Positions 1-64,000 of a stretch of DNA of 64,000 bases are shown here, piece by piece. The notes under the pieces were generated by a model. The model ran no database searches, was not told the DNA's origin, and was given only the letters and a program-made list of their open reading frames with translations. Source of the stretch: Bacteroidia bacterium (GTDB taxonomy: Bacteria > Bacteroidota > Bacteroidia > Flavobacteriales > Flavobacteriaceae); the NCBI GenBank assembly GCA_030430535.1, contig JAUIKY010000013.1, forward strand, positions 1-64,000, read 5' to 3'. How positions within the stretch are numbered: the stretch's first letter is position 1; the number at the start of each line of letters is the position of its first letter. A program made the position numbers and the translations under genes.

Positions 1-8
1 TATTTTTG
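1..8 (+). promoter_or_regulatory. Putative -7 promoter element (TATTTTTG)
   Basis: The first eight bases match the Bacteroidota -7 consensus TAnnTTTG and lie 18 bases before the ATG at 27. The -33 element would be outside the window. The same box-to-ATG arrangement recurs at 2748-2755, which supports both the call and the choice of ATG over the upstream TTG at 6. Confidence 0.5.
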
Positions 9-26
9 CCTTATCAAAACAGCAAT

Positions 27-788
27 ATGGTTAAACTATCGGGCGTCATCATTACCTTTAACGAAGAACGAAACATTGAAAAATGCTTACAGTCTTTGGT
101 GCCTGTGGTTGATGAAATTGTGGTAGTCGATTCATTTTCAACCGACAACACCAAAGCCATTTGCGAAAAATACAAGGCTACTTTTATTGAACAGGAATTT
201 TTGGGCTATATCGAGCAGAAAAATTTTGCTCTTAAACAGGCCAAATACGATTATGTGGTATCGCTCGATGGCGATGAAGCGCTTTCTGAACGCTTACAGG
301 AATCCATCATCGAACTAAAAAACAATTGGAAATTGGACGGCTATTCCGCCAACCGATTCAATAATTTTTGCGGACAGTGGATAAAACATGCCGATTGGTA
401 CCCCAACAAAAAATTGCGTGTTTTCGATAGGCGAAAAGCCCAGTGGAAAGGCAATAAAGTTCACGAGACCGTAAAAATGAACACTCCATCGGCTTCAGTT
501 GGTCAGCTAAAAGGCGATATTCTCCATTATACTTATCAAAGTTATTCAGAATTCAATTTAAAAACAGAACACTTTTCTAACCTTTCAGCACAAGCCTATT
601 TCGAACTGGGCAAAAAAGCTCCCATGTGGAAAATCATTTTCAATCCCACTTGGGCATTTTTTAAATCGTACGTTTTAAGATTGGGTTTTTTGGACGGATT
701 GAACGGCTTTATTATTTGCGTACAAACCGCCAACATTACATTTTTAAAATACACCAAACTGCGGGAGCTGCAGCAGAAAAACCACTAA
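27..788 (+). CDS. Glycosyltransferase family 2, WaaE/KdtX-like
   Basis: A 253-residue GT-A fold glycosyltransferase, probably adding a sugar to the lipopolysaccharide core on the cytoplasmic face of the inner membrane. The N-terminus (SGVIITFNEE) is the first strand of GT2 enzymes, D35 follows in VVVDSFSTDNT, and the metal-binding DGD is at 81-83. The C-terminal stretch NPTWAFFKSYVLRLGFLDG is the membrane-associated segment typical of the WaaE (core beta-1,4-glucosyltransferase) group. An in-frame TTG at 6 would add seven residues, but it lies inside the likely promoter box, so ATG 27 is preferred. The gene ends 4 bp inside the convergent glycosyltransferase. The family is clear; donor and acceptor are unknown. 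Confidence 0.85.
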   Translation: MVKLSGVIITFNEERNIEKCLQSLVPVVDEIVVVDSFSTDNTKAICEKYKATFIEQEFLGYIEQKNFALKQAKYDYVVSLDGDEALSERLQESIIELKNNWKLDGYSANRFNNFCGQWIKHADWYPNKKLRVFDRRKAQWKGNKVHETVKMNTPSASVGQLKGDILHYTYQSYSEFNLKTEHFSNLSAQAYFELGKKAPMWKIIFNPTWAFFKSYVLRLGFLDGLNGFIICVQTANITFLKYTKLRELQQKNH

Positions 789-1798
789 CTTAAAAACAAC
801 CCATCAATCGTTTTAGCACAGTTTTCCCAAGTGTAAGGCATAACCGTTTGCCGTATATTTGCTTTAAGCTGAAAGGCTTTTTCAATTAATGGGATGACAT
901 CCTCATAAGTTGCTTTTACATCAAATAAAAATCCGTTTTCGCCATGGTTAATCAAATCCGTGCAGTAGCCCGTTTTTGAAGCCACCGGCACACAATTGGA
1001 CATCATAGCCTCTAAAACCGGTACAGGCCCACCTTCCAACAATGAAGGTGAAACGAACACATCTAATTTACTGTACATTTCTGGATATTTTTCATACGGA
1101 ATCTCTCTGTGATATGTGAAATTCGGTAAATTTAAAATCTCCTGAAACCCATAATAATTATCCCAATTTTGCCCAATAAGATGAAACATTCTATTCGGCA
1201 TGTGCTTCACGATATCGTAAAGCAGCTTTGGATTTTTTCTAACATGAAAACTGGAACAGAACCCAATATCACCAGTTCCGCGCTCGTGGCTGTAAAAAAA
1301 CTTCGAAGAAGTCCCGATATGCAACACTTTTAACAGTTCTGGCTTAACACCAATTTTAGTTAAATAGGTTTTAATTTCAGAATTCAAACAAATAATATAA
1401 TCGGCCTTATTGAGACACCAAACCACATGCGTTTTCGAGTATTTTTTATCCCAATTGGGGTGCGTGAACATCACAATGTTCTTTTTGTTCAAAATACTAG
1501 GTTTGCTCCTTATGCATCGACAAAAGTAATTTTGATAAATAAAAAAATAGCCATCGGCATCGGGTAAATCACGTAACTTATTATGGTAATGCGTCGTAGC
1601 ATTTAGTGAAGAATATCTAGAAAGTCTACGGACCTTTGCTCCAAAAATCCATTCTTTATCCAACTCGCGCGCCACGAAAACGACATCCTTTATTTTTTTT
1701 GAGGCCGATGCCGAAAATTTAGCCATCAACATGGCCCATAAATATTTCCATTTATGTACCAATGTAAAGTAAACCTGCTCTCCAAAATTGCCTTTCAT
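785..1798 (-). CDS. Glycosyltransferase family 4 (GT-B)
   Basis: A 337-residue GT-B glycosyltransferase of the GT4 (glycosyl transferases group 1) family, cytoplasmic or peripheral on the inner membrane. The diagnostic C-terminal E-x7-E motif is present as E255-GGPVPVL-E263 within SPSLLEGGPVPVLEAMMSN, followed by the usual PVASKTGYCTDLI and GENGFLF segments. The N-terminal domain is divergent and lacks the common glycine-rich GG loop. Its 3' end overlaps the convergent GT2 gene by 4 bp, and it begins 13 bp after the Kdo-kinase-like gene, so those two probably form one minus-strand transcript. The likely role is assembly of LPS core or surface glycan; the sugar specificity cannot be read from sequence. 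Confidence 0.85.
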   Translation of the reverse strand: MKGNFGEQVYFTLVHKWKYLWAMLMAKFSASASKKIKDVVFVARELDKEWIFGAKVRRLSRYSSLNATTHYHNKLRDLPDADGYFFIYQNYFCRCIRSKPSILNKKNIVMFTHPNWDKKYSKTHVVWCLNKADYIICLNSEIKTYLTKIGVKPELLKVLHIGTSSKFFYSHERGTGDIGFCSSFHVRKNPKLLYDIVKHMPNRMFHLIGQNWDNYYGFQEILNLPNFTYHREIPYEKYPEMYSKLDVFVSPSLLEGGPVPVLEAMMSNCVPVASKTGYCTDLINHGENGFLFDVKATYEDVIPLIEKAFQLKANIRQTVMPYTWENCAKTIDGLFLS

Positions 1799-1811
1799 AC
1801 TAGATAAAGTT

Positions 1812-2633
1812 TTACTGAATGGGCGACCTGCTTGGGCGTGATTTATACTTTTTCTTCCAAAAGAAAATCCGTTTTTTTAAACGTATTTTTTTATAAAACT
1901 GGTCTTGAAAATCTACCGTAGCTTGCCACATAACATCAAAAATCCGTTGCTCGTCCTCGCCTGAACATTTAGCGTATTCATTGCTCATCACCTCAATCAT
2001 CGGCTTATGGATGGTTAGTTTGGCAAAATTTTTAATTCGGGTTTCAAAATCCATCTTACCAAATTCCATTCTATTTAAATCTACGAGATAAAATTCGTAA
2101 CCGCCTTCTATTCGTTTTATCAATGTGTTTCCTGGTGAATGGTCTAAAAAATTCACTCCGTTTTCATGTAACTTATAGGTAAATCTAGTAAACGCTCGCA
2201 AAATCGGCTCATGGTCTTCAATGCTGAAATCGGTTGTAAGCTCCCGATAAGTTAAATCGCAATCTACCAATTCACTTACGTAATAGCTTTTTTTAAATAA
2301 AAACGGGGTGGTTTCCAGTTGGTAAGCTACTGGGTGCGGTGTTTTTATACCCAAATCCAAAAGTTTTTGGGCATATTCAAATGAGCGCTGCGCCTTACTT
2401 TTTCTTAAAAAACGATACACCAATTGATTAAGTGCATTAGGTACTTTAAAGGATTTTATGGTATGTTTCGCCCCTTTAATTTCAACAATTTTAATCACGT
2501 TTCGTTCGGCATCTCCCAATATTTGCTTGTGATTATCAAAATTATCGATAGCACTTTTAATGTCCTCTGTTTCCGATTCAAATTTTGGCGATATTACTAA
2601 CCTTTTAATCACTTTTTCGTTTTTATCCTGCAA
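1812..2633 (-). CDS. Kdo-kinase/InaA-like lipopolysaccharide kinase
   Basis: A 273-residue protein with the layout of the lipopolysaccharide kinase (Kdo kinase/WaaP/InaA) group, which phosphorylates the inner core. It has a catalytic-loop-like stretch at 160-171 (VNFLDHSPGNTL, D164 and N169) after a helix ending in KLHENG, then a DFG-like YLVDLNRMEF with D185. The basic tail (RLKKRIFFWKKKYKSR) fits membrane association. The first codon used is TTG at 2633; a GTG at 2612 (VIKRLVIS) is an alternative, and no ATG lies near. It is probably cotranscribed with the downstream GT4 gene and diverges from the GT2 gene at 2777. Kinase-like fold likely, exact substrate inferred from context. Confidence 0.75.
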   Translation of the reverse strand: MQDKNEKVIKRLVISPKFESETEDIKSAIDNFDNHKQILGDAERNVIKIVEIKGAKHTIKSFKVPNALNQLVYRFLRKSKAQRSFEYAQKLLDLGIKTPHPVAYQLETTPFLFKKSYYVSELVDCDLTYRELTTDFSIEDHEPILRAFTRFTYKLHENGVNFLDHSPGNTLIKRIEGGYEFYLVDLNRMEFGKMDFETRIKNFAKLTIHKPMIEVMSNEYAKCSGEDEQRIFDVMWQATVDFQDQFYKKIRLKKRIFFWKKKYKSRPSRSPIQ

Positions 2634-2723
2634 CTTATTTTTACGTAATTTTCCTTATTTCGATTGCATTCGCCACAAATATATCCAAATAAAAAGTAAA
2701 CCGAACTAATAGCTCTATTTTCA

Positions 2724-2755
2724 TTTGTTTTATCTGCCCTCAACTTGTATTTTTG
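2724..2755 (+). promoter_or_regulatory. Putative promoter, -33 TTTG and -7 TATTTTTG
   Basis: TTTG at 2724-2727 and TATTTTTG at 2748-2755 are separated by 20 bp, matching the Bacteroidota sigma-ABfr arrangement. Transcription would begin near 2762, so the in-frame TTG at 2753 lies upstream of the transcript and ATG 2777 is the start. Confidence 0.6.
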
Positions 2756-2776
2756 ACCGATAACCCACCCGTGCTC

Positions 2777-3703
2777 ATGAAAGACATTTCTGCAATAATT
2801 ATAAATTACAATTCTTCCAATTTTACCATAAATTGCATTAAGTCTATTTTAGAAAAAACTTCGGATGCTGTTTCTTACGAAATAGTTGTGGTTGATAACG
2901 CTTCAAAAACCAAAGATTTCGAAACACTAAAACACAGTGTCGAAGCCTTGAAACAAACGCATATAAAATTAGTAAGGAGCCGATATAACACCGGTTTTGG
3001 TGGCGGAAACATGTACGGTGTTCAATTTGCCAACGGAAAACATTATGCCTTTATAAACAACGATACGATTTTACGGAACGATTGTTTGGATATCGTGCTT
3101 AAGTTTTTTGAGAGCCACAACAATGCGGCTGTTTGTTGTCCGCAGCAATACAACGAAAAAGGCGAGGTTCAAAAATCTTTCGACCATTTTTTAAGTTTGA
3201 AACGCGAGCTTTTCGGAAGAAAACTATTGGAAAAAACCAACCCGAAAAAATATCCCCAGCGCCAAAAAGTTTATAACAAGCCTTTGAAAGTGCAAAGTGT
3301 ACCGGGGTCGTTTTTGGTGGTTAAGGCCGAAAACTTTCATAAAGTAGGCGGTTTCGACACCAATATTTTTCTTTATTACGAAGAAACCGATTTGTGCTAC
3401 CGCATAGCAAAAAATTCAGAAAAAGGCGACTGTTATTTGGTTCCAGAAGGGCAATTTATCCACTACAAAGGACAAAGCACCGAAAAAAACCTAGCTATTA
3501 AAAAGGAATTGAAAATTTCTCTTTTATATGTTTTACGGAAAAATTCGGGCTATTGGGCCTATCAAACTTTAAGATGGTGGCTTACATTAAAATTCTTTTT
3601 CAAAATGCTCATTAAGCCCAAAAGCATTCCGCTTTTTATGCTATTTTTAAAAGGGGCGCCCATAAGCGATTCGTTGAAACAAAAACAAATTATTGCTCAA
3701 TAA
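2777..3703 (+). CDS. Glycosyltransferase family 2, WbbL/rhamnosyltransferase-like
   Basis: A 308-residue GT2 enzyme. It opens with DISAIIINYN, has IVVVDNAS for nucleotide binding, the NTGFGGGNMYG loop, the metal-binding FINNDT (DxD equivalent), and the acceptor-side signature GFDTNIFLYYEETDLCYR seen in rhamnosyltransferase-like GT2 proteins such as WbbL. A hydrophobic or aromatic stretch near the C-terminus (YWAYQTLRWWLTLKFFFKML) suggests membrane contact. The start is set by the promoter at 2724-2755. The gene is followed after 3 bp by another glycosyltransferase, so the two are almost certainly cotranscribed. Likely role: extension of LPS core or O-antigen-like glycan; the transferred sugar is not known. 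Confidence 0.85.
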   Translation: MKDISAIIINYNSSNFTINCIKSILEKTSDAVSYEIVVVDNASKTKDFETLKHSVEALKQTHIKLVRSRYNTGFGGGNMYGVQFANGKHYAFINNDTILRNDCLDIVLKFFESHNNAAVCCPQQYNEKGEVQKSFDHFLSLKRELFGRKLLEKTNPKKYPQRQKVYNKPLKVQSVPGSFLVVKAENFHKVGGFDTNIFLYYEETDLCYRIAKNSEKGDCYLVPEGQFIHYKGQSTEKNLAIKKELKISLLYVLRKNSGYWAYQTLRWWLTLKFFFKMLIKPKSIPLFMLFLKGAPISDSLKQKQIIAQ

Positions 3704-3706
3704 AAC

Positions 3707-4816
3707 ATGAATATTTTACACTTGTCGGGCGTATCGAATTGGGGCGGTGGCGAAAACCATATTGAAAACTTGTGCACCGAATTGGCCGCAACCCACCCAG
3801 AGATAAACAACACTGTTTTTTGTGTGAAAAACGGGCCGTTTCATGAGCGTTTAAAAAAAACGTCAATAGAGCACATTGCCGCTCCTTTGTCCATAAAAAT
3901 CGATTTAAGGTTTTCACTCAAACTCGGCAGAATATGCAAGTCTAAAAAAATCGATTTAATCCACATACACGATACCACGGCCATTCAACTGGCCATTATA
4001 GCCGATAAAATCTATAATTTACCGCCATTTGTTTTCAGCAAAAAAACATCGTTCGAAATTAAACAACGAAAAAAAACGCTTTACAAATACAATTACCCCA
4101 AAATCAAAAAAATCCTTTGTGTTTCGGAAGAGACCAAAAGGGTTTCAGAAAAGGCTATTACAGACCACAGCAAACTGGTTACCATTTATCACGGCACCAA
4201 CTTGAAAACCAAAAGCGACAAAACGCCATTTAAAATTCGTGACAAATTTGAAATAGGAAACGATAAAATGATTATTGGGAACGTGGCCAACCATATTCGA
4301 GCCAAACATTTGGACACTTGGGTTAACGTAGCCAACCGAATTGTAAACGAAGAAAAAAAAGTCCATTTCCTTTTTGTACAAATTGGTACTTTTACCGAAC
4401 GTACCCAACCACTTTTAGACCGTGTTAAAGCATTGGGTTTGACTGAACACATGATCTTTTTGGGTTATACACCCAATGCATCCAATTTTATTCCGCAGTT
4501 TGATATTTCGCTGATGACTTCGCAAAGTGAGGGTGTGCCGCAATTTATTTATGAATCGATGTACCATAAAATCCCGGTGGTAAGTACCAACGTGGGCGGT
4601 ATTCCTGAAATTATTGAAGATGGAAAAAACGGACTTCTCGCCCCTATGCACGACGATAAAAAACTAACCGAGCTTGTTTTGAAACTTGCCAACGATTCCG
4701 AGTTAAAAGATAAATTTGTAACGCAATCCTATAAAAAGGTCATCGAGAACTTTACAACCAGCCAAATGGCCCAAAATACCGTTAAAGTTTATAAAGAAAT
4801 TTTAAATCATGTCTAA
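3707..4816 (+). CDS. Glycosyltransferase family 4 (GT-B)
   Basis: A 369-residue GT-B glycosyltransferase. The N-terminal glycine-rich loop (SNWGGGENHIENL, 10-22) binds the acceptor, HIHD at 87-90 is a common GT4 motif, and the donor-binding E-x7-E motif is E275-GVPQFIY-E283. VVSTNVGGIPEII follows, as usual in this family. It starts 3 bp after the upstream GT2 gene and overlaps the downstream tsaC/sua5-type gene by 8 bp, giving a tight three-gene operon. Function in LPS or surface polysaccharide assembly is inferred from neighbours; donor sugar unknown. Confidence 0.88.
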   Translation: MNILHLSGVSNWGGGENHIENLCTELAATHPEINNTVFCVKNGPFHERLKKTSIEHIAAPLSIKIDLRFSLKLGRICKSKKIDLIHIHDTTAIQLAIIADKIYNLPPFVFSKKTSFEIKQRKKTLYKYNYPKIKKILCVSEETKRVSEKAITDHSKLVTIYHGTNLKTKSDKTPFKIRDKFEIGNDKMIIGNVANHIRAKHLDTWVNVANRIVNEEKKVHFLFVQIGTFTERTQPLLDRVKALGLTEHMIFLGYTPNASNFIPQFDISLMTSQSEGVPQFIYESMYHKIPVVSTNVGGIPEIIEDGKNGLLAPMHDDKKLTELVLKLANDSELKDKFVTQSYKKVIENFTTSQMAQNTVKVYKEILNHV

Positions 4817-5378
4817 TCAAAATACCGAAATAAAAAACGCCCTTAAAGTTTTAAAAAACGGCGGCCTCATCCTCTACCCCACCGATACCGTTTGGGGTAT
4901 AGGTTGTGATGCCAGTAACCCTGAGGCCGTTAAAAAAGTGTACAATTTAAAACAGCGTGAAGATAGCAAAGCCCTAATTTGTTTGGTGGCAGACGACCGA
5001 ATGCTAAAAAAATACGTAAAACAGGTTCCGGTGGCGGCACAAAACATCATTGATGTAACCGACAAGCCCACCACCATTATTTACGATGAGGCCCAAAATT
5101 TAGCCGAAAACTTGATTGCCGACGATGGCAGCATCGCCATTCGCATCCCCAATGATGATTTCTGCTTTTGGTTATCCAGAAAATTTAACGGCGCCATTGT
5201 GTCCACTTCGGCAAATATTAGTGGTGAGCTTACCCCAAAATCATTTAAAGAAATAGCACCCGAGGTTTTAAAAGGTGTGGACTATGTTGTAAATTTGCAG
5301 CGCGAAAAAATTTGCGACAAACCATCCTCAATTATTAAGTTGAGTAATAATGGTTTGGTAAAAGTAATTAGAACATAA
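4809..5378 (+). CDS. L-threonylcarbamoyladenylate synthase (Sua5/YciO/YrdC family)
   Basis: A 189-residue single-domain YrdC/Sua5 protein. These make threonylcarbamoyl-AMP from threonine, bicarbonate and ATP, the first step of the t6A37 modification of ANN-reading tRNAs. Seen: the N-terminal GGLILYPTDTVWGIGC (18-33), the KxR-type KQREDSKAL (48-56), and the STSANISG nucleotide-binding segment near residue 135. It lacks the C-terminal Sua5 extension, so it is the short TsaC-like form; the YciO paralogue is not strictly excluded. It is translationally coupled to the upstream glycosyltransferase by an 8-bp overlap, which probably reflects operon packing and not a shared pathway. Confidence 0.88.
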   Translation: MSNQNTEIKNALKVLKNGGLILYPTDTVWGIGCDASNPEAVKKVYNLKQREDSKALICLVADDRMLKKYVKQVPVAAQNIIDVTDKPTTIIYDEAQNLAENLIADDGSIAIRIPNDDFCFWLSRKFNGAIVSTSANISGELTPKSFKEIAPEVLKGVDYVVNLQREKICDKPSSIIKLSNNGLVKVIRT

Positions 5379-5383
5379 AAGTC

Positions 5384-5400
5384 GCCACGAATACACGAAT
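5384..5400 (-). repeat. 17-bp repeat ATTCGTGNATTCGTGGC, copy 1 (inverted)
   Basis: The plus strand reads GCCACGAATACACGAAT, the reverse complement of the copy at 5929-5945. It starts 6 bp after the tsaC/sua5-type stop codon and faces copy 2 (5499-5515), so the two could pair around a ~100-nt AT-rich spacer. The unit is itself a near-tandem of ATTCGTG. Confidence 0.85.
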
Positions 5401-5498
5401 AATTTTTGCTTTTGAGCCTTTATTATGCAAAAAAAGCATAACAAACCAGAAAATAAATTTTCGTGTTATGTTTTACAACCGAGGGAAATATTTAAAAT

Positions 5499-5515
5499 AT
5501 TCGTGCATTCGTGGC
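5499..5515 (+). repeat. 17-bp repeat ATTCGTGNATTCGTGGC, copy 2
   Basis: ATTCGTGCATTCGTGGC, 35 bp upstream of the GxxExxY gene. It is a direct repeat of the copy downstream of that gene (5929-5945) and inverted relative to 5384-5400. Only the central base differs between copies 2 and 3. Confidence 0.85.
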
Positions 5516-5549
5516 ATAACTGTTTAAAAATAGAAAACACTACAATTTA

Positions 5550-5924
5550 ATGTCCAGAATTGCATATAAAGACGAGAGTTATGAAATTGTTGGTGTACTG
5601 TTTGAAGTTTACAACAACTTGGGAAGTGGTTTTTCTGAAATTGTATACAAAGATGCTATTGAACATGAATTTAAGTTAAGAAATATTCCTTTTCTGAGAG
5701 AGAAAGAATATTCAGTAACCTACAAAGACACTATTTTAAAGCATAAATTTTATGCGGATTTTGTCGTGTTCGATAAAATTATATTGGAAATTAAATCGGT
5801 AGAATTACTGACGGACAAACACACAGCCCAATGCATTAATTACTTAAAAGTATCGGGCTGTAAATTATCAATATTGACAAATTTCCACAAAGATTTCCTT
5901 GACCATAAAAGAATAGTTCTATAA
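5550..5924 (+). CDS. GxxExxY protein (PD-(D/E)XK-like fold)
   Basis: A 124-residue member of the GxxExxY family. The family motif is visible as LGSGFSEIVYKDAIEHEF, with the G-x-x-E-x-x-Y core. A nuclease-like core follows: a charged YADFVVFDKIILEIKS stretch, where D and ExK sit at the spacing expected for PD-(D/E)XK enzymes, then the ending TNFHKDFLDHKRIVL. Family members are widespread in Bacteroidota, often in several copies per genome, and their biological function is not established. The gene is bracketed by 17-bp repeats at 5384, 5499 and 5929, which suggests it sits in an inserted unit between the tsaC/sua5-type gene and cca. The family call is firm; any activity is unproven. Confidence 0.85.
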   Translation: MSRIAYKDESYEIVGVLFEVYNNLGSGFSEIVYKDAIEHEFKLRNIPFLREKEYSVTYKDTILKHKFYADFVVFDKIILEIKSVELLTDKHTAQCINYLKVSGCKLSILTNFHKDFLDHKRIVL

Positions 5925-5928
5925 AAAC

Positions 5929-5945
5929 ATTCGTGTATTCGTGGC
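5929..5945 (+). repeat. 17-bp repeat ATTCGTGNATTCGTGGC, copy 3
   Basis: ATTCGTGTATTCGTGGC lies 4 bp after the GxxExxY stop codon and 18 bp before the cca start. With copy 2 it forms direct repeats bracketing the GxxExxY gene. Confidence 0.85.
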
Positions 5946-5963
5946 AAAAAAGACGATTGAAAA

Positions 5964-7385
5964 ATGAATCATAAAGAAGCACTTAACCACCCTATTTTTA
6001 AAGTCATTTCTAAATCCGCTTCAGAATTAAATCTGGAAAGCTACGTAATAGGCGGTTATGTACGCGATTATTTTTTAAAGCGTGGAACGGCGAAAGATAT
6101 TGATGTTGTTGCGGTTGGCGATGGCATAAAGTTGGCAAAGCAAGTCGCCAAAAACTTGCCCAACACCCCCAAAGTGCAAGTGTTTAAAACCTACGGCACG
6201 GCTATGCTTCGCCATGATGATATTGAAATTGAGTTTGTTGGTGCCCGAAAGGAATCCTATACAGAAGACAGTCGAAACCCAGCCGTAGAAAATGGCACAT
6301 TGCAAGACGACCAAAACCGGAGAGATTTCACTATAAATGCGTTAGCTCTAAGCTTAAATAAAAATACGTTTGGGGATTTACTGGATCCGTTTGAAGGGAT
6401 GGCCGATTTAGACAAAAAAATCATCCGCACCCCATTAAACCCCGATATAACTTATAGCGACGACCCATTACGGATGCTCAGGGCTATTCGATTTGCTACG
6501 CAACTCAATTTTAAAATTGAAAGTGAATCGCTCAAAGCCATTACAAAAAACGCAGAGCGTATAAAAATCATTACCAACGAACGTATTGTTACCGAACTGA
6601 ACAAAATTCTGGAAAGCAAAACACCGTCCATCGGATTTTTATTGTTGGAAAAAACAGGGCTGTTAAAATACATTTTACCAGAATTGACCGCGCTGAAAGG
6701 GATTGACGAAATTGAGGGTCAGCGACATAAAGACAACTTTTACCATACTTTGGAAGTGGTCGATAATATTTCTGAAAACACCGATAATTTATGGCTGCGA
6801 TGGGCCGCATTGTTGCACGACATTGGAAAAGCGCCTACCAAAAAATTCAGTAAAAAAGTAGGATGGACGTTCCACGGACACGAATTTGAAGGTTCAAAAA
6901 TGGTGTACCGCTTGTTCAAACGGCTAAAAATGCCTTTGAATGATAAAATGAAGTTCGTCCAAAAAATGGTGCTGATGAGCTCACGCCCCATTGTTTTGGC
7001 TCAGGATATCGTAACCGATTCGGCCGTGCGCCGTTTGGTTTTTGATGCCGGCGATTACGTGGAAGATTTAATGACACTTTGCGAAGCCGATATCACCACA
7101 AAAAACCCAAAACGCTTTAAAAAATACCATAACAACTTCAAAATTGTTCGTGAAAAAATCGTGGAAGTTGAAGAACGTGATCATGTTAGGAATTTCCAAC
7201 CCCCCATTTCTGGCGAAGAAATTATGGAAACCTTTAATTTGCAACCCTCAAAGGAAATAGGCATCATCAAGGAAGCCATTAAAGAGGCCATTTTGGAAGG
7301 CGATATCCCGAATGAATACGGTCCGGCACACCAATTAATGTTGGAAAAAGGTAAAAAATTAGGACTTAAAGCGATTGGGGACTAG
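5964..7385 (+). CDS. cca: CCA tRNA nucleotidyltransferase with HD domain
   Basis: A 473-residue class II nucleotidyltransferase that adds or repairs the 3' CCA of tRNA in the cytoplasm. In order: the GGYVRD loop (30-35), the catalytic DID (45-47), RRDFTINALA (119-128), a tRNA-nucleotidyltransferase RNA-binding region (about 160-230), and an HD phosphohydrolase domain with H261 and the LLHDIGK motif (HD at 285-286). The long C-terminal HD half is the usual Bacteroidota layout. A poly(A) polymerase role is the main alternative for this family but is less likely with this architecture. No operon partner is obvious; the repeat at 5929-5945 lies just upstream. Confidence 0.9.
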   Translation: MNHKEALNHPIFKVISKSASELNLESYVIGGYVRDYFLKRGTAKDIDVVAVGDGIKLAKQVAKNLPNTPKVQVFKTYGTAMLRHDDIEIEFVGARKESYTEDSRNPAVENGTLQDDQNRRDFTINALALSLNKNTFGDLLDPFEGMADLDKKIIRTPLNPDITYSDDPLRMLRAIRFATQLNFKIESESLKAITKNAERIKIITNERIVTELNKILESKTPSIGFLLLEKTGLLKYILPELTALKGIDEIEGQRHKDNFYHTLEVVDNISENTDNLWLRWAALLHDIGKAPTKKFSKKVGWTFHGHEFEGSKMVYRLFKRLKMPLNDKMKFVQKMVLMSSRPIVLAQDIVTDSAVRRLVFDAGDYVEDLMTLCEADITTKNPKRFKKYHNNFKIVREKIVEVEERDHVRNFQPPISGEEIMETFNLQPSKEIGIIKEAIKEAILEGDIPNEYGPAHQLMLEKGKKLGLKAIGD

Positions 7386-7415
7386 AAGTTTGGAGATAGA
7401 ATATTAAAATACGTT

Positions 7416-7444
7416 TGTCATGCTGAGTCTGTCGAAGCATCTCA
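7416..7444 (+). repeat. Dispersed intergenic repeat, TGTCATGCTGAG type
   Basis: TGTCATGCTGAG followed by TCTGTCGAAGCATCTCA. Together with 9206-9245 and 41112-41261 it shares a GTCAT...GAG start and an AAGCATCT/AAGCAATCT/GAAATCT end, so it looks like one member of a degenerate repeat family. It lies between cca and the heme A synthase gene. Confidence 0.6.
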
Positions 7445-7449
7445 TTTTT

Positions 7450-7502
7450 GAAATTTGGAATTTAGCCTTTTGAAATTTGGAACTTGGAATTTGGAATTTG
7501 AA
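7450..7502 (+). repeat. Low-complexity GGAATTT direct repeats
   Basis: Variants of GAAATTTGGAATTT recur (7450-7463, then 7472-7502) as an imperfect tandem with a 7-9 bp period. It lies in the cca-ctaA gap. No coding potential was seen. Confidence 0.6.
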
Positions 7503-7548
7503 TATTGTATAACAAAAAACGGATATTCAAAAAATATATAAAACATTA

Positions 7549-7565
7549 ATTCGTTCATTCATGGC
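7549..7565 (+). repeat. Degenerate 17-bp repeat copy overlapping the ctaA start codon
   Basis: ATTCGTTCATTCATGGC matches copy 2 (5499-5515) at 15 of 17 positions. One difference turns GTGGC into ATGGC, and this ATG is the start of ctaA at 7561. Confidence 0.55.
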
Positions 7566-8586
7566 AAATAAAAAAAAAGACAACAAAAAGGTAATATACT
7601 GGTTGTTAACGGGCTGTTTATTGATTTTTATCATGGTATTCGTTGGTGGCATTACGCGGTTGACCGATTCCGGGCTGTCCATTTCCAACTACAAACTGAT
7701 AACCGGTACCATTCCGCCCTTGAACGAAACCGAGTGGCAAGAGGCGTTCGAGCTCTACAAACAATACCCCGAATACCAAAAACTAAACTATCATTTTGAG
7801 CTTGAAGATTTTAAGGAAATCTATTTTTGGGAATGGCTGCACAGGGTTATTGGACGCCTTATCGGAATGGTGTTTTTTGTTCCATTTTTGTATTTCCTAA
7901 TCACAAAACAGCTTACAAAAAGCACCATAAAAAAGAGCTTGATTTTAATGGCTTTAGGAGCATTTCAAGGGTTTTTAGGATGGTACATGGTTAAAAGCGG
8001 ATTGGTTGACCAACCCGATGTAAGCCACTTTAGGTTAGCGGCACACCTGGTAACCGCCTTTTTAACTTTTGCGGCTACCTTGTGGGTGGCCCTAGATTTA
8101 ATTTATCCAAACAGAAAACCTGTTGAATTCCCTAAATTCAGAAAATGGATTATGGTTAGTTTTATCATTCTAATTGTCCAAATTATTTACGGTGCATTTG
8201 TGGCGGGCTTAAAAGCGGGTTTACTGCACAACCACTGGCCTTTAATGAACGAAAACAAATTTATGCACCATACCGTATATGTGCTGGAACCGTTTTATAA
8301 AAACCTAATTGAAAACCCCAGCGGCATTCAGTTTGTGCACAGAACCTTGGCCTATTTGGTGGTGGCCTCATTAATATGGCTTTGGATAAAATCAAAACAA
8401 CTACCACTCTCCAGCATTCAGCAAAAAAGTGTTTCCAGCCTTGTTATTATTGTGTTTGTTCAGTTTATTTTGGGCATTTTCACCATTTTATTGAGTGTGC
8501 CGTTATGGTTGGGCCTTGCTCATCAAATTGGTGCATTTTTATTGTTAAGCGCCATGACATTTACCTTGCACCGTTTTACCAAATAA
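7561..8586 (+). CDS. ctaA: Heme A synthase (COX15/CtaA family)
   Basis: A 341-residue polytopic inner-membrane protein that oxidises heme O to heme A for aa3-type cytochrome oxidase. Seen: about eight hydrophobic segments, the N-terminal GGITRLTDSGLSIS signature after the first helix, and the conserved heme-ligand and active-site histidines in WEWLHRVIGRL (H94), RLAAHL (H162), FVHRTLAYL (H260) and LAHQIGA (H321). Length and motif order match the alpha-proteobacterial/mitochondrial COX15 type. No other heme or oxidase gene is adjacent. The start is clear, with MANKKK directly ahead of the first membrane helix, and lies within a repeat-like sequence (7549-7565). Confidence 0.93.
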   Translation: MANKKKDNKKVIYWLLTGCLLIFIMVFVGGITRLTDSGLSISNYKLITGTIPPLNETEWQEAFELYKQYPEYQKLNYHFELEDFKEIYFWEWLHRVIGRLIGMVFFVPFLYFLITKQLTKSTIKKSLILMALGAFQGFLGWYMVKSGLVDQPDVSHFRLAAHLVTAFLTFAATLWVALDLIYPNRKPVEFPKFRKWIMVSFIILIVQIIYGAFVAGLKAGLLHNHWPLMNENKFMHHTVYVLEPFYKNLIENPSGIQFVHRTLAYLVVASLIWLWIKSKQLPLSSIQQKSVSSLVIIVFVQFILGIFTILLSVPLWLGLAHQIGAFLLLSAMTFTLHRFTK

Positions 8587-8597
8587 CATAAAAAAAC

Positions 8598-8605
8598 TAC
8601 CTTTG
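8598..8605 (+). promoter_or_regulatory. Putative -7 promoter element (TACCTTTG)
   Basis: TACCTTTG matches TAnnTTTG and lies 19 bp before the ATG at 8625. No clear -33 TTTG was found at the usual distance. Confidence 0.5.
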
Positions 8606-8624
8606 CAACTCAATTTTTTCACAC

Positions 8625-9140
8625 ATGGTTTACCGATTTAGAGTTATTTTAGACAACGACACCACAGATGCCGATATTTTTCGCGATTTGGAAATCCGTG
8701 AAAGCGACACCCTTGAAGACTTGCACAACATCATTACCCAGTCGTTTGGATTTGATGGTTCTGAAATGGCTTCATTCTACATCAGTAATGACCAGTGGGA
8801 ACAAGGTGAAGAAATTTCATTGTTTGATTTGAGCGATGACAATTCGGCCCGTTTAATGAATGAAACCGCTTTGGATAGCGTGGTGCACGAAGCCCAAACC
8901 AAACTGATTTACGTGTACGACTTTTTGAGTATGTGGACTTTTTATGTGGAACTCGCCGAAATTGTTGAAGAGTCCGAAGGTCAGGATTACCCCAACCTCA
9001 TGTTTGTACAAGGGCAAGTGCCCGATACTGCTCCCGACCGCGTCTTTGAAGCCGATGAAGATGATGATTTCGATGAATTTGAAGATGGCCTAGACCTCGA
9101 CGATTACGACAACCTCGACTTTGAAGAAAACTGGAACTAG
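8625..9140 (+). CDS. Plasmid pRiA4b ORF-3-like family protein
   Basis: A 171-residue protein matching the pRiA4b ORF-3-like family: an N-terminal YRFRVILDN strand, then the helix IRESDTLEDLHNIITQSFGFD, the FYISNDQW stretch and a late WTFYVELAEI strand. The last ~27 residues (about 145-171) are almost entirely acidic and aromatic, an Asp/Glu-rich low-complexity tail. The family occurs in plasmids and chromosomes and has no firmly assigned function. It appears monocistronic, with its own -7 box at 8598 and a repeat-containing gap after it. Family assignment is fairly confident. Confidence 0.8.
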   Translation: MVYRFRVILDNDTTDADIFRDLEIRESDTLEDLHNIITQSFGFDGSEMASFYISNDQWEQGEEISLFDLSDDNSARLMNETALDSVVHEAQTKLIYVYDFLSMWTFYVELAEIVEESEGQDYPNLMFVQGQVPDTAPDRVFEADEDDDFDEFEDGLDLDDYDNLDFEENWN

Positions 9141-9205
9141 CACCGGGTTAACTCTGAGATATCGGAAAAAGATTATTTCAATCCCACAACTCTATCTCGT
9201 AATGG

Positions 9206-9245
9206 CGTCATTGCGAGGAAGTATGGTGAAGCAATCTTTCCGTCA
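9206..9245 (+). repeat. Dispersed intergenic repeat, CGTCATTGCGAGG type
   Basis: CGTCATTGCGAGGAAGTATG followed by GTGAAGCAATCTTTCCGTC. It lies in the 130-bp gap between convergent genes and is of the same general design as 7416-7444. Sequences of this type are, from memory, common between genes in Bacteroidota. Confidence 0.65.
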
Positions 9246-9270
9246 AAATACGGTTAATTTAACACTAGTC

Positions 9271-10395
9271 TTACTTCTGCTTCAATTTTTCCAAACTCAC
9301 ATTTTCATAATTATGGGTTAAAAACTCTAATGAACGCTTTAGGATTTCGCCCATATTTTTACATTTTTTGAATTTTACATCTTGTGTATATTCAAAAATC
9401 TTCATTTTTAAAAGATGGATGTGCGCTTCGGTAGAAATCGAATCGTTTTGCATGCAATCCAACAATAAATCAATCCGATCGTGAAAACTCTTTAGCCGTT
9501 TTACCAAGATAGAACGCTCTTCGGTTTTGTACTGGTTAATGGACAGTTTTTGCATCCCTTCAGATACCAACTCCACCATTTTAAGGTTTTCTTTAAAAAA
9601 CTGCGGACGGTAAATATTGAATTTCCCCTCGTAGGACTGCTGATCGAAATCGATGGCACGGATTTTATACACTACATGATCAAAATCGTGGGTGGGCACA
9701 ATAACGTAATTGTAGGAACGCATGTCACCCAAAAGCCGAATCATACAGCGTTCGTTAAACTTTACAAACTCTTTGGCTATTTGCGATTTTTCAGATTTAT
9801 CGCATTTTGGCAGAAAGTTTTTGATAAACTCATCTCCCGGAATACCAGCAATGTGCTCTTCAATCAAAGTATCTTTATAAACCAAAAAGTTTAAATTATA
9901 AGGCGACAGCATGTGCTCCAGTTCCAAACCATAAACCCGAGATGCATCAGCCGTTTTTACGTAAAAGTATGTGTAGTTGTCGTTTAATATATTTCGGACT
10001 TTTATACGGAAAGGCTTCGAATTTCCGAAAGTGCAATAATCAATAGCATCAACACTTAAAAAAGGCAATACGCTTTCATTACCATCGGAATGCAAAATGG
10101 TGTACACCTTTTTTAAAGACAGCTCGATTTCCTCGCGTTCAAAATCGTTGTAATATACCCGAATCCAAAGCGTATCGTTATCATCTTTATCATACACCAC
10201 AATTGAGCCTTGAAACCGTAGCAAATCGTCATAAAAAATAGGAATTTTCATGTCGCGATTATACTCTGAAAGATAATCGTGCAGTTTTGGCGTTATGGGA
10301 AACGAAGGCTTTTTCTTCGATATTTTTAAATCTTGCATATTGTAAAGGTATTCAAAAAAAGTATTGTTGTTAGCAGTGGTTCTTTCAAACATCAA
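9271..10395 (-). CDS. Uncharacterised protein with kinase-like motif layout
   Basis: A 374-residue cytoplasmic protein that I do not recognise by name. Its motifs follow the order of protein/aminoglycoside kinases: a lysine on a beta strand (YFYVK, K147), a helix with acidic residues (GLELEHML, E158/E160), a hinge-like TLIEEHIAGIPGDEF (176-190), a catalytic-loop-like LGDMRSYNYVI (222-232, D224 and N229), and a metal-binding-like RAIDFD (246-251). No signal peptide or membrane helix was seen. The first ATG is at 10395 (MMFERTT); an alternative ATG at 10338 (MQDLKISKK) is plausible. It is divergent from the ABC exporter genes. Kinase fold is an inference; the substrate is unknown. Confidence 0.7.
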   Translation of the reverse strand: MMFERTTANNNTFFEYLYNMQDLKISKKKPSFPITPKLHDYLSEYNRDMKIPIFYDDLLRFQGSIVVYDKDDNDTLWIRVYYNDFEREEIELSLKKVYTILHSDGNESVLPFLSVDAIDYCTFGNSKPFRIKVRNILNDNYTYFYVKTADASRVYGLELEHMLSPYNLNFLVYKDTLIEEHIAGIPGDEFIKNFLPKCDKSEKSQIAKEFVKFNERCMIRLLGDMRSYNYVIVPTHDFDHVVYKIRAIDFDQQSYEGKFNIYRPQFFKENLKMVELVSEGMQKLSINQYKTEERSILVKRLKSFHDRIDLLLDCMQNDSISTEAHIHLLKMKIFEYTQDVKFKKCKNMGEILKRSLEFLTHNYENVSLEKLKQK

Positions 10396-10508
10396 AATAA
10401 TAAAACTTTGCGACTTTCTGCCCTAGTGAGAGAAAAAGACAAGTGAAATTACTGTAACAAAAACCGTAAAGCATCGTCGTACATAAAAGTTCAACTAAAA
10501 ATTACAGT

Positions 10509-11417
10509 TTGGAACCGATACTTACCATTAACAACCTCACCAAAAAATTTGGCTATTTAACGGCCGTAAAAGACTTATCGTTTACCATTAACAAAGGCAA
10601 TGTTTACGGTATTTTGGGGCCAAACGGCAGTGGAAAATCGACTACTTTGGGCATTGTTTTAAATGTAGTAAACAAAACCCACGGCAGTTTCCATTGGTTT
10701 GACGGCAAGACCACTACGCACGATGCTTTAAAAAAAGTTGGCGCCATTATTGAACGCCCCAACTTTTACCCATACATGACGGCCGTACAAAACCTAAAAT
10801 TAGTTTGCAAAATTAAGGGAGTAGATTACCAAAAAATTGATGAAAAACTGGAAATTGTTGGACTTTTGGAGCGTAAGGACAGTAAATTCAGCACCTACTC
10901 TTTGGGTATGAAGCAACGTTTGGCCATTGCCTCTGCCCTGCTCAACGACCCGGAAATTTTAATTCTGGACGAACCCACTAACGGATTGGATCCGCAGGGC
11001 ATACACCAAATACGCGAAATCATCAAACAAATTGCCGCCAATGGCACCACTATTTTACTGGCTTCGCATTTATTGGACGAAGTTGAAAAAGTCTGTTCGC
11101 ACGTGGTGGTGCTTCGAAAAGGCGAAAAACTCTATTCGGGGCGTGTGGACGAAATGATTTCCAGCCACGGTTTTTTCGAACTAAAATGCAACAAACAAAA
11201 CGAACTGATTCAGCTTTTGGAAAACCACGCTTCTTTTGGAAAGATTAAAGTAAATAATGATTTGATAACTGCTTTTTTGAATGCCCCTATGGCAGCAGAA
11301 GATTTCAACAAACTGCTTTTTGAAAAAAACATCGTACTCACCCACTTGGTTAAACGCAAGGAAAGCTTGGAAGAGCAATTTTTACAATTGACCAATAACC
11401 ACCAAAACGAACTGTAA
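10509..11417 (+). CDS. ABC transporter ATP-binding protein (exporter type)
   Basis: A 302-residue ATPase subunit that drives a two-gene ABC exporter with the permease directly downstream. Walker A is GPNGSGKS (37-44), the Q-loop region contains GAIIERPNFYPYMTA, the signature is YSLGMKQR (130-137), Walker B is ILILDEP (150-156), and the H-loop is in LLASHLLDEV. This resembles the CcmA/NatA and bacitracin-resistance type ATPases. The start appears to be TTG at 10509, since no in-frame ATG or GTG lies between it and the Walker A motif. Its stop overlaps the permease start (TAATG). Substrate unknown. Confidence 0.9.
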   Translation: MEPILTINNLTKKFGYLTAVKDLSFTINKGNVYGILGPNGSGKSTTLGIVLNVVNKTHGSFHWFDGKTTTHDALKKVGAIIERPNFYPYMTAVQNLKLVCKIKGVDYQKIDEKLEIVGLLERKDSKFSTYSLGMKQRLAIASALLNDPEILILDEPTNGLDPQGIHQIREIIKQIAANGTTILLASHLLDEVEKVCSHVVVLRKGEKLYSGRVDEMISSHGFFELKCNKQNELIQLLENHASFGKIKVNNDLITAFLNAPMAAEDFNKLLFEKNIVLTHLVKRKESLEEQFLQLTNNHQNEL

Positions 11418-12241
11418 TGCTCCGACTTTTAAATTTAGAATTGCAAAAACTATTGCTGAACCGCACCAGCAAAGTGCTTATTTTTATATCATTCATTTTA
11501 CCATTTTTCATCATCCTTTTATCGTCGTTAAAAATTAACGTTTTTGGCTTTTTCACGTTGGAATTAGGCGAACTGGGCGTGTTTAACTTTCCGATTATTT
11601 GGCATTTAACCACGTTTTTTTCATCGCAATTTAAATTTTTCTTCGCTATTGTTGTGGTAAGCATGATCGGTAATGAATACAGCAACAAAACCTTAAAACA
11701 GAATTTAATTGACGGGTTGAGCAAAAAGGAATTCATCCTTTCAAAATTCTACACCATTGTTTTCTTTTCGTTGGTTTCAACGGTATTAACGGCTCTCATT
11801 TCCTTATGTATCGGGCTTTACTATTCCAGTTATACGGAAGTTGGAATCATTTTAATGGAAACCGAATTTCTGTTGGCCTATTTTGTAAAGTTGATTGCCT
11901 TTTTTAGCCTATGCTTATTTTTTGGTATGTTGGTAAAACGTTCGGCGTTTGCACTAGCTTTTTTGTTCATCCTTTTTATTGTGGAGTGGATTGCTTTCGG
12001 ACTCATGGCTTGGCAATGGGATGCCGATATTGCCGAAAAAATCCAGAATATTTTTCCTTTAAAATCGATGTACAAACTTATAGACCAACCGTTTCAACGT
12101 ATTGCCATGACGAAATTTCCAGACAAAGCGGAATTGACTTATGACTACGCCGTACATTGGCACGAAATGGCCATAGTTTTAGTTTGGACAGCCCTATTTA
12201 TCTTTTTATCGTACAGATTATTAAAAAAGCGCGATTTATAA
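11417..12241 (+). CDS. ABC transporter permease (ABC-2 type)
   Basis: A 274-residue inner-membrane permease with about six hydrophobic segments: near residues 20-40, 60-85, 105-135, 150-180, 180-200 and at the C-terminus (VLVWTALFIFLSYRLL). It ends in a basic KKRDL. The N-terminal cytoplasmic start MLRLLNLELQKLLLNR and the stretch NEYSNKTLKQNLIDGLSKKEFILSKF are typical of ABC-2/NatB-like permeases. It overlaps the ATPase gene by 1 bp, so the two form one exporter. Lantibiotic or antimicrobial self-protection and Na+ export are known roles for relatives, but nothing here identifies the cargo. Confidence 0.85.
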   Translation: MLRLLNLELQKLLLNRTSKVLIFISFILPFFIILLSSLKINVFGFFTLELGELGVFNFPIIWHLTTFFSSQFKFFFAIVVVSMIGNEYSNKTLKQNLIDGLSKKEFILSKFYTIVFFSLVSTVLTALISLCIGLYYSSYTEVGIILMETEFLLAYFVKLIAFFSLCLFFGMLVKRSAFALAFLFILFIVEWIAFGLMAWQWDADIAEKIQNIFPLKSMYKLIDQPFQRIAMTKFPDKAELTYDYAVHWHEMAIVLVWTALFIFLSYRLLKKRDL

Positions 12242-12249
12242 TATCTTTG
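12242..12249 (+). promoter_or_regulatory. Putative -7 promoter element (TATCTTTG)
   Basis: TATCTTTG lies immediately after the permease stop codon and 21 bp before ATG 12271. It indicates that the secreted-protein gene starts at 12271 and not in the open frame reaching back into the permease gene. Confidence 0.6.
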
Positions 12250-12270
12250 GTAGCATTGCTATTGAAAAAG

Positions 12271-15036
12271 ATGAAAAAAAGAGCCCTTATTCTATTACTT
12301 TTTACCCTTACTGCTGTTTACGCTTTTGGTCAAGCCGAAGCTTCCAATTGGTATTTTGGGGAAAATGCAGGCATTAATTTTAACATCTACACCGGTAACG
12401 TCACACCTATCAACGATGGAAAACTATTCACTCGAGAAGGCTGTGCTTCAATTTCAAATTCCAATGGAGAATTACTGTTTTATACCGATGGCACAACTGT
12501 TTATAACGCTTCACATGAAATTATGGAAAATGGGCGTAATTTATTTGGTGACGAATCGAGTACGCAATCTGCCATAGTAGTTCCTTCGCCTGGCGACCCT
12601 AATATATATTTCATTTTTACAGTTGGATCAAACCAAACAAATACAGGCCTTAACTATTCAGTTGTCGACATGTTTGCCAACGATGGCAAAGGCATTGTTC
12701 GGGGCAAAAACCTTAACCTTTTACCTCAATGCGCTGAAAAAATTTCGGCTGTAGTTAAGGATTGTGAAACCCGTTCAATTTGGGTATTAACATTATCTTC
12801 AGAATCAGGTTTTTTTGGCAACCAAGTTAGTCTAAATACGTTTTATGCATACGAAGTAGGGCCTAACGGCGTTAATGACGCCCCTGTTAAATCATCATTA
12901 CCAATTGATATTTATGATGTAAGAGGCTATTTAAAGCTATCTCCCAGCGGTACTACAATAGCTTGTGCAAACTCCACCAGCGGCCTATACCTATTCGATT
13001 TCGATTCTCAAACTGGTAAGGTTAGTTCCCCCGAATTTCTAAACATTCATGACCGTAATAACAAACCCTATGGTTTAGAGTTTTCTCCCAATAGTGAATT
13101 ATTATATGTTACTTCTTCAAACGACTATTTTAACTCAGATAACCCAGGCACCAACGAGAACCCTTTAAACCATAGTTCTATTTTAATCCAATATGATTTA
13201 ACCGCCCCAGACATAACACAGAGCCAAATAATTTTAGATAGCCGGAATAATTACCGAGGCGCATTGCAACTTGGACCTAATGGAAAAATTTACAGGTCAT
13301 TAAGCTCTACTTATGAAATGGGCACAAACAAATTAGGGGTTATAAACCAACCCAACAACTCAGGAATGTCTGCAGACTACCTGCACGACGCTATTGACCT
13401 AGGTACAAGAAGCAGAGCTACCCAAGGCCTGCCCCCTTTTATAGCCTCTTTTTTCAATGAGCAAATTGATATTATAAAAAACGGATACGATACCAACTTT
13501 TTGGCCTTGTGTGAGGGAGAGCATTACACTTTAGTAGCAGACGAAATTATAGGAGGAACTTACACTTGGACCAGAGATGACATTATTCTGCCAGAAAATG
13601 ATTTTGATTTGGAAATATCTGAAACGGGCACCTATAAAGTCACCATCACCCCGCCCGGCGAAGTACAAACCACAAATTGTGGCTTTCCTCAGGGAGAAGC
13701 AAGAGTTCAAGTTTTTGAATACCCTCGAGCCATTGAAGCCTCTTTGTTCCAGTGTGATTTAGATTTTAGCACAACCAACATTACAACTTTTAATTTAACT
13801 GAGGCTTACCCTATTATAACCGACAATTTAAGTAACGACAACTCAATAAAATTCTATAAAACGGAAAACGATGCCATAGCAGCAACAAACCCTATACTAA
13901 ACACAGAATCTTATATTAATACTGACACTAATGAAACAATATATTTTCGAATTGAAAATAGCTTTACCGGATGCTTTGCCACAAACACTCTAAATCTTAG
14001 CATCAGCAACACTGAAGTACCAACATTTCAAGCAAGTCCTGTTTGTGATGAAGTGGACAGTCCCGATGGTATAAACCCATTTATTCTACAAAATTATAAA
14101 GCTGAAATTTTGGACAATTTAAACTTCCAAGAGGGACAAGTAGAAATTAAATTTTATGAAACAGAAGGTGATGCATTACTTGAAATCAACGAAATTAACG
14201 AATATAAAAATAAGTCGCCATATAAGCAATTTATATATTATAGAGTAGAAACCCCTACCAATAATGAATGTTATGGAATCAACACATTAGAACTCACAGT
14301 AGAAAAGTCTCCTAAAATATTGCAAAAAGAAACCAAATTTTATTGCCTAAACAATTTCCCCAATCCAACAAAAATCAATGCGGGATTGACCGAGGGGGAC
14401 GCAAGCAATTACACCTACCTTTGGAACACCGGAGAAACCACTTATGAAATCGATATTAATGAAATAGGCACGTACACCGTTGACATTACCAACCAAGCTG
14501 GCTGCTCAGACCAACGCACCGTAATTGTTGAGCCTTCAAACATTGCGACCATAAACGATATTGAAGTCACCGATGTATCGGAAAACAATACCATAAACTT
14601 GATAACCTCTGGTGAAGGCATTTATGAATTTGCAGTTGTAAACGCCCAAAACGAAATGATTAGGCCATATCAAGAAAATAACGTTTTTGAAAATGTTTTT
14701 CCAGGGCTTTATACGGTATTGGTTAAAGATGTAAAAAATGATTGCGGCATAGTACCAGAACCTGTTTCAGTAATAGGATTTCCTAAATTTTTCACCCCAA
14801 ACAACGATGGCATAAACGATACTTGGCAGATATACGGTGTTTCTGAACTTTTTCAGTCCAATACCAAAATCCAGATTTACAACCGGTATGGTAAACTTTT
14901 AAAAGAATTGGATCCGCTGGGCAAAGGCTGGGACGGGTCCATCCGGGGGAAAACATTACCGAACGACGATTATTGGTTTTCGGTTCAACTTCAAGACGGA
15001 AGGGTGTTTAAAAATCATTTTACGCTCAAGCATTAA
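12271..15036 (+). CDS. Secreted protein with T9SS type B (CHU_C) sorting domain
   Basis: A 921-residue exported protein. It has a signal peptide (MKKRALILLLFTLTAVYAFG), then an N-terminal ~420-residue region opening with ASNWYFGENAGINFN that reads like a beta-propeller (LLFYTDG, LKLSPSG, LEFSPNSELLYV repeat-like blades). Ig-like or repeat segments with CD...DG motifs follow (about 500-740), then the C-terminal gliding-motility-associated domain (FPKFFTPNNDGINDTWQI to FKNHFTLKH, last ~88 residues). That domain directs export by the type IX system and cell-surface attachment. The downstream gene is a close paralogue in tandem. The ligand or adhesive role is unknown. The start is set by the promoter at 12242. 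Confidence 0.88.
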   Translation: MKKRALILLLFTLTAVYAFGQAEASNWYFGENAGINFNIYTGNVTPINDGKLFTREGCASISNSNGELLFYTDGTTVYNASHEIMENGRNLFGDESSTQSAIVVPSPGDPNIYFIFTVGSNQTNTGLNYSVVDMFANDGKGIVRGKNLNLLPQCAEKISAVVKDCETRSIWVLTLSSESGFFGNQVSLNTFYAYEVGPNGVNDAPVKSSLPIDIYDVRGYLKLSPSGTTIACANSTSGLYLFDFDSQTGKVSSPEFLNIHDRNNKPYGLEFSPNSELLYVTSSNDYFNSDNPGTNENPLNHSSILIQYDLTAPDITQSQIILDSRNNYRGALQLGPNGKIYRSLSSTYEMGTNKLGVINQPNNSGMSADYLHDAIDLGTRSRATQGLPPFIASFFNEQIDIIKNGYDTNFLALCEGEHYTLVADEIIGGTYTWTRDDIILPENDFDLEISETGTYKVTITPPGEVQTTNCGFPQGEARVQVFEYPRAIEASLFQCDLDFSTTNITTFNLTEAYPIITDNLSNDNSIKFYKTENDAIAATNPILNTESYINTDTNETIYFRIENSFTGCFATNTLNLSISNTEVPTFQASPVCDEVDSPDGINPFILQNYKAEILDNLNFQEGQVEIKFYETEGDALLEINEINEYKNKSPYKQFIYYRVETPTNNECYGINTLELTVEKSPKILQKETKFYCLNNFPNPTKINAGLTEGDASNYTYLWNTGETTYEIDINEIGTYTVDITNQAGCSDQRTVIVEPSNIATINDIEVTDVSENNTINLITSGEGIYEFAVVNAQNEMIRPYQENNVFENVFPGLYTVLVKDVKNDCGIVPEPVSVIGFPKFFTPNNDGINDTWQIYGVSELFQSNTKIQIYNRYGKLLKELDPLGKGWDGSIRGKTLPNDDYWFSVQLQDGRVFKNHFTLKH

Positions 15037-15076
15037 TGGCGTAAATAACTTATCTTAATTAAATATTTTAAAGGCC

Positions 15077-17803
15077 ATGAAATATTTAATTTCAATCGTT
15101 TTTAGTTTTTTGAGCCTCGCACTCACTGCGCAAGGCGAAGCCGCAAATTGGTATTTCGGGTATGGCGCCGGTATAAAGTTCAACCTGTTTAGTGGCACCG
15201 CCACCAGTGTTGACAACGGAAGGTTATTTACCAATGAAGGCTGTACATCCATTTCAGACAGTTCTGGGAATTTATTGTTTTATACCGATGGTTCTTTTGT
15301 TTGGAACAAAAACCACCAAACCATGACAGGCGGCTCGGGTTTGCTCGGCGATAGATCCAGTACGCAATCGGCCATTATCGTTCCAAAACCCGACGATAAA
15401 AATATTTATTACGTATTCACTGTGGGCTCCAACCGAAGCGATACCGGCCTACATTATTCGGTGGTTGACATGTCTCAAGAAAATGGTTTGGGAGAAGTAA
15501 CAGTTAAAAACACCAGGCTTTTAAATCTCTGTTCTGAAAAAATAACAGCTGTTGTTAAAGATTGCGTATCCAAATCGATGTGGGTGGTTACATTGGCGTC
15601 CGAAGATGGCAACAATGCAGTTTACAACACATTCCATGCTTTTGAAGTAGGCAACAATGGGGTGGTTCATGCTTCGGTAAAAACCAGTTTCCCTATTAAC
15701 ATTACCGATCCCCGTGGCTATTTGAAGCTTTCGCCCGACGGCACCAAAATGGCGTGCGCCAATCTGAGTGCAGACGACAATAACGACACAACCAACGACC
15801 AGCTATTCCTCTATGATTTTGATGCTTCCTCCGGAAAAGTTTTAAACCCCATTGAGTTGCGTATTCGAGGTGAAAATCACAATCCTTATGGTTTGGAATT
15901 TTCACCAAACAGCCAACTGCTCTATGTACATTCATACAACAATTTCCGAGGAGATGAAGATAACAATGAAGACAGAAACAGCCCCGAAAACCACCACTCC
16001 AGTTTGGTTCAGTTCAATATAGCAAGTTCTAACATTCAAGGCTCCATGATTACCATCGATGAAAGGCAATTGTACCGCGGCGGGCTCCAACTGGGTCCCG
16101 ACGGAAAAATATATCGAGCACTTTCTGATACTTACGACACTGGACTGAACTACTTGGGTGCCATAAATGAGCCTAATAAAGTTGGGCTGGCATGCAATTA
16201 CGTGCACGAGGCAATCGACCTCTCTCCTAACCAATCGGCGCAAGGACTTCCGCCTTTTATTCAATCTATTTTCAATATTCAAATTGACATCATAAAAAAT
16301 GGTGAAAGCGAACTCAATTTAACGCTTTGCCAAGGCGAATCGTATCGATTGGTTTCTGAGGATATTCCCGGTGCCACATACCTTTGGTCGCGAGACAACA
16401 TCAGCCTCCCAAACACCAATTACGATTTATTGGCGACTGAAAGCGGACATTACCGGGTTACGGTTATTCCAAACAACGGCGATTGCATTATTGAAGGCCA
16501 GGCGTTTGTAACGTTGCTCCCCCAACCCGAAGCCAACAACCGCACCTTATTTCAATGCGATGAAGACGGTCAATCTGATGGCAAAACCCTATTCAACTTA
16601 AACCAAGCTAAGCGACAAATTACAGGTACAAGCACCAACCAAACTGTAAAATTTTATTCAGATGCATCTAGAACCAATCAAATAAATGGAGATTCCTATA
16701 GGAACACCCAAAACAACCAAACTGTTTATGTTGAGGTTATTAATGGCACTGCGGGCTGCAAAAATTATTCTGAACTCATCCTAAGTGTAAGCAACACCCA
16801 AACAAGCGATATTGCTTTACCCGCAGTTTGCGATGATGACGGTACTGAGGACGGACTGTATTTATTCAATTTAAGAGCGGCTGACCCTTTAATTCTCGAC
16901 GGTTTACCAAACGGACTGTTCGTTTCCTATTATGCCAATTATAACGATGCATTGTTGGAAACCAATACCCTTGGGGCCTTTTTCACCAACACACAACCCT
17001 ATTCACAAACCATATTTGCCCGGGTAGAAAACAACAATAACTGTTTCGGCATAAGCAAAGTCACTTTAAACGTTAACAAACTTCCGGAAATTGCAAGCAA
17101 CAGCATAGCTTATTACTGCTTAAATTTTGCGCCAAAGGAAGTCGGCATAAATGCAGGAGCTTTAACTCCCAATCATTATACCTACATTTGGAATACTGGC
17201 GAAGACACCTACGAAATACAAATAAATGATATTGGAACTTATTCGGTTACAGCTACAAATTTCAACGGCTGCACAAAAACCCAAACTATTTCGGTGCAGC
17301 CCTCTACCCCGGCTATAATTAACGACATACAAGTTAGCGACGGCAATACCAATAATCAAATTACCATTTTGGTTTCGGGTGAAGGCTCTTATCAATATAG
17401 TTTAACGAACAAAGAAGGCATAGCTGTTTTGCCTTACCAAGACCTCAATACGTTTGAAAACGTTCCTCCCGGGATATACAACCTTTTAGTCAAAGATGCT
17501 AAAAACGACTGTGGCACTGTAAACCAATTGGTTTCCGTTATTGGGTTTCCAAAATATTTCACCCCAAACAACGACGGTGTAAACGACACTTGGCAAATTA
17601 AAGGCGTAAACGAAATGTTTAATGCTAACACAAAAATTTTAATATTTAATAGATATGGAAAATTGATAAAAGAACTAGACCCTTTGGGAGAAGGTTGGGA
17701 CGGAACGCTAAATGGACAAAAATTACCCGATGACGATTATTGGTTTTCAGTAAAACTGGAAGACGGAAGAATATTTAAAAATCATTTTACGTTAAAGCAT
17801 TAA
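15077..17803 (+). CDS. Secreted protein with T9SS type B sorting domain (paralogue of upstream gene)
   Basis: A 908-residue tandem paralogue of the gene at 12271, collinear over its whole length. It has a signal peptide (MKYLISIVFSFLSLALTAQ), an ANWYFGYGAGIKFN opening, propeller-like blades (LLFYTDG, LKLSPDG, LEFSPNSQLLYV), two Cys/Asp-rich repeat units (CDEDGQSDGKTLFNL and CDDDGTEDGLYLFNL), a YIWNTGEDTYEI Ig-like segment, and a C-terminal domain from FPKYFTPNNDGVNDTW to FKNHFTLKH. The gap to the upstream gene is only 40 bp, with no clear terminator, so cotranscription is likely. The protein is predicted to be surface-exposed or released by T9SS. Function unknown. Confidence 0.88.
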   Translation: MKYLISIVFSFLSLALTAQGEAANWYFGYGAGIKFNLFSGTATSVDNGRLFTNEGCTSISDSSGNLLFYTDGSFVWNKNHQTMTGGSGLLGDRSSTQSAIIVPKPDDKNIYYVFTVGSNRSDTGLHYSVVDMSQENGLGEVTVKNTRLLNLCSEKITAVVKDCVSKSMWVVTLASEDGNNAVYNTFHAFEVGNNGVVHASVKTSFPINITDPRGYLKLSPDGTKMACANLSADDNNDTTNDQLFLYDFDASSGKVLNPIELRIRGENHNPYGLEFSPNSQLLYVHSYNNFRGDEDNNEDRNSPENHHSSLVQFNIASSNIQGSMITIDERQLYRGGLQLGPDGKIYRALSDTYDTGLNYLGAINEPNKVGLACNYVHEAIDLSPNQSAQGLPPFIQSIFNIQIDIIKNGESELNLTLCQGESYRLVSEDIPGATYLWSRDNISLPNTNYDLLATESGHYRVTVIPNNGDCIIEGQAFVTLLPQPEANNRTLFQCDEDGQSDGKTLFNLNQAKRQITGTSTNQTVKFYSDASRTNQINGDSYRNTQNNQTVYVEVINGTAGCKNYSELILSVSNTQTSDIALPAVCDDDGTEDGLYLFNLRAADPLILDGLPNGLFVSYYANYNDALLETNTLGAFFTNTQPYSQTIFARVENNNNCFGISKVTLNVNKLPEIASNSIAYYCLNFAPKEVGINAGALTPNHYTYIWNTGEDTYEIQINDIGTYSVTATNFNGCTKTQTISVQPSTPAIINDIQVSDGNTNNQITILVSGEGSYQYSLTNKEGIAVLPYQDLNTFENVPPGIYNLLVKDAKNDCGTVNQLVSVIGFPKYFTPNNDGVNDTWQIKGVNEMFNANTKILIFNRYGKLIKELDPLGEGWDGTLNGQKLPDDDYWFSVKLEDGRIFKNHFTLKH

Positions 17804-17948
17804 AACGGATAGAAAAACAGCGGAAACAAACATTTAATCGATTTATTTTGCGTTTCATCTAAAAAACATCTACTTTTCGACATTAAATTGTCCTAAATAC
17901 AAAACTGTTCTTTAACGCGTTAAAACAAACAGAAACTACCTACTTATT

Positions 17949-20900
17949 ATGAGATTACTTTATTTCATTTTACTATTACTTATTTGTGGAAACACCCTGT
18001 CGTTTTCGCAACAAATCACAGTAGATGATTCTGTTGATCTGCAATCCTTAATTCAAAACAACCTTGTTGATGGCTGCGTGGACATTTCAAACATTAGCTC
18101 TTCAGTAAATGGAGCAGATACGGGCTTGGCCAGTTATGGCTATTTTGAACGAGGCGGCTCCAATTTTCCTTTCGAAAGAGGCATTGTGTTATCGACCGGT
18201 GCAGCCCGATCTGGTGGGAATTCTGCTATATCACCTACATTAAGCGAAGGCTCCAATGCGTGGGGCACCGATTCAGACTTGGAAACCGCTTTGGGGATTA
18301 CCAATACGGTAAACGCCACTTCCATTGAATTCGATTTTGTATCTATATCCAACCAATTTCAATTTAACTATTTATTGGCTTCCGAAGAATATTTTGGCAT
18401 CAACCCATGTCAATTTTCCGATGGCTTCGTTTTTCTAATTAGAGAAGCTGGAAGTACCGACCCTTATCAAAATATTGCAGTAGTACCTGGTACAACAACT
18501 CCAGTAAACACCAACACCATTCACGATGAAATTTATGGTGTTTGCCCTGCTCAAAACGAACAATATTTTGAAGGCTATAACGTGGGCGACACCAACTATA
18601 ACGGGCGTACTACCGTGTTAACTGCATCGGGTACCATTCAGCCTAATGTTACTTATCATATAAAACTCATTATTGCCGACCAAACCGATAATACGTTCGA
18701 TTCGGCCGTTTTCATTGAAGGCGATAGTTTTAGGGTTTTGGAATTGGGCGATAATATAACAACCTGCGCCAGTTCGGCCGTTCTGGATGCCGATTTGGAA
18801 AACCCTTTGGCTTCGTACGCTTGGTACCTCAATGGCAATTTAATACCCGGTGCTACTGGCTCAAGCTATACCGCAGTAGCAAACGGTACTTACCGAGTTG
18901 AAGTATCGGTTCCGGTGAACGGCTCGGCATGTGTTGAGGAAGACGATATTGAAGTCGTCCTAAATACCGAAGAACCCATTGACCCCATTACCGATTACGA
19001 ACTTTGCGATGATGCGAGCGGTGACGAAACAGAAGTGTTCGATCTATCCACCAAAAATGCAGAACTGGAACCCAACATTCCGTTTACCAACTACGATTAC
19101 AGTTACCACTATTCGGAAGCTGAAGCTAGGGCAAACCTCAACCCGATAACCGCCCCTATTTCAAACACCGTTAACCCGCAACCTATTTTTGTAAGAATTC
19201 AGGATTTGGACAGCCCCTGTTTTTCATACACCAGTTTTAATCTGATTGTAAACAGTCTCCCCGATATTGTTACGCCAACCCCTTTGGAAACCTGCGATGG
19301 CGACGACAATCCCGATGGATATGCCATAATAGACTTAACCGAAAAGGATGATGAGATTACGCAAGGCAACCCCAATCTACTCGTAACCTATCATTACAAC
19401 ACTTTGGATGCCAGCACAGGCAACAACCCCATACCCAGCCCTTATATTAATACCAACACCCCAACAGATAATATTTTTGTTAGGGTGGTCAACACCACAA
19501 CCGGTTGTGTAAACAATACCACATTACAGGTAAATATCGAAGTAAGCCCCATTGTAAATAGAGATACCCAATACCTCGATGCTTGCGATCGCGATCTGGA
19601 TGGTTCTGCAAACTTCGATTTAACCGAAGTCATCGCCCCTATTTTAAACGGCTTAACCGATGTAAGCACCACTTTCCATACCACTTTGGAGGACGCACAA
19701 ACCAACACCAATATTATTGCAAACGAAACCAATTACGAATACAATAATGCCGTTACAGAACCTGGATCGGGAACCATATATTTAAGGATTGAAGACAATG
19801 ACACGGGCTGTGCCACCATTGTCCCTTTTGAAATACACACCAATTTATTGCTCACAGGTACCGACACCGGAGATTACGCCCTTTGCGACAATAATGATGA
19901 CGAAACCGACACCTTAGATTTTAATTTATTTACTGTTGAAAGTTATATCGCCAACGATTTGCCCTACCCCATCGCCGTCACATTTTACGAAACAGAAGAC
20001 GACAGAGATAATGGCACAAATGCACTACCTAAAACACAACCTTACGCGGCTACAAGTCCGCAAGTATTGTATATAACTATTGAAAACACCGATAGTGGTT
20101 GTGTTGAAAACTCTGAAATCACGCTGCTCATTAACCCGATATTGCTTTTTGACAATGTTACCGTGCCCTACTGCGATGACGACAATGATGGCTTTGCCAG
20201 CATAGACCTCGCCTCGCTTGATGATATCATCACAGGAGGAAACGAAGATTTTACCGTTCGTTATTACGCCTCACAAACCGATGCTGAAAATACTCAAAAC
20301 CAACTGCCGCCATTTTACAATAACACCAACCCCGTTGAAACACTTTATGCTCGCATTGAAAACGAAAATTCGGGCTGTTCAACTGTTAACCCTTTTGAGA
20401 TTGAAGTCTTGGTGGCACCTGCCACTAATCAACCCACCGATATTATTATTTGTGATGATGACCAAGATGGATTTTCCACAATCGACCTAAACGCTAAAAT
20501 TTCAGAAGTTGTGACTAGCACCACAGGTTTAGATATTGATTTTTTTACTTCACTTGAAGATGCCGATTCCAAAACCAACGAAATACCAGAGACCGAACGC
20601 GATGCCTACAACACCAACACCCAAACCCTTTTTGTTCGTGTGGAAGATTTGGCTAGCGGCACTGGATGCCATGCCATAGAATCGTTTGAGGCCATTGTTA
20701 ATACATTGCCTGACTTTCCAACGATAAGCAACTATCAAATCTGTGAGGATGATAACGACCGCACCGCAGAATTTTTGCTTTCTGAAAAAGACGACGAAAT
20801 TTTAAACGGTCAAACCGGAAAAGAGGTCTTTTATTTTGAGGATGCGGCATTAACAATTCCAATCGACAAAAACTCGATCTATCAAAACTCTAGCAGCCCA

Positions 20901-22850
20901 CAAACCATTTATGTGCGTGTTGAGAATATTACTGACCCTGACTGTTTTGGCACTTCGTCATTCATCCTTCAAGTATCACCCGACCCCGTTTACAACCCTA
21001 TTATTGATTATTTGATTTGTGATGACGATAGCAATGACGGCAGGCACGAATTCAACCTCGCCGAAAAAGCCAATCAAATTAGGCAAGGTACACCCGATAT
21101 CCTCAATATTTCGTTCCACTTAACCCGAAACTTGGCCGAAGAAAATCTCACCCCACTACCCGCCACTTACACCAATGTGACTAATCCGCAAAGTATTTAT
21201 GTTAGGATTGAAAGCGACGATTCGCTCTGTTTCGTGGTTGAAGAATTAGGTATCAATATTATCGCCGCACCTGATATTTTGGTGGGCACCCCATCGTTAA
21301 CCGAATGTGCGCCCGATTATAACGGACAAGCCCATTTCGATTTAACCTTTTACAATATCGATACCCAAACCCAAGATTTTGAAGTTTTGGACCGTGTAAA
21401 AAGTAACCTGAGAATTGATTATTTTGAAAATGAAACTGACATAAACCCCAATGATGGATTAGACAATACCAATGCCATTGCGGATCCTACCAATTTTGTT
21501 TCAGAAGCCAAAACCGTTTACATCAAAGTGGCCAACACCTTAACCGGGTGTTACACGGTCGTGCCGCTTCAACTTAATGTAAATCCGCCGCCACCAACAA
21601 ACACAGTAGGTACAGTTGAAATTTGCGATAACGACACGAACACCTACAATTTATCTTTAGTTGATAATTTAATTGTTGATGATTCCTCGGTGGTCAATAT
21701 ATCATACCACGATACTCAAACCGATGCCGAAAGCAATACAGCACCACTAAACAATATTTACAATTACACAAATAGCAATCACACCATTCATGTTAGGGTT
21801 TCAAACCCCACAACGGGTTGTTTCATTGTTCAAGCCTTCAATTTACAGATTAACGAAAACCCTGTTGCCAATACACCACCAGATGTAATTGACTGTAATG
21901 ATGATTATGATGAATTTTTGGTATTCGACCTCACACAAAACAATAGTATCATTTTAGGAGGACAAAATGCTTCAAACTTCAATATTACTTTTTATAATTC
22001 TCAAGAAGATGCCGAAAGCGGTGCCAACAGAATCAATAATTCTTACCAAGCTACGGATGGCGAAACCATTTTTGTGCGTGTTCAAAATATAAGCACGGGT
22101 TGTTTTAGCACTACCCAGTTCAATACAAGGATTAACCCGTTGCCCATTATCCCAATCAACGATATTGTGCCATTGTGCAATGATGAGCCCATGGTAGTCA
22201 GTGCGGAAACCGGTGTTGCTGGCGACACCTATTTATGGTCAACCGGAGCAACTTCTGCTGAAATCCTTATCGGCCCAAATGATATTGGTGATTACAGTGT
22301 TACCGTTACGCGCCCAAATGCCATAGCTCCAGATTGCTCGTACACCCATAATTTTAGTGTTGTGGAATCGGATAGCGCGACCATTAACTTTACTCAAACC
22401 GTCGATTTTGCCGACCCCAACAGTATAACCGTTGATGTTTCCGGAATAGGCAATTACGTGTTTATTTTAGACGATGGCGACCCACAAACATCCAATGTGT
22501 TTGAAAACGTGTCTTTTGGGCCGCACTTGGTTACGGTTCGTGATTTAAACGGTTGTTTGGATGTAACTCGGGAAGTGTTCGTTATCGACATCCCCAAATT
22601 TTTCACTCCAAACAATGACGGTATTTATGACACCTGGCATATTGTTGGAGCCGAACAATTATCTGGCACGTTGGTATATATATACAACAGGTATGGAAAA
22701 CTTTTAAAAACACTACCTCATACCTCCATGGGCTGGGATGGCACGTTTAATGGTCAAAATATGCCCTCTGATGATTATTGGTTTGTTGCCAAAATCATGC
22801 AAAACGGCGAATCGTTCGATATTAAAGGGCACTTTGCATTAAAGCGATAG
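17949..22850 (+). CDS. Giant T9SS-secreted repeat protein with choice-of-anchor L domain
   Basis: A 1633-residue exported protein. A signal peptide (MRLLYFILLLLICGNTLSFS) precedes a choice-of-anchor L type domain (about 25-265; GIVLSTGAARSG, FLLASEEYFGINPCQFSDGF). About eleven ~90-residue repeats follow, each beginning with a Cys/Asp motif such as YCDDDNDGFASIDL or ICDDDQDGFSTIDL and ending near YVRVEN..GC. An Ig-like WSTGATSAEI segment leads to the C-terminal type B sorting domain (IPKFFTPNNDGIYDTW to GHFALKR). The DxDxDG cores could bind calcium. It is most likely a surface adhesin or filament; it shares its repeat and sorting domains with the two upstream genes. Confidence 0.85.
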   Translation: MRLLYFILLLLICGNTLSFSQQITVDDSVDLQSLIQNNLVDGCVDISNISSSVNGADTGLASYGYFERGGSNFPFERGIVLSTGAARSGGNSAISPTLSEGSNAWGTDSDLETALGITNTVNATSIEFDFVSISNQFQFNYLLASEEYFGINPCQFSDGFVFLIREAGSTDPYQNIAVVPGTTTPVNTNTIHDEIYGVCPAQNEQYFEGYNVGDTNYNGRTTVLTASGTIQPNVTYHIKLIIADQTDNTFDSAVFIEGDSFRVLELGDNITTCASSAVLDADLENPLASYAWYLNGNLIPGATGSSYTAVANGTYRVEVSVPVNGSACVEEDDIEVVLNTEEPIDPITDYELCDDASGDETEVFDLSTKNAELEPNIPFTNYDYSYHYSEAEARANLNPITAPISNTVNPQPIFVRIQDLDSPCFSYTSFNLIVNSLPDIVTPTPLETCDGDDNPDGYAIIDLTEKDDEITQGNPNLLVTYHYNTLDASTGNNPIPSPYINTNTPTDNIFVRVVNTTTGCVNNTTLQVNIEVSPIVNRDTQYLDACDRDLDGSANFDLTEVIAPILNGLTDVSTTFHTTLEDAQTNTNIIANETNYEYNNAVTEPGSGTIYLRIEDNDTGCATIVPFEIHTNLLLTGTDTGDYALCDNNDDETDTLDFNLFTVESYIANDLPYPIAVTFYETEDDRDNGTNALPKTQPYAATSPQVLYITIENTDSGCVENSEITLLINPILLFDNVTVPYCDDDNDGFASIDLASLDDIITGGNEDFTVRYYASQTDAENTQNQLPPFYNNTNPVETLYARIENENSGCSTVNPFEIEVLVAPATNQPTDIIICDDDQDGFSTIDLNAKISEVVTSTTGLDIDFFTSLEDADSKTNEIPETERDAYNTNTQTLFVRVEDLASGTGCHAIESFEAIVNTLPDFPTISNYQICEDDNDRTAEFLLSEKDDEILNGQTGKEVFYFEDAALTIPIDKNSIYQNSSSPQTIYVRVENITDPDCFGTSSFILQVSPDPVYNPIIDYLICDDDSNDGRHEFNLAEKANQIRQGTPDILNISFHLTRNLAEENLTPLPATYTNVTNPQSIYVRIESDDSLCFVVEELGINIIAAPDILVGTPSLTECAPDYNGQAHFDLTFYNIDTQTQDFEVLDRVKSNLRIDYFENETDINPNDGLDNTNAIADPTNFVSEAKTVYIKVANTLTGCYTVVPLQLNVNPPPPTNTVGTVEICDNDTNTYNLSLVDNLIVDDSSVVNISYHDTQTDAESNTAPLNNIYNYTNSNHTIHVRVSNPTTGCFIVQAFNLQINENPVANTPPDVIDCNDDYDEFLVFDLTQNNSIILGGQNASNFNITFYNSQEDAESGANRINNSYQATDGETIFVRVQNISTGCFSTTQFNTRINPLPIIPINDIVPLCNDEPMVVSAETGVAGDTYLWSTGATSAEILIGPNDIGDYSVTVTRPNAIAPDCSYTHNFSVVESDSATINFTQTVDFADPNSITVDVSGIGNYVFILDDGDPQTSNVFENVSFGPHLVTVRDLNGCLDVTREVFVIDIPKFFTPNNDGIYDTWHIVGAEQLSGTLVYIYNRYGKLLKTLPHTSMGWDGTFNGQNMPSDDYWFVAKIMQNGESFDIKGHFALKR

Positions 22851-22865
22851 CATGTTTATTTTGCG

Positions 22866-22873
22866 TAATTTTG
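22866..22873 (+). promoter_or_regulatory. Putative -7 promoter element (TAATTTTG)
   Basis: TAATTTTG fits TAnnTTTG and lies about 95 bp upstream of the uvrB start. It is the only good candidate in the gap after the giant T9SS gene. Confidence 0.45.
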
Positions 22874-22968
22874 CAGAATGAAATGAGCATAAACGTACCC
22901 TGGATATAATTTATAAGATTATAATATGCGAATTACATCTGACAAATAAATTGCAACAAAAACAACAG

Positions 22969-24972
22969 ATGAAATTTAAAGTAGCTTCAGAATTCAAACC
23001 CACTGGCGACCAGCCACAGGCCATAAAAAAATTGGCTGCGGGCATCGAAACAAACGAAAAGTACCAGACCTTGCTTGGTGTTACCGGATCGGGTAAAACC
23101 TTTACTGTGGCCAATGTTATTGAAGAGGTGCAGCGCCCTACTTTGGTTTTGGCTCACAACAAAACTTTGGCGGCCCAGTTGTATTCAGAATTCAAGCAAT
23201 TTTTTCCCGATAATGCCGTAGAGTATTTTGTATCGTATTACGATTACTATCAGCCCGAGGCTTACATCCCCGTTTCTGGAGTTTACATTGAAAAGGATTT
23301 ATCTATCAATGAAGAAATTGAAAAAATGCGTCTCAGCACCACCTCGTCTCTACTTAGTGGTCGTCGGGATGTTTTGGTGGTCGCTTCCGTTTCTTGCTTG
23401 TACGGTATCGGAAACCCTGTCGAGTTTCAAAAAAACGTGATAACCCTAAAACGCGACCAAGTGATTTCACGTACCAAACTGCTCCACCAATTGGTGCAAA
23501 GTTTATATTCCAGAACCGAAAGTGAGTTCCGCCACGGAAACTTTAGGATAAAAGGTGATACGGTGGATATTTTCCCGAGCTATGCCGATGATGCTTTCAG
23601 AATCCATTTTTTTGGTGATGAAATTGAAGACATAGAATCGTTCAACATTCAAACCAACGAAATTGTTGAAAAATATGATCGACTGAATATCTATCCGGCC
23701 AATATGTTCGTGACCTCGCCAGAAGTACTTCAAAATGCCATAAAAGACATTCAAGATGATTTGGTGAAACAGCACGATTATTTCAAAGACATCGGCAAGC
23801 ATTTAGAAGCCAAACGCCTAAAAGAACGCACCGAATTCGATTTGGAAATGATTCGCGAATTGGGCTATTGCTCAGGAATTGAAAATTATTCGAGATATTT
23901 AGATGGCCGTCAACCCGGATCACGCCCATTCTGTTTGTTGGATTATTTTCCAGATGACTATTTAATGGTCGTGGACGAAAGCCACGTAACCATTTCGCAA
24001 GTGCATGCCATGTATGGTGGCGACCGCAGCCGAAAGGAAAATTTGGTGGAATACGGATTTAGGCTGCCCGCAGCGATGGATAACCGCCCATTGAAATTTG
24101 AAGAGTTTGAAGCCCTACAAAACCAAGTGATTTATGTAAGTGCCACTCCCGCCGACTATGAACTTCAAAAAACCGATGGGGTTTATGTAGAGCAGATTAT
24201 TCGCCCAACAGGATTGTTAGATCCCGAAATTGAAGTCCGCCCCAGTTTAAATCAAATTGATGACTTAATTGAGGAAATCCAGCAACGTGTTGAAAAGGAC
24301 GAACGCACTTTGGTAACTACACTCACCAAACGCATGGCAGAAGAACTGACGAAATATTTAGACCGCATTCAAATACGCTGCCGATACATCCATAGTGATG
24401 TGGACACGTTGGAACGAGTTGAAATTATGCAGGATTTACGCAAAGGCCTGTTTGATGTTTTAGTGGGCGTAAACTTATTACGTGAAGGATTGGATTTGCC
24501 GGAAGTTTCGTTGGTAGCCATTTTAGATGCCGATAAAGAAGGGTTTCTGCGCTCAACTCGGTCTTTAACCCAAACAGTGGGACGGGCCGCCAGAAACCTC
24601 AACGGAAAAGCCATAATGTATGCTGATAAAATTACCAACAGCATGCAAAAAACCATTGATGAAACCAATTATCGTCGCGAAAAGCAGATGGCTTACAATA
24701 CGGCCAACAACATCACTCCAAAAGCATTGAACAAAAGTTTAGATAATGCTTTGTCGAAAAACTCGGTAAGCACCTACAGTTATGAACTGCAAGCTGCTAA
24801 GGCCGCCGAACCAGAAAGCGAATACTTAAGTAAACCCGAATTGGAGAAAAAAATACGCGAAAAGCGAAAAACCATGGAAGAAGCCGCCAAAGCGTTAGAC
24901 TTTATTGTAGCTGCCCAGCTACGGGATGAAATTAAAGTATACCAAGATAAACTAGAAAAGCTAAAAGTTTAA
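22969..24972 (+). CDS. uvrB: UvrABC excinuclease subunit B
   Basis: A 667-residue DNA damage recognition helicase of nucleotide excision repair, loaded by UvrA and recruiting UvrC. Walker A is GVTGSGKT (37-44), the DNA-clamping beta hairpin region is FVSYYDYYQPEAY (87-99), Walker B is in VVDESHVT, and the helicase motifs include YVSATPADYE and GRAARN. The C-terminal UVR domain (LEKKIREKRKTMEEAAKAL) binds UvrC. ATG 22969 gives the canonical MKFKVASEFKPTGDQPQAI start; a TTG at 22951 would add six residues and is less likely. A strong terminator overlaps the stop codon. Complete and unremarkable in length. Confidence 0.97.
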   Translation: MKFKVASEFKPTGDQPQAIKKLAAGIETNEKYQTLLGVTGSGKTFTVANVIEEVQRPTLVLAHNKTLAAQLYSEFKQFFPDNAVEYFVSYYDYYQPEAYIPVSGVYIEKDLSINEEIEKMRLSTTSSLLSGRRDVLVVASVSCLYGIGNPVEFQKNVITLKRDQVISRTKLLHQLVQSLYSRTESEFRHGNFRIKGDTVDIFPSYADDAFRIHFFGDEIEDIESFNIQTNEIVEKYDRLNIYPANMFVTSPEVLQNAIKDIQDDLVKQHDYFKDIGKHLEAKRLKERTEFDLEMIRELGYCSGIENYSRYLDGRQPGSRPFCLLDYFPDDYLMVVDESHVTISQVHAMYGGDRSRKENLVEYGFRLPAAMDNRPLKFEEFEALQNQVIYVSATPADYELQKTDGVYVEQIIRPTGLLDPEIEVRPSLNQIDDLIEEIQQRVEKDERTLVTTLTKRMAEELTKYLDRIQIRCRYIHSDVDTLERVEIMQDLRKGLFDVLVGVNLLREGLDLPEVSLVAILDADKEGFLRSTRSLTQTVGRAARNLNGKAIMYADKITNSMQKTIDETNYRREKQMAYNTANNITPKALNKSLDNALSKNSVSTYSYELQAAKAAEPESEYLSKPELEKKIREKRKTMEEAAKALDFIVAAQLRDEIKVYQDKLEKLKV

Positions 24973-24993
24973 CCTTTTAGCTTTTCATTTTTT
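24956..24993 (+). terminator. Intrinsic terminator of uvrB
   Basis: AAAAGCTAAAAG (24956-24967) and CTTTTAGCTTTT (24974-24985) form a perfect 12-bp stem with a 6-nt loop that contains the uvrB stop codon, followed by a T-rich tract. Confidence 0.75.
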
Positions 24994-25058
24994 ACAACTA
25001 TTGTTGCGCTATCAACACTATTAATTAGTACTTAAATAACATCTTAGTACAAGAGGGA

Positions 25059-25472
25059 TTAATTATATTGTGTTTTAAAAATGTCTATAAGAACATCTGG
25101 TGGAACTATTTTATTCGGGAAGCTGTCCATCAAATACAATACCTTTGTGATAGACTCATGGCTCAACCCCATTCGCAACCCAAAATTGTATAGTTTGGTT
25201 ACTCCCGCTTTTTCGTTTTCATCTTGGTATTCCTGTTCAATATTCATTAACAGTACCAGTCTATGGAACTGAACTATACGCTCGCTGTGCGATTTTAAAT
25301 GGGTATATGAAACGGGATTTTCCAATAAATAATCGAAATCCTCACGGGCTATATCAAGCTGTTTTGCCACTCCCAGCAAAAAGTTATACTCTATTCTACG
25401 TATGTCTTTATCATATTTTGCAAAAGCAATCATTTCAGACAAAAGACTTAATTTTTCTACTCTATTAATCAT
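25059..25472 (-). CDS. TerB-like small helical protein
   Basis: A 137-residue all-helical protein with no signal peptide. The N-terminal half (NRVEKLSLLSEMIAFAKYD then IEYNFLLGVAKQLDI) resembles the first helices of TerB-like domains, including the acidic/aromatic helix that binds metal in tellurite-resistance TerB. It is convergent with uvrB, and from memory this pairing recurs in flavobacteria; relatives are sometimes misnamed excinuclease subunit B, although there is no similarity to UvrB. ATG 25472 is chosen over an in-frame TTG at 25493. Function unknown; a stress or DNA-repair link is only suggested by position. Confidence 0.65.
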   Translation of the reverse strand: MINRVEKLSLLSEMIAFAKYDKDIRRIEYNFLLGVAKQLDIAREDFDYLLENPVSYTHLKSHSERIVQFHRLVLLMNIEQEYQDENEKAGVTKLYNFGLRMGLSHESITKVLYLMDSFPNKIVPPDVLIDIFKTQYN

Positions 25473-25840
25473 TTTTAAATAGGGATTAATCAATTTATCA
25501 TAAAGTTACGCACTACAGGCACTTTAATAATCGTAGATATAATGTAGCTTATCGAAAAACAATACGTATTTAATCGTATATTTTATTTATTTCATCAATA
25601 ACAAATTTTATTCAGCTAATAAAACTGCATTTGGTCAACTCTTAGAAATTCTAAAAAAACAGAAAAACAAAACATAAAAAACTGATTTACAGGTTTTTAA
25701 ACACAAAAAATTCAATTCTAACCATTGAATACTGTTATATTAATTTTAAGGTATCTTTGCTACTGTAGAAAACGTCAATTCTCAGGGCTTCTCAGATCAA
25801 AATCGATGAAATGCACTGTTAAAACACCATAACTAAAAGG
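25473..25840. other. AT-rich divergent intergenic region with a promoter
   Basis: A 368-bp region between the TerB-like gene and the DUF1456 gene. It is very AT-rich and has no convincing small ORF or tRNA. The clearest signal is TATCTTTG at 25752-25759, a -7 box for the DUF1456 gene, which would leave an ~80-nt leader with a short TCTCAGGGCTTCTCAGA stretch. Nothing else interpretable was seen. Confidence 0.5.
25752..25759 (+). promoter_or_regulatory. Putative -7 promoter element (TATCTTTG)
   Basis: A perfect TAnnTTTG match about 80 bp ahead of the DUF1456 gene. The -33 region has no clear TTTG. Confidence 0.5.
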
Positions 25841-26116
25841 ATGACAAATAATGACATTTTAAAAAAATTGCGCGTAGCACTTAAGTTGCGTGACGACGAC
25901 ATAGTAAAGATTTTGGCATTGGTAGATTTTAGAATTTCGAAAAGTGAACTTGGAGCGTTCTTTAGGCGGGAAGACCACCCCAAATACATGGAATGCGGTG
26001 ACCAGATTTTACGAAATTTTCTAAATGGCTTAGTGATACACCTACGTGGCCCCATGCCAAAAAAGGGAGAAAAACCTAAAAGGCAAGAGAACAAAACACA
26101 AAAAAAGAGCAACTAA
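25841..26116 (+). CDS. DUF1456 (YehS-like) protein, single-repeat form
   Basis: A 91-residue protein beginning MTNNDILKKLRVALKLRDDDIVKIL, the hallmark of DUF1456/YehS. E. coli YehS carries two copies of this ~70-residue unit; here only one is present, followed by a lysine-rich tail (PKKGEKPKRQENKTQKKSN) that could bind nucleic acid. The function of the family is unknown. An AAAAGG precedes the ATG. A bidirectional terminator overlaps its stop codon and separates it from the convergent sucC. The frame is intact, so the short form looks genuine and not a frameshift. Confidence 0.8.
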   Translation: MTNNDILKKLRVALKLRDDDIVKILALVDFRISKSELGAFFRREDHPKYMECGDQILRNFLNGLVIHLRGPMPKKGEKPKRQENKTQKKSN

Positions 26117-26131
26117 CATAGTTGCTCTTTT
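26103..26131. terminator. Bidirectional terminator between DUF1456 gene and sucC
   Basis: AAAAGAGCAAC (26103-26113), 7-nt loop, GTTGCTCTTTT (26121-26131): a perfect 11-bp stem with A and T tracts on either side, so it can serve both convergent genes. The DUF1456 stop codon lies in the loop. Confidence 0.8.
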
Positions 26132-26153
26132 ACAGTATATTTTTCAATAAAAC

Positions 26154-27344
26154 TTAAGACAGTACTTCCTGTACTTTGTCTGCTGCCTCTTGGAATTCTG
26201 TGGCACTTAATACGTCCAGACCAGAATTGTCAATTAATTCTTTAGCCACATCGGCATTGGTACCTTGCAAACGTACAATAATTGGCACGTTGATATTGCC
26301 CATGTTTTTGTATGCATCAATAACACCTTGCGCCACTCTATCGCAACGTACAATACCTCCAAAAATGTTGATTAAAATCGCTTTTACAGCCGGATCTTTT
26401 AAAATGATTTTAAAAGCCGCTTCAACACGAGCCGCATCGGCAGTACCACCAACATCTAAAAAGTTTGCAGGCTCACCACCAGCTTGCTTAATTAAATCCA
26501 TGGTCGCCATAGCCAAGCCAGCACCGTTTACCATACACCCAACGTTTCCGTCAAGGTCTACATAGTTAAGTCCTTTTTCGCCAGCTTCAACTTCAATAGC
26601 ACTCTCTTCACGAATGTCTCTTAAGTTCACATAATCTTTGTGTCTGTAAAGTGCATTGTCATCAATAGTTACTTTGGCATCAACAGCCATAATTTTATCA
26701 TCACTGGTTTTTAAAACCGGGTTGATTTCAAATAATGAAGAATCAGACTTTACATAAGCCGTATATAATGCTGTAACGAATTTGGTCATTTCCTTAAAAG
26801 CAGTACCAGACAGACCTAAATTAAAGGCCACGCGTCTCGCTTGAAAAGGCATAATGCCAACAGCAGGATCAATTTCTTCAGTAAATATTAAATGTGGCGT
26901 TTCTTCGGCTACGGTTTCTATATCCATACCTCCTTCGGTAGAATACATAATCATGTTACGTCCAGTACTTCTGTTCAACAAAACCGACATATAAAATTCG
27001 CTGGTTTCGCTTTCACCTGGGTAGTAAACATCTTCTGCCACTAAAACTTGGTGCACACGTTTACCCGCTGCAGAGGTTTGTGGAGTTACCAAGTCCATAC
27101 CAATAATTTGGCCTGCCAATTCTTCAACTTCCTTTAAGTTCTTGGCCAGCTTTACACCGCCACCTTTTCCACGACCACCTGCATGAACTTGAGCTTTTAT
27201 AACATGCCAACTGGTTCCTGTTTCATTTGTTAATTGTTTTGCTGCAGCCACAGCTTCTTGGGCATTTTGTGCCACAATACCGCGCTGAATGCGTACGCCA
27301 AAACTGCTTAGTATTTCTTTACCTTGATATTCGTGTAAATTCAT
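26154..27344 (-). CDS. sucC: Succinyl-CoA ligase (ADP-forming) subunit beta
   Basis: The 396-residue beta subunit of succinyl-CoA synthetase, the TCA-cycle step that interconverts succinyl-CoA and succinate with ATP formation. It has an N-terminal ATP-grasp domain (MNLHEYQGKEIL start, VHAGGRGKGGGVKLAKN nucleotide-binding loop, FEINPVL metal site) and a C-terminal CoA-ligase domain (FLDVGGTADAARVEAAF and NIFGGIVRCDRVAQG). Length is canonical. The alpha subunit (sucD) is not adjacent; its partner must lie elsewhere, which is common in Bacteroidota. It is divergent from lysA, with its own -7 box at 27372-27379. Confidence 0.96.
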   Translation of the reverse strand: MNLHEYQGKEILSSFGVRIQRGIVAQNAQEAVAAAKQLTNETGTSWHVIKAQVHAGGRGKGGGVKLAKNLKEVEELAGQIIGMDLVTPQTSAAGKRVHQVLVAEDVYYPGESETSEFYMSVLLNRSTGRNMIMYSTEGGMDIETVAEETPHLIFTEEIDPAVGIMPFQARRVAFNLGLSGTAFKEMTKFVTALYTAYVKSDSSLFEINPVLKTSDDKIMAVDAKVTIDDNALYRHKDYVNLRDIREESAIEVEAGEKGLNYVDLDGNVGCMVNGAGLAMATMDLIKQAGGEPANFLDVGGTADAARVEAAFKIILKDPAVKAILINIFGGIVRCDRVAQGVIDAYKNMGNINVPIIVRLQGTNADVAKELIDNSGLDVLSATEFQEAADKVQEVLS

Positions 27345-27371
27345 AATGTACTTGATAAGTTTTAAGAATCA

Positions 27372-27379
27372 CAAATGTA
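27372..27379 (-). promoter_or_regulatory. Putative -7 promoter element of sucC (TACATTTG on minus strand)
   Basis: CAAATGTA on the plus strand reads TACATTTG on the minus strand, matching TAnnTTTG, 28 bp upstream of the sucC ATG. The -33 position is not clear. Confidence 0.5.
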
Positions 27380-27524
27380 TATAATAGCAATAACTTACCC
27401 TAATAAATAATCGCGAAAACTTGTAATTGTAGCCTTCACACTTTCTTAAATTGTTAAATAATTAACTTTTTGTTTAATTATATAAATTTTTTAGCTGAAT
27501 TCTTTTTTATAAGGTATAATGAGA

Positions 27525-27532
27525 TATCTTTG
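27525..27532 (+). promoter_or_regulatory. Putative -7 promoter element of lysA (TATCTTTG)
   Basis: TATCTTTG lies 17 bp before ATG 27549. Because the in-frame ATG at 27519 is upstream of this box, the true lysA start is taken as 27549. Confidence 0.6.
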
Positions 27533-27548
27533 GCGAAAATTTGAAATC

Positions 27549-28787
27549 ATGACAGAAAATCAATTGCTTAAAATTGCAGAGGAGTTTGGTAGTCCCGTTT
27601 ATGTTTACGACGCCAACAAAATTGAAGCCCAATATAAAAGGCTTACTGGTGCTTTTAAAAATATAAAACACCTAAAAATAAACTATGCGGTTAAGGCTTT
27701 GTCTAATATTTCTGTTTTAAAACTTTTAAAATCTTTAGGCTCAGGAATTGATACCGTTTCCATTCAAGAGGTGAAATTGGGCTTAGCTGCTGGGTTTTCG
27801 CCCGATCAAATTATTTTCACACCAAACGGTGTGTCTTTAAACGAAATTGAAGAGGCCGCCAAACTGGGGGTGAAAATCAATATCGACAACCTTTCCATTT
27901 TAGAACAGTTTGGCACCAAACACCCCAAAACGCCTGTTTGTATCCGTATAAACCCGCATGTTATGGCCGGTGGAAATGCCAATATTTCGGTAGGGCACAT
28001 CGACTCTAAATTCGGAATTTCCATCCATCAAATACCACACATTTTACGTATTGTTGAAAATACAAAAATGACCATTAACGGTATTCACATGCATACAGGT
28101 AGCGATATTTTAGATATTGAAGTGTTCCTATATGCCAGTGAAATATTGTTTGAAACCGCTAAACAGTTCAAAAACCTCGATTTTATAGATTTCGGTTCTG
28201 GGTTTAAAGTGCCTTACAAAGAAGGTGATATTGAGACCAATATTGAAGAATTGGGTCAAAAACTGACCGAAAGATTTAACGAATTCTGTAAAAACTACGG
28301 AAAGGATTTAACCTTGGCTTTTGAACCGGGCAAGTTTTTGGTGAGCGAATCTGGTTATTTTTTAACGCAGGTAAATGCTGTAAAACAAACCACCTCAACC
28401 GTATTTGCGCAGGTAGATTCTGGGTTCAATCATTTAATCCGCCCTATGTTTTACGGGTCGCACCACGACATCAGTAACATTTCAAACCCTAATGGACGTG
28501 AGCGTTTTTATACTGTAGTGGGTTATATATGTGAAACCGATACATTTGGTAGCAACCGCCGTATTAAAGAAATCACCGAAGGCGATGTACTTTGTTTTAA
28601 AAACGCAGGTGCTTATTGTTTCTCGATGGCCAGCAACTACAACTCACGTTTCCGTCCAGCGGAAGTGTTGTGGCACAACAATAAGGCCCATTTAATAAGA
28701 AAGCGCGAAACGTTTGATGACATTATGAAAAACCAAATTGAAATTGATTTTTCAAACAAAAAAGAAAAAGTCGTTTCGGCTAAATAA
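27549..28787 (+). CDS. lysA: Diaminopimelate decarboxylase
   Basis: A 412-residue PLP-dependent enzyme converting meso-diaminopimelate to L-lysine, the last step of lysine synthesis. It is an alanine-racemase-like TIM barrel with the PLP lysine in INYAVKALSN (K49), HMHTGSDI, the phosphate-binding glycine region DFGSGF, and EPGKFLVSESG. The C-terminal beta domain has the CETDTFGSNR and NAGAYCFSMASNYNSR substrate-binding motifs. Start choice is fixed by the promoter box at 27525. A perfect palindromic terminator follows. It stands alone, without lysC or dapA nearby. Confidence 0.95.
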   Translation: MTENQLLKIAEEFGSPVYVYDANKIEAQYKRLTGAFKNIKHLKINYAVKALSNISVLKLLKSLGSGIDTVSIQEVKLGLAAGFSPDQIIFTPNGVSLNEIEEAAKLGVKINIDNLSILEQFGTKHPKTPVCIRINPHVMAGGNANISVGHIDSKFGISIHQIPHILRIVENTKMTINGIHMHTGSDILDIEVFLYASEILFETAKQFKNLDFIDFGSGFKVPYKEGDIETNIEELGQKLTERFNEFCKNYGKDLTLAFEPGKFLVSESGYFLTQVNAVKQTTSTVFAQVDSGFNHLIRPMFYGSHHDISNISNPNGRERFYTVVGYICETDTFGSNRRIKEITEGDVLCFKNAGAYCFSMASNYNSRFRPAEVLWHNNKAHLIRKRETFDDIMKNQIEIDFSNKKEKVVSAK

Positions 28788-28810
28788 AATTTAAAATACT
28801 TTTAAAAACA

Positions 28811-28840
28811 AAAATGCTTAACATATGTTAAGCATTTTTT
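28811..28840 (+). terminator. Intrinsic terminator of lysA
   Basis: A 28-bp perfect palindrome (AAAATGCTTAACAT at 28811-28824 and its reverse complement at 28825-28838), followed by further T residues. Confidence 0.8.
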
Positions 28841-29165
28841 ATTTAATCACACGTTTGTTTAAAAATTTCTCAAAACATTTGTCAGTTTTATAAATTTTAA
28901 TTAATATTATAGTTCTTCCTAGTCTTTTTTATTAATAGCGTCAAATAAAAAAGCACAGCATGTTAACAACACATTATAAGTTGAGCATTCACTTTTCAGC
29001 CCTCATCGCGTTGTTTAGCAATTTTCCGTTTTTTTTGTACCTCTCTTATTCACCTTGGCTCTCCGTCCCTCATTTACATTTATCCAGTGTACTTTCCTTT
29101 TTACCCCTGCCTGCCAGAAACTTCACAAAACACAATTCAATCACTAACCTTTTAATTCCAAAAAC
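28841..29165. other. Intergenic region with pyrimidine-rich leader
   Basis: A 325-bp gap between the lysA terminator and the NTF2-like gene. The first half is AT-rich; from about 29030 to 29120 the plus strand is unusually C/T-rich. A 69-codon open frame (28960-29169) has atypical codon use, no domain, and overlaps the next start, so it is not called. No riboswitch or tRNA was recognised. Confidence 0.4.
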
Positions 29166-30113
29166 ATGAAAACAGTAAAGCTATTATCTCTATTGATGCT
29201 CATGAGCACATCAATTGTTTTTTCGCAAAAAAAAGCCAACGGCACCGTTTATATTGAACATCCAGCCATTGTTGTTGTTGAAGAAATGACCCAAGCTTTT
29301 GTAAACGGCGATTCTGCAAAAGTAGCCAACTATCTGGCCGATGATTTTAAGTCCTACAACGGCGTGGGTACTAGAACGAACGACAAAGGCCAAAATAAAG
29401 CCTCGTTTACCAGCGGGGTAAGGCGATGGAACGATGCCCTAGATTATTTCAGTATTACCCGTACCAAAGGCGCTTACCCAGATGCTATTCATTACAAAAA
29501 AGACAACAAAGACGATATTGTATGGGTACAAACCTGGGAAGACCTTAAAGGCGTACACAAAAAAACGGGGGTAAAAGTTAATATGCCAATTCACCGACTT
29601 TATGTTGTAAACAAAGACAACAAGATACAAACTGTGATTAGCTACACCAACGAAAGCGTTTTTGACGAAATCGGGAAAAGCTTTGTTAACCGTACCAACG
29701 GAAAAATTTATAACCATCACGACAACATCAACACTGTTAGAAAACTAACCTACGCCTATGAAAATGGCGATTTGGAAAAATGCCTGAGCTATTACGCCGA
29801 TGATGCCAAATTTTACGATATCAATACCGAATTTGGAAAATCGTACACCAAAGCTGAAGTAAAAGAATCGTGGAAAAAGTTTTTGGATGAATACGAAATT
29901 GTGAGCATAGATATGATAGGCTACCCAGATTATCTGGAATACGAAATGGGCGAAGGTCGTGAAGTGCTCTCATGGTGGAACTTTCATTTGATACGAAAAT
30001 CCGACAAAAAGAAACTATCCGTACCATTCCATTTTAGTGACAGTTTTGATGCCGATGGAAAAATAACTTCGGAAGTGGCTTACTACAGCCAAACCCTTTT
30101 TCAAGAAAAATAG
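29166..30113 (+). CDS. Exported SnoaL/NTF2-like double-domain protein
   Basis: A 315-residue protein with a signal peptide (MKTVKLLSLLMLMSTSIVFS) and two SnoaL/NTF2-like alpha+beta domains (about 30-165 and 185-310). Both domains open with a helix followed by YADD/LADDF-type acid pairs (FVNGDSAKVANYLADDFKSY and YENGDLEKCLSYYADDAKFY), a classic NTF2-like feature. Such folds serve as small-ligand-binding or isomerase scaffolds; no catalytic dyad is obvious. It is probably periplasmic. A strong terminator separates it from the next gene, which codes for another double SnoaL-like protein, so the pair may be an old duplication. Confidence 0.75.
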   Translation: MKTVKLLSLLMLMSTSIVFSQKKANGTVYIEHPAIVVVEEMTQAFVNGDSAKVANYLADDFKSYNGVGTRTNDKGQNKASFTSGVRRWNDALDYFSITRTKGAYPDAIHYKKDNKDDIVWVQTWEDLKGVHKKTGVKVNMPIHRLYVVNKDNKIQTVISYTNESVFDEIGKSFVNRTNGKIYNHHDNINTVRKLTYAYENGDLEKCLSYYADDAKFYDINTEFGKSYTKAEVKESWKKFLDEYEIVSIDMIGYPDYLEYEMGEGREVLSWWNFHLIRKSDKKKLSVPFHFSDSFDADGKITSEVAYYSQTLFQEK

Positions 30114-30125
30114 AACTTTTAAACT

Positions 30126-30155
30126 AAGACCAGCCAACAAACAGGCTGGTCTTTT
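30126..30155 (+). terminator. Intrinsic terminator
   Basis: AAGACCAGCC (30126-30135), 8-nt loop, GGCTGGTCTT (30144-30153): a perfect 10-bp GC-rich stem followed by T residues, after the 29166 gene. Confidence 0.8.
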
Positions 30156-30191
30156 CAATTTGTAAACAACACATCCTAACACCAATTCAAG

Positions 30192-31049
30192 ATGAAAAAA
30201 CCATTCTTTTTATTGCTAATAGTTACTGCTTGTTTAGCGGTTTCATGTAGCGATGGCCGGACCCAAAAAGACATCAAAATGTACACCCAAGTTTGGGACG
30301 AAATAATCAATAACGGAAAAACCGACTTAATAAACAGCAGTTATTTTGATGAAAACGTTACATTAATTTCCCAACCCGAAAATATTGTGGGTATTGCTGC
30401 CCTAAAATCCTATTGGGACACTTTTCTCGCCGGATTTACCGATATTGAATTCACCGTAAAAGACGTGTTTGGGCAGAGTCCTAATTTGGTAAAGCACTGG
30501 CATTTTAAAGGCAAGCATACTGGTAATTTTTTCGGCATCCCTGCATCTGGCAATACCATCGAGATGGAAGGCACTACCCTAATAAAAATGAGAGATGGTA
30601 AAATTGTTCAGGAACAGGACTTTTTTGATGTTACCAGCTTCATGCAACAAATGGGCTTCAGTCCCAACCAAGGCAATATTGCCATAATTGACCAACTATA
30701 TACCCATTTTGGAAAAGGCGAAATACCGGCAGTTTTGGAAATGATGGACAGCAATGTTGAATGGAACGAATCGAGCTGCAGTTCGTATTCCGACCGTAAC
30801 CCATACACCAATCCCGATGCGGTTTTGAACGGGGTGTTTGGTAGAATTGGAGAGGATAACGAATATTTTAAATTGGAAAACATAAAACTCTCCCATTTGG
30901 GCGACAACAAAGTATTGGCCACTCTTAACTACGACGGAAAGTTAAAGAAAACTGGGAAACCCTATAAAACAAAAGTAGTTCACGAATGGACTTTAGAAAA
31001 TGATAAAATAACAGCATTTCAGCAATACATAGGCCAAGGAAAACAGTAA
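30192..31049 (+). CDS. SnoaL-like lipoprotein, double domain
   Basis: A 285-residue predicted lipoprotein: MKKPFFLLLIVTACLAVSC gives a lipobox with Cys19. Two SnoaL/ester-cyclase-like domains follow (about 25-150 and 160-285). The first has the typical IAALKSYWDTFLAGFTDIEFTV and WHFKGKHTGNFFGIPASG core of SnoaL-like ester cyclases; the second is more divergent and ends in a KVVHEWTLENDKI strand. It is anchored in the outer or inner membrane facing the periplasm. No substrate can be deduced. It follows another exported double NTF2-like gene and has its own terminator. Confidence 0.75.
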   Translation: MKKPFFLLLIVTACLAVSCSDGRTQKDIKMYTQVWDEIINNGKTDLINSSYFDENVTLISQPENIVGIAALKSYWDTFLAGFTDIEFTVKDVFGQSPNLVKHWHFKGKHTGNFFGIPASGNTIEMEGTTLIKMRDGKIVQEQDFFDVTSFMQQMGFSPNQGNIAIIDQLYTHFGKGEIPAVLEMMDSNVEWNESSCSSYSDRNPYTNPDAVLNGVFGRIGEDNEYFKLENIKLSHLGDNKVLATLNYDGKLKKTGKPYKTKVVHEWTLENDKITAFQQYIGQGKQ

Positions 31050-31067
31050 AAAATCGATGGTCAAAAT

Positions 31068-31107
31068 GTGCTTCAGAAGTGTTTCCTTTTTTGAAGCACT
31101 TCTTTTT
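31068..31107 (+). terminator. Intrinsic terminator
   Basis: GTGCTTCA (31068-31075) pairs with TGAAGCAC (31092-31099), followed by a TTCTTTTT tract, after the SnoaL-like lipoprotein gene. Confidence 0.65.
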
Positions 31108-31176
31108 ACCATCATTATTCATTAGGATTAAAAAACGGGATTACCTAATTTTAAACAATCCTAAAAATCTTTTAAT

Positions 31177-32358
31177 TTGCAGACAAAAACCCACCGTATA
31201 GAATCCATAGACATCCTAAGAGGTGTGGTTATGGTTATTATGGCCCTGGATCATGTTCGGGATTATTTTTATTACGGTTCATTTTTTAATGACCCTACCA
31301 ATCTGGCCACTACTACTCCAATTCTGTTTGCCACCCGATTTATCACCCATTATTGTGCACCGGTTTTTATTTTTTTGGCGGGTACTTCAGCCTTTTTATA
31401 CGGGCGAAAAAAGAGCAAATCCCAACTTTTTAAATTTTTATTCACCCGTGGATTTTGGCTCATCCTTTTGGCTATTGTCGTCAATAATTTTGTTTGGTGG
31501 TTCGATATCACTTACAGCAACATTGCATTACAGGTTATTTGGGCCATTGGTTTGAGTATGATTGCCCTATCGCTGTTAATTTTTCTGCCCGTAAACCTTT
31601 TAATTTTTATTGGAATCATCATCGTTGGAGGGCATAATTTACTTGATGGCATTACCTATACCGGGCAAAGCTTTGAGGCTATTTTATGGTACATTCTCCA
31701 TCAAGGCGGCATGCTAAGTTTGAATGCCAACACGGCAGTTGGTTTTTACTATCCGGTGCTGCCTTGGATTGGCGTTATGGTTTTGGGCTATTGCTTCGGA
31801 ACGTTTTACGACAAAGACTTCAACCCTGAAACCAGAAAAAAATGGCTACTCATTTTAGGTTTTGGCGCCACTATGCTTTTCTTCATTATCCGTGGAATAA
31901 ATGTATATGGCGATTTGGTACCTTGGGCCACGCAAGACACTACTGCAAAAACGGTGATGTCTTTTTTCAAATTGACAAAATATCCGCCGTCCTTAGTGTA
32001 TTTATTGATTACTCTAGGCCCTGCACTATTATTCCTGTATGCTATTGAGCGTGTAAAAAATAAGGTAACCGACTTCTTTTTAGTGTTTGGCCGTGTGCCT
32101 TTATTTTACTATTTCCTTCATGTTTTTGTTATACACCTTTTAGCCATATTTGGAATTTTGATTTTCGGTGGAAATTGGCAGGACATGATTTTAAATGCCG
32201 ATGTTTTCAGAAATGCCAAATTGATTAACTACGGCTATTCTTTAGTGGTAGTGTACTTGGTTTGGATGTTTGTTGTGGGGCTGCTCTATTTTCCCAGTAA
32301 AAAATACATGCTCTATAAAGCGAATAACCGACATAAATGGTGGTTAAGCTACTTGTAG
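31177..32358 (+). CDS. DUF1624 / heparan-alpha-glucosaminide N-acetyltransferase-like membrane protein
   Basis: A 393-residue polytopic membrane protein with ten or more hydrophobic segments. The N-terminal RIESIDILRGVVMVIMALDH is the signature of the DUF1624/HGSNAT-like acyltransferase family, with the conserved RG and DH pairs; HYCAPVFIFLAGTSAF follows, as in family members. Relatives move acetyl groups across a membrane onto sugars or are uncharacterised. The likely start is TTG at 31177, since an in-frame stop lies just upstream and the next ATG would remove the conserved signature. It stands alone, convergent with hutI. Substrate unknown. Confidence 0.8.
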   Translation: MQTKTHRIESIDILRGVVMVIMALDHVRDYFYYGSFFNDPTNLATTTPILFATRFITHYCAPVFIFLAGTSAFLYGRKKSKSQLFKFLFTRGFWLILLAIVVNNFVWWFDITYSNIALQVIWAIGLSMIALSLLIFLPVNLLIFIGIIIVGGHNLLDGITYTGQSFEAILWYILHQGGMLSLNANTAVGFYYPVLPWIGVMVLGYCFGTFYDKDFNPETRKKWLLILGFGATMLFFIIRGINVYGDLVPWATQDTTAKTVMSFFKLTKYPPSLVYLLITLGPALLFLYAIERVKNKVTDFFLVFGRVPLFYYFLHVFVIHLLAIFGILIFGGNWQDMILNADVFRNAKLINYGYSLVVVYLVWMFVVGLLYFPSKKYMLYKANNRHKWWLSYL

Positions 32359-32397
32359 ATTGAATAAACTCTGTAGAATTGCGCTACCTCTTTTTGC

Positions 32398-33630
32398 TCA
32401 TTGATTTCCATTAATAAAAACCCGCTCCACTTGATGCTCACCAAACGAATACGGTATAAAATAATAAGAATTGATTGGCTTTGTTAAAATTAAATTAGCC
32501 TTTTTTCCAACAGTAATACTGCCCACTTCGTTTTGCAAGCCCATGGCATAAGCCCCGTTTATGGTGGCCGCATTAATGGCTTCTTCGGGAGTAAGTTTCA
32601 TTTTTATGCAGGCCACCGAAACCACAAAATTCATATTGCCCGAAGGCGATGAGCCCGGGTTGTAATCTGTGGCCAATGCTAGAGGCAATCCCGCATCAAT
32701 CATTTTTCGCCCCGGTGTGTACGGAATTCCCAAAAAGAACGAGCAACCCGGTAAAGCTACGGGCATGGTTTTGGTATTTTTTAAGGCTTCTATATCGTCA
32801 GGTTCCATTTCCTCCAAATGATCTACGGAAAGCGCATTATGCTCCACTCCAGCTTTTACCCCACCTAACGAGGTAAATTGGTTCACGTGAATTTTCGGCC
32901 TCAACCCAAAAGGTTTAGCTGCTTCCAAAATACGCTGGGTATCTTCTACCGAAAAATAGCCCGACTCGCAAAACACATCCACAAAATCGGCTAAATGTTC
33001 TTCGGAAACTTTTGGGAGCATCTCATCAATAATAAGTCTTAAATAGCCTTCTTTGTTATCTTTATATTCCGACGGAACGGCATGCGCTCCCAAAAAGGTG
33101 GCTTTTATGGGGAGATTATAATTTTCCTTTAATCTCTTAATCACACGAAGCATTTTTAACTCAGCTTCCACCGTTAAACCGTAACCCGATTTTATTTCAA
33201 TGGCTCCCGTACCCACGGCCATGACTTCTTCCAAACGTGTCTTTGATTGATTATACAAATCATCCTCTGAAGTATTTTGAAGTATTTTTGCCGAATTTAA
33301 AATACCGCCTCCTTTTTCAGCAATTTCTTGGTACGACAGCCCTTTTATCTTATCGACAAATTCGCTTTCGCGATTTCCGGCATACACCAAATGGGTGTGC
33401 GAATCGCACCAAGTGGGCAATACCATTTTACCTGCAGCATCAACCACTTCATCGGCTTCTATTTTTGGGCAGTTTTCCATTTTACCAAAATCGGAAATCA
33501 ATCCTTTTTCCACCAATAAATAGGCGTTTTTAATAGTGGGCAAGTGCGCCATGGCTTTTCCTGAAACAAAATCAATAGGCTCTTCCCGAACTTGAAGCAG
33601 TTCTTTTATGTTTTTAAATAGTATTCGCAT
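32398..33630 (-). CDS. hutI: Imidazolonepropionase
   Basis: A 410-residue amidohydrolase that opens the ring of 4-imidazolone-5-propionate to N-formimino-L-glutamate, step three of histidine breakdown. Metal-binding histidines are in SHTHLVYAGNRESEF, substrate contacts in EIKSGYGLTVE, further metal ligands in KIHVNQFTSLGG and DHLEEM, and the metal aspartate in ATDYNPGSSPSGN. Length is canonical. Its ATG overlaps the hutU stop by one base (TAATG), so it is the last gene of hutH-hutU-hutI. The enzyme for the following step (hutG or equivalent) is not in the window. Confidence 0.96.
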   Translation of the reverse strand: MRILFKNIKELLQVREEPIDFVSGKAMAHLPTIKNAYLLVEKGLISDFGKMENCPKIEADEVVDAAGKMVLPTWCDSHTHLVYAGNRESEFVDKIKGLSYQEIAEKGGGILNSAKILQNTSEDDLYNQSKTRLEEVMAVGTGAIEIKSGYGLTVEAELKMLRVIKRLKENYNLPIKATFLGAHAVPSEYKDNKEGYLRLIIDEMLPKVSEEHLADFVDVFCESGYFSVEDTQRILEAAKPFGLRPKIHVNQFTSLGGVKAGVEHNALSVDHLEEMEPDDIEALKNTKTMPVALPGCSFFLGIPYTPGRKMIDAGLPLALATDYNPGSSPSGNMNFVVSVACIKMKLTPEEAINAATINGAYAMGLQNEVGSITVGKKANLILTKPINSYYFIPYSFGEHQVERVFINGNQ

Positions 33631-35753
33631 TAAAACAGGTTTTCCAATAATTCATCCTCAACTAAATTGGGCAAGGTTACTTTTAAATTTGGTGTGCGCT
33701 CCATTTCTCGGTTTATAGCGAAAATAGCTTCTTTATTCCTTGCCCAACTTCTTCGGGCGATACCATTATTCACGTCAAAAAAGAGCATACTTTTCAATCG
33801 CTCTTCAGCTTCTTTAGTGCCGTCGAGTAAGATTCCGAACCCACCATTAATGACCTCGCCCCAACCTACGCCACCACCGTTATGGATGGATACCCAAGTG
33901 GCACCTCGAAAACTATCACCAATAACGTTGTGCATGGCCATATCGGCGGTAAACTTACTGCCGTCGTAAATATTCGAGGTTTCCCTGTACGGCGAATCAG
34001 TACCACTTACGTCGTGGTGGTCGCGCCCCAAAACCACCGGGCCAATTTCACCATTGGCTATGGCTTGGTTAAAAGCTTGGGCTATTTTTGTTCGACCCTC
34101 AGCATCCGCATATAAAATACGTGCCTGCGAACCCACCACCAAATTATTTTCCTTGGCATTTTTTATCCACGTAATGTTGTCCTGCATTTGAAGCTGAATC
34201 TCTTCTGGTGAATCTTTCATAATATCTTCCAAAACTTCAGCTGCTATATTATCAGTTTTGTCCAAGTCGTTAGATTTTCCAGAGGTACATACCCAACGGA
34301 ACGGCCCAAAACCGTAATCGAAACACATAGGCCCCAAAATATCTTGTACATAAGATGGGTAAGCCCATCTCCCAGCCTCTTCCCCAAGGGAAGAGGAGCT
34401 TACTTTCTCATTTTTATTATTGAGAAACACCTTGGCATCAGCACGGGAAGCTTCCAGTAAAAACGCATTTCCGTAATCGAAAAAATACGTGCCCCGTTCG
34501 GCGTGTTTGTTTATCGCTTCGGCATGTCGACGTAACGATGCTTGAACTTTCTCTTTAAACTGTTCCGGTGCTTCGCGAAGCATACGGTTCGATTCTTCAT
34601 ACGATATACCTACCGGATAGTAACCACCCGTCCACGGAATATGTAACGATGTTTGGTCGGAGCCTACATCAATAAAAATATTATCTTCATAAAAACGTTC
34701 CCAAACCTCAACCACATTTCCGATGTAGGCTATGGAAACAACCTCTTTTTCCGTTTGAGCTTTTTTGACACGGGCAACCAACTCTTCTAAATTATCAATC
34801 AGCACATCAACCCAACCCTGTTCGTGCCGTTTTTTGGCCGCACTGGGGTTTACCTCGGCACAAACGGAAATGCAACCCGCAATGTTTCCGGCTTTTGGTT
34901 GCGCACCACTCATGCCGCCCAAACCAGAGGTTACGAAAAGCCTCCCATTCCTCCCTTCCGAGGGAGGGGAAACAGCGTTCTTTTTATTTTTTGGGTTTGA
35001 GAGAAAAGCCCTTTCTCCTTCGGAGAGAGGGTTTGGGAGAAAGGCTGCTATTTTCCTAAATGCATTCATCACCGTAATCGTTGTGCCATGTACAATACCT
35101 TGCGGGCCAATGTACATAAATGAACCGGCCGTCATTTGTCCGTATTGGGTAACCCCGAGAGCATTGAATCTTTCCCAATCATCGGGTTTGGAATAATTAG
35201 GGATCATCATTCCGTTGGTCACAACCACCCTTGGAGACTGCTTTGACGATGGAAACACCCCCATAGGATGCCCCGAATACATATGCAGGGTTTGCTCGTC
35301 GGTCATATTCGCTAAATATTTCATCGTTAACAGATACTGTGCCCAATTTTGAAACACAGCCCCGTTGCCACCGTAAGTAATCAGTTCTTCAGGATGTTGC
35401 GCCACATCAGGGTTCAAGTTGTTCTGAATCATCAACATAATGGATGCGGCTTGCAAGGATTTTGCAGGATATTCTGAAATGGGGCGGGCAAACATTTTAT
35501 ATTTTGGCTTGAAACGGTACATATAAATCCGTCCATAATCGTTCAATTCTTGGGCAAATTCGCAGGCTATAACCTCATGCCATTTTTTCGGAAAATAGCG
35601 TAACGCATTTTTTACCGCCAACTGTTTTTCGGCTTTCGAGAGTACATCCTTTCGTTTTGGCGCTCTGTTAACTTCGATTGAATAATCGTATTTTGGCGGC
35701 AACTCATTCGGAATACCTTGTAATATTTGTTCTTTGAATGTCATTTGCTTCAT
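33630..35753 (-). CDS. hutU: Urocanate hydratase with two repeat-derived in-frame insertions
   Basis: A 707-residue NAD-dependent urocanase converting urocanate to imidazolonepropionate. Core motifs are intact: TYGGNGAVFQNWAQY, MYSGHPMGVFPSS, FVTSGLGGMSGAQPKAG, HIPWTGGYYPVG, CFDYGFGPFRW and GRDHHDVSG. Two segments look foreign: residues ~236-271, rich in Pro/Ser/Glu/Gly (PNPLSEGERAFLSN, PPSEGRNG), between NAFRKI and RLFVTSG; and ~452-464 (VSSSSLGEEAGRW), between FLNNKNEK and AYPSYVQDI. Each is encoded by palindromic repeat DNA (34993-35046, 34950-34967, 34362-34396). The frame is open and the catalytic regions complete, so the enzyme may still work. Overlaps hutH by one base. Confidence 0.93.
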   Translation of the reverse strand: MKQMTFKEQILQGIPNELPPKYDYSIEVNRAPKRKDVLSKAEKQLAVKNALRYFPKKWHEVIACEFAQELNDYGRIYMYRFKPKYKMFARPISEYPAKSLQAASIMLMIQNNLNPDVAQHPEELITYGGNGAVFQNWAQYLLTMKYLANMTDEQTLHMYSGHPMGVFPSSKQSPRVVVTNGMMIPNYSKPDDWERFNALGVTQYGQMTAGSFMYIGPQGIVHGTTITVMNAFRKIAAFLPNPLSEGERAFLSNPKNKKNAVSPPSEGRNGRLFVTSGLGGMSGAQPKAGNIAGCISVCAEVNPSAAKKRHEQGWVDVLIDNLEELVARVKKAQTEKEVVSIAYIGNVVEVWERFYEDNIFIDVGSDQTSLHIPWTGGYYPVGISYEESNRMLREAPEQFKEKVQASLRRHAEAINKHAERGTYFFDYGNAFLLEASRADAKVFLNNKNEKVSSSSLGEEAGRWAYPSYVQDILGPMCFDYGFGPFRWVCTSGKSNDLDKTDNIAAEVLEDIMKDSPEEIQLQMQDNITWIKNAKENNLVVGSQARILYADAEGRTKIAQAFNQAIANGEIGPVVLGRDHHDVSGTDSPYRETSNIYDGSKFTADMAMHNVIGDSFRGATWVSIHNGGGVGWGEVINGGFGILLDGTKEAEERLKSMLFFDVNNGIARRSWARNKEAIFAINREMERTPNLKVTLPNLVEDELLENLF
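34362..34396 (-). repeat. Palindromic repeat inside hutU (insertion B)
   Basis: CCTCTTCCC (34376-34384) and GGGAAGAGG (34388-34396) form a perfect 9-bp stem with a 3-nt loop, flanked by a TCTCCCAG stretch. It codes for VSSSSLGEEAGRW in hutU. The GC-rich, purine/pyrimidine-segregated hairpin is unlike the surrounding coding sequence. Confidence 0.75.
34950..34967 (-). repeat. Palindromic repeat inside hutU (insertion A, part 2)
   Basis: CCTCCCT (34950-34956), TCCG, AGGGAGG (34961-34967): a perfect 7-bp stem. It codes for PPSEGRNG in hutU, directly before the conserved RLFVTSG. Confidence 0.75.
34993..35046 (-). repeat. Hairpin flanked by direct repeats inside hutU (insertion A, part 1)
   Basis: CCCTTTCTCC (35009-35018) and GGAGAGAGGG (35022-35031) pair at nine of ten positions. 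Flanking 18-mers GGGTTTGAGAGAAAAGCC (34993-35010) and GGGTTTGGGAGAAAGGCT (35029-35046) are direct repeats with 15 of 18 matches. Codes for FLPNPLSEGERAFLSNP in hutU. Confidence 0.75.
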
Positions 35754-37267
35754 TATTTAACTACAAATTTTCGGTTTTCAACCAACCCAATCAGTGCGTT
35801 TATATCATCTTTTAAAATTCTATCGTCTTCCAATTTGGGAACGGTATTTCTAATGATATTAAAGTTTGTTTCTAAAATACATGAAAAAGTATTGGGACGC
35901 CTAAATTCCATGGCCTGTGCGGCGTACATCAATTCTATTGCCAATATTTTTTCAATATTTCCTAAAACTTGGTTGAATTTTCTACCAGAAATACTACCCA
36001 TGGAAACGTGGTCTTCCTGCCCTAAAGAAGTGGGAATGCTATCTGCAGAAGCCGGAAAGCACAAGGATTTATTTTCTGAAACCAAAGCTGCGGTGGTGTA
36101 CTGCGGAATCATAAATCCAGAATTCAGCCCGCCACTTGAAGTGAGTAATCGTGGTAACCCGTATTTGCCTTCAATGAGCAAATAGCAGCGTCTATCTGAA
36201 ATATTGCCTAACTCGGACGCCGCCAAAGCTGCATAATCGAGCGCCATGGCCAACGGTTGCCCATGGAAGTTTCCGCCCGAAATAGCTTCGGTGTCGCTCA
36301 ACACAATGGGATTATCGGTCACCGAATTCATTTCAATGGTTGCCAATTCCTTTAAATGGTAAAAAGCGTTTCGGGACGCTCCGTGTACCTGCGGAATGCA
36401 ACGCATAGAATAGGGGTCTTGAACGCGCTCGCAATTTTCGTGTGATTTAATATTATTCGAATCTTTGAACAGCATACGCATACGCTCGGCCACCTCAAGG
36501 TTGCCCTTAAACGGACGAATGCTATGCAGCAATTCCTTAAACGGCGACTCGCTGCCCTGATAACCTTCCAAACTCATAGCCCCAGCCACATCGGCCAAAT
36601 CGAGCAAATATTGCATTTTGTGCAGCCCCGTTATGGCGTGCGCCAAAATAAATTGCGTACCATTTATAAGAGCCAAACCTTCTTTTGCTGCCAGTTGTAG
36701 AGGTTCTAAACCGCAACTTTTCAAAACTTTTTGGGCTGGAACGATTTCGCTACCCACCCAAAATTCACCTTCACCAATAAGCGGTAAAAATAGATGCGCC
36801 AAAGGTGCCAAATCGCCCGAAGCACCCACCGAACCCTGCTCAGGTACTACGGGCAACAAATCGTTTTCAATAAAATAAATAATGCGCTCAACCACCTCAA
36901 AACGGATGCCCGAAAACCCACGACACAAGGCATGCACTTTGCAAATCATCATGATTTTGCTCAATTGCTTTGAAATGGGCTTCCCTACGCCTACGGCATG
37001 GGTTAGCAATAAATTCTTTTGCAACAATCCCGTTTCCTCGGGAGAAATCTTAACATCGCACAACGGCCCGAACCCGGTATTGATGCCATAAATAGCTTTG
37101 GGCGAATTGGCCATTTTTTCAACCTTCGCACGGCTATCGTTTATTTTTGAAATGACATAATTGGTTAGCTTGGCCTGCATTTTTCCATTGGCAACAGACA
37201 TAACTTTGCCAACCGTCAACTGGTCAACGCCGTAAACAAACACCTGATTTTTAACTCTTCCGCTCAT
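35753..37267 (-). CDS. hutH: Histidine ammonia-lyase
   Basis: A 504-residue member of the aromatic amino acid lyase family that deaminates histidine to trans-urocanate. The self-forming MIO cofactor triad Ala149-Ser150-Gly151 lies in GSVGASGDLAPLAH, with the family's YGINTGFG (60-67), QDPYSMRCIPQVHG, TDNPIVL and SGGNFHGQP segments. First gene of the hutH-hutU-hutI operon, joined by 1-bp TAATG overlaps. A -7 box (37272-37279) lies so close to the ATG at 37267 that the mRNA is probably leaderless or nearly so. A divergent LysR gene shares the promoter region and is the likely regulator. Confidence 0.96.
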   Translation of the reverse strand: MSGRVKNQVFVYGVDQLTVGKVMSVANGKMQAKLTNYVISKINDSRAKVEKMANSPKAIYGINTGFGPLCDVKISPEETGLLQKNLLLTHAVGVGKPISKQLSKIMMICKVHALCRGFSGIRFEVVERIIYFIENDLLPVVPEQGSVGASGDLAPLAHLFLPLIGEGEFWVGSEIVPAQKVLKSCGLEPLQLAAKEGLALINGTQFILAHAITGLHKMQYLLDLADVAGAMSLEGYQGSESPFKELLHSIRPFKGNLEVAERMRMLFKDSNNIKSHENCERVQDPYSMRCIPQVHGASRNAFYHLKELATIEMNSVTDNPIVLSDTEAISGGNFHGQPLAMALDYAALAASELGNISDRRCYLLIEGKYGLPRLLTSSGGLNSGFMIPQYTTAALVSENKSLCFPASADSIPTSLGQEDHVSMGSISGRKFNQVLGNIEKILAIELMYAAQAMEFRRPNTFSCILETNFNIIRNTVPKLEDDRILKDDINALIGLVENRKFVVK

Positions 37268-37271
37268 ATTA

Positions 37272-37295
37272 CAAAATTATCAATAAATTTGATAA
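37272..37295. promoter_or_regulatory. hutH -7 box and overlapping palindromic operator
   Basis: On the minus strand TAATTTTG (37279-37272) fits TAnnTTTG for hutH. Overlapping it upstream is the perfect inverted repeat TTATCAA-TAAAT-TTGATAA (37277-37295). This site fits a LysR-type operator placed between the -33 and -7 elements of the hut promoter, within the 62-bp gap shared with the LysR gene. Confidence 0.65.
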
Positions 37296-37329
37296 CCAAT
37301 AATACTATTTCAATTCAGAATCAATAACC

Positions 37330-38226
37330 ATGGATTATCAATTAGAATTAAGGCACATCACTTATTTTCTAGCCGTTGCCAACGAATTGCATTTCAGAAA
37401 AGCCGCCGACAAACTTTTTATCTCTCAGCCTGGGCTAAGCCGACAAATCAAAGAGATGGAAAGGCATCTTGGCATTACACTTTTTAATCGGCACAATAGA
37501 CAAGTAAAACTGACGCCCGCCGGAGCATACCTTAAAACCGAACTTACCAAAAATTTAAACAAACTAAATACCATTTTGAACCACGCCAAACTATTGGACA
37601 CAGGAAAAGATGGCAAGCTGAATTTTGGCTACGTCGGTTCGGCCATGCAAAGAATCATTCCCGATTTACTGTTGAAATTCACCCAAAACCATCCCAATAT
37701 TTTGTTCAGCTTAAAGGAAATGGAAAATAACAAACAAATTGAAAGCTTGCTTTCGCAAGATATAGACATTGGTTTTGTTCGTTTGGAACGCGTGCCAAGA
37801 GGCCTCAAAACAAAAGCCGTTTTAAAAGAGCCCTTTTGTTTGGTGTTACCCAAAAACCATCCTATTGACCATTCCAATTTTAAAAATCTATCGCAATTCA
37901 AAACCGAACATTTCATCTTGTTTGATGCCGAATACAGCTCATCTTACTACGAAAAAGTGATGGAAATTTTTGATGATAGTGGTTTTACGCCATTGATTAG
38001 CCACAATACCATTCATGCGGGTTCCATCTATAAATTGGTGGAAAATAATTTTGGGGTGTCCATTGTACCAAAATCGCTTCAAATAGAAAACCACCCGAAC
38101 ATAAAATTTATTGAACTCAACAAAATACGGCAACGTACCGTACTTTCTGCCGTTTGGAACAAAGACAACCAAAATCCTATTTTAAACGAAGTATTCGCCT
38201 TGATTCAGAAGAAAATCATAAAATAG
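37330..38226 (+). CDS. LysR-family transcriptional regulator, probably of the hut operon
   Basis: A 298-residue LysR-type regulator. An N-terminal winged helix-turn-helix (about 5-64: LRHITYFLAVANELHFRKAA, SQPGLSRQIKEMERHLG, LFNRHNRQVKLT) precedes a periplasmic-binding-protein-like effector domain (GKLNFGYVGSAMQRIIPDLL onward). Similarity in the helix-turn-helix and GYVGSA start is closest to the BenM/CbnR branch that senses aromatic or small acids. It is transcribed divergently from hutH across 62 bp with a perfect 7-5-7 palindrome, so control of hutHUI, perhaps with urocanate as inducer, is the natural inference. In many other bacteria hut is controlled by HutC (GntR) instead. Confidence 0.85.
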   Translation: MDYQLELRHITYFLAVANELHFRKAADKLFISQPGLSRQIKEMERHLGITLFNRHNRQVKLTPAGAYLKTELTKNLNKLNTILNHAKLLDTGKDGKLNFGYVGSAMQRIIPDLLLKFTQNHPNILFSLKEMENNKQIESLLSQDIDIGFVRLERVPRGLKTKAVLKEPFCLVLPKNHPIDHSNFKNLSQFKTEHFILFDAEYSSSYYEKVMEIFDDSGFTPLISHNTIHAGSIYKLVENNFGVSIVPKSLQIENHPNIKFIELNKIRQRTVLSAVWNKDNQNPILNEVFALIQKKIIK

Positions 38227-38247
38227 TGCTATTGTAAAATAAAAGAC

Positions 38248-38255
38248 TATCTTTG
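38248..38255 (+). promoter_or_regulatory. Putative -7 promoter element of the helicase gene (TATCTTTG)
   Basis: TATCTTTG lies about 195 bp ahead of the helicase ATG. It would start transcription near 38261, exactly where the leader's first pairing strand begins. Confidence 0.6.
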
Positions 38256-38260
38256 CCGAC

Positions 38261-38448
38261 TGAAACTCAAAAAGTTGTGACCTCAAAATAAATTCGAGGT
38301 TAGTTCAACTAACAAATTTAATAGTGTATTAAATTTGAGTTTCACTAAATTCCTCAGGGTGAGGATGTGTTGCTGGAAGTTTAGGTTTAAGTATGTCGAT
38401 TCACTTCTTATGTAACACTACATAACATAATCGAATACTTACTTAAAA
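38261..38448 (+). promoter_or_regulatory. Structured 5' leader of the DEAD-box helicase gene
   Basis: A ~188-nt untranslated leader with consecutive perfect stems. TGAAACTCAA (38261-38270) pairs with TTGAGTTTCA (38335-38344), enclosing ACCTC/GAGGT (38280-38300), GTTAG/CTAAC (38299-38313) and CAAATTTAAT/ATTAAATTTG (38313-38337). Then TCCTCA/TGAGGA (38351-38365). Last is a 13-bp stem with one bulge (38388-38401 with 38429-38441), capped by TTATGTA/TACATAA (38408-38425) and ending 7 nt before the ATG. Some stems overlap by 2-3 nt, so alternative folds exist. It resembles the long regulatory leaders of cold-shock helicases, which is inference. Confidence 0.65.
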
Positions 38449-40212
38449 ATGAGCACATTCCAAGATTTAGGTCTTAATGACAACCTATTGCAAGCCATAA
38501 ACGATTTAGGCTTTGAAACCCCCAGCGAAGTACAAGAAAAAGCCATTCCGCTTTTATTGAATTCTGAAGACGATTTAGTAGCCTTGGCACAAACCGGTAC
38601 CGGTAAAACGGCCGCTTTCGGTTTCCCCATGCTTCAAAAAATTGATGTGAACAGCCGTACTACACAAGGTTTGATTTTATCGCCAACCCGTGAGCTGTGT
38701 TTGCAAATCGCCAACGAAATGAAACTTTATGGCAAATATTGCAAAGGATTAAACGTTGTTGCCGTTTACGGTGGCGCAAGCATTACCGAACAAGCCAGGG
38801 AAGTAAAACGCGGCGCACAGATTATTGTGGCTACCCCCGGAAGAATGAAAGATATGATTAGCCGTCGTTTGGTTGATATTTCTAAAATTGAATATTCTGT
38901 TTTAGATGAAGCCGACGAAATGCTGAACATGGGCTTTAAAGAAGACATTACCGATATTTTATCGCACACTCCAGAAGATAAAAGCACGTGGTTGTTTTCG
39001 GCCACGATGCCTAAAGAAGTAGCGGCTATTGCCAAAAATTTTATGCACAACCCCAACGAAATTACCGTTGGAAGAAAAAACGAAAGCACCACAAATGTAT
39101 CGCACGAATATTATTTGGTGAATGCACGCGATCGCTACCAAGCCTTAAAACGATTGGCCGATGCCAACCCCGATATTTTTTCGGTAGTGTTCTGTAGAAC
39201 AAAGCGCGACACCCAAAAAGTAGCCGAAAAACTAATTGAAGATGGTTACAATGCGGGGGCATTACACGGAGATTTGAGTCAAAACCAACGTGATTTGGTC
39301 ATGAACGCCTTCCGTAAAAACCAAATACAAATGTTGGTAGCTACCGATGTGGCGGCCCGTGGTATTGATGTAGATGATGTTACCCACGTTATAAACTACC
39401 AATTACCAGACGAAATTGAAACCTACACCCACCGTTCTGGACGTACCGGTCGTGCTGGAAAAACAGGTGTTTCAATGGTGATTGTTTCAAAAAGTGAGGT
39501 TCGAAAAATAAAGAGTATCGAACGTATTATAAAACGTCAATTCGAGAAAAAGGACATCCCGAATGGTATGGAAATTTGTGAAGTGCAATTGATGTCTCTT
39601 GCCAATAAAATCCACAATACCGAAGTAAACCACGAAATAGACAAATATTTAACGAGCATCAACGAACTATTTGAAGACACCTCAAAAGACGAATTAATCA
39701 AAAAACTGTTCTCTGTTGAATTTACACGTTTCTTCAACTACTATAATAAAGCCCAAGATTTAAATGTTTCGGGCGGTGCCAACGATGGTGAACGCCAAGG
39801 AAGCTCAAACGGTTCTACCCGATATTTCATTAACGTGGGCGGAAAAGACGGTTACGATTGGATGAGCCTAAAAGACTTTTTAAAGGAACAATTGGATTTG
39901 GGCCGCGACGATATTTTTAAGGTTGAAACCAAAGACAGCTTTTCGTTCTTTAATACTGAAAACGAATTGCAGGAAAAAGTATTGGCACATTTTACCGACT
40001 TTAAACACGACGGACGTTTTGTAAACGTTGAAGTTTCTGAAAACCGTGGCGGTGGCGGCAGAAGGCGCGATGGTAAAAAGGGCGGAAAAAAACGTAACGG
40101 TAAAGATTTTGGTAATAGAAGTGACAGAAGACGCTCGGAAGGCAAATCGAAACCAAGACGCTCTGGCAATAGCGAGTTTGCCAGCTCAAGGCCAAGACGC
40201 TCCAGACGCTAA
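38449..40212 (+). CDS. DEAD-box RNA helicase with DbpA-type RNA-binding domain (CsdA/DeaD-like)
   Basis: A 587-residue ATP-dependent RNA helicase. Q motif (GFETPSEVQEKAIP, 21-34), motif I AQTGTGKT (47-54), Ia PTREL, II DEAD (153-156), III SAT (184-186), and VI HRSGRTGR (328-335) are intact. A DbpA/CsdA-like RNA-binding domain follows (about 456-530, STRYFINVGGKDGYDWMSL), then a basic Gly/Arg/Lys-rich tail (531-587) with RGGGG and repeated RRR/KR runs. Architecture matches cold-shock helicases acting in ribosome assembly and mRNA unwinding. Preceded by an unusually structured leader (38261-38448), so post-transcriptional control by temperature or autoregulation is plausible. Confidence 0.93.
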   Translation: MSTFQDLGLNDNLLQAINDLGFETPSEVQEKAIPLLLNSEDDLVALAQTGTGKTAAFGFPMLQKIDVNSRTTQGLILSPTRELCLQIANEMKLYGKYCKGLNVVAVYGGASITEQAREVKRGAQIIVATPGRMKDMISRRLVDISKIEYSVLDEADEMLNMGFKEDITDILSHTPEDKSTWLFSATMPKEVAAIAKNFMHNPNEITVGRKNESTTNVSHEYYLVNARDRYQALKRLADANPDIFSVVFCRTKRDTQKVAEKLIEDGYNAGALHGDLSQNQRDLVMNAFRKNQIQMLVATDVAARGIDVDDVTHVINYQLPDEIETYTHRSGRTGRAGKTGVSMVIVSKSEVRKIKSIERIIKRQFEKKDIPNGMEICEVQLMSLANKIHNTEVNHEIDKYLTSINELFEDTSKDELIKKLFSVEFTRFFNYYNKAQDLNVSGGANDGERQGSSNGSTRYFINVGGKDGYDWMSLKDFLKEQLDLGRDDIFKVETKDSFSFFNTENELQEKVLAHFTDFKHDGRFVNVEVSENRGGGGRRRDGKKGGKKRNGKDFGNRSDRRRSEGKSKPRRSGNSEFASSRPRRSRR

Positions 40213-40247
40213 TTTTAAACCTATTTGTTAATTTTTAGTCAAAATAA

Positions 40248-40292
40248 AAGCATAAAAGCACGGCTAAAATTTTCTTTAGTACTTTTATGCTT
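40248..40292 (+). other. Inverted repeat between the helicase and the next gene
   Basis: AAGCATAAAAG (40248-40258) and CTTTTATGCTT (40282-40292) form an 11-bp stem with a 23-nt loop. No strong T-tract follows. The right arm contains a TACTTTTA sequence resembling a -7 box and the ATG at 40287, so it may be terminator and promoter at once. Confidence 0.45.
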
Positions 40293-40313
40293 AAATTAGC
40301 ATTTTACCAAATC

Positions 40314-41087
40314 ATGAGGAACTACCTAATACTTTTTGCATTTTTAATGGTTTGCTCTGTGGGTATGGCCCAAGAGGAAGCAGAAAAAGTATTGGGCGTG
40401 GTTATTAATGCTTCAGACGATAAACCTTTGGAAAACGTGCATATTGTTAACCTCAATCAGGTTATCGGAACCACAACCAACAGCAAGGGTGAGTTTCAAA
40501 TTTCCGCAAAAGCAAACGATACGCTACACTTTTCTTATTTAGGTTTTAAATCCATAAAAGTTAGGGTGACCAACGACTGGCTTAAGTTTGGAAGCTCAAA
40601 AATTGAATTGACCGAACTCGCCTTGGCTTTGGAAGAAGTGGTTGTTAACCAGTTGAAACTTACGGGCTATCTGGAAGTGGACATCAAGCAAGTACCGGAC
40701 ATTAATACCAATTACCGTTATAGTATTTCCGGTTTGGAAGGCACAGGTTATGAGGCGAGCAAAAAGTCTGGACTAACCAACGTTATCGGTTCTATTTTTA
40801 ATCCTGCCGATTTTCTGCATCGCATGTTCGGCAAAAAACCGAATGAACTGCGCAAGCTGAAAAAAATGAAGGAAGACGACGAAATACGAAATTTATTGGC
40901 ATCGCGTTTTGATAGGGAAATGCTTATGGTATTGCTGAACGTTGACCGTGTGGACTTAGACGAAATTGTAAGCCAATGCAATTACTCGAAAGGCTTTATA
41001 CAAACCGCCAACGATTTGCAAATTCTCGATGCCATTAGCGGTTGCTACGAAGAATACAAATTGCTGAGCCGAAGCCGAAGGTTGTAA
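40314..41087 (+). CDS. Exported protein with carboxypeptidase-regulatory-like domain
   Basis: A 257-residue protein with a signal peptide (MRNYLILFAFLMVCSVGMAQ) and an N-terminal carboxypeptidase D regulatory-like beta-sandwich (about 25-110: VLGVVINASDDKPLENVHIV, TTTNSKGEFQISAK, LHFSYLGFKSIKV, ALALEEVVVNQLKL). This is the same module that leads TonB-dependent SusC-like receptors, but no plug or barrel follows. The rest (about 120-257) is polar with no recognised domain. ATG 40314 is preferred over ATG 40287, which sits inside an inverted repeat and probable promoter. A gene at 41797 encodes a similar protein. Function unknown. Confidence 0.75.
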   Translation: MRNYLILFAFLMVCSVGMAQEEAEKVLGVVINASDDKPLENVHIVNLNQVIGTTTNSKGEFQISAKANDTLHFSYLGFKSIKVRVTNDWLKFGSSKIELTELALALEEVVVNQLKLTGYLEVDIKQVPDINTNYRYSISGLEGTGYEASKKSGLTNVIGSIFNPADFLHRMFGKKPNELRKLKKMKEDDEIRNLLASRFDREMLMVLLNVDRVDLDEIVSQCNYSKGFIQTANDLQILDAISGCYEEYKLLSRSRRL

Positions 41088-41111
41088 AGTATATAATTTC
41101 ATAACACAATA

Positions 41112-41261
41112 GGCTATCTAAAAGTATTTTCTTGTCATTTCGAGCCTTTCGGCTTCGCTCAAGATAAACTTAAGTGGAGAAATCTCATCCTATTGATAAC
41201 GAAAGCTTTCAATTTTTGAGATTCTTCACTATTTTCAGAATGACATTTTTTTTAGATAGCC
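41112..41261. repeat. 150-bp inverted-repeat element (MITE-like)
   Basis: Ends in perfect 12-bp inverted repeats GGCTATCTAAAA (41112-41123) and TTTTAGATAGCC (41250-41261), extending to 15 of 16. Nested pairs follow: TGTCATT (41133-41139) against AATGACA (41239-41245), and AGTGGAGAAATCTCA against TGAGATTCTTCACT. GAAAGCTTTC lies near the centre. It fills the gap between convergent genes and could also terminate transcription in both directions. No ORF inside; target-site duplication not evident. Confidence 0.7.
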
Positions 41262-41265
41262 CATT

Positions 41266-41640
41266 TTATTTTCGTGAATGCAATGCCACCCGGTTGCCTT
41301 CGGTATCAATAAAAGCGGCCATATAGCCATACTCTGGTGAAATTTCAGTTTTGGGCTGATAAATCTTTCCTCCTGCAGCTTCAATGCGATTCAACTCAAT
41401 TTGCACATCGTCGCTAATAAAATATACCAATGTACCCTCTTGGCTAGGAATGTAACTATCTTGTTTTATCAAGGTTCCGGCGGCGCCTTCCTTGCCTTCA
41501 GTAAACGGGAACCACCCCATAAGCATACCGCCAAAATCGTGGATTTCTATTTTTACCTTAAAAACCGCTTCGTAAAATGCTTTGGCCCGATCCATATCGC
41601 TCACCGGAATTTCGAACCAACCTACCATGTTTTTTTTCAT
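41266..41640 (-). CDS. VOC (glyoxalase/bleomycin-resistance fold) protein
   Basis: A 124-residue vicinal-oxygen-chelate protein. Seen: MVGWFEIPVSDMDRAKAFYEAVF (opening strand and helix of the first beta-alpha-beta-beta-beta module), the GTLVYFISDDVQIELNRIEAAGGKI second module, and a final YGYMAAFIDTEGNRVALHS strand with a Glu/His-type metal site region. Closest in style to the YdcJ/PhnB-like small VOC proteins of unknown substrate. Single gene; its stop codon lies 4 bp from the inverted-repeat element at 41112-41261. Confidence 0.85.
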   Translation of the reverse strand: MKKNMVGWFEIPVSDMDRAKAFYEAVFKVKIEIHDFGGMLMGWFPFTEGKEGAAGTLIKQDSYIPSQEGTLVYFISDDVQIELNRIEAAGGKIYQPKTEISPEYGYMAAFIDTEGNRVALHSRK

Positions 41641-41796
41641 TTTTAAGTGTTTTTTATAACACCTTTAAAATACGAAATTAACGCCAGCTTCTCTTAAACT
41701 TTTATAAATGAAACGTTAAACTATTATAAAACAAAATTACGGTCTACAAGAAAACCATAAATTAAAGTCGGAATAACGGATTTACAATTTTGACAA

Positions 41797-42546
41797 ATGC
41801 CTAAATCGATACTTTTTTTACTTTTCAGTTTACCGCTTGTAGCCTTTTCACAAAATATAACGGGGAAAATATATGATGCCGAAACCACGGTTAAAGGCGC
41901 TAAAGTTTTCAACAAAAATAAAAATGAGACCTCGTACAGCAACGAGTTGGGAGATTTTTCAATAAAAGCTAGTGTAAACGATTCATTAGTGTTTTCATCG
42001 CTTTTTCATAATGAAAAACTCGTTATAGTAAGAGAAAACCATTTTAATGACACCGTGGTTTTTGAATTAAAAAAAACAGTAAACAATCTTGACGAGGTGC
42101 TTCTTTCGGAAAACAACAAGGCAAAAAAATTTAAAGCGGAGCAATATTCTTCCGATTTAGGCTCGCAAATTGCCAATGACATTAAAAACAATCCGCATTT
42201 ATATAGCCCACAAAGCGGCAACTTAGACTTTATTAAAATAGCTGGTTTAATAAAAAACTTACTGTTTAAAAGCAAAAAGAACAAAGCTCCCAAAACCAAA
42301 CCTATAAATTACAAATCGTTGGATTCGTTATTTACAAATAGTGATTTCTTTACCGAAAACCTTTTGGAAAACGATTTAAAAGTCCCCAGAAAATATAGAT
42401 TCTTATTCTTTAATTATTGCGACAACAAACAGATTGACAACACGCTTCTTGTGGAAGCGAACAGTGTAATTTTACTCGATACTCTTATAAAATGCAGCCA
42501 TGAATTTGCTAAGATTATTTCTGAATACGAAAAAGAAAAAGATTAG
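41797..42546 (+). CDS. Exported carboxypeptidase-regulatory-like protein
   Basis: A 249-residue protein with a signal peptide (MPKSILFLLFSLPLVAFSQ), then a regulatory-like beta-sandwich (about 20-100: ITGKIYDAETTVKGAKVFNK, TSYSNELGDFSIKASVNDSL, VVFELKKTVNNLDEVLLSEN). The remainder, rich in Lys/Asn, has no recognised domain (KKFKAEQYSSDLGSQIANDI onward). The design parallels the gene at 40314, including a short functionless-looking C-terminal half, so the two may be distant paralogues. Overlaps the convergent trmH by 4 bp. Probable location periplasm or surface; role unknown. Confidence 0.7.
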   Translation: MPKSILFLLFSLPLVAFSQNITGKIYDAETTVKGAKVFNKNKNETSYSNELGDFSIKASVNDSLVFSSLFHNEKLVIVRENHFNDTVVFELKKTVNNLDEVLLSENNKAKKFKAEQYSSDLGSQIANDIKNNPHLYSPQSGNLDFIKIAGLIKNLLFKSKKNKAPKTKPINYKSLDSLFTNSDFFTENLLENDLKVPRKYRFLFFNYCDNKQIDNTLLVEANSVILLDTLIKCSHEFAKIISEYEKEKD

Positions 42547-43196
42547 CTTTTAAGATACCGCTCCACAATATCATCATAACTTTTGAGCGTTTTTTTACAC
42601 CAATCTAATCGTTTTTCAAGTAATTCGGTTTCCGAAAGCTGCCAATTGATATCGGTTTGCTTGAGTTTTGTGGTAACATGTTGTAAAATAATGGCAGCAG
42701 AGACCGAGATATTCAAACTTTCGGTAAATCCAGACATGGGGATTTTTAAATAGCAATCGGCGGCATCCAACACTTCCTGCGAAAGCCCTTCGGTTTCCCT
42801 TCCGAAGAAAAAACAGGATTTTTTAGTCACGTCGAATTCATGCAACACACAATCGTTGGTGTGTGGTGTGGTGGCCACTATTTGGTAGCCTTTTTGTTTT
42901 AAATCGGCAATACAGCTCTTCACCGAATGGTAGCGGTTTAAATCTACCCACTTTTGTGCGCCCATGGCAATTTCACGATCAATCCGCTTGGTGTTCTGCT
43001 CTTCCACAATATTCACTTCTTGGATACCAAATACGTCGCAACTACGAATGACGGCACTGGTATTATGCAGTTGGTAAACATCTTCGGTAGCTACAGTAAA
43101 ATGCTTGGTACGTTGCGACAGCACTTTCTTGAAACGTTCGCGGCGGTTTTCGGTTAAATAGGATTCTAAATGCTCAATAAGGTTTATGTCTATCAT
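42543..43196 (-). CDS. trmH: tRNA (guanosine-2'-O-)-methyltransferase TrmH
   Basis: A 217-residue SPOUT-class (knotted) methyltransferase that 2'-O-methylates G18 in the D-loop of tRNA using S-adenosylmethionine. Seen: QRTKHFTVATEDVYQLHNTSA (RNA-binding N-terminus), the SPOUT motifs KKSCFFFGRETEGLSQEVL and LKIPMSGFTESLNISVSAAI with the conserved Asn/Ser that form the knot. The C-terminal basic helix is present. Length fits TrmH and not the larger rRNA RlmB. Overlaps the start region of the divergent TPR gene but not its true ATG (43240). Confidence 0.92.
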   Translation of the reverse strand: MIDINLIEHLESYLTENRRERFKKVLSQRTKHFTVATEDVYQLHNTSAVIRSCDVFGIQEVNIVEEQNTKRIDREIAMGAQKWVDLNRYHSVKSCIADLKQKGYQIVATTPHTNDCVLHEFDVTKKSCFFFGRETEGLSQEVLDAADCYLKIPMSGFTESLNISVSAAIILQHVTTKLKQTDINWQLSETELLEKRLDWCKKTLKSYDDIVERYLKS

Positions 43197-43239
43197 TAAA
43201 AAAGTCTATATTTATTCAAATAAATATAAAATAAACATA

Positions 43240-44463
43240 ATGCCCAAAATTCACGCTTGCCTTATTGTTTTTGTATTGATGTTTTCTGCTTTACAAGCTC
43301 AAGATAAACGTGCCAGCAGGTACGCCCAGAAAAATTACACCTACCAAATTACGATTGAAGAAACTCCTGAAAATGATGAAAAGGTAGCCGAATTGGGGAG
43401 CCATATTGTGGATGCCATACACAATGCCGAATTGGAAAAATATATAGAGGTTTACGACCTTAAAACTTTTGGGGAGTTAATATTTAAAGACATTGAAAAC
43501 AATCCTTCGCAAGATACTTTTCGAGATAATTTTTTAAAAGGAATCAAAAAAGGTTCGTCGGTAATTCCAAATAGAATTATTGAGGAAGTTAAAGGCGATA
43601 GTTACTACGATTTTGTTAATTATGGCTATAATATTGAGCAAAAAACCTATTACATACTTTGCAGAATGTATTCCCCAAGTACAGGGATAAACTACCATGA
43701 ATACAGGGTTTCAAAAGTAAATAATAAATTTATGTTCAATGATATTTACATCTACCTTTCAGGTGAACCTTTAAGCAAAACCTATGCTCGACTTTATCTT
43801 TATGGCTTACCTAAAGAGAGTTTGTTAGATATTTTCGGCACCAACAATGCCACCGAATTTATCAAAATGACTGATGCTGTACAACTTTACCAAAGCCAAA
43901 ATTTTGTTCAAGCGTATAACAAATTCAACTCCATAGAAGGCGACATGAATAACGACAGGTTCATACTCATCCTAAAAGCCATGAGCGCAGCTCAAGTTGG
44001 AGATAATGAATACAAAAGCGTTATGCAACAAATAGTAGAAAAGTATCCCAACGACCCTTCACTAAATTTAAGTAGAATTGACTACCATACTTTGAACAAT
44101 GAGCATGATACAGCCATAAAATTAATAAACGATATTGAGTTAACTACCAGTGATGATTTTTTAAATCTGTTAAAGGGGAATCTTGAATACGACAGAGACA
44201 ACTATGAAGAAGCCTTAAAGTATTACAAATATATTTCGGACAATTACTCCGATTTTTTCTTCGGGCACTCCTGCTATTTATCATGTTTGTCGAGCATGGA
44301 GAACTATACTGCGTGTGGTGAATTCTTAGAGTTTTTGGTGGACGACGGCTATGAAAAAAGCGACTTAATTGAATTTATTGAGGAAGTTGATGAAAACGGA
44401 CAAAATAAACTGGATGGTTTGGTTAAATCTGAACCTTACCAAAAATGGAAAAACCAATCATGA
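43240..44463 (+). CDS. Exported TPR-like protein
   Basis: A 407-residue protein with a signal peptide (MPKIHACLIVFVLMFSALQAQ). A middle region is mixed alpha/beta (KTYYILCRMYSPSTGINYHEYRV). The C-terminal ~180 residues are built from helix pairs like tetratricopeptide repeats (VQLYQSQNFVQAYNKFNSIE, KAMSAAQVGDNEYKSVMQQI, LKGNLEYDRDNYEEALKYY). It likely mediates protein contacts in the periplasm. ATG 43240 is chosen because it begins the signal peptide; an upstream ATG at 43186 would spoil it. Its stop overlaps the sirtuin start as ATGA, giving translational coupling. No specific function recognised. Confidence 0.75.
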   Translation: MPKIHACLIVFVLMFSALQAQDKRASRYAQKNYTYQITIEETPENDEKVAELGSHIVDAIHNAELEKYIEVYDLKTFGELIFKDIENNPSQDTFRDNFLKGIKKGSSVIPNRIIEEVKGDSYYDFVNYGYNIEQKTYYILCRMYSPSTGINYHEYRVSKVNNKFMFNDIYIYLSGEPLSKTYARLYLYGLPKESLLDIFGTNNATEFIKMTDAVQLYQSQNFVQAYNKFNSIEGDMNNDRFILILKAMSAAQVGDNEYKSVMQQIVEKYPNDPSLNLSRIDYHTLNNEHDTAIKLINDIELTTSDDFLNLLKGNLEYDRDNYEEALKYYKYISDNYSDFFFGHSCYLSCLSSMENYTACGEFLEFLVDDGYEKSDLIEFIEEVDENGQNKLDGLVKSEPYQKWKNQS

Positions 44464-45131
44464 AACACCTAGTTGTACTTACTGGAGCTGGCATGAGTGC
44501 CGAAAGTGGCATAAAAACCTTTAGAGACGAAAATGGTCTTTGGAAAGGCCACGATGTTATGGAAGTAGCCACACCCGAAGGTTTTGCCGCCAACCCCGAA
44601 TTGGTTTTAGATTTTTACAACCAACGCCGAAGACAGCTTTTTGAAGTAAAACCCAATCAGGCACATTACGATTTAGCTGCACTTGAAAGGCGTTTTAAAG
44701 TAAGTATTATTACCCAAAATGTGGACGATTTGCACGAACGGGCGGGCAGTACAAACGTGATACACTTGCACGGCGAACTCTTAAAAGCACGCAGTACATT
44801 TAACGCTGAAGACATAGTGGAATGGAAAACAGACATCCTTTTAGGCGACCTCTGTGAAAAAGGCTACCAATTGCGCCCTCATATTGTTTGGTTTGGCGAA
44901 GAAGTCCCCATGATTGAAAAAGCCATGCACATTTGTGAAACCGCCGATATTTTGATGATTATTGGCACCTCGATGCAAGTGTACCCTGCGGCGGGATTGA
45001 TGCATTACGTGCCCCAAAACACCCCAACCTATTTTATTGACCCCAAGCCCAATATTGCAAGCCATAAAAATTTAACCGTTATTGCTGACACCGCTACTGT
45101 TGGTGTAAAAAAAGCGATAGAGCTGTTTTAA
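44460..45131 (+). CDS. Sirtuin NAD-dependent protein deacylase (class III type), zinc-cysteine site lost
   Basis: A 223-residue SIR2 enzyme removing acyl groups from lysines with NAD. NAD-binding GAGMSAESGI (9-18) and TQNVDDLHERAG (85-96), catalytic H104 in HLHGE, and RPHIVWFGE are present. The Y53-x-x-R56 pair (FYNQR) is the class III signature that favours succinyl/malonyl-lysine. The four zinc cysteines found in E. coli CobB between the catalytic His and RPHIVWFGE are missing; only C132 remains. ATG 44460 overlaps the upstream TPR stop (ATGA), so an upstream in-frame ATG at 44445 is less likely. Desuccinylase role is inferred. Confidence 0.88.
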   Translation: MKHLVVLTGAGMSAESGIKTFRDENGLWKGHDVMEVATPEGFAANPELVLDFYNQRRRQLFEVKPNQAHYDLAALERRFKVSIITQNVDDLHERAGSTNVIHLHGELLKARSTFNAEDIVEWKTDILLGDLCEKGYQLRPHIVWFGEEVPMIEKAMHICETADILMIIGTSMQVYPAAGLMHYVPQNTPTYFIDPKPNIASHKNLTVIADTATVGVKKAIELF

Positions 45132-45171
45132 AAATTTAACATGGAGCAAGTTTGTTATAATTCAAAAACAC

Positions 45172-46899
45172 CTACTCTACTTGGTTTAGCGTATTATAAA
45201 AATGATGTAATGTTTGTTTTGTAATACTCCAATCGGGTGGCTTAATGTCGCCCCAAGCCTTTGGGGTATCGCTCATATTAAAATAATTCACGCCCAACAC
45301 CCCTGGATGCTCACGAAGCACCTTTGCTGCACCCTCCAACCAATTGGTTTGATAATCTTCGGGGCCTTTCACGCCAAATTCAGTAATAAAAAGTGGTTTA
45401 TCGATAAAACGAACTCTTCTGGTTTTACGGTTAAAAATGGTTTTGAACGACTCCTGCATATTGGGATCGGTTATGTTTTTATCGGGCAGCCCGTAAATGG
45501 CAATGCTCATAACATCAACCACATCATTGCCCGGATACCATTCAATGGAGCCCCTATCGCCCGCCGGTCCCCAAACCCGCTTGATATTAGACGGTAATTC
45601 GCCTTTAAAATTCATAAAACAACGAAAGGATTTTATGTAAACTATAGGGTCTTGACTTTGCCAAGGATAGCGGGTAATGGGAATTTCCATTTCGTGAGCA
45701 TACCGTAAATACACTTTTTTATCCGTGTTAAAAATGATATCATAAAAGGCACTGATTTCTTCGTCGTATTTACCCTCTGTTATATTTTGAAGCACATTTA
45801 AATCGGCACTGCCATCGGGTAATCGAAAAGGCTCGAAAGTAACAATAACATCATGATTCCGCTCTAAAACTTTATTGAATCGTTCTTCGAAACTACCGTC
45901 ATTTAAATTTGAAAAATCAACAAACAAATGCTCAACGGAAATCATGGGTTCGGCATTAAGCAAATCATTAGGATCGTACAACCCAATCTTTAAATTTTGA
46001 TCTGTTTTACTATTTGGGATGGGTCGTTGAAAATTTTCAGGAGAGTAAATTACACTACGTTCCTTTTCAATTTGAGCCGTGATGGTTTTCACTAAACTAC
46101 TGTCAAATTCATTTTTGGGAGTTTGGTTACTTCCAAAAACAAAAATAGGTTTATCGAGAAACCGTAAACGATGCAACCTTCGTTTTAAATCGTACTCTAC
46201 AGGATAATCCTTGGGATACGTATCGAGCATCTTTTCAGAATCACTTTTTAAAATTACCGAGGCCACATCTACCGCTTCGTCGCCTGGATAATACTCCAAA
46301 ACCCCCGGATAGCCCGCCGCTCCCCAAACCATCTTTATTTGGGGCGCATGGGTTTTACATTTTTCAGAAAGGGATTCAAATGCTTTGATGTACTCCAAAA
46401 CATAGCCCTGCCACGGATAACGTTTGTAGGGCACTTCCACCTCTGGATTAAACCTTATGTAAACTTGTTCTTTGTTTTTTATCAACTCGACACACAGTTT
46501 CTTAAGCGCTTCATCAAAGTAACCGTCAACCAATTTCGCCATCGGGTTGCTTTTATATGAAGAAACAGCATTAGCGCCCCAAGTTTCAACAGTTATCATT
46601 AACGGGACGGTATCGGTTTGCCATTTGTTTATTTCACTTTCATTGAAATTAATACCGTTTGGCTGAGCCAATTTTAAGCGATAATGTTTAAACTCATCAA
46701 TCGCGTAATTTTCTCCAGGCGTAGCAAAAGAAAACTTTGCCAAAATAGGCTCCGAATCAACTTTTTCTAAAGTATTGGACATCCTAACGGCCAACAAATC
46801 TTTTAAAAATTCGTTATTTCTTAAAACATAAACAGCAGCCAATAAAAGCACTAGCCCTAAGCCGATGATTATTTTGTAGTATTTTTTTAATATGCTCAT
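45172..46899 (-). CDS. Membrane-anchored tandem GH26-like protein
   Basis: A 575-residue protein with an N-terminal membrane anchor (about 8-26) and two copies of a GH26/mannanase-like TIM-barrel domain (about 95-265 and 315-575). In the second copy both expected catalytic glutamates are present: E403 in YAHEMEIP and E507 in KPLFITEFGVKG. In the first copy the acid/base equivalent survives as NPEVEVP (E153) but the nucleophile position reads KPIFVFGSNQ without Glu. So the first domain is probably a binding or structural pseudo-enzyme. It lies directly downstream of a sulfatase-like membrane enzyme, suggesting action on an exopolysaccharide. Family assigned by motif; confidence moderate. Confidence 0.7.
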   Translation of the reverse strand: MSILKKYYKIIIGLGLVLLLAAVYVLRNNEFLKDLLAVRMSNTLEKVDSEPILAKFSFATPGENYAIDEFKHYRLKLAQPNGINFNESEINKWQTDTVPLMITVETWGANAVSSYKSNPMAKLVDGYFDEALKKLCVELIKNKEQVYIRFNPEVEVPYKRYPWQGYVLEYIKAFESLSEKCKTHAPQIKMVWGAAGYPGVLEYYPGDEAVDVASVILKSDSEKMLDTYPKDYPVEYDLKRRLHRLRFLDKPIFVFGSNQTPKNEFDSSLVKTITAQIEKERSVIYSPENFQRPIPNSKTDQNLKIGLYDPNDLLNAEPMISVEHLFVDFSNLNDGSFEERFNKVLERNHDVIVTFEPFRLPDGSADLNVLQNITEGKYDEEISAFYDIIFNTDKKVYLRYAHEMEIPITRYPWQSQDPIVYIKSFRCFMNFKGELPSNIKRVWGPAGDRGSIEWYPGNDVVDVMSIAIYGLPDKNITDPNMQESFKTIFNRKTRRVRFIDKPLFITEFGVKGPEDYQTNWLEGAAKVLREHPGVLGVNYFNMSDTPKAWGDIKPPDWSITKQTLHHFYNTLNQVE

Positions 46900-46920
46900 T
46901 TATATAATATTGAATTGGCT

Positions 46921-49425
46921 CTATTCGGTTTTTAAAAAATTTTCCTTTACAAAACGATCGTGATATTGCACCCATGATGCTATACGCCTTCTAGCTTTTT
47001 CGATATCTTCAGCAGATGTTTCAACAAATAAGTTATTGGTTTCCTTAGGATCTAATGCCAAATTATAAACCTCGACCTGCCCATTGCTTTCGTTAAAAAT
47101 AAATTTCATATTTCCTTTTCTAAAGCCAAATAAATAATCGGACCACGGCGCAAAGAAAAAAGCCTCATCGTTTTGGGTTTTTACCAAATCCCTGCCCTGC
47201 CATTTGTCGGGTATTTCAATATTCAATATTGAAAGTACGGTTGCAGCCAAATCTTTCATGGAAGCAATGTCGTCTCTACGTTGACCAGAAAACAATTGGG
47301 AATTGATAAACAGTAGTGGTACTTTTAAATTTTCCTCATAAATATGAGAACCGTGCCCATATTGCCCATGTTGCCCGAAAGATTCCCCATGATCGCCAAC
47401 CACCACAACCAAAGTTGAAGGTTCTAAATTCCTATCTTTTAGGTTTTGCATAATGGCTCCAATCATATCATCATTATGTTTTATAATATTAAGGTATTTG
47501 TTAAAATTGAGATTGTTAACGCCATAATCAGTTTCCTCGCCAGAGAAAAAATAAGGGTAATGTCCTTGCTGCGTCCAAAGTACCGAGAAAAAATTTTCGT
47601 GGGGTGATTTATCCAGCCACAATGCCAACTGATCGGCCAAACACATATCGTCAATGCCATTGCCATCATCGTAAATGGACTGTTTAAAGTTTTTAGTACA
47701 GCCTATACTTTTAAAATCCTTGATTTCATCAAACCCTCGGAACCCCAGATAAGTATCACTACTTTGATAATTGAGACTGGATGACGAAAAAAATGAGGTT
47801 CTATACCCCCGATTTTTTAACACTGACGACAATGATGGGTGTGTAAAATTTGGCGATTCATAGGTTAAACTTTTATAGGAAATATAGGGATACATACTCC
47901 CCAAGATAGATACTAGCGATTTAACCGTGCCGGGGGCATGTGCATAGGCATGTTTAAAAATCAAGGCATGTTCGGCAAGCTGATTTAGGTTTGGGTTCAA
48001 TTGGTAATGCCCACCATAAAGATCAAAATATTCTGCTCCACTCGATTCAAGCACTACAAAAAGTACATTTTTAATCGGTGTTGACGGAACAGAATCCAAT
48101 GGAGATTCAATTGGCGTCCCTTGATTTGGCACAAAGTCTGGGTAATCTGAGGGAAGATTCAAAGTAAAAAAAGAATTTGAAACATTACTTGATGATAAAG
48201 AAGACAGCATGGCCAAAATAGCGTTATCGGTTTTCCCTTTGTTTGAAGTCACTTCAACTCTCCGGCTTCCCAAAAACAGTCCCAAAAACACCACTACTAA
48301 AATTAACGGAAATGTATATTTAGAGTATTTTAAATACTCTGAGATTTTATACAAACGCTGAAATATTTTTGACAAAAACCAAGCCGCTACCATCAATGCC
48401 AATAAATTGAAAATACGCACAACAGACAGGTTTTCACCCAATGCGTTTTTGGCTTCATCACTACCCAAAAAATCAGAATAATAGAGCCACTCGTAATTGA
48501 AAGGTTGACCCAAGTAGGCTACTGTTTCAATGTTTGTAAAACTCACCAAAACAGAAACAATTGCAAATCCCACAAATATTAAATAAACCAGTTGGTTCAG
48601 TTTTTTTTTTTGTTTTGTGGCAACATGTAACACCATAAAAATAGCCACCAAGATGGACACATAAAATAAATCGTTAAGGCCGGCCTTAAAAATTTTAAAA
48701 ACGCCATCAAATGAAGTTAAGATATATTTGGGCGAAAGACTAACTATTTCTGAACGCGCCACGACATGAAAAACATATACCGCCAACCCTAAAGCAACTA
48801 TTTTAACCGCTTTGGAAGCAGACTTTAACTTTTTAAACCACATTTTTTCAACAAAAAAAAGTATAAGCATAAGCCCCGACAAAACCACGAATACCAACCA
48901 ACCTTTCCCTATAATTTTCGATTTTTCCTCTTCAACATGTTCGGCGTAATTGGCTTTTTTTATAACCGAAGTATTATCGTTAAAATGTAAAATGCTATTA
49001 TGTTTCCAATCCCAAAAATTTTGATAAACCCCTTCTTCGTCTTGAGCTATAAAAAATCCATAAAAAACCTGAGTTCCCTTGGGCATGGCTATTTCTACCC
49101 AAAACTCGTTACCATTTTTATGCATGGGCGTGAACAGCTTATTTTCGGATATTTTTGTACTATGGTTCCACTCAACCACATCTTCCTTTGAGTAATTTTC
49201 AACATACCAAGACAAGTACACAGCGCCCGACTTTGGTGCTTCGTAAATTATTTTTTTGATTATAAAATCTTGGTGACCAAGTGAATCTTTTGTTGAAAAA
49301 CCAACAAAAACATTGGGCAGCACTATATTTAAAGCACTTTTAGCATGCCCAAGAGTTATCATGAAGCAAAAAATTACCGCACAAACAATTGGAAGCAGTG
49401 ACCTAAACACTAACTGTTTTCGCAT
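46921..49425 (-). CDS. LTA-synthase/sulfatase-like membrane enzyme (alkaline phosphatase superfamily)
   Basis: An 834-residue inner-membrane protein. After a signal-like helix (1-29) comes a ~130-residue beta-rich periplasmic segment, then about six membrane helices (near 175-192, 207-223, 253-270, 279-297, 335-352, 370-388). A C-terminal sulfatase-fold domain follows (from ~452), with metal-binding E460 in VLFVVLESSGAEY, a probable nucleophile T500 in HAPGTVKSL, and VVVGDHGESFGQHGQYGHG. This is the layout of phosphoglycerol/phosphoethanolamine transferases (LtaS, OpgB, EptA) and not soluble sulfatases. Likely decorates a surface glycan. Separated by 21 bp from the GH26-like gene: likely one operon. 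Confidence 0.8.
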   Translation of the reverse strand: MRKQLVFRSLLPIVCAVIFCFMITLGHAKSALNIVLPNVFVGFSTKDSLGHQDFIIKKIIYEAPKSGAVYLSWYVENYSKEDVVEWNHSTKISENKLFTPMHKNGNEFWVEIAMPKGTQVFYGFFIAQDEEGVYQNFWDWKHNSILHFNDNTSVIKKANYAEHVEEEKSKIIGKGWLVFVVLSGLMLILFFVEKMWFKKLKSASKAVKIVALGLAVYVFHVVARSEIVSLSPKYILTSFDGVFKIFKAGLNDLFYVSILVAIFMVLHVATKQKKKLNQLVYLIFVGFAIVSVLVSFTNIETVAYLGQPFNYEWLYYSDFLGSDEAKNALGENLSVVRIFNLLALMVAAWFLSKIFQRLYKISEYLKYSKYTFPLILVVVFLGLFLGSRRVEVTSNKGKTDNAILAMLSSLSSSNVSNSFFTLNLPSDYPDFVPNQGTPIESPLDSVPSTPIKNVLFVVLESSGAEYFDLYGGHYQLNPNLNQLAEHALIFKHAYAHAPGTVKSLVSILGSMYPYISYKSLTYESPNFTHPSLSSVLKNRGYRTSFFSSSSLNYQSSDTYLGFRGFDEIKDFKSIGCTKNFKQSIYDDGNGIDDMCLADQLALWLDKSPHENFFSVLWTQQGHYPYFFSGEETDYGVNNLNFNKYLNIIKHNDDMIGAIMQNLKDRNLEPSTLVVVVGDHGESFGQHGQYGHGSHIYEENLKVPLLFINSQLFSGQRRDDIASMKDLAATVLSILNIEIPDKWQGRDLVKTQNDEAFFFAPWSDYLFGFRKGNMKFIFNESNGQVEVYNLALDPKETNNLFVETSAEDIEKARRRIASWVQYHDRFVKENFLKTE

Positions 49426-49480
49426 AAAATTTGGATAAGAAAGTAAAACTAAAATAACCTATTTGCAGACCTAATTAAAA

Positions 49481-50725
49481 TTAAGTCGATGAACGTAAGT
49501 TTTTCTCTTCAATCCATTTGCCCATAAACTTAGTGCTTTGCAGCGAGTGGTGTTGCAACATTTGCCCAATGAAGTTATTTTGACGTTTTTCGGGTAGCAC
49601 TTTTATTGTTTCAGAAATGACTTTTAAAAGCTTCTTTTGATACTCTGTTTTATCAAAACGTGTATTTATAACTTCAAATCCGTTTTGCTGTTTGGACTTC
49701 CAAAGTGATTCATTTTGGTAAAGCCGAAAGGCCTTTTCGGCAAATGTTGTGGGGCCGTCTTCAACAAAACCATTCTCCGGAAGATTCCCAAACATACCTT
49801 CGGAAGCTATCGTACTCATCACACAAGGTGTTCCATTATGCATGGCATCGACCAATTTTCCTTTCAGCCCGGCACCAAACCTTAACGGTGCCAAACACAC
49901 CTTGGCTTGTTGCATTATCTCATTAACATCTTCTGCAAAACCCTTTACCAAAAACCCTTCTTTTTCATTGTGCAACTGGTTGACTTTTTGTGAGGCATAC
50001 GCGCCGTAAATATGCAATTCAGATTTTGGAACTTGTTTTTTAATCTGTGGCCAAATTTCCTGTTTTAAATATAAAACCGCATTATAATTGGGTTCGTGCA
50101 GAAAATTACCGATAGTTATAAAATGTTGGCGTTCTTTAAATTTTGGCAAGCTATTAATTTTTACTTCCGAAAGGCTTTCCAACATAAAAGGTAAATATAC
50201 AAGCAGCTCTTCATCAACTTTAAAATCGGTTTTAAGGATTTTTATTTCAGCTTCAGAAATAATCAAACTCAAATCGCACCTGTAAATGCTGGCTATTTCA
50301 CGCTTAGCCGTATCATTGAATAAATACGTTTTACTAAAAGGCTCTTTATCCTTGAAAGCCTGTTGACGCCCCTTTCGTAAACTGTGCAAATCTTCGATAT
50401 CTAAAATTTTTAGGGCAGTGGGGCATTGCTCGGTAACGCGCCAACCGTACTGTTCCTCGACCATGAAACGGTCAAAAAGCACTATATCCGGATTTAATGT
50501 TTTTATAAAATCATCAAAAGTAGAACTGTTCAATTCTATCGCAACGGCATCGACACCTATGGTTTCCAAAGGAAAAGCCCTATGGGTTTTGGCACAAGCA
50601 GAAGCAAAAGTGATTTGATAATTTTCAGATTTAAAAAAATGGATTAACTGCATCATACGGCTTCCCGCCGCAGAACTTTTGGGCTCTGGCCACACAAAAC
50701 CAATAATAAGAAGTTTTTTAGCCAC
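49481..50725 (-). CDS. Glycosyltransferase, GT4-like
   Basis: A 414-residue GT-B glycosyltransferase. The N-terminus LLIIGFVWPEPKSSAAGSRM and the donor-side VCLAPLRFGAGLKGKLVDAM, typical of GT4 proteins such as those in sugar-nucleotide-dependent exopolysaccharide pathways, are clear, with the following PCVMSTIASEGM. The start codon is GTG at 50725 (MAKKLLIIGF) and lies within a copy of the 17-bp repeat (50721-50737). Probable first gene of a minus-strand group with the sulfatase-like and GH26-like genes. The acceptor is unknown. Confidence 0.83.
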   Translation of the reverse strand: MAKKLLIIGFVWPEPKSSAAGSRMMQLIHFFKSENYQITFASACAKTHRAFPLETIGVDAVAIELNSSTFDDFIKTLNPDIVLFDRFMVEEQYGWRVTEQCPTALKILDIEDLHSLRKGRQQAFKDKEPFSKTYLFNDTAKREIASIYRCDLSLIISEAEIKILKTDFKVDEELLVYLPFMLESLSEVKINSLPKFKERQHFITIGNFLHEPNYNAVLYLKQEIWPQIKKQVPKSELHIYGAYASQKVNQLHNEKEGFLVKGFAEDVNEIMQQAKVCLAPLRFGAGLKGKLVDAMHNGTPCVMSTIASEGMFGNLPENGFVEDGPTTFAEKAFRLYQNESLWKSKQQNGFEVINTRFDKTEYQKKLLKVISETIKVLPEKRQNNFIGQMLQHHSLQSTKFMGKWIEEKNLRSST

Positions 50726-50737
50726 TAATTCACGAAT
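50721..50737 (-). repeat. Degenerate 17-bp repeat overlapping the glycosyltransferase start codon
   Basis: On the minus strand this is ATTCGTGAATTAGTGGC, 15 of 17 identical to the copy at 5499-5515. The last five bases, GTGGC, give the GTG start and second codon of the glycosyltransferase gene at 50725. Confidence 0.55.
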
Positions 50738-50817
50738 ATTTTATCAACCAGCAATTATAAACTATGATTTTTTTCTTCATGTTTTCCTTTCCTTCTGGTA
50801 AGGGCAGAATGTGGCTT

Positions 50818-51291
50818 TTACTGCGGCTCTTCAACCATGCTGTATTTAAAGCGAACCATTTTTGCCCAATTAACCACCGATTCGATTTGTGCATCGGTTA
50901 AGTTGGCTTCGCCATGCGTCCAAGTGTATGATTTTAGCGGCATTTCTTTATCTTCCACCATTTCAATTAGTTCTTCAAATTTATGGTCTTTTCGTTTTAA
51001 TGAATTCCCTTCCCAATTGGACACATTAAAATGTTTTTTTCCGTCTTCAACATGGTGGTTCAACCAATAATTTACAGGGGTTATGTTGTTGTACCAAGGG
51101 TATCTGGTATAGTCGCTATGGCAATCGTAACAGGTTTCCTTTAAAATTAATTTGACATCTTCAGGCGGATTGGTTTCGGTCAAAAAAGGTTCAATGGAAC
51201 TTAAATCGCCTTGGTTTTTCTCTGGCCCAAAAAACTGTGCCACCACAAATAAAATCAGTAACGTTAATACTATTTTTTTTAATATTTTCAT
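50818..51291 (-). CDS. Heme-binding domain protein (CxxCH)
   Basis: A 157-residue exported protein: a signal/anchor helix (MKILKKIVLTLLILFVVAQF) followed by the haem-binding (Haem_bd-type) domain with a cytochrome c motif CYDCH (C54, C57, H58) and SDYTRYPWYNNITPVNYWL, a signature of this family. A later acidic helical region (KFEELIEMVEDKEMPLKSY) and a C-terminal INxAxW-like segment follow. It would carry covalently bound heme c in the periplasm; relatives lie near membrane oxidases or c-type cytochromes, none of which is adjacent here. A single gene, divergent from the HEAT-like gene. Confidence 0.82.
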   Translation of the reverse strand: MKILKKIVLTLLILFVVAQFFGPEKNQGDLSSIEPFLTETNPPEDVKLILKETCYDCHSDYTRYPWYNNITPVNYWLNHHVEDGKKHFNVSNWEGNSLKRKDHKFEELIEMVEDKEMPLKSYTWTHGEANLTDAQIESVVNWAKMVRFKYSMVEEPQ

Positions 51292-51331
51292 TTTAATATT
51301 TTTAAGAACTGGATAAAAATAATAAATCGTT

Positions 51332-51907
51332 TTGACTACCGCACAACTTTACAACGAATTAAATTATGTAAACCATTCGCGTGAAAAAAGGTTGCATTAT
51401 GCCAACTTAATACTTGCCAACCCCGATCTGTTTCCTAAACTTTTGGACATCCTCTTTAGGGTGGATGATAAAATTTCCGTGCGTGCCGCCTGGGTTTTTG
51501 AATATATGTGCAACCAAAATATTGAAGTGATTATTCCTTATTTGGACACCTTTACAGCAAATATGAGGCAAGTCCATTTAGATCCTGCCGTGCGCCCCGT
51601 TGCCAAAATTTGTGAGTTGTTGGCCGTGGCTTATACTTCAAAAGAAAATAATAAAATAAAACATGCCTTAACCGATAAACACAAAGAACGGATTATCGAA
51701 ACCTGTTTTGATTATATGATTAATGACGAAAAAATTGCCCCAAAAGCCTACTCTATGAATGCGTTGTTTCTCTTGGGAAAAGATTACGATTGGGTGTACC
51801 CCGAACTCGCCTTAATTTTAGAGCGCGATTTCCAAATGCAAAGCTCGGGGTTTAAAGCCAGAGCACGGCATATTTTGAAGAAGTTGAAAAAGGTTGTTAT
51901 CAAATAA
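51332..51907 (+). CDS. HEAT-like helical repeat protein
   Basis: A 191-residue all-helical protein with no signal peptide or membrane helix. Its helices (LYNELNYVNHSREKRLHYAN, FPKLLDILFRVDDKISVRAA, WVFEYMCNQNIEVIIPYL) have the paired pattern of HEAT/ARM repeats, suggesting a protein-interaction scaffold. The only suitable initiation codon is TTG at 51332; no ATG lies nearby. Located directly before purB in the same direction, but purB has its own promoter. No domain of known function recognised. Confidence 0.65.
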   Translation: MTTAQLYNELNYVNHSREKRLHYANLILANPDLFPKLLDILFRVDDKISVRAAWVFEYMCNQNIEVIIPYLDTFTANMRQVHLDPAVRPVAKICELLAVAYTSKENNKIKHALTDKHKERIIETCFDYMINDEKIAPKAYSMNALFLLGKDYDWVYPELALILERDFQMQSSGFKARARHILKKLKKVVIK

Positions 51908-51992
51908 CCCGCGTTTAACAAAACCTGTATTTGCATTCAAAATTCAGCATCAAACTTCACGCTTCTCGCTTCGTTCTTCCCACTTTCTTTCC

Positions 51993-52000
51993 TATCTTTG
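51993..52000 (+). promoter_or_regulatory. Putative -7 promoter element of purB (TATCTTTG)
   Basis: TATCTTTG lies 24 bp before the purB ATG at 52025. A longer in-frame reading begins with TTG inside this box, so ATG 52025 is the start. Confidence 0.6.
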
Positions 52001-52024
52001 CATTCTTTAAAATCCAAACCAAAT

Positions 52025-53368
52025 ATGTCATTATCACCACTCAACGCCATCTCTCCAATCGATGGTCGATACAGAAGTAAAGTGAGCGAGCTCGCTCCTT
52101 ATTTTTCTGAAGAAGCTTTAATAAAATACCGTGTTTTAGTTGAGATAGAATATTTTATCACGCTTTGCGAAGTGCCTTTACCACAACTGAAACAGGTTGA
52201 CCATTCTATTTTTGATAGCTTAAGAGCCATTTATAAAAATTTCTCTGAAGAAGATGCCTTGGCCATCAAAAAAATAGAAAGCGTTACCAACCACGATGTT
52301 AAAGCCGTTGAGTATTTCATAAAAGAAAAGTTTGATAATTTAAACCTGTCTGAGTACAAAGAATTCATCCATTTCGGATTAACCTCTCAGGACATCAATA
52401 ACACGGCTATTCCGTTAAGCATTAAGGAAGCCATAAACAACGTTTACATACCAGAATACCAAACGGTACTGAATAAATTAAAAGAACTTACCAATGAATG
52501 GAGTGGCGTTTCCATGTTGGCTAGAACGCACGGGCAACCAGCTTCACCAACCCGATTGGGCAAAGAAATCGAGGTTTTTGTCGCCCGACTTAATGAACAG
52601 TTCAACTTATTGAACGACATCCCTAGTGCGGCCAAATTTGGTGGCGCGACCGGAAATTATAATGCGCACCATGTGGCTTACCCAAATATTGATTGGAAGG
52701 CCTTCGGAACAAAATTCGTTCAGGAAAAGTTAGGATTACAACACTCGTTTCCCACAACACAAATTGAACATTACGACCACATGGCCGCATTGTTCGATAC
52801 CCTAAAGCGCATCAACACCATTATTATCGATTTAGATCGTGATATCTGGACGTATGTATCGATGGATTATTTCAAACAAAAAATTAAAAAGGGTGAAGTT
52901 GGCAGTTCGGCCATGCCGCACAAAGTGAACCCTATCGATTTTGAAAACTCTGAAGGAAACTTGGGTATTGCCAACGCTGTTTTTGAGCACCTTTCAGCAA
53001 AATTACCAATTTCGAGATTGCAGCGCGATTTAACCGACAGCACCGTTTTAAGAAACGTGGGCGTACCATTTGGGCACACCATTATTGGTTTTAAAGCCAC
53101 TTTAAAAGGATTGAACAAACTATTGCTGAATGAAGCCAAATTTGCTGAAGATTTAGAAAACAATTGGGCTGTGGTGGCCGAAGCCATCCAAACCATTTTA
53201 AGAAGAGAAGGGTACCCTAACCCCTATGAAGCCTTAAAAGGGTTAACAAGAACAAATTCGAAAATAAATCAGGAATCTATTTCAAATTTTATTGATACTT
53301 TAGAGGTGTCGAACACAATAAAAGAGGAATTGAAACGTATAACACCTAGTAACTACACCGGAATTTAG
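52025..53368 (+). CDS. purB: Adenylosuccinate lyase
   Basis: A 447-residue lyase of the fumarase/aspartase superfamily, acting twice in purine synthesis (SAICAR to AICAR, adenylosuccinate to AMP). Conserved features: MSLSPLNAISPIDGRYRSKV start, THGQPASPTRLGKE (substrate-binding His), and the superfamily signature GSSAMPHKVNPIDFENSEG. The C-terminal helices (LRREGYPNPYEALKGLTR) match the bacterial/E. coli type. ATG 52025 follows a TATCTTTG box at 51993. A small membrane protein gene begins 6 bp after the stop. Confidence 0.96.
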   Translation: MSLSPLNAISPIDGRYRSKVSELAPYFSEEALIKYRVLVEIEYFITLCEVPLPQLKQVDHSIFDSLRAIYKNFSEEDALAIKKIESVTNHDVKAVEYFIKEKFDNLNLSEYKEFIHFGLTSQDINNTAIPLSIKEAINNVYIPEYQTVLNKLKELTNEWSGVSMLARTHGQPASPTRLGKEIEVFVARLNEQFNLLNDIPSAAKFGGATGNYNAHHVAYPNIDWKAFGTKFVQEKLGLQHSFPTTQIEHYDHMAALFDTLKRINTIIIDLDRDIWTYVSMDYFKQKIKKGEVGSSAMPHKVNPIDFENSEGNLGIANAVFEHLSAKLPISRLQRDLTDSTVLRNVGVPFGHTIIGFKATLKGLNKLLLNEAKFAEDLENNWAVVAEAIQTILRREGYPNPYEALKGLTRTNSKINQESISNFIDTLEVSNTIKEELKRITPSNYTGI

Positions 53369-53374
53369 AATTTT

Positions 53375-53578
53375 ATGTTAAGCGACAAACAATCAATCAT
53401 TTTAACAGGAATAGTTGCCGTGGGCATTTTTGTTTTCGGCATTTTGGATCTCTTGGATAATTTTGTCGTTTTAACCTTAATGACCATTTCATTTTTCGCC
53501 ATTATTATCAATCTCCTGTATTCTAAAAGCAAAAGCGAGAAGATAACACCTCAAGAACAGGAAGAGTTTGGGGAATGA
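53375..53578 (+). CDS. Small two-helix membrane protein
   Basis: A 67-residue protein with two predicted membrane helices (about 8-28 and 30-50: IILTGIVAVGIFVFGIL and FVVLTLMTISFFAIIINLLY) and a charged C-terminal tail (KSKSEKITPQEQEEFGE) likely in the cytoplasm. No family recognised. It begins 6 bp after purB and ends before a strong terminator, so it is probably cotranscribed with purB. The codon use looks normal; existence as a protein is likely but unverified. Confidence 0.6.
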   Translation: MLSDKQSIILTGIVAVGIFVFGILDLLDNFVVLTLMTISFFAIIINLLYSKSKSEKITPQEQEEFGE

Positions 53579-53609
53579 TGAGATATTCATTTTTTTAAGA
53601 ACTATACAA

Positions 53610-53639
53610 AGCCTCTCTAAATAGAGAGGCTTTTTTTTT
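53610..53639 (+). terminator. Intrinsic terminator of purB transcript
   Basis: AGCCTCTCT (53610-53618), AAAT loop, AGAGAGGCT (53623-53631), then a run of nine T residues (53631-53639). Confidence 0.9.
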
Positions 53640-53646
53640 GCAAAAA

Positions 53647-53670
53647 AAATCCAGCCGAATGGCTGGATTT
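53647..53670 (-). terminator. Intrinsic terminator of the aconitase gene (minus strand)
   Basis: AAATCCAGCC (53647-53656), GAAT loop, GGCTGGATTT (53661-53670): a perfect 10-bp stem. The upstream A-run on the plus strand is a U-tract for the minus-strand transcript. Confidence 0.85.
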
Positions 53671-53697
53671 AAAAATTAGTTTTTTTTTATTTAACAC

Positions 53698-55965
53698 TTA
53701 AGCATTTTGCTTTTTAATCAAATTTAATGCAGAACCTTCCTTGTACCAAGCTATTTGCGCGGCATTATAGGTATGGTTCAATTTGATGGTATCTTTAGAA
53801 CCATCACTATGCACTACTTCCAAAGTCAACTGCTTGTCTGGCGCAAACTGATCTAAATCCAAAAAGTTAAACGTATCGTCTTCTTGAATTAAATCATAAT
53901 CATTTTCATTATCGAAAGTCAAACCTAGCATCCCTTGCTTTTTCAGGTTGGTTTCGTGAATTCTGGCAAATGACTTTACAATGACCGCCGCAACACCTAA
54001 ATGTCTAGGCTGCATCGCTGCGTGCTCGCGCGAGGAACCTTCTCCGTAGTTATGGTCGCCCACAACTACCGATTTAATGCCTGCTTTTTTATACTCACGC
54101 TGCACATCTGGCACACCGCCATACTCACCGGTCAACTGGTTTTTTACAAAATTTGTTTTTTGGTTGAATGCGTTAACTGCTCCAATTAAAGTATTGTTGG
54201 CAATATTATCTAAATGCCCTCTAAAACGTAACCATGGACCAGCCATAGAAATATGGTCGGTAGTACACTTACCAAAAGCTTTTATTAACAATTTAGCTCC
54301 AGTTATGGAGTCTCCTAACGGCTCAAATGGTGTTAACAACTGTAACCGCTCAGAATCCGGTTTCACCTCTACTTGAACGTGGCTTCCATCTTCTTCTGGT
54401 GCTAAATAACCATTATCCTTTACCTCAAAACCTTTTGGTGGCAATTCCCATCCTGTTGGCTCATCCAACATCACTTCTTCGCCATCTTCATTAATCAGTT
54501 TATCTGTAAGTGGATTAAAATCCAATCGGCCAGCAATGGCTATGGCTGCAGTTAATTCTGGTGACGCGACAAAAGCGTGGGTATTTGGGTTTCCATCGGC
54601 ACGCTTAGCGAAGTTTCTGTTGAAAGAATGGACGATACTATTCTTTGGAGCATTTTTTGGATCTTTATATCTAGCCCACTGCCCAATACATGGGCCACAG
54701 GCATTAGTGAATATTTTGGCATCCAGTTTCTCGAATACCTCAAGAATACCATCGCGCTCGGCAGTATAACGTACTTGCTCTGAACCTGGGTTAATCCCAA
54801 ACTCGGCCTTGGTTTTTAATTTTTTATCCAAAGCCTGTTGAGCGATGGACGACGCCCTTGACAAATCTTCGTAAGAGGAATTGGTACAAGATCCAATCAA
54901 TCCCCATTCTACTTTTATCGGCCAATCATTTTCTTGGGCTTTTTTGGTCATATCTTTACCTACTTGGGTCGATAAGTCGGGAGTAAAAGGTCCGTTTAAC
55001 AATGGGCCTAATTCGGTAAGGTTAATTTCAATCACTTGGTCGAAATATTGCTCCGGATTGGCATACACCTCTGGGTCGGCCGTTAAATGTTCTTTAACCT
55101 TATTTGCAGCATCGGCTACATCGGCCCGGTCTGTAGAACGCAGATAACGTTCCATGGACTCGTCGTAACCAAAGGTTGATGTAGTCGCCCCAATTTCGGC
55201 CCCCATATTACAAATGGTTCCTTTTCCTGTACATGACATTGATGTTGCTCCCGGACCAAAATATTCAACAATAGCCCCTGTTCCTCCTTTTACGGTAAGA
55301 ATTTCAGCTACTTTTAAAATCACATCTTTTGGTGCTGTCCAACCCGAAAGTTTCCCTGTTAATTTCACACCAATCAATTTCGGGAATTTAAGTTCCCAAG
55401 CCATTCCTGCCATCACGTCAACAGCATCAGCGCCACCAACACCAACAGCCACCATGCCTAATCCTCCCGCATTTACGGTATGGGAATCGGTACCAATCAT
55501 CATGCCTCCAGGGAATGCATAATTTTCCAAAACCACTTGATGGATAATACCTGCTCCTGGTTTCCAAAAACCAATACCGTATTTATTAGAAACCGATTCT
55601 AAAAAGTTAAAAACTTCGCTACTTACATCGTTGGCATGTTTTAAATCGGTTGCAGCTCCTTCTTTCGCTTGAATCAAATGGTCGCAGTGTACCGTTGTGG
55701 GCACGGCCACCTTATCTTTACCAGCTTGCATAAACTGCAATAAAGCCATCTGTGCTGTTGCATCTTGGCACGCAATTCTATCTGGTGCAAAATCAACATA
55801 ATCTTTGGCTCTTGTATAAGCTTTAGTCGGTTCGCCGTCCCATAAATGGGAGTACAAAATCTTTTCGGATAACGTTAGTGGTTTTCCAACAATTTCGCGT
55901 GCTTTATCCACACGTTCTCCCATTTTGGCGTAAACACCTTTTATCATTTCAATATCAAATGCCAT
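53698..55965 (-). CDS. Aconitate hydratase (mitochondrial-type, 4Fe-4S)
   Basis: A 755-residue TCA-cycle enzyme interconverting citrate and isocitrate. Cluster ligands are in [13 protein letters not shown] and [11 protein letters not shown], with [19 protein letters not shown] (dehydratase core) and the C-terminal swivelling domain containing [16 protein letters not shown] and [10 protein letters not shown]. Length is near mitochondrial aconitase (~750-780) and shorter than AcnA/IRP1 (~890). It is next to, and in the same orientation as, the larger AcnB-type gene; a hairpin lies between them. Both enzymes appear complete, so the cell may use one for the cycle and the other under different iron or oxygen conditions. 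Confidence 0.94.
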
Positions 55966-56051
55966 ATATGTTTTATTTATTTTAAAGTATTAAACTTATA
56001 TCTTTTTCATTCTTCACTAAAATACTAAAAATCTCAGTCATAAGAAACAGA

Positions 56052-56079
56052 AAAGCCCAAATCATCAGATTTGGGCTTT
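56052..56079 (-). terminator. Terminator between the two aconitase genes (minus strand)
   Basis: AAAGCCCAAATC (56052-56063), ATCA loop, GATTTGGGCTTT (56068-56079): a perfect 12-bp stem 23 bp downstream of the acnB stop. The minus-strand continuation is T-rich. Confidence 0.8.
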
Positions 56080-56102
56080 CAATTTATAATTGGTCAATAT
56101 AA

Positions 56103-58883
56103 TTAAGCGTTGATCAACTGCTTTTGTGATGGCTTAAATTTAGTTAAAACAATACCTTCAACAGCTTTTTCATATTCTGCCATTGTTGGGGTTCTTCCTA
56201 AAATGGTTGATAAAACTACCACGGGAGTTGAGGACAATAATGATTCTCCTTTTTTCTCTCCAGAATCCTTAACCACACGACCTTGGAACAAACGGGTTGA
56301 AGTGGCCATTACCGTATCACCCGGCTCGGCTTTTTCTTGGTTACCCATACACAGGTTACAACCCGGACGCTCTAAATACAGCATATTTTCGTACTTGGTA
56401 CGGGCAGCGGCTTTTGGTGCGTTATCATCAAACTCAAAACCTGAGTACTTTTGAAGCACTTCCCAATCGCCTTCTTCTTTTAATTCGTCAACAATATTGT
56501 ATGTTGGAGGTGCAACCACCAATGGTGCTTTAAACTCCACTTTACCTTGTTGTGTTTCAATGTTTTTAAGCATTTGTGCCAATATTTTCATATCGCCTTT
56601 ATGCACCATACAAGACCCTACGAAACCTAAATCGACTTGCTTCGTGCCACCATAGTAAGACAACGGACGAATAGTATCGTGCGTATAACGTTTAGAAACA
56701 TCTTCGTTATTTACATCTGGATCAGCAATCATCGGCTCAGCGATTTCATCTAAATCGATAACTACTTCAGCATAATACTTGGCATTGGCATCAGGGCGTA
56801 ACGATGGCTTGATTCCTGTTTTCAATTCTTGAATTCGGTTGTTAGCCTTATCAACCAAACCTTGAAGCACCTGCTTTTCGTTATCCATACCCTTATCAAT
56901 CATGATTTGGATACGACCTTTGGCGATTTCCAACGATTCGATTAAAGTGTCATCTTCAGAAATACAGATGGATGCTTTGGCCTTCATTTCTGCTGTCCAA
57001 TCAGTAAACGTAAATGCTTGATCGGAAGTTAAAGTACCTATGTGTACTTCAATAATTCTACCTTGGAATACGTTTTCACCTCCAAACTGCTTCAACATTT
57101 GTTGTTGCGTTGCGTGAACCACATCACGGAAATCCATGAAGCTTCTCATTTGTCCTTTGAAGGTTACTTTAACCGACTCTGGGATTGGCATGGTAGCCTC
57201 TCCTGTTGCTAAAGCCAAGGCCACAGTTCCTGAATCGGCCCCAAAAGCCACCCCTTTAGACATACGTGTGTGCGAATCGCCACCAATGATGATATCCCAA
57301 TCGCTTACCGTAATATCGTTAAGCACTTTGTGGATAACATCTGTCATGGCATGGTATTTACCTTTTGGATCACGACCGGTAATTAAACCAAAATCGTTCA
57401 TAAATTTCATCAACTTCGGAATGTTCGCCTTCGATTTATCATCCCAAACCGAAGCGGTGTGACATCCCGATTGGTAACCCGCATCAACAATTGGAGAAAT
57501 AACGGTAGCTGCCATCGCTTCCAATTCCTGTGACGTCATCAATCCGGTAGTATCTTGAGACCCTACGATGTTTACTTCCACACGCACATCCGATCCCGCA
57601 TGTAACGTTTTGCCCGGCGTCGTACCAACAGCATTTTTATTGAATATTTTTTCAACGGCCGTTAAACCTTGACCTTCAATGGAAATTTCTTTTGAAGGCG
57701 CATAAACTACAGGTGCTTCAATGCCTAAAACACCGGCGGCAAAGGTTTGCAATTTTTTACCGAAAACCACTGCGTAAGATCCTCCAGCTTTGATGAACTC
57801 CATTTTCTGTGGCGTCAACGCTGCCGAAATATCTTTTAGTTCTTTATCGCCGTTGTATAATTTTTTTGTTTTTGTATTAATGGTCAACACCGTTCCTGTT
57901 TCTACTGAATACACTTGCTCTAAAACAGGGTCGCCGTTTTCGTCAACCACAGTGTTTCCTTCTGCATCGGTTTTCTTAACCCAGTTTTTAAGGTCGATAC
58001 CAATACCACCGGTTACGCCTACAGTAGTCAAGAAAATTGGAGAAATTCCATTTGTACCCGCAATAATTGGAGCTATGTTAATGAATGGCACATACGGACT
58101 CGCCTGAATACCGGTCCACAACGCTACGTTGTTTACACCAGACATTCTTGAAGACCCAACGCCCATGGTACCTTTTTCTGCGATAAGCATTACACGCTTA
58201 TCTGGGTGCTGCTCTTTTAATGCAGTTAACTCTTGCTGCATGGCTTTGTTGTGCTCGAAAATACACTGCCCGTGTAATTCTCTATCAGAACGCGAATGCG
58301 CATCGGCACCTGGCGATAATAAATCTGTAGAAATATCACCCGTACCAGCAATAAATGTTACTATTTTTATCTCTTCTTCTACTTCAGGAAGTTCAGTAAA
58401 GAATTCGGCTTTAGCATAGCTTTCCAACAATTCTTTTGCTATAGCATTTCCTGATTTAAAAGCCTCTTCAATTCGAGCCATATCGGCTTCATACAAGAAC
58501 ACTTGAGTTTTTAAAACCTCGGCCGCTTGTTTGGCGATAGCTTCATCATTTCCTAAAGCCAAATCTAAAAGCACTTCTACCGAAGGGCCTCCTTTCATAT
58601 GCGACAACAACTCAAAGGCAAAGGTTGGCGTAATTTCTTCTACCACAACTTCCCCAAGAATAATCTCCTTTAAAAACTTTGCTTTTACACCAGCAGCACC
58701 TGTAGTTCCGGGCACTATATTATAAATGAAAAATTTAAGTGAATCTGCTCTGTTCGCATTTCCAGCATCTTTAATTTGATCAATAATCTCAGAGAGCAAC
58801 TCTGCACTTTCAATGGGCTTAGGGTGAAGCCCCTGCGCCTTTCTTCCTTCAATTTCTTTGATGTAATCGTCGTAAATGTTCAT
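56103..58883 (-). CDS. acnB: Bifunctional aconitate hydratase B / 2-methylisocitrate dehydratase
   Basis: A 926-residue AcnB-type enzyme. It has the N-terminal HEAT-like domain unique to AcnB (MNIYDDYIKEIEGRKAQGLH onward, about 1-160), a swivel domain (about 165-380, KRVMLIAEKGTMGVGSSRMS), and a catalytic core with QSGCHTASVWDD, GGDSHTRMSKGVAFGADSG, VGSCMVHKGDMK and the cluster cysteines in ERPGCNLCMGNQ. AcnB also acts in the methylcitrate cycle in some bacteria. It lies upstream of a second aconitase. Its own leader (58884-59029) has unusual GC-rich pairing; AcnB in other bacteria binds RNA when iron is low, so iron-linked control is possible. Confidence 0.94.
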   Translation of the reverse strand: MNIYDDYIKEIEGRKAQGLHPKPIESAELLSEIIDQIKDAGNANRADSLKFFIYNIVPGTTGAAGVKAKFLKEIILGEVVVEEITPTFAFELLSHMKGGPSVEVLLDLALGNDEAIAKQAAEVLKTQVFLYEADMARIEEAFKSGNAIAKELLESYAKAEFFTELPEVEEEIKIVTFIAGTGDISTDLLSPGADAHSRSDRELHGQCIFEHNKAMQQELTALKEQHPDKRVMLIAEKGTMGVGSSRMSGVNNVALWTGIQASPYVPFINIAPIIAGTNGISPIFLTTVGVTGGIGIDLKNWVKKTDAEGNTVVDENGDPVLEQVYSVETGTVLTINTKTKKLYNGDKELKDISAALTPQKMEFIKAGGSYAVVFGKKLQTFAAGVLGIEAPVVYAPSKEISIEGQGLTAVEKIFNKNAVGTTPGKTLHAGSDVRVEVNIVGSQDTTGLMTSQELEAMAATVISPIVDAGYQSGCHTASVWDDKSKANIPKLMKFMNDFGLITGRDPKGKYHAMTDVIHKVLNDITVSDWDIIIGGDSHTRMSKGVAFGADSGTVALALATGEATMPIPESVKVTFKGQMRSFMDFRDVVHATQQQMLKQFGGENVFQGRIIEVHIGTLTSDQAFTFTDWTAEMKAKASICISEDDTLIESLEIAKGRIQIMIDKGMDNEKQVLQGLVDKANNRIQELKTGIKPSLRPDANAKYYAEVVIDLDEIAEPMIADPDVNNEDVSKRYTHDTIRPLSYYGGTKQVDLGFVGSCMVHKGDMKILAQMLKNIETQQGKVEFKAPLVVAPPTYNIVDELKEEGDWEVLQKYSGFEFDDNAPKAAARTKYENMLYLERPGCNLCMGNQEKAEPGDTVMATSTRLFQGRVVKDSGEKKGESLLSSTPVVVLSTILGRTPTMAEYEKAVEGIVLTKFKPSQKQLINA

Positions 58884-59029
58884 GTTAAGTCTTTTTCAAT
58901 TTTTAGGCCTTGTACAACAAAGGGTTAGCATAACCCAAAGCGGTTTTTACGTCGCCCAGGTGTATGGCAGCCCGAAAGCCTTTTTTATATTTTCTTCGTT
59001 TTTAGTTTTATAAAAAGCGACGCAAAATA
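58884..59029 (-). promoter_or_regulatory. Possible structured leader and promoter of acnB
   Basis: Within an otherwise AT-rich 346-bp gap, 58910-58985 is distinctly GC-richer. A minus-strand TATTTTG (59023-59029) could act as -7 box; transcription would start in GCGTCGC, which can pair with GCGACG (plus strand 58950-58955). GGGTTA-GCA-TAACCC (58922-58936) forms a second perfect stem. No ATG, GTG or TTG opens a frame through this block, so it is read as a leader RNA and not a small gene. Confidence 0.4.
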
Positions 59030-59229
59030 CTAAAATAAACGCTAAAATTTAAATATTACGCGTCCAATACAACCACTTGCACACCCAAATTATTATTGTG
59101 GCATTTTAAGCTGAATTCTTTTGGTTTTTATGGAATTTTGACGAAATAAAATTGACAAATTATCAATTCAATCGTTTAAGCAGAATGGATTTCTTAGGAC
59201 ATTAACATTTTAACCCCAACATCGATTAA
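59030..59229. other. Intergenic region upstream of acnB and downstream of moxR
   Basis: About 200 bp of AT-rich DNA between the acnB promoter candidate and the moxR stop. No ORF, tRNA, convincing terminator or repeat was seen. Confidence 0.4.
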
Positions 59230-60183
59230 TTAAAATAAGCTTTCAATAACCTGCTCTTCGGTCACCCCTTCGGCTTCAGCCTTGTAGTTTTTAATGATTC
59301 GATGCCTTAATATGCTTTTGGCCACCGCTTGAACATCTTCCATATCGGGAGAAAACTTGCCGTTTGTAGCCGCATGCGTTTTGGCTGCCAAAATAAGGTT
59401 TTGCGATGCCCTTGGGCCCGCCCCCCAATCGATATAGGTTTTTACAATTTCTGGAGCAGCATCCGAATTCGGTCGGGTTTTACCCACCATCGCTACAGCG
59501 TATTCAATCACGTTATCGGCCACCGGAATGCGACGGATTAAATGTTGAAAATCGATGATTTGCTGTGCCGTAAAAAGTGCTTTCACCTTAACCTGAGTAT
59601 CGTTGGTAGTGGCTTTTACCACTTCAACCTCTTCTTTAAACGACGGGTATTCCAAATTAATGGCAAACATAAAACGGTCTAACTGTGCTTCTGGCAAGGG
59701 ATAGGTACCTTCCTGTTCAATAGGGTTTTGGGTAGCCAGCACAAAATAAGGCAATTCCAGTTTGTAATGGTGCCCCGCTACGGTTACCGCACGTTCCTGC
59801 ATGGCTTCCAATAAAGCCGCTTGCGTTTTTGGTGGCGTTCGGTTAATCTCGTCGGCCAGAATAATATTGGAAAAAATAGGCCCTTTTATGAATTTAAAAT
59901 GACGGTCTTCGTCTAAAATTTCGCTGCCCAAAATATCGCTTGGCATTAAATCTGGCGTAAACTGTATGCGCTTAAAATCTAAGCCCAATGCTTGGGAAAT
60001 AGTATTTACCATCAACGTTTTTGCTAATCCGGGTACGCCAACCAGCAAAGAATGTCCGCCAGAAAAAATGGAAATGAGAATTTGGTTGACTACTTCATCT
60101 TGCCCAATAATAACTTTGGCTATTTCGTTTTTAAGGCTTTTGTACTGTTTTACAAATTGCTCGATGGCAGCGACATCACCCAT
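59230..60183 (-). CDS. MoxR-family AAA+ ATPase
   Basis: A 317-residue AAA+ ATPase of the MoxR branch, chaperone-like proteins that help assemble or activate complexes. Walker A is GVPGLAKT (49-56), the MoxR-typical Walker B is ILADEINRTPPKTQAALLEAM (108 onward), with the sensor-1 FVLATQNPIEQEGTYPLPEAQ and the arginine-finger LDRFMF. A C-terminal lid follows (about 215-317). MoxR genes usually neighbour DUF58 and VWA genes; none is in the window, so its partner is unseen. It lies 4 bp after the SurA-like gene and is probably cotranscribed with the three folding-factor genes. Confidence 0.9.
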   Translation of the reverse strand: MGDVAAIEQFVKQYKSLKNEIAKVIIGQDEVVNQILISIFSGGHSLLVGVPGLAKTLMVNTISQALGLDFKRIQFTPDLMPSDILGSEILDEDRHFKFIKGPIFSNIILADEINRTPPKTQAALLEAMQERAVTVAGHHYKLELPYFVLATQNPIEQEGTYPLPEAQLDRFMFAINLEYPSFKEEVEVVKATTNDTQVKVKALFTAQQIIDFQHLIRRIPVADNVIEYAVAMVGKTRPNSDAAPEIVKTYIDWGAGPRASQNLILAAKTHAATNGKFSPDMEDVQAVAKSILRHRIIKNYKAEAEGVTEEQVIESLF

Positions 60184-60187
60184 AAAT

Positions 60188-61645
60188 TTATTGTTTTAAC
60201 CAGTTATTGGAAAACTCACAATCCCTATACTTTCCGCTAATCTTTATGTAAGTATCCATTATTTTTTCTTTTTGCCACTTTTCAATTTCCCTGATTTTCT
60301 TTTCCTCAAGGGCCAGTTCCTTAATCTTTAAAAAGTCGCGGGCATAATCGGCCTCGTGCTCATCAATCCTATCGGTAACCATCAATATTTTGAAACTCAC
60401 CTTTCCGGTACGGTCTTCTTCTTTTTGCACCAAGCTCACTTCGCCATCCTTTAGATTTTGTATTTGGGCATAGAGTTCGGGGTCCATACGGGTCAGTTCA
60501 AAATTATAATCTTGCGTAGTCGGGTTGATCAACTGTCCGCCATCGGCTCGGGTTTCCTTTTCGTCACTAGCTTCTCGGGCGGCATCGGCAAACGAAATAT
60601 CGCCATTTACAATACGCTGTCTTATTTTTTCCAATCGTTCCTTGGCTTCTTTAATAGCTTCTTCCGATACCTTTGGCGTTAATAAAATGTGCGCAACATC
60701 GTATTCTTGTCCCCTAATTTTTTCCAACATAATAATGTGGTAACCGTAATCGGTTTTAAAAGGATCGGACACTTCGCCTTCCCGCAAAGCGAATGCCACT
60801 TGCCTAAATTCCTTTACCATTTTAGGCTGCTTGCGGTTTAAGGTATATTTGCCACCGCGGCTTGCCGAACCAGGGTCTTCGGAATACAAAATGGCTTTTG
60901 AACGGAAACTCGCTCCGTTTTCAACCACATCGGTTTTGAATTGCTTTAAGCGGTCGATAATTTTTTGCCTTTCCTCTTGCGAAACTTTAGGCTCTGCCAC
61001 AATTTGCGCCACTTTAAGCTCTGTTCCAAAAACGGGCCTTTCGTCTTTAGGGATATTGTTGAAAAAGGTACGTACCTCTTCAGGCGTAATTTCAATATCC
61101 TGAACAATTTTAGCCTGCATTTTTGAAGCCAATTGGTTGGCTTTATTGATTTCGAACATTTCGTTACGAAAGGTCTTTTCGTCTTCCATGTTGTAGAATT
61201 CCAAAAGGCGCTCCATAGAGCCGTTGGTCTGCTGCAAAAACTGCTGGATTTGATAATCGACACTTTGGCGGATTTCGGCATCCGAAACCGGAATACTATC
61301 CTGAATGGCATGGTGGGCATACAGTTTTTTTTCGAGCATGAGGCCGAACAACTGGCAATCTTCAACACCTTCAACTGAGCCTCCGGCAGCTTTTATTTGC
61401 TCGCGCTCCTTATCAACATCCGAATCCAGAACAATATAATCACCCACCACAGCGGCTACGCCATCTACTTTTTTTCCGGTTTGCACATTGGAAACCGACG
61501 CTTTGGTTTCGGCCACAGCCACCTCTTCCTCTTCTTCAATAATCTCTTGAGCAGCCAACATTTGGGTAGCCAACAGCGTTATTGCAATACAGGCAATATA
61601 TTTTATGTTATTTATAAATTTCAAATTGTTTGTTTTTAACAGCAT
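60188..61645 (-). CDS. SurA-like periplasmic peptidyl-prolyl isomerase, two parvulin domains
   Basis: A 485-residue exported chaperone/isomerase for outer-membrane proteins. After a signal peptide (IACIAITLLATQMLAAQ) and an acidic stretch comes the SurA N-terminal helical domain (about 55-190). Two parvulin-type PPIase domains follow: about 190-300 (ELKVAQIVAEP, GGKYTLNRKQ, KTDYGYHIIMLEK) and 300-420 (YDVAHILLTPK, ADGGQLINP). Its ATG (61645) overlaps the upstream gene by 38 bp; TTG at 61624 is an alternative that still keeps the signal peptide. Translation is likely coupled. Part of a three-gene PPIase run feeding moxR. Confidence 0.88.
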   Translation of the reverse strand: MLLKTNNLKFINNIKYIACIAITLLATQMLAAQEIIEEEEEVAVAETKASVSNVQTGKKVDGVAAVVGDYIVLDSDVDKEREQIKAAGGSVEGVEDCQLFGLMLEKKLYAHHAIQDSIPVSDAEIRQSVDYQIQQFLQQTNGSMERLLEFYNMEDEKTFRNEMFEINKANQLASKMQAKIVQDIEITPEEVRTFFNNIPKDERPVFGTELKVAQIVAEPKVSQEERQKIIDRLKQFKTDVVENGASFRSKAILYSEDPGSASRGGKYTLNRKQPKMVKEFRQVAFALREGEVSDPFKTDYGYHIIMLEKIRGQEYDVAHILLTPKVSEEAIKEAKERLEKIRQRIVNGDISFADAAREASDEKETRADGGQLINPTTQDYNFELTRMDPELYAQIQNLKDGEVSLVQKEEDRTGKVSFKILMVTDRIDEHEADYARDFLKIKELALEEKKIREIEKWQKEKIMDTYIKISGKYRDCEFSNNWLKQ

Positions 61646-62459
61646 CTTTCGTAATATCTTTTTCTAATTCCCTAATGAGGTCCAACTTCCTTTTGTTGAT
61701 GACTATCTGGTTTATGGTTGGCCTAACGTATTCCAACGGAGCGGTTTCGTTTCGCAACAGCACATCGTTAATTTGCATCAAATATACTCCTAATGAATCT
61801 TTGAGCTGTATAAAATTAGATTTTTTTAACAATTGCTCTTTATTTTCGGGAGTTACCGCCGGAATCTTTCGTATGGCTTGGCTGAGTTTTATCCAAACCG
61901 AATCTTTGAATGAATAGGATTTAAACTGAATGGACATGGAATCTAAAATACGCTTGTCCCTATCGTTATAGCGTTCGAAACGTTTTTTCACATCATCATA
62001 ATTGATCATGTTTTCATCAAGATTTACATATCTAAATTTGATGAGTTCTTCGTTCAATTTAAAAACGGCTTTGTTATTTTCATAATAACGCTCGGCCTCT
62101 TCATCGGATATTACGGTATCGATATTTCTTTTCACCAAAGCCTCCATATACGCTTTGGTGTACAAATCGTTTTTGTACTGTTCTACCAGCTTATTAAAAT
62201 TGTTCTGCTTTTCTTCACTGAGATTGAGTTTTGCGCCATCCATCAGCAATTGTTGGGTCGCCCAACGGTTAACGAAATTTTGCACCAATAGGGAGCTATC
62301 CTCTTTTGAAGCGCCTTCGGGCACGAGGTTTTTTATATCGTCTTCAAACAGATAAGTACCGTTAACGCGCGCCACAGGTTTGCGCTCGTCCGTTTTCTTT
62401 AAATATTCGCAAGAAAACAGCAAAACCAGCATCCCTATTATAAAAAAACTGCCCCGCAC
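61608..62459 (-). CDS. SurA-N-like lipoprotein lacking a PPIase domain
   Basis: A 283-residue predicted lipoprotein (MRGSFFIIGMLVLLFSC, Cys17). It has the SurA-like N-terminal helical chaperone region (VARVNGTYLFEDDIKNLVPEG, VNRWATQQLLMDGAKL) and long helices after it, but no parvulin motifs (no GGxLG or FGYHI), so it should act as a chaperone without isomerase activity. Start is GTG at 62459, directly abutting the upstream stop (TAGGTG). It overlaps the SurA-like gene downstream by 38 bp. Together with its two neighbours it probably forms a system for outer-membrane or T9SS substrate folding. Confidence 0.75.
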   Translation of the reverse strand: MRGSFFIIGMLVLLFSCEYLKKTDERKPVARVNGTYLFEDDIKNLVPEGASKEDSSLLVQNFVNRWATQQLLMDGAKLNLSEEKQNNFNKLVEQYKNDLYTKAYMEALVKRNIDTVISDEEAERYYENNKAVFKLNEELIKFRYVNLDENMINYDDVKKRFERYNDRDKRILDSMSIQFKSYSFKDSVWIKLSQAIRKIPAVTPENKEQLLKKSNFIQLKDSLGVYLMQINDVLLRNETAPLEYVRPTINQIVINKRKLDLIRELEKDITKDAVKNKQFEIYK

Positions 62460-64000
62460 CTATTTGTTGTTAAGTTGTTCCTTTACATTTGCAAGCACCT
62501 CTTGATTAACCTTTACAGGATACTTTTCGGCCAAATCGTTTAGCCATTTCTCTTCTTTGTAATTTTGATAATCGGCAATAACCAAACCTTTGGCATCCTC
62601 AAACGTTTTTTGACTTTCGGGCAACACCTCTTTAATTTTTACAATAACGTAAGCCCCATTATGTTTATGGATTTTCGAAATGCCCTTTTTTAACTCCAAC
62701 CCTTCGGGAAGTGCTTGGTGGTTGGCCTCCATCACTTCGGAAGTAAAAAGAACCTCAATGGCATCGTTACTGTTTACCAACGATTTGATGCGCTCAACGG
62801 CCATATCCTGCTTCAATAATTTAGCTACTTTCTTCAAGGTTTTTTGTTTGGAAGACGTTGCTACCACGGCATCAATCCGTTCTGGCGATACGTACTTGCT
62901 TTTATTAGCTTCATAGTATTCCTTTATGGCAATGGTATCGGTAGTTCCAGCATTCCAAATTGTGTTTTCCATCAATTCGAACAACAACAATCCGTCTCTG
63001 TATTCCTTAACAATATCGGCATATTCTTCATTTTCATTTTCAAGATTTTCCTCCTGATAATCTAACAATTGCTGCTCTAAAAAGGCTTCATACTTTTTAG
63101 CCACCAAAGTTTTAAAAGGCAGTTTTGGTGTGGTATTACGTTGTTGGTTTTCTAAGTAATTGGCAAAATCCTGATAGGTTAACTGCTTAGTTCCTATTTT
63201 TAAAAAAGGCTTTTCGCCATCAAGGTTTTCAGGCAATTTCCAATTTCTGCTGAAATAATCGTCGTTTAAAATAGAGACAAAATATTTTAAATCGGATGGC
63301 GGATTACCTATTTTGTATTTCGCTTTTAGTTTATCAATCAAAGCTTTGTCAATTAAATTTGAACGGCTATCTCGTTTTACCTTGTTTACCAATTCCGATT
63401 TTAAAACTTCAAATTCCGGCACAGGTTTTTTATTGATCAATTTTACAATGTGCCAACCGAAGTCGGTTTTAAAAGGTTCTGAAATATCGCCTTCGTTTTC
63501 CAGACCGAATGCTACATCCTCAAACTCCTTGGCACGCAATTGTCCGCTGGAAAATGGCGCCAGTTCACCGCCTTTTGGTGATGAATTTCTATCGTCTGAA
63601 AACTGTTTGGCCAACGATGCAAAATCTTCGCCCTGCTCTATTTTTTTATAAATATCTTGAATTCGGTCTTCTGGCTTTTCGGCCAACGAATCATTTGGTT
63701 TTTCAACCACCATAATATGGGCAACGGTCACTTCCCCTTTCGATGGGCGCTTATCCAACACATTAACAATATGGTAGCCAAAACGGGTACGGAATGGTTG
63801 CGAAATGTCGCCAACTGGCGTATTGAAAGCCTCATTTTCAAATTTATACACCATCCTAAACCCTGAGAAATACCCCAACTGCTCGCCAAAAACGGTTTGG
63901 CCGTTATGCACTTCGGCACGCACTTTTTCAAAGCCTTCCTTTAAGGCCCTGTCGCGCAGTTTCGTAATTTTATTGTAAGCCGCCAAAGTATCTTTTGGGC
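62460..64000 (-). CDS. PpiC/parvulin peptidyl-prolyl isomerase (5'-truncated by window edge)
   Basis: The visible 513 codons are the C-terminal part of a periplasmic peptidyl-prolyl isomerase. The frame is open to the window end, so start and signal peptide are outside. Seen: the back half of one parvulin domain (FGEQLGYFSGFRMV, FRTRFGYHIVNVLDK), a complete second one (VTVAHIMVVEKP, KGGELAPFSSGQL, KTDFGWHIVKLINKK), and a third, divergent helical region (NIWNAGTTDTIAIKEYYEANKSKY) resembling the non-catalytic SurA core. Directly followed by the SurA-N-like lipoprotein gene (TAGGTG). Role: folding of exported proteins. Confidence 0.85.
   Translation of the reverse strand, partial: PKDTLAAYNKITKLRDRALKEGFEKVRAEVHNGQTVFGEQLGYFSGFRMVYKFENEAFNTPVGDISQPFRTRFGYHIVNVLDKRPSKGEVTVAHIMVVEKPNDSLAEKPEDRIQDIYKKIEQGEDFASLAKQFSDDRNSSPKGGELAPFSSGQLRAKEFEDVAFGLENEGDISEPFKTDFGWHIVKLINKKPVPEFEVLKSELVNKVKRDSRSNLIDKALIDKLKAKYKIGNPPSDLKYFVSILNDDYFSRNWKLPENLDGEKPFLKIGTKQLTYQDFANYLENQQRNTTPKLPFKTLVAKKYEAFLEQQLLDYQEENLENENEEYADIVKEYRDGLLLFELMENTIWNAGTTDTIAIKEYYEANKSKYVSPERIDAVVATSSKQKTLKKVAKLLKQDMAVERIKSLVNSNDAIEVLFTSEVMEANHQALPEGLELKKGISKIHKHNGAYVIVKIKEVLPESQKTFEDAKGLVIADYQNYKEEKWLNDLAEKYPVKVNQEVLANVKEQLNNK

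Follow-up and report, generated by a model that had tools for sequence, protein, structure and literature searches.

REP-type palindromic units in frame within a flavobacterial urocanase gene, and their possible kinship with DUF559-bearing inserts of other enzymes

The hutU gene of a flavobacterial genome (G000) carries palindromic units of the REP/BIME type at two places within its open reading frame, and units of the same kind recur in the same two loops of urocanate hydratase (HutU) in other genera. In several other enzymes of the order, inverted units flank a DUF559 endonuclease domain that lies in the host frame, and these inserted domains group apart from other DUF559 domains. We think it probable that the larger hutU insert, insert A, is a translated REP-type pair and a small, endonuclease-free relative of the DUF559-bearing element.

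Results

Palindromic units in the hutU reading frame

The window analysed here, a 64-kb stretch of the G000 genome, contains hutU between two genes that resemble hutH and hutI (Table 1). HutU matches PDB 6uek with an E-value of 3.1e-240, the alignment being interrupted at the insert. The initial annotation had described a preserved reading frame and two hairpins, and both descriptions hold: hutU is stop-free, the hairpin at 34950–34967 (CCTCCCT-TCCG-AGGGAGG) has a perfect 7-bp stem, and the one at 35009–35031 forms Watson-Crick pairs at 9 of 10 positions. The two units of insert A are located on opposite strands and form an inverted pair, as REP/BIME elements do. The two 18-bp direct repeats of the same annotation are present as well and border hairpin 2, but the 18-mers at 34993 and 35029 are identical at only 15 of 18 positions and the repeats are therefore imperfect. 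An interpretation of these repeats as an 18-bp target-site duplication was dropped, given the 15/18 agreement and the single recognisable copy in the congener G001. The 106-nt stretch folds better than its shuffled versions (z -2.34, with 4 of 200 shuffles equally good), which is modest evidence taken alone.

Table 1 Features of the hutU region (window coordinates).
Feature	Position	Strand	Remarks
hutU, urocanate hydratase, host of inserts A and B	33630..35753	-	707 codons, stop-free
Insert A, two palindromic units, heads outward	34944..35048	-	codons 236-270, 35 residues, RKI and RLFVTSGLGG on either side
Unit A2 (hairpin 2 in insert A)	35006..35044	-	35.8 bits, unit covariance model
Unit A1 (hairpin 1 in insert A)	34937..34975	+	28.8 bits; inverted relative to A2; also in congener G001
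Insert B region, single unit	34362..34424	-	codons 444-464 (LNNKNEKVSSSSLGEEAGRWA); protein identical in G001
Unit B in insert B	34363..34401	+	31.1 bits
hutI-like gene, downstream of hutU	32398..33630	-	intact ORF; named by eye
hutH-like gene, upstream of hutU	35753..37267	-	intact ORF; named by eye

When the unit model was run on the window, three matches with E < 1e-4 were obtained, every one in hutU; since these three are seeds of the model, the result is partly given by construction, and non-seed copies elsewhere in the genome are firmer evidence than the window matches. Some of the weak matches, such as the AT-rich one at window position 53596 (E 0.015), may be terminators.

Recurrence of the units in two HutU loops

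HutU was present in 31 of the 40 relatives searched. The span from GIVHG to GLGGMS measures 35–38 residues in 142 of 157 parsed HutU loci (mode 38, found in 106), frequencies that are not population estimates because the loci are top-ranked matches chosen partly for length, hence enriched for long HutU, and a few may represent the same genome in two collections; L033 and L104 were outside the parsed set. With a span of 64 residues in the window, the net gain due to insert A is ~26–29 residues. The initial annotation had counted about 36 extra residues, more than this net gain. Its central observation stands: a metabolic gene carries a palindromic repeat in frame, and most relatives lack this repeat.

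The genus is represented by three genomes, G000 and its congeners G001 and G002. G001 has insert B and unit A1, with hairpin 2 and one repeat copy missing, and HutU of G002 contains neither insert. In other genera, loop A bears units in G030, G009, G257, G330 and G616, and loop B in G030, G527 and G197, so that the insert is not a one-off. Altogether, 9 of the 157 loci are carriers, always in the same two loops. A scan of 160 HutU loci with the unit model produced 15 matches at E<1e-3, all in loops A or B of 9 loci; as 14 of the 15 model seeds come from hutU units, the informative part of this result is the lack of matches at other hutU positions. The carriers are a minority, and their insert sequences and peptides differ; one peptide shared by many unrelated homologues, which the initial annotation had named as evidence against its reading, was not found. 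In G408, loop A (locus L122) comprises 49 residues and gives no unit match, possibly as a decayed insert; its congeners G009 and G257 carry units.

On a quick tree of 77 HutU sequences, the carrier label changes 8 times, at least 7 of these changes being forced by the starred branches, a count no lower than the shuffles give (mean 8.6). The carriers are thus scattered over the tree rather than clustered, which points to repeated entry into loops A and B. From the sequences compared, such repeated entry would be the simplest reading, the alternative being many losses.

Copies of the unit across genomes

A covariance model of the unit, R1, matched the G000 genome 26 times at E≤0.5 and 14 times at E≤0.01, a modest copy number, and had no match at either cut-off in the congener G002. 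The further hairpin copies anticipated in the initial annotation thus exist, and the unit has the REP/BIME property of a short GC-rich hairpin with many dispersed copies. Of 13 G000 loci outside hutU, two are deep within long frames and the remainder are intergenic or near the start of a frame. The two genic loci, both with the unit in frame, were identified through Pfam as an IcmF-like MeaB/mutase fusion (L200) and leucyl-tRNA synthetase, leuS (L205). Inspection by eye of these two proteins revealed additional repeat-like in-frame peptides (IASETKQS, LRQAQNDK, VIANEAKQS and FTLSGVEGS), as if several repeat classes shared the same loops. Many units are found within genes in G030 and G330, among them those for IleRS, LeuRS and ValRS. 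A 146-nt DNA query retrieved only itself from its own genome because the units diverge, and a 19-nt pattern with 3 mismatches allowed located one further genomic site, an undercount.

DUF559 domains between inverted units in host enzymes

The initial annotation made no connection to DUF559. In G330 recG and G030 metH, units flank a DUF559 domain (PF04480) that is in the host frame, and G000 recG (contig C74, 20691–20993; locus L291) likewise encodes DUF559 in frame, with unit-like palindromes at the borders of the domain. Residues 12–427 and 580–825 of this RecG align with T. maritima RecG (1gm5), in which the chain passes from 515 to 519. The insert comprises residues 428–579, where the T. 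maritima enzyme has 3 residues, and the inserted part matches 3hrl, annotated as 'Endonuclease-Like Protein'. The pattern is the same in G219 LeuRS, with query positions 346 to 498 set against chain positions 236 to 243 and 3hrl as the relative.

The DUF559 matches exceed the Pfam cut-off. Pfam recognised both host and DUF559 in one IleRS, two more LeuRS, one more RecG and one more MetH, as well as in a UvrD-type helicase, histidinol dehydrogenase (C-terminal) and HemD (N-terminal); in the remaining DUF559 proteins, conserved motifs on either side of the domain served to identify the host by eye. At E≤1e-20, the 395 genomes of the order yielded 127 matches in 90 genomes. Frames of at least 500 amino acids contain 39 of these, including 7 in large proteins that are not part of the insert group, for example a type ISP enzyme. 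No Hint or intein family was detected at the Pfam cut-offs used in 2 + 8 DUF559-bearing ORFs.

Within 1.5-kb flanks, unit-like matches were found close to the domain on both sides at 19 of 23 insert-type loci, on one side at two (L278 and L288) and on neither at two (L276 and L283), compared with both sides at 10 of 32 non-insert DUF559 loci; many single flank matches in these counts are weak (E 0.01–0.8), and about one chance match is expected per search. The units follow each other in plus-to-minus order with heads outward at 18 of the 19 both-sided loci, and two such pairs are present in L290; the double HutU inserts (G000 A, G030 A and G030 B) show this same order. Around a free-standing DUF559 gene in G036 (L281, contig C17), at least nine weak unit-like matches are arrayed.

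A tree of 68 DUF559 domains, built from an alignment of only 106 columns, places 36 insert-type domains on one side of a branch with 98/95 support and the 32 others on the opposite side. The hosts of the 36 are LeuRS (15), RecG (8), MetH (8), IleRS (2), UvrD-type helicase (2) and HisD (1). The RecG inserts form one clade (99/95), and with all labels the tree requires 16 changes compared with 40.3 in shuffles. In G142, LeuRS and RecG each carry an insert, and the grouping of these two follows the host gene, not the genome. Judging from the sequences, this clustering by site could reflect vertical inheritance.

A linker motif, [YWF]xT[AG], precedes the domain in 34 of 36 insert-type sequences and in none of the 32 others, the pattern having been picked post hoc from the same rows. 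The two insert-type domains that lack the motif are the most divergent sequences; both are leuS inserts (L283 of G004 and L337 of G505) and are perhaps decaying copies. Residues E17, D45, E56, D58 and R74 (L291 numbering) are conserved in 35 or all of the 36 insert-type domains, and also in the others. Among RecG carriers, dN/dS is 0.04–0.19 for the DUF559 part (9 of 21 pairs with finite dS) and 0.02–0.08 for the host part (11 of 21 pairs), rough values because dS is near saturation.

Relation of the hutU inserts to the DUF559 elements

Units and full-length DUF559 co-occur across 45 genomes: both are present in 13 and both absent from 26, and each occurs alone in 3 (p 3e-6; p 3e-4 after removal of the five genomes that had been added for their hutU inserts). 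G030 has a REP-only insert at the LeuRS site where other genomes have DUF559 (E 3.4e-7) and a weak case at the IleRS DUF559 site (E 0.13). None of the HutU proteins examined contains DUF559, and, within a genome, the units that border DUF559 do not resemble the hutU units significantly more closely (171 of 720 permutations gave an equally good result; G030 is the one close case), so that the hutU inserts are empty shells only as far as we infer. In 12 genomes of genus g27, comparison of coordinates by hand placed a DUF559 gene within 0.9 kb of hutU (for example, G616:C1:791662-791946 and G028:C1:788584-788856); loop A of G616 hutU also has a unit.

Discussion

We suggest that a BIME-like pair of units with heads outward reached a permissive surface loop of urocanase before G000 and G001 diverged, and would have remained in frame since only in-frame, tolerated insertions survive. 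On its coding sequence, the insert is presumably translated as part of HutU. In its larger form, the family would include a DUF559 endonuclease domain, enclosed by the same inverted units and placed in the reading frame of other enzymes, and the hutU copy may derive from that form, either as an internally deleted copy or as a MITE-like passenger or non-autonomous relative. DUF559 may be what moves the units: translated within the host enzyme, the domain could cut the empty allele, repair would then copy the element in, and the outcome would be spread that keeps to the same site, with an occasional jump to a new gene. Empty shells could remain where the inverted ends recombine or are joined by repair.

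More tentatively, and with somewhat more doubt than confidence, we propose that Flavobacteria harbour a translated, non-splicing mobile element consisting of a DUF559 (Vsr/EDxHD-like) domain, the [YWF]xT[AG] linker and coding, inverted REP-like palindromes. It might home into loops of LeuRS, IleRS, MetH and RecG and be kept in the host protein, with REP-only inserts of the hutU type as its empty shells and as a source of REPs other than RAYT.

A different explanation, which we regard as rather unlikely, is that the units are ordinary REP/BIME sequences moved by the HUH transposase RAYT (TnpA-REP), in frame by chance, with DUF559 as a passenger on the same ends. In-frame intragenic REPs are indeed documented in parts of two earlier studies (PMC3733652; PMC6006769), and PF01797, the RAYT family, is present in 6 of the 9 other genomes searched, which bear units or are related. 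However, the PF01797 search found no match in G000, G002, G330 or G527, and three of these genomes are nevertheless rich in units (26 matches in G000, 31 in G330 and 29 in G527). At 12 RAYT loci elsewhere, the best flanking unit match has an E-value of 0.24, so that neither there nor in G000 was the REPtron arrangement, a RAYT gene flanked by cognate REPs, observed. By eye, neither a GT[AG]G nor a CGTC tag was noticed on the 5' side of the hairpins in the unit alignment, where the unit heads do not take that position. RAYT as the mover of the units is thus unsupported by this search of G000 and nine further genomes with 12 RAYT loci.

The presence of carriers in distant families, and the filling of both loops in G000 and G030, might suggest that the inserts arrived together with hutU, through horizontal transfer or through gene conversion across lineages. 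This is very improbable, as carriers on the HutU tree have non-carriers from the same groups as neighbours, G000 and G001 cluster with the insert-free G002, and insert sequences vary between carriers. That the loops are a lineage-specific functional feature of urocanase, palindromic by chance or codon bias, is scarcely credible. The identity of the insert B protein in G000 and G001 over 21 codons would agree with it, but the same units are also intergenic and in other genes, and insert A evolves fast, with dN 0.23 and dS 0.35 over 23 codons, compared with dN 0.03–0.06 and dS 0.63–1.10 in the flanks. In the predicted HutU structure (mean pLDDT 68.7, too poor for placing the loops), loops A and B score under 50, which is weak evidence against a functional loop because conserved residues 174–216 and 578–639 do so as well.

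We return to the REP-type pair related to DUF559 elements as the preferred reading. If the link holds, it would provide a candidate REP mover besides RAYT and an element able to persist with neither intron nor intein, tolerated as extra protein. It would become testable which loops of enzymes take up foreign peptide, and the odd inserts of 25–150 residues in annotated LeuRS, MetH, RecG and HutU of the order would be accounted for.

Comparison with known systems

The palindromic elements of Rickettsia insert into genes and leave the frame intact. The hutU units resemble them in being palindromes in genes with the frame kept and differ in host lineage and probably in sequence. The Rickettsia elements are not known to have an endonuclease-bearing form. 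They are mentioned in PMC3733652, whose section on intragenic REPs describes GTAG/CGTC REPs, 20–40 bp palindromes that occur singly or as inverted pairs in frame within ORFs of several taxa, some genes being hit twice and one recB pair at about the same site. The hutU inserts share with these the in-frame palindromes, the single unit and inverted pair, and the two hits in one gene. In the hutU units, inspection by eye revealed no GT[AG]G tag on the 5' side of the hairpin. The gene hutU does not figure in that section, whereas here two of its loops recur as sites across genera. PMC6006769 reports, in the part concerned, in-frame REPs in a peripheral loop of tnpA-REP genes of subclass 2.4, abundant in Bacteroidetes and Cyanobacteria. 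These two reports give published precedents for REPs in frame in coding genes. The hutU insert resembles the subclass 2.4 case as a REP in frame in a protein gene; the hosts here, in contrast, are metabolic and housekeeping genes, no RAYT was found in G000 itself, and the 12 RAYT loci of other genomes have no unit match beside them better than E 0.24.

DUF559 is tied to the EDxHD homing family in the intein section of PMC9403480, which cites Taylor 2011. Like the EDxHD or Vsr-like homing endonucleases of introns and inteins, the DUF559 inserts place such a nuclease in genes and cluster by site; unlike them, they show no splicing partner in the ORFs scanned, are bordered by REP-like palindromes and keep the host frame. 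In the relevant text of PMC12308824, repeated segments with transposase and DUF559 are recombination hotspots. A search of the open-licence literature with the terms used found no paper on DUF559 with such palindromes or in frame in housekeeping enzymes. The ShiLan insertion in a phage methylase, as outlined in PMC11855218, bears an endonuclease, leaves the host frame open and has no known splicing domain; its HNH endonuclease uses a frame other than that of the host, whereas the DUF559 domain here shares the host frame. As an intragenic repeat of REP/BIME type, the hutU insert belongs to a known kind, and what looks new is the company of DUF559 that its inverted units keep, in frame, in other enzymes.
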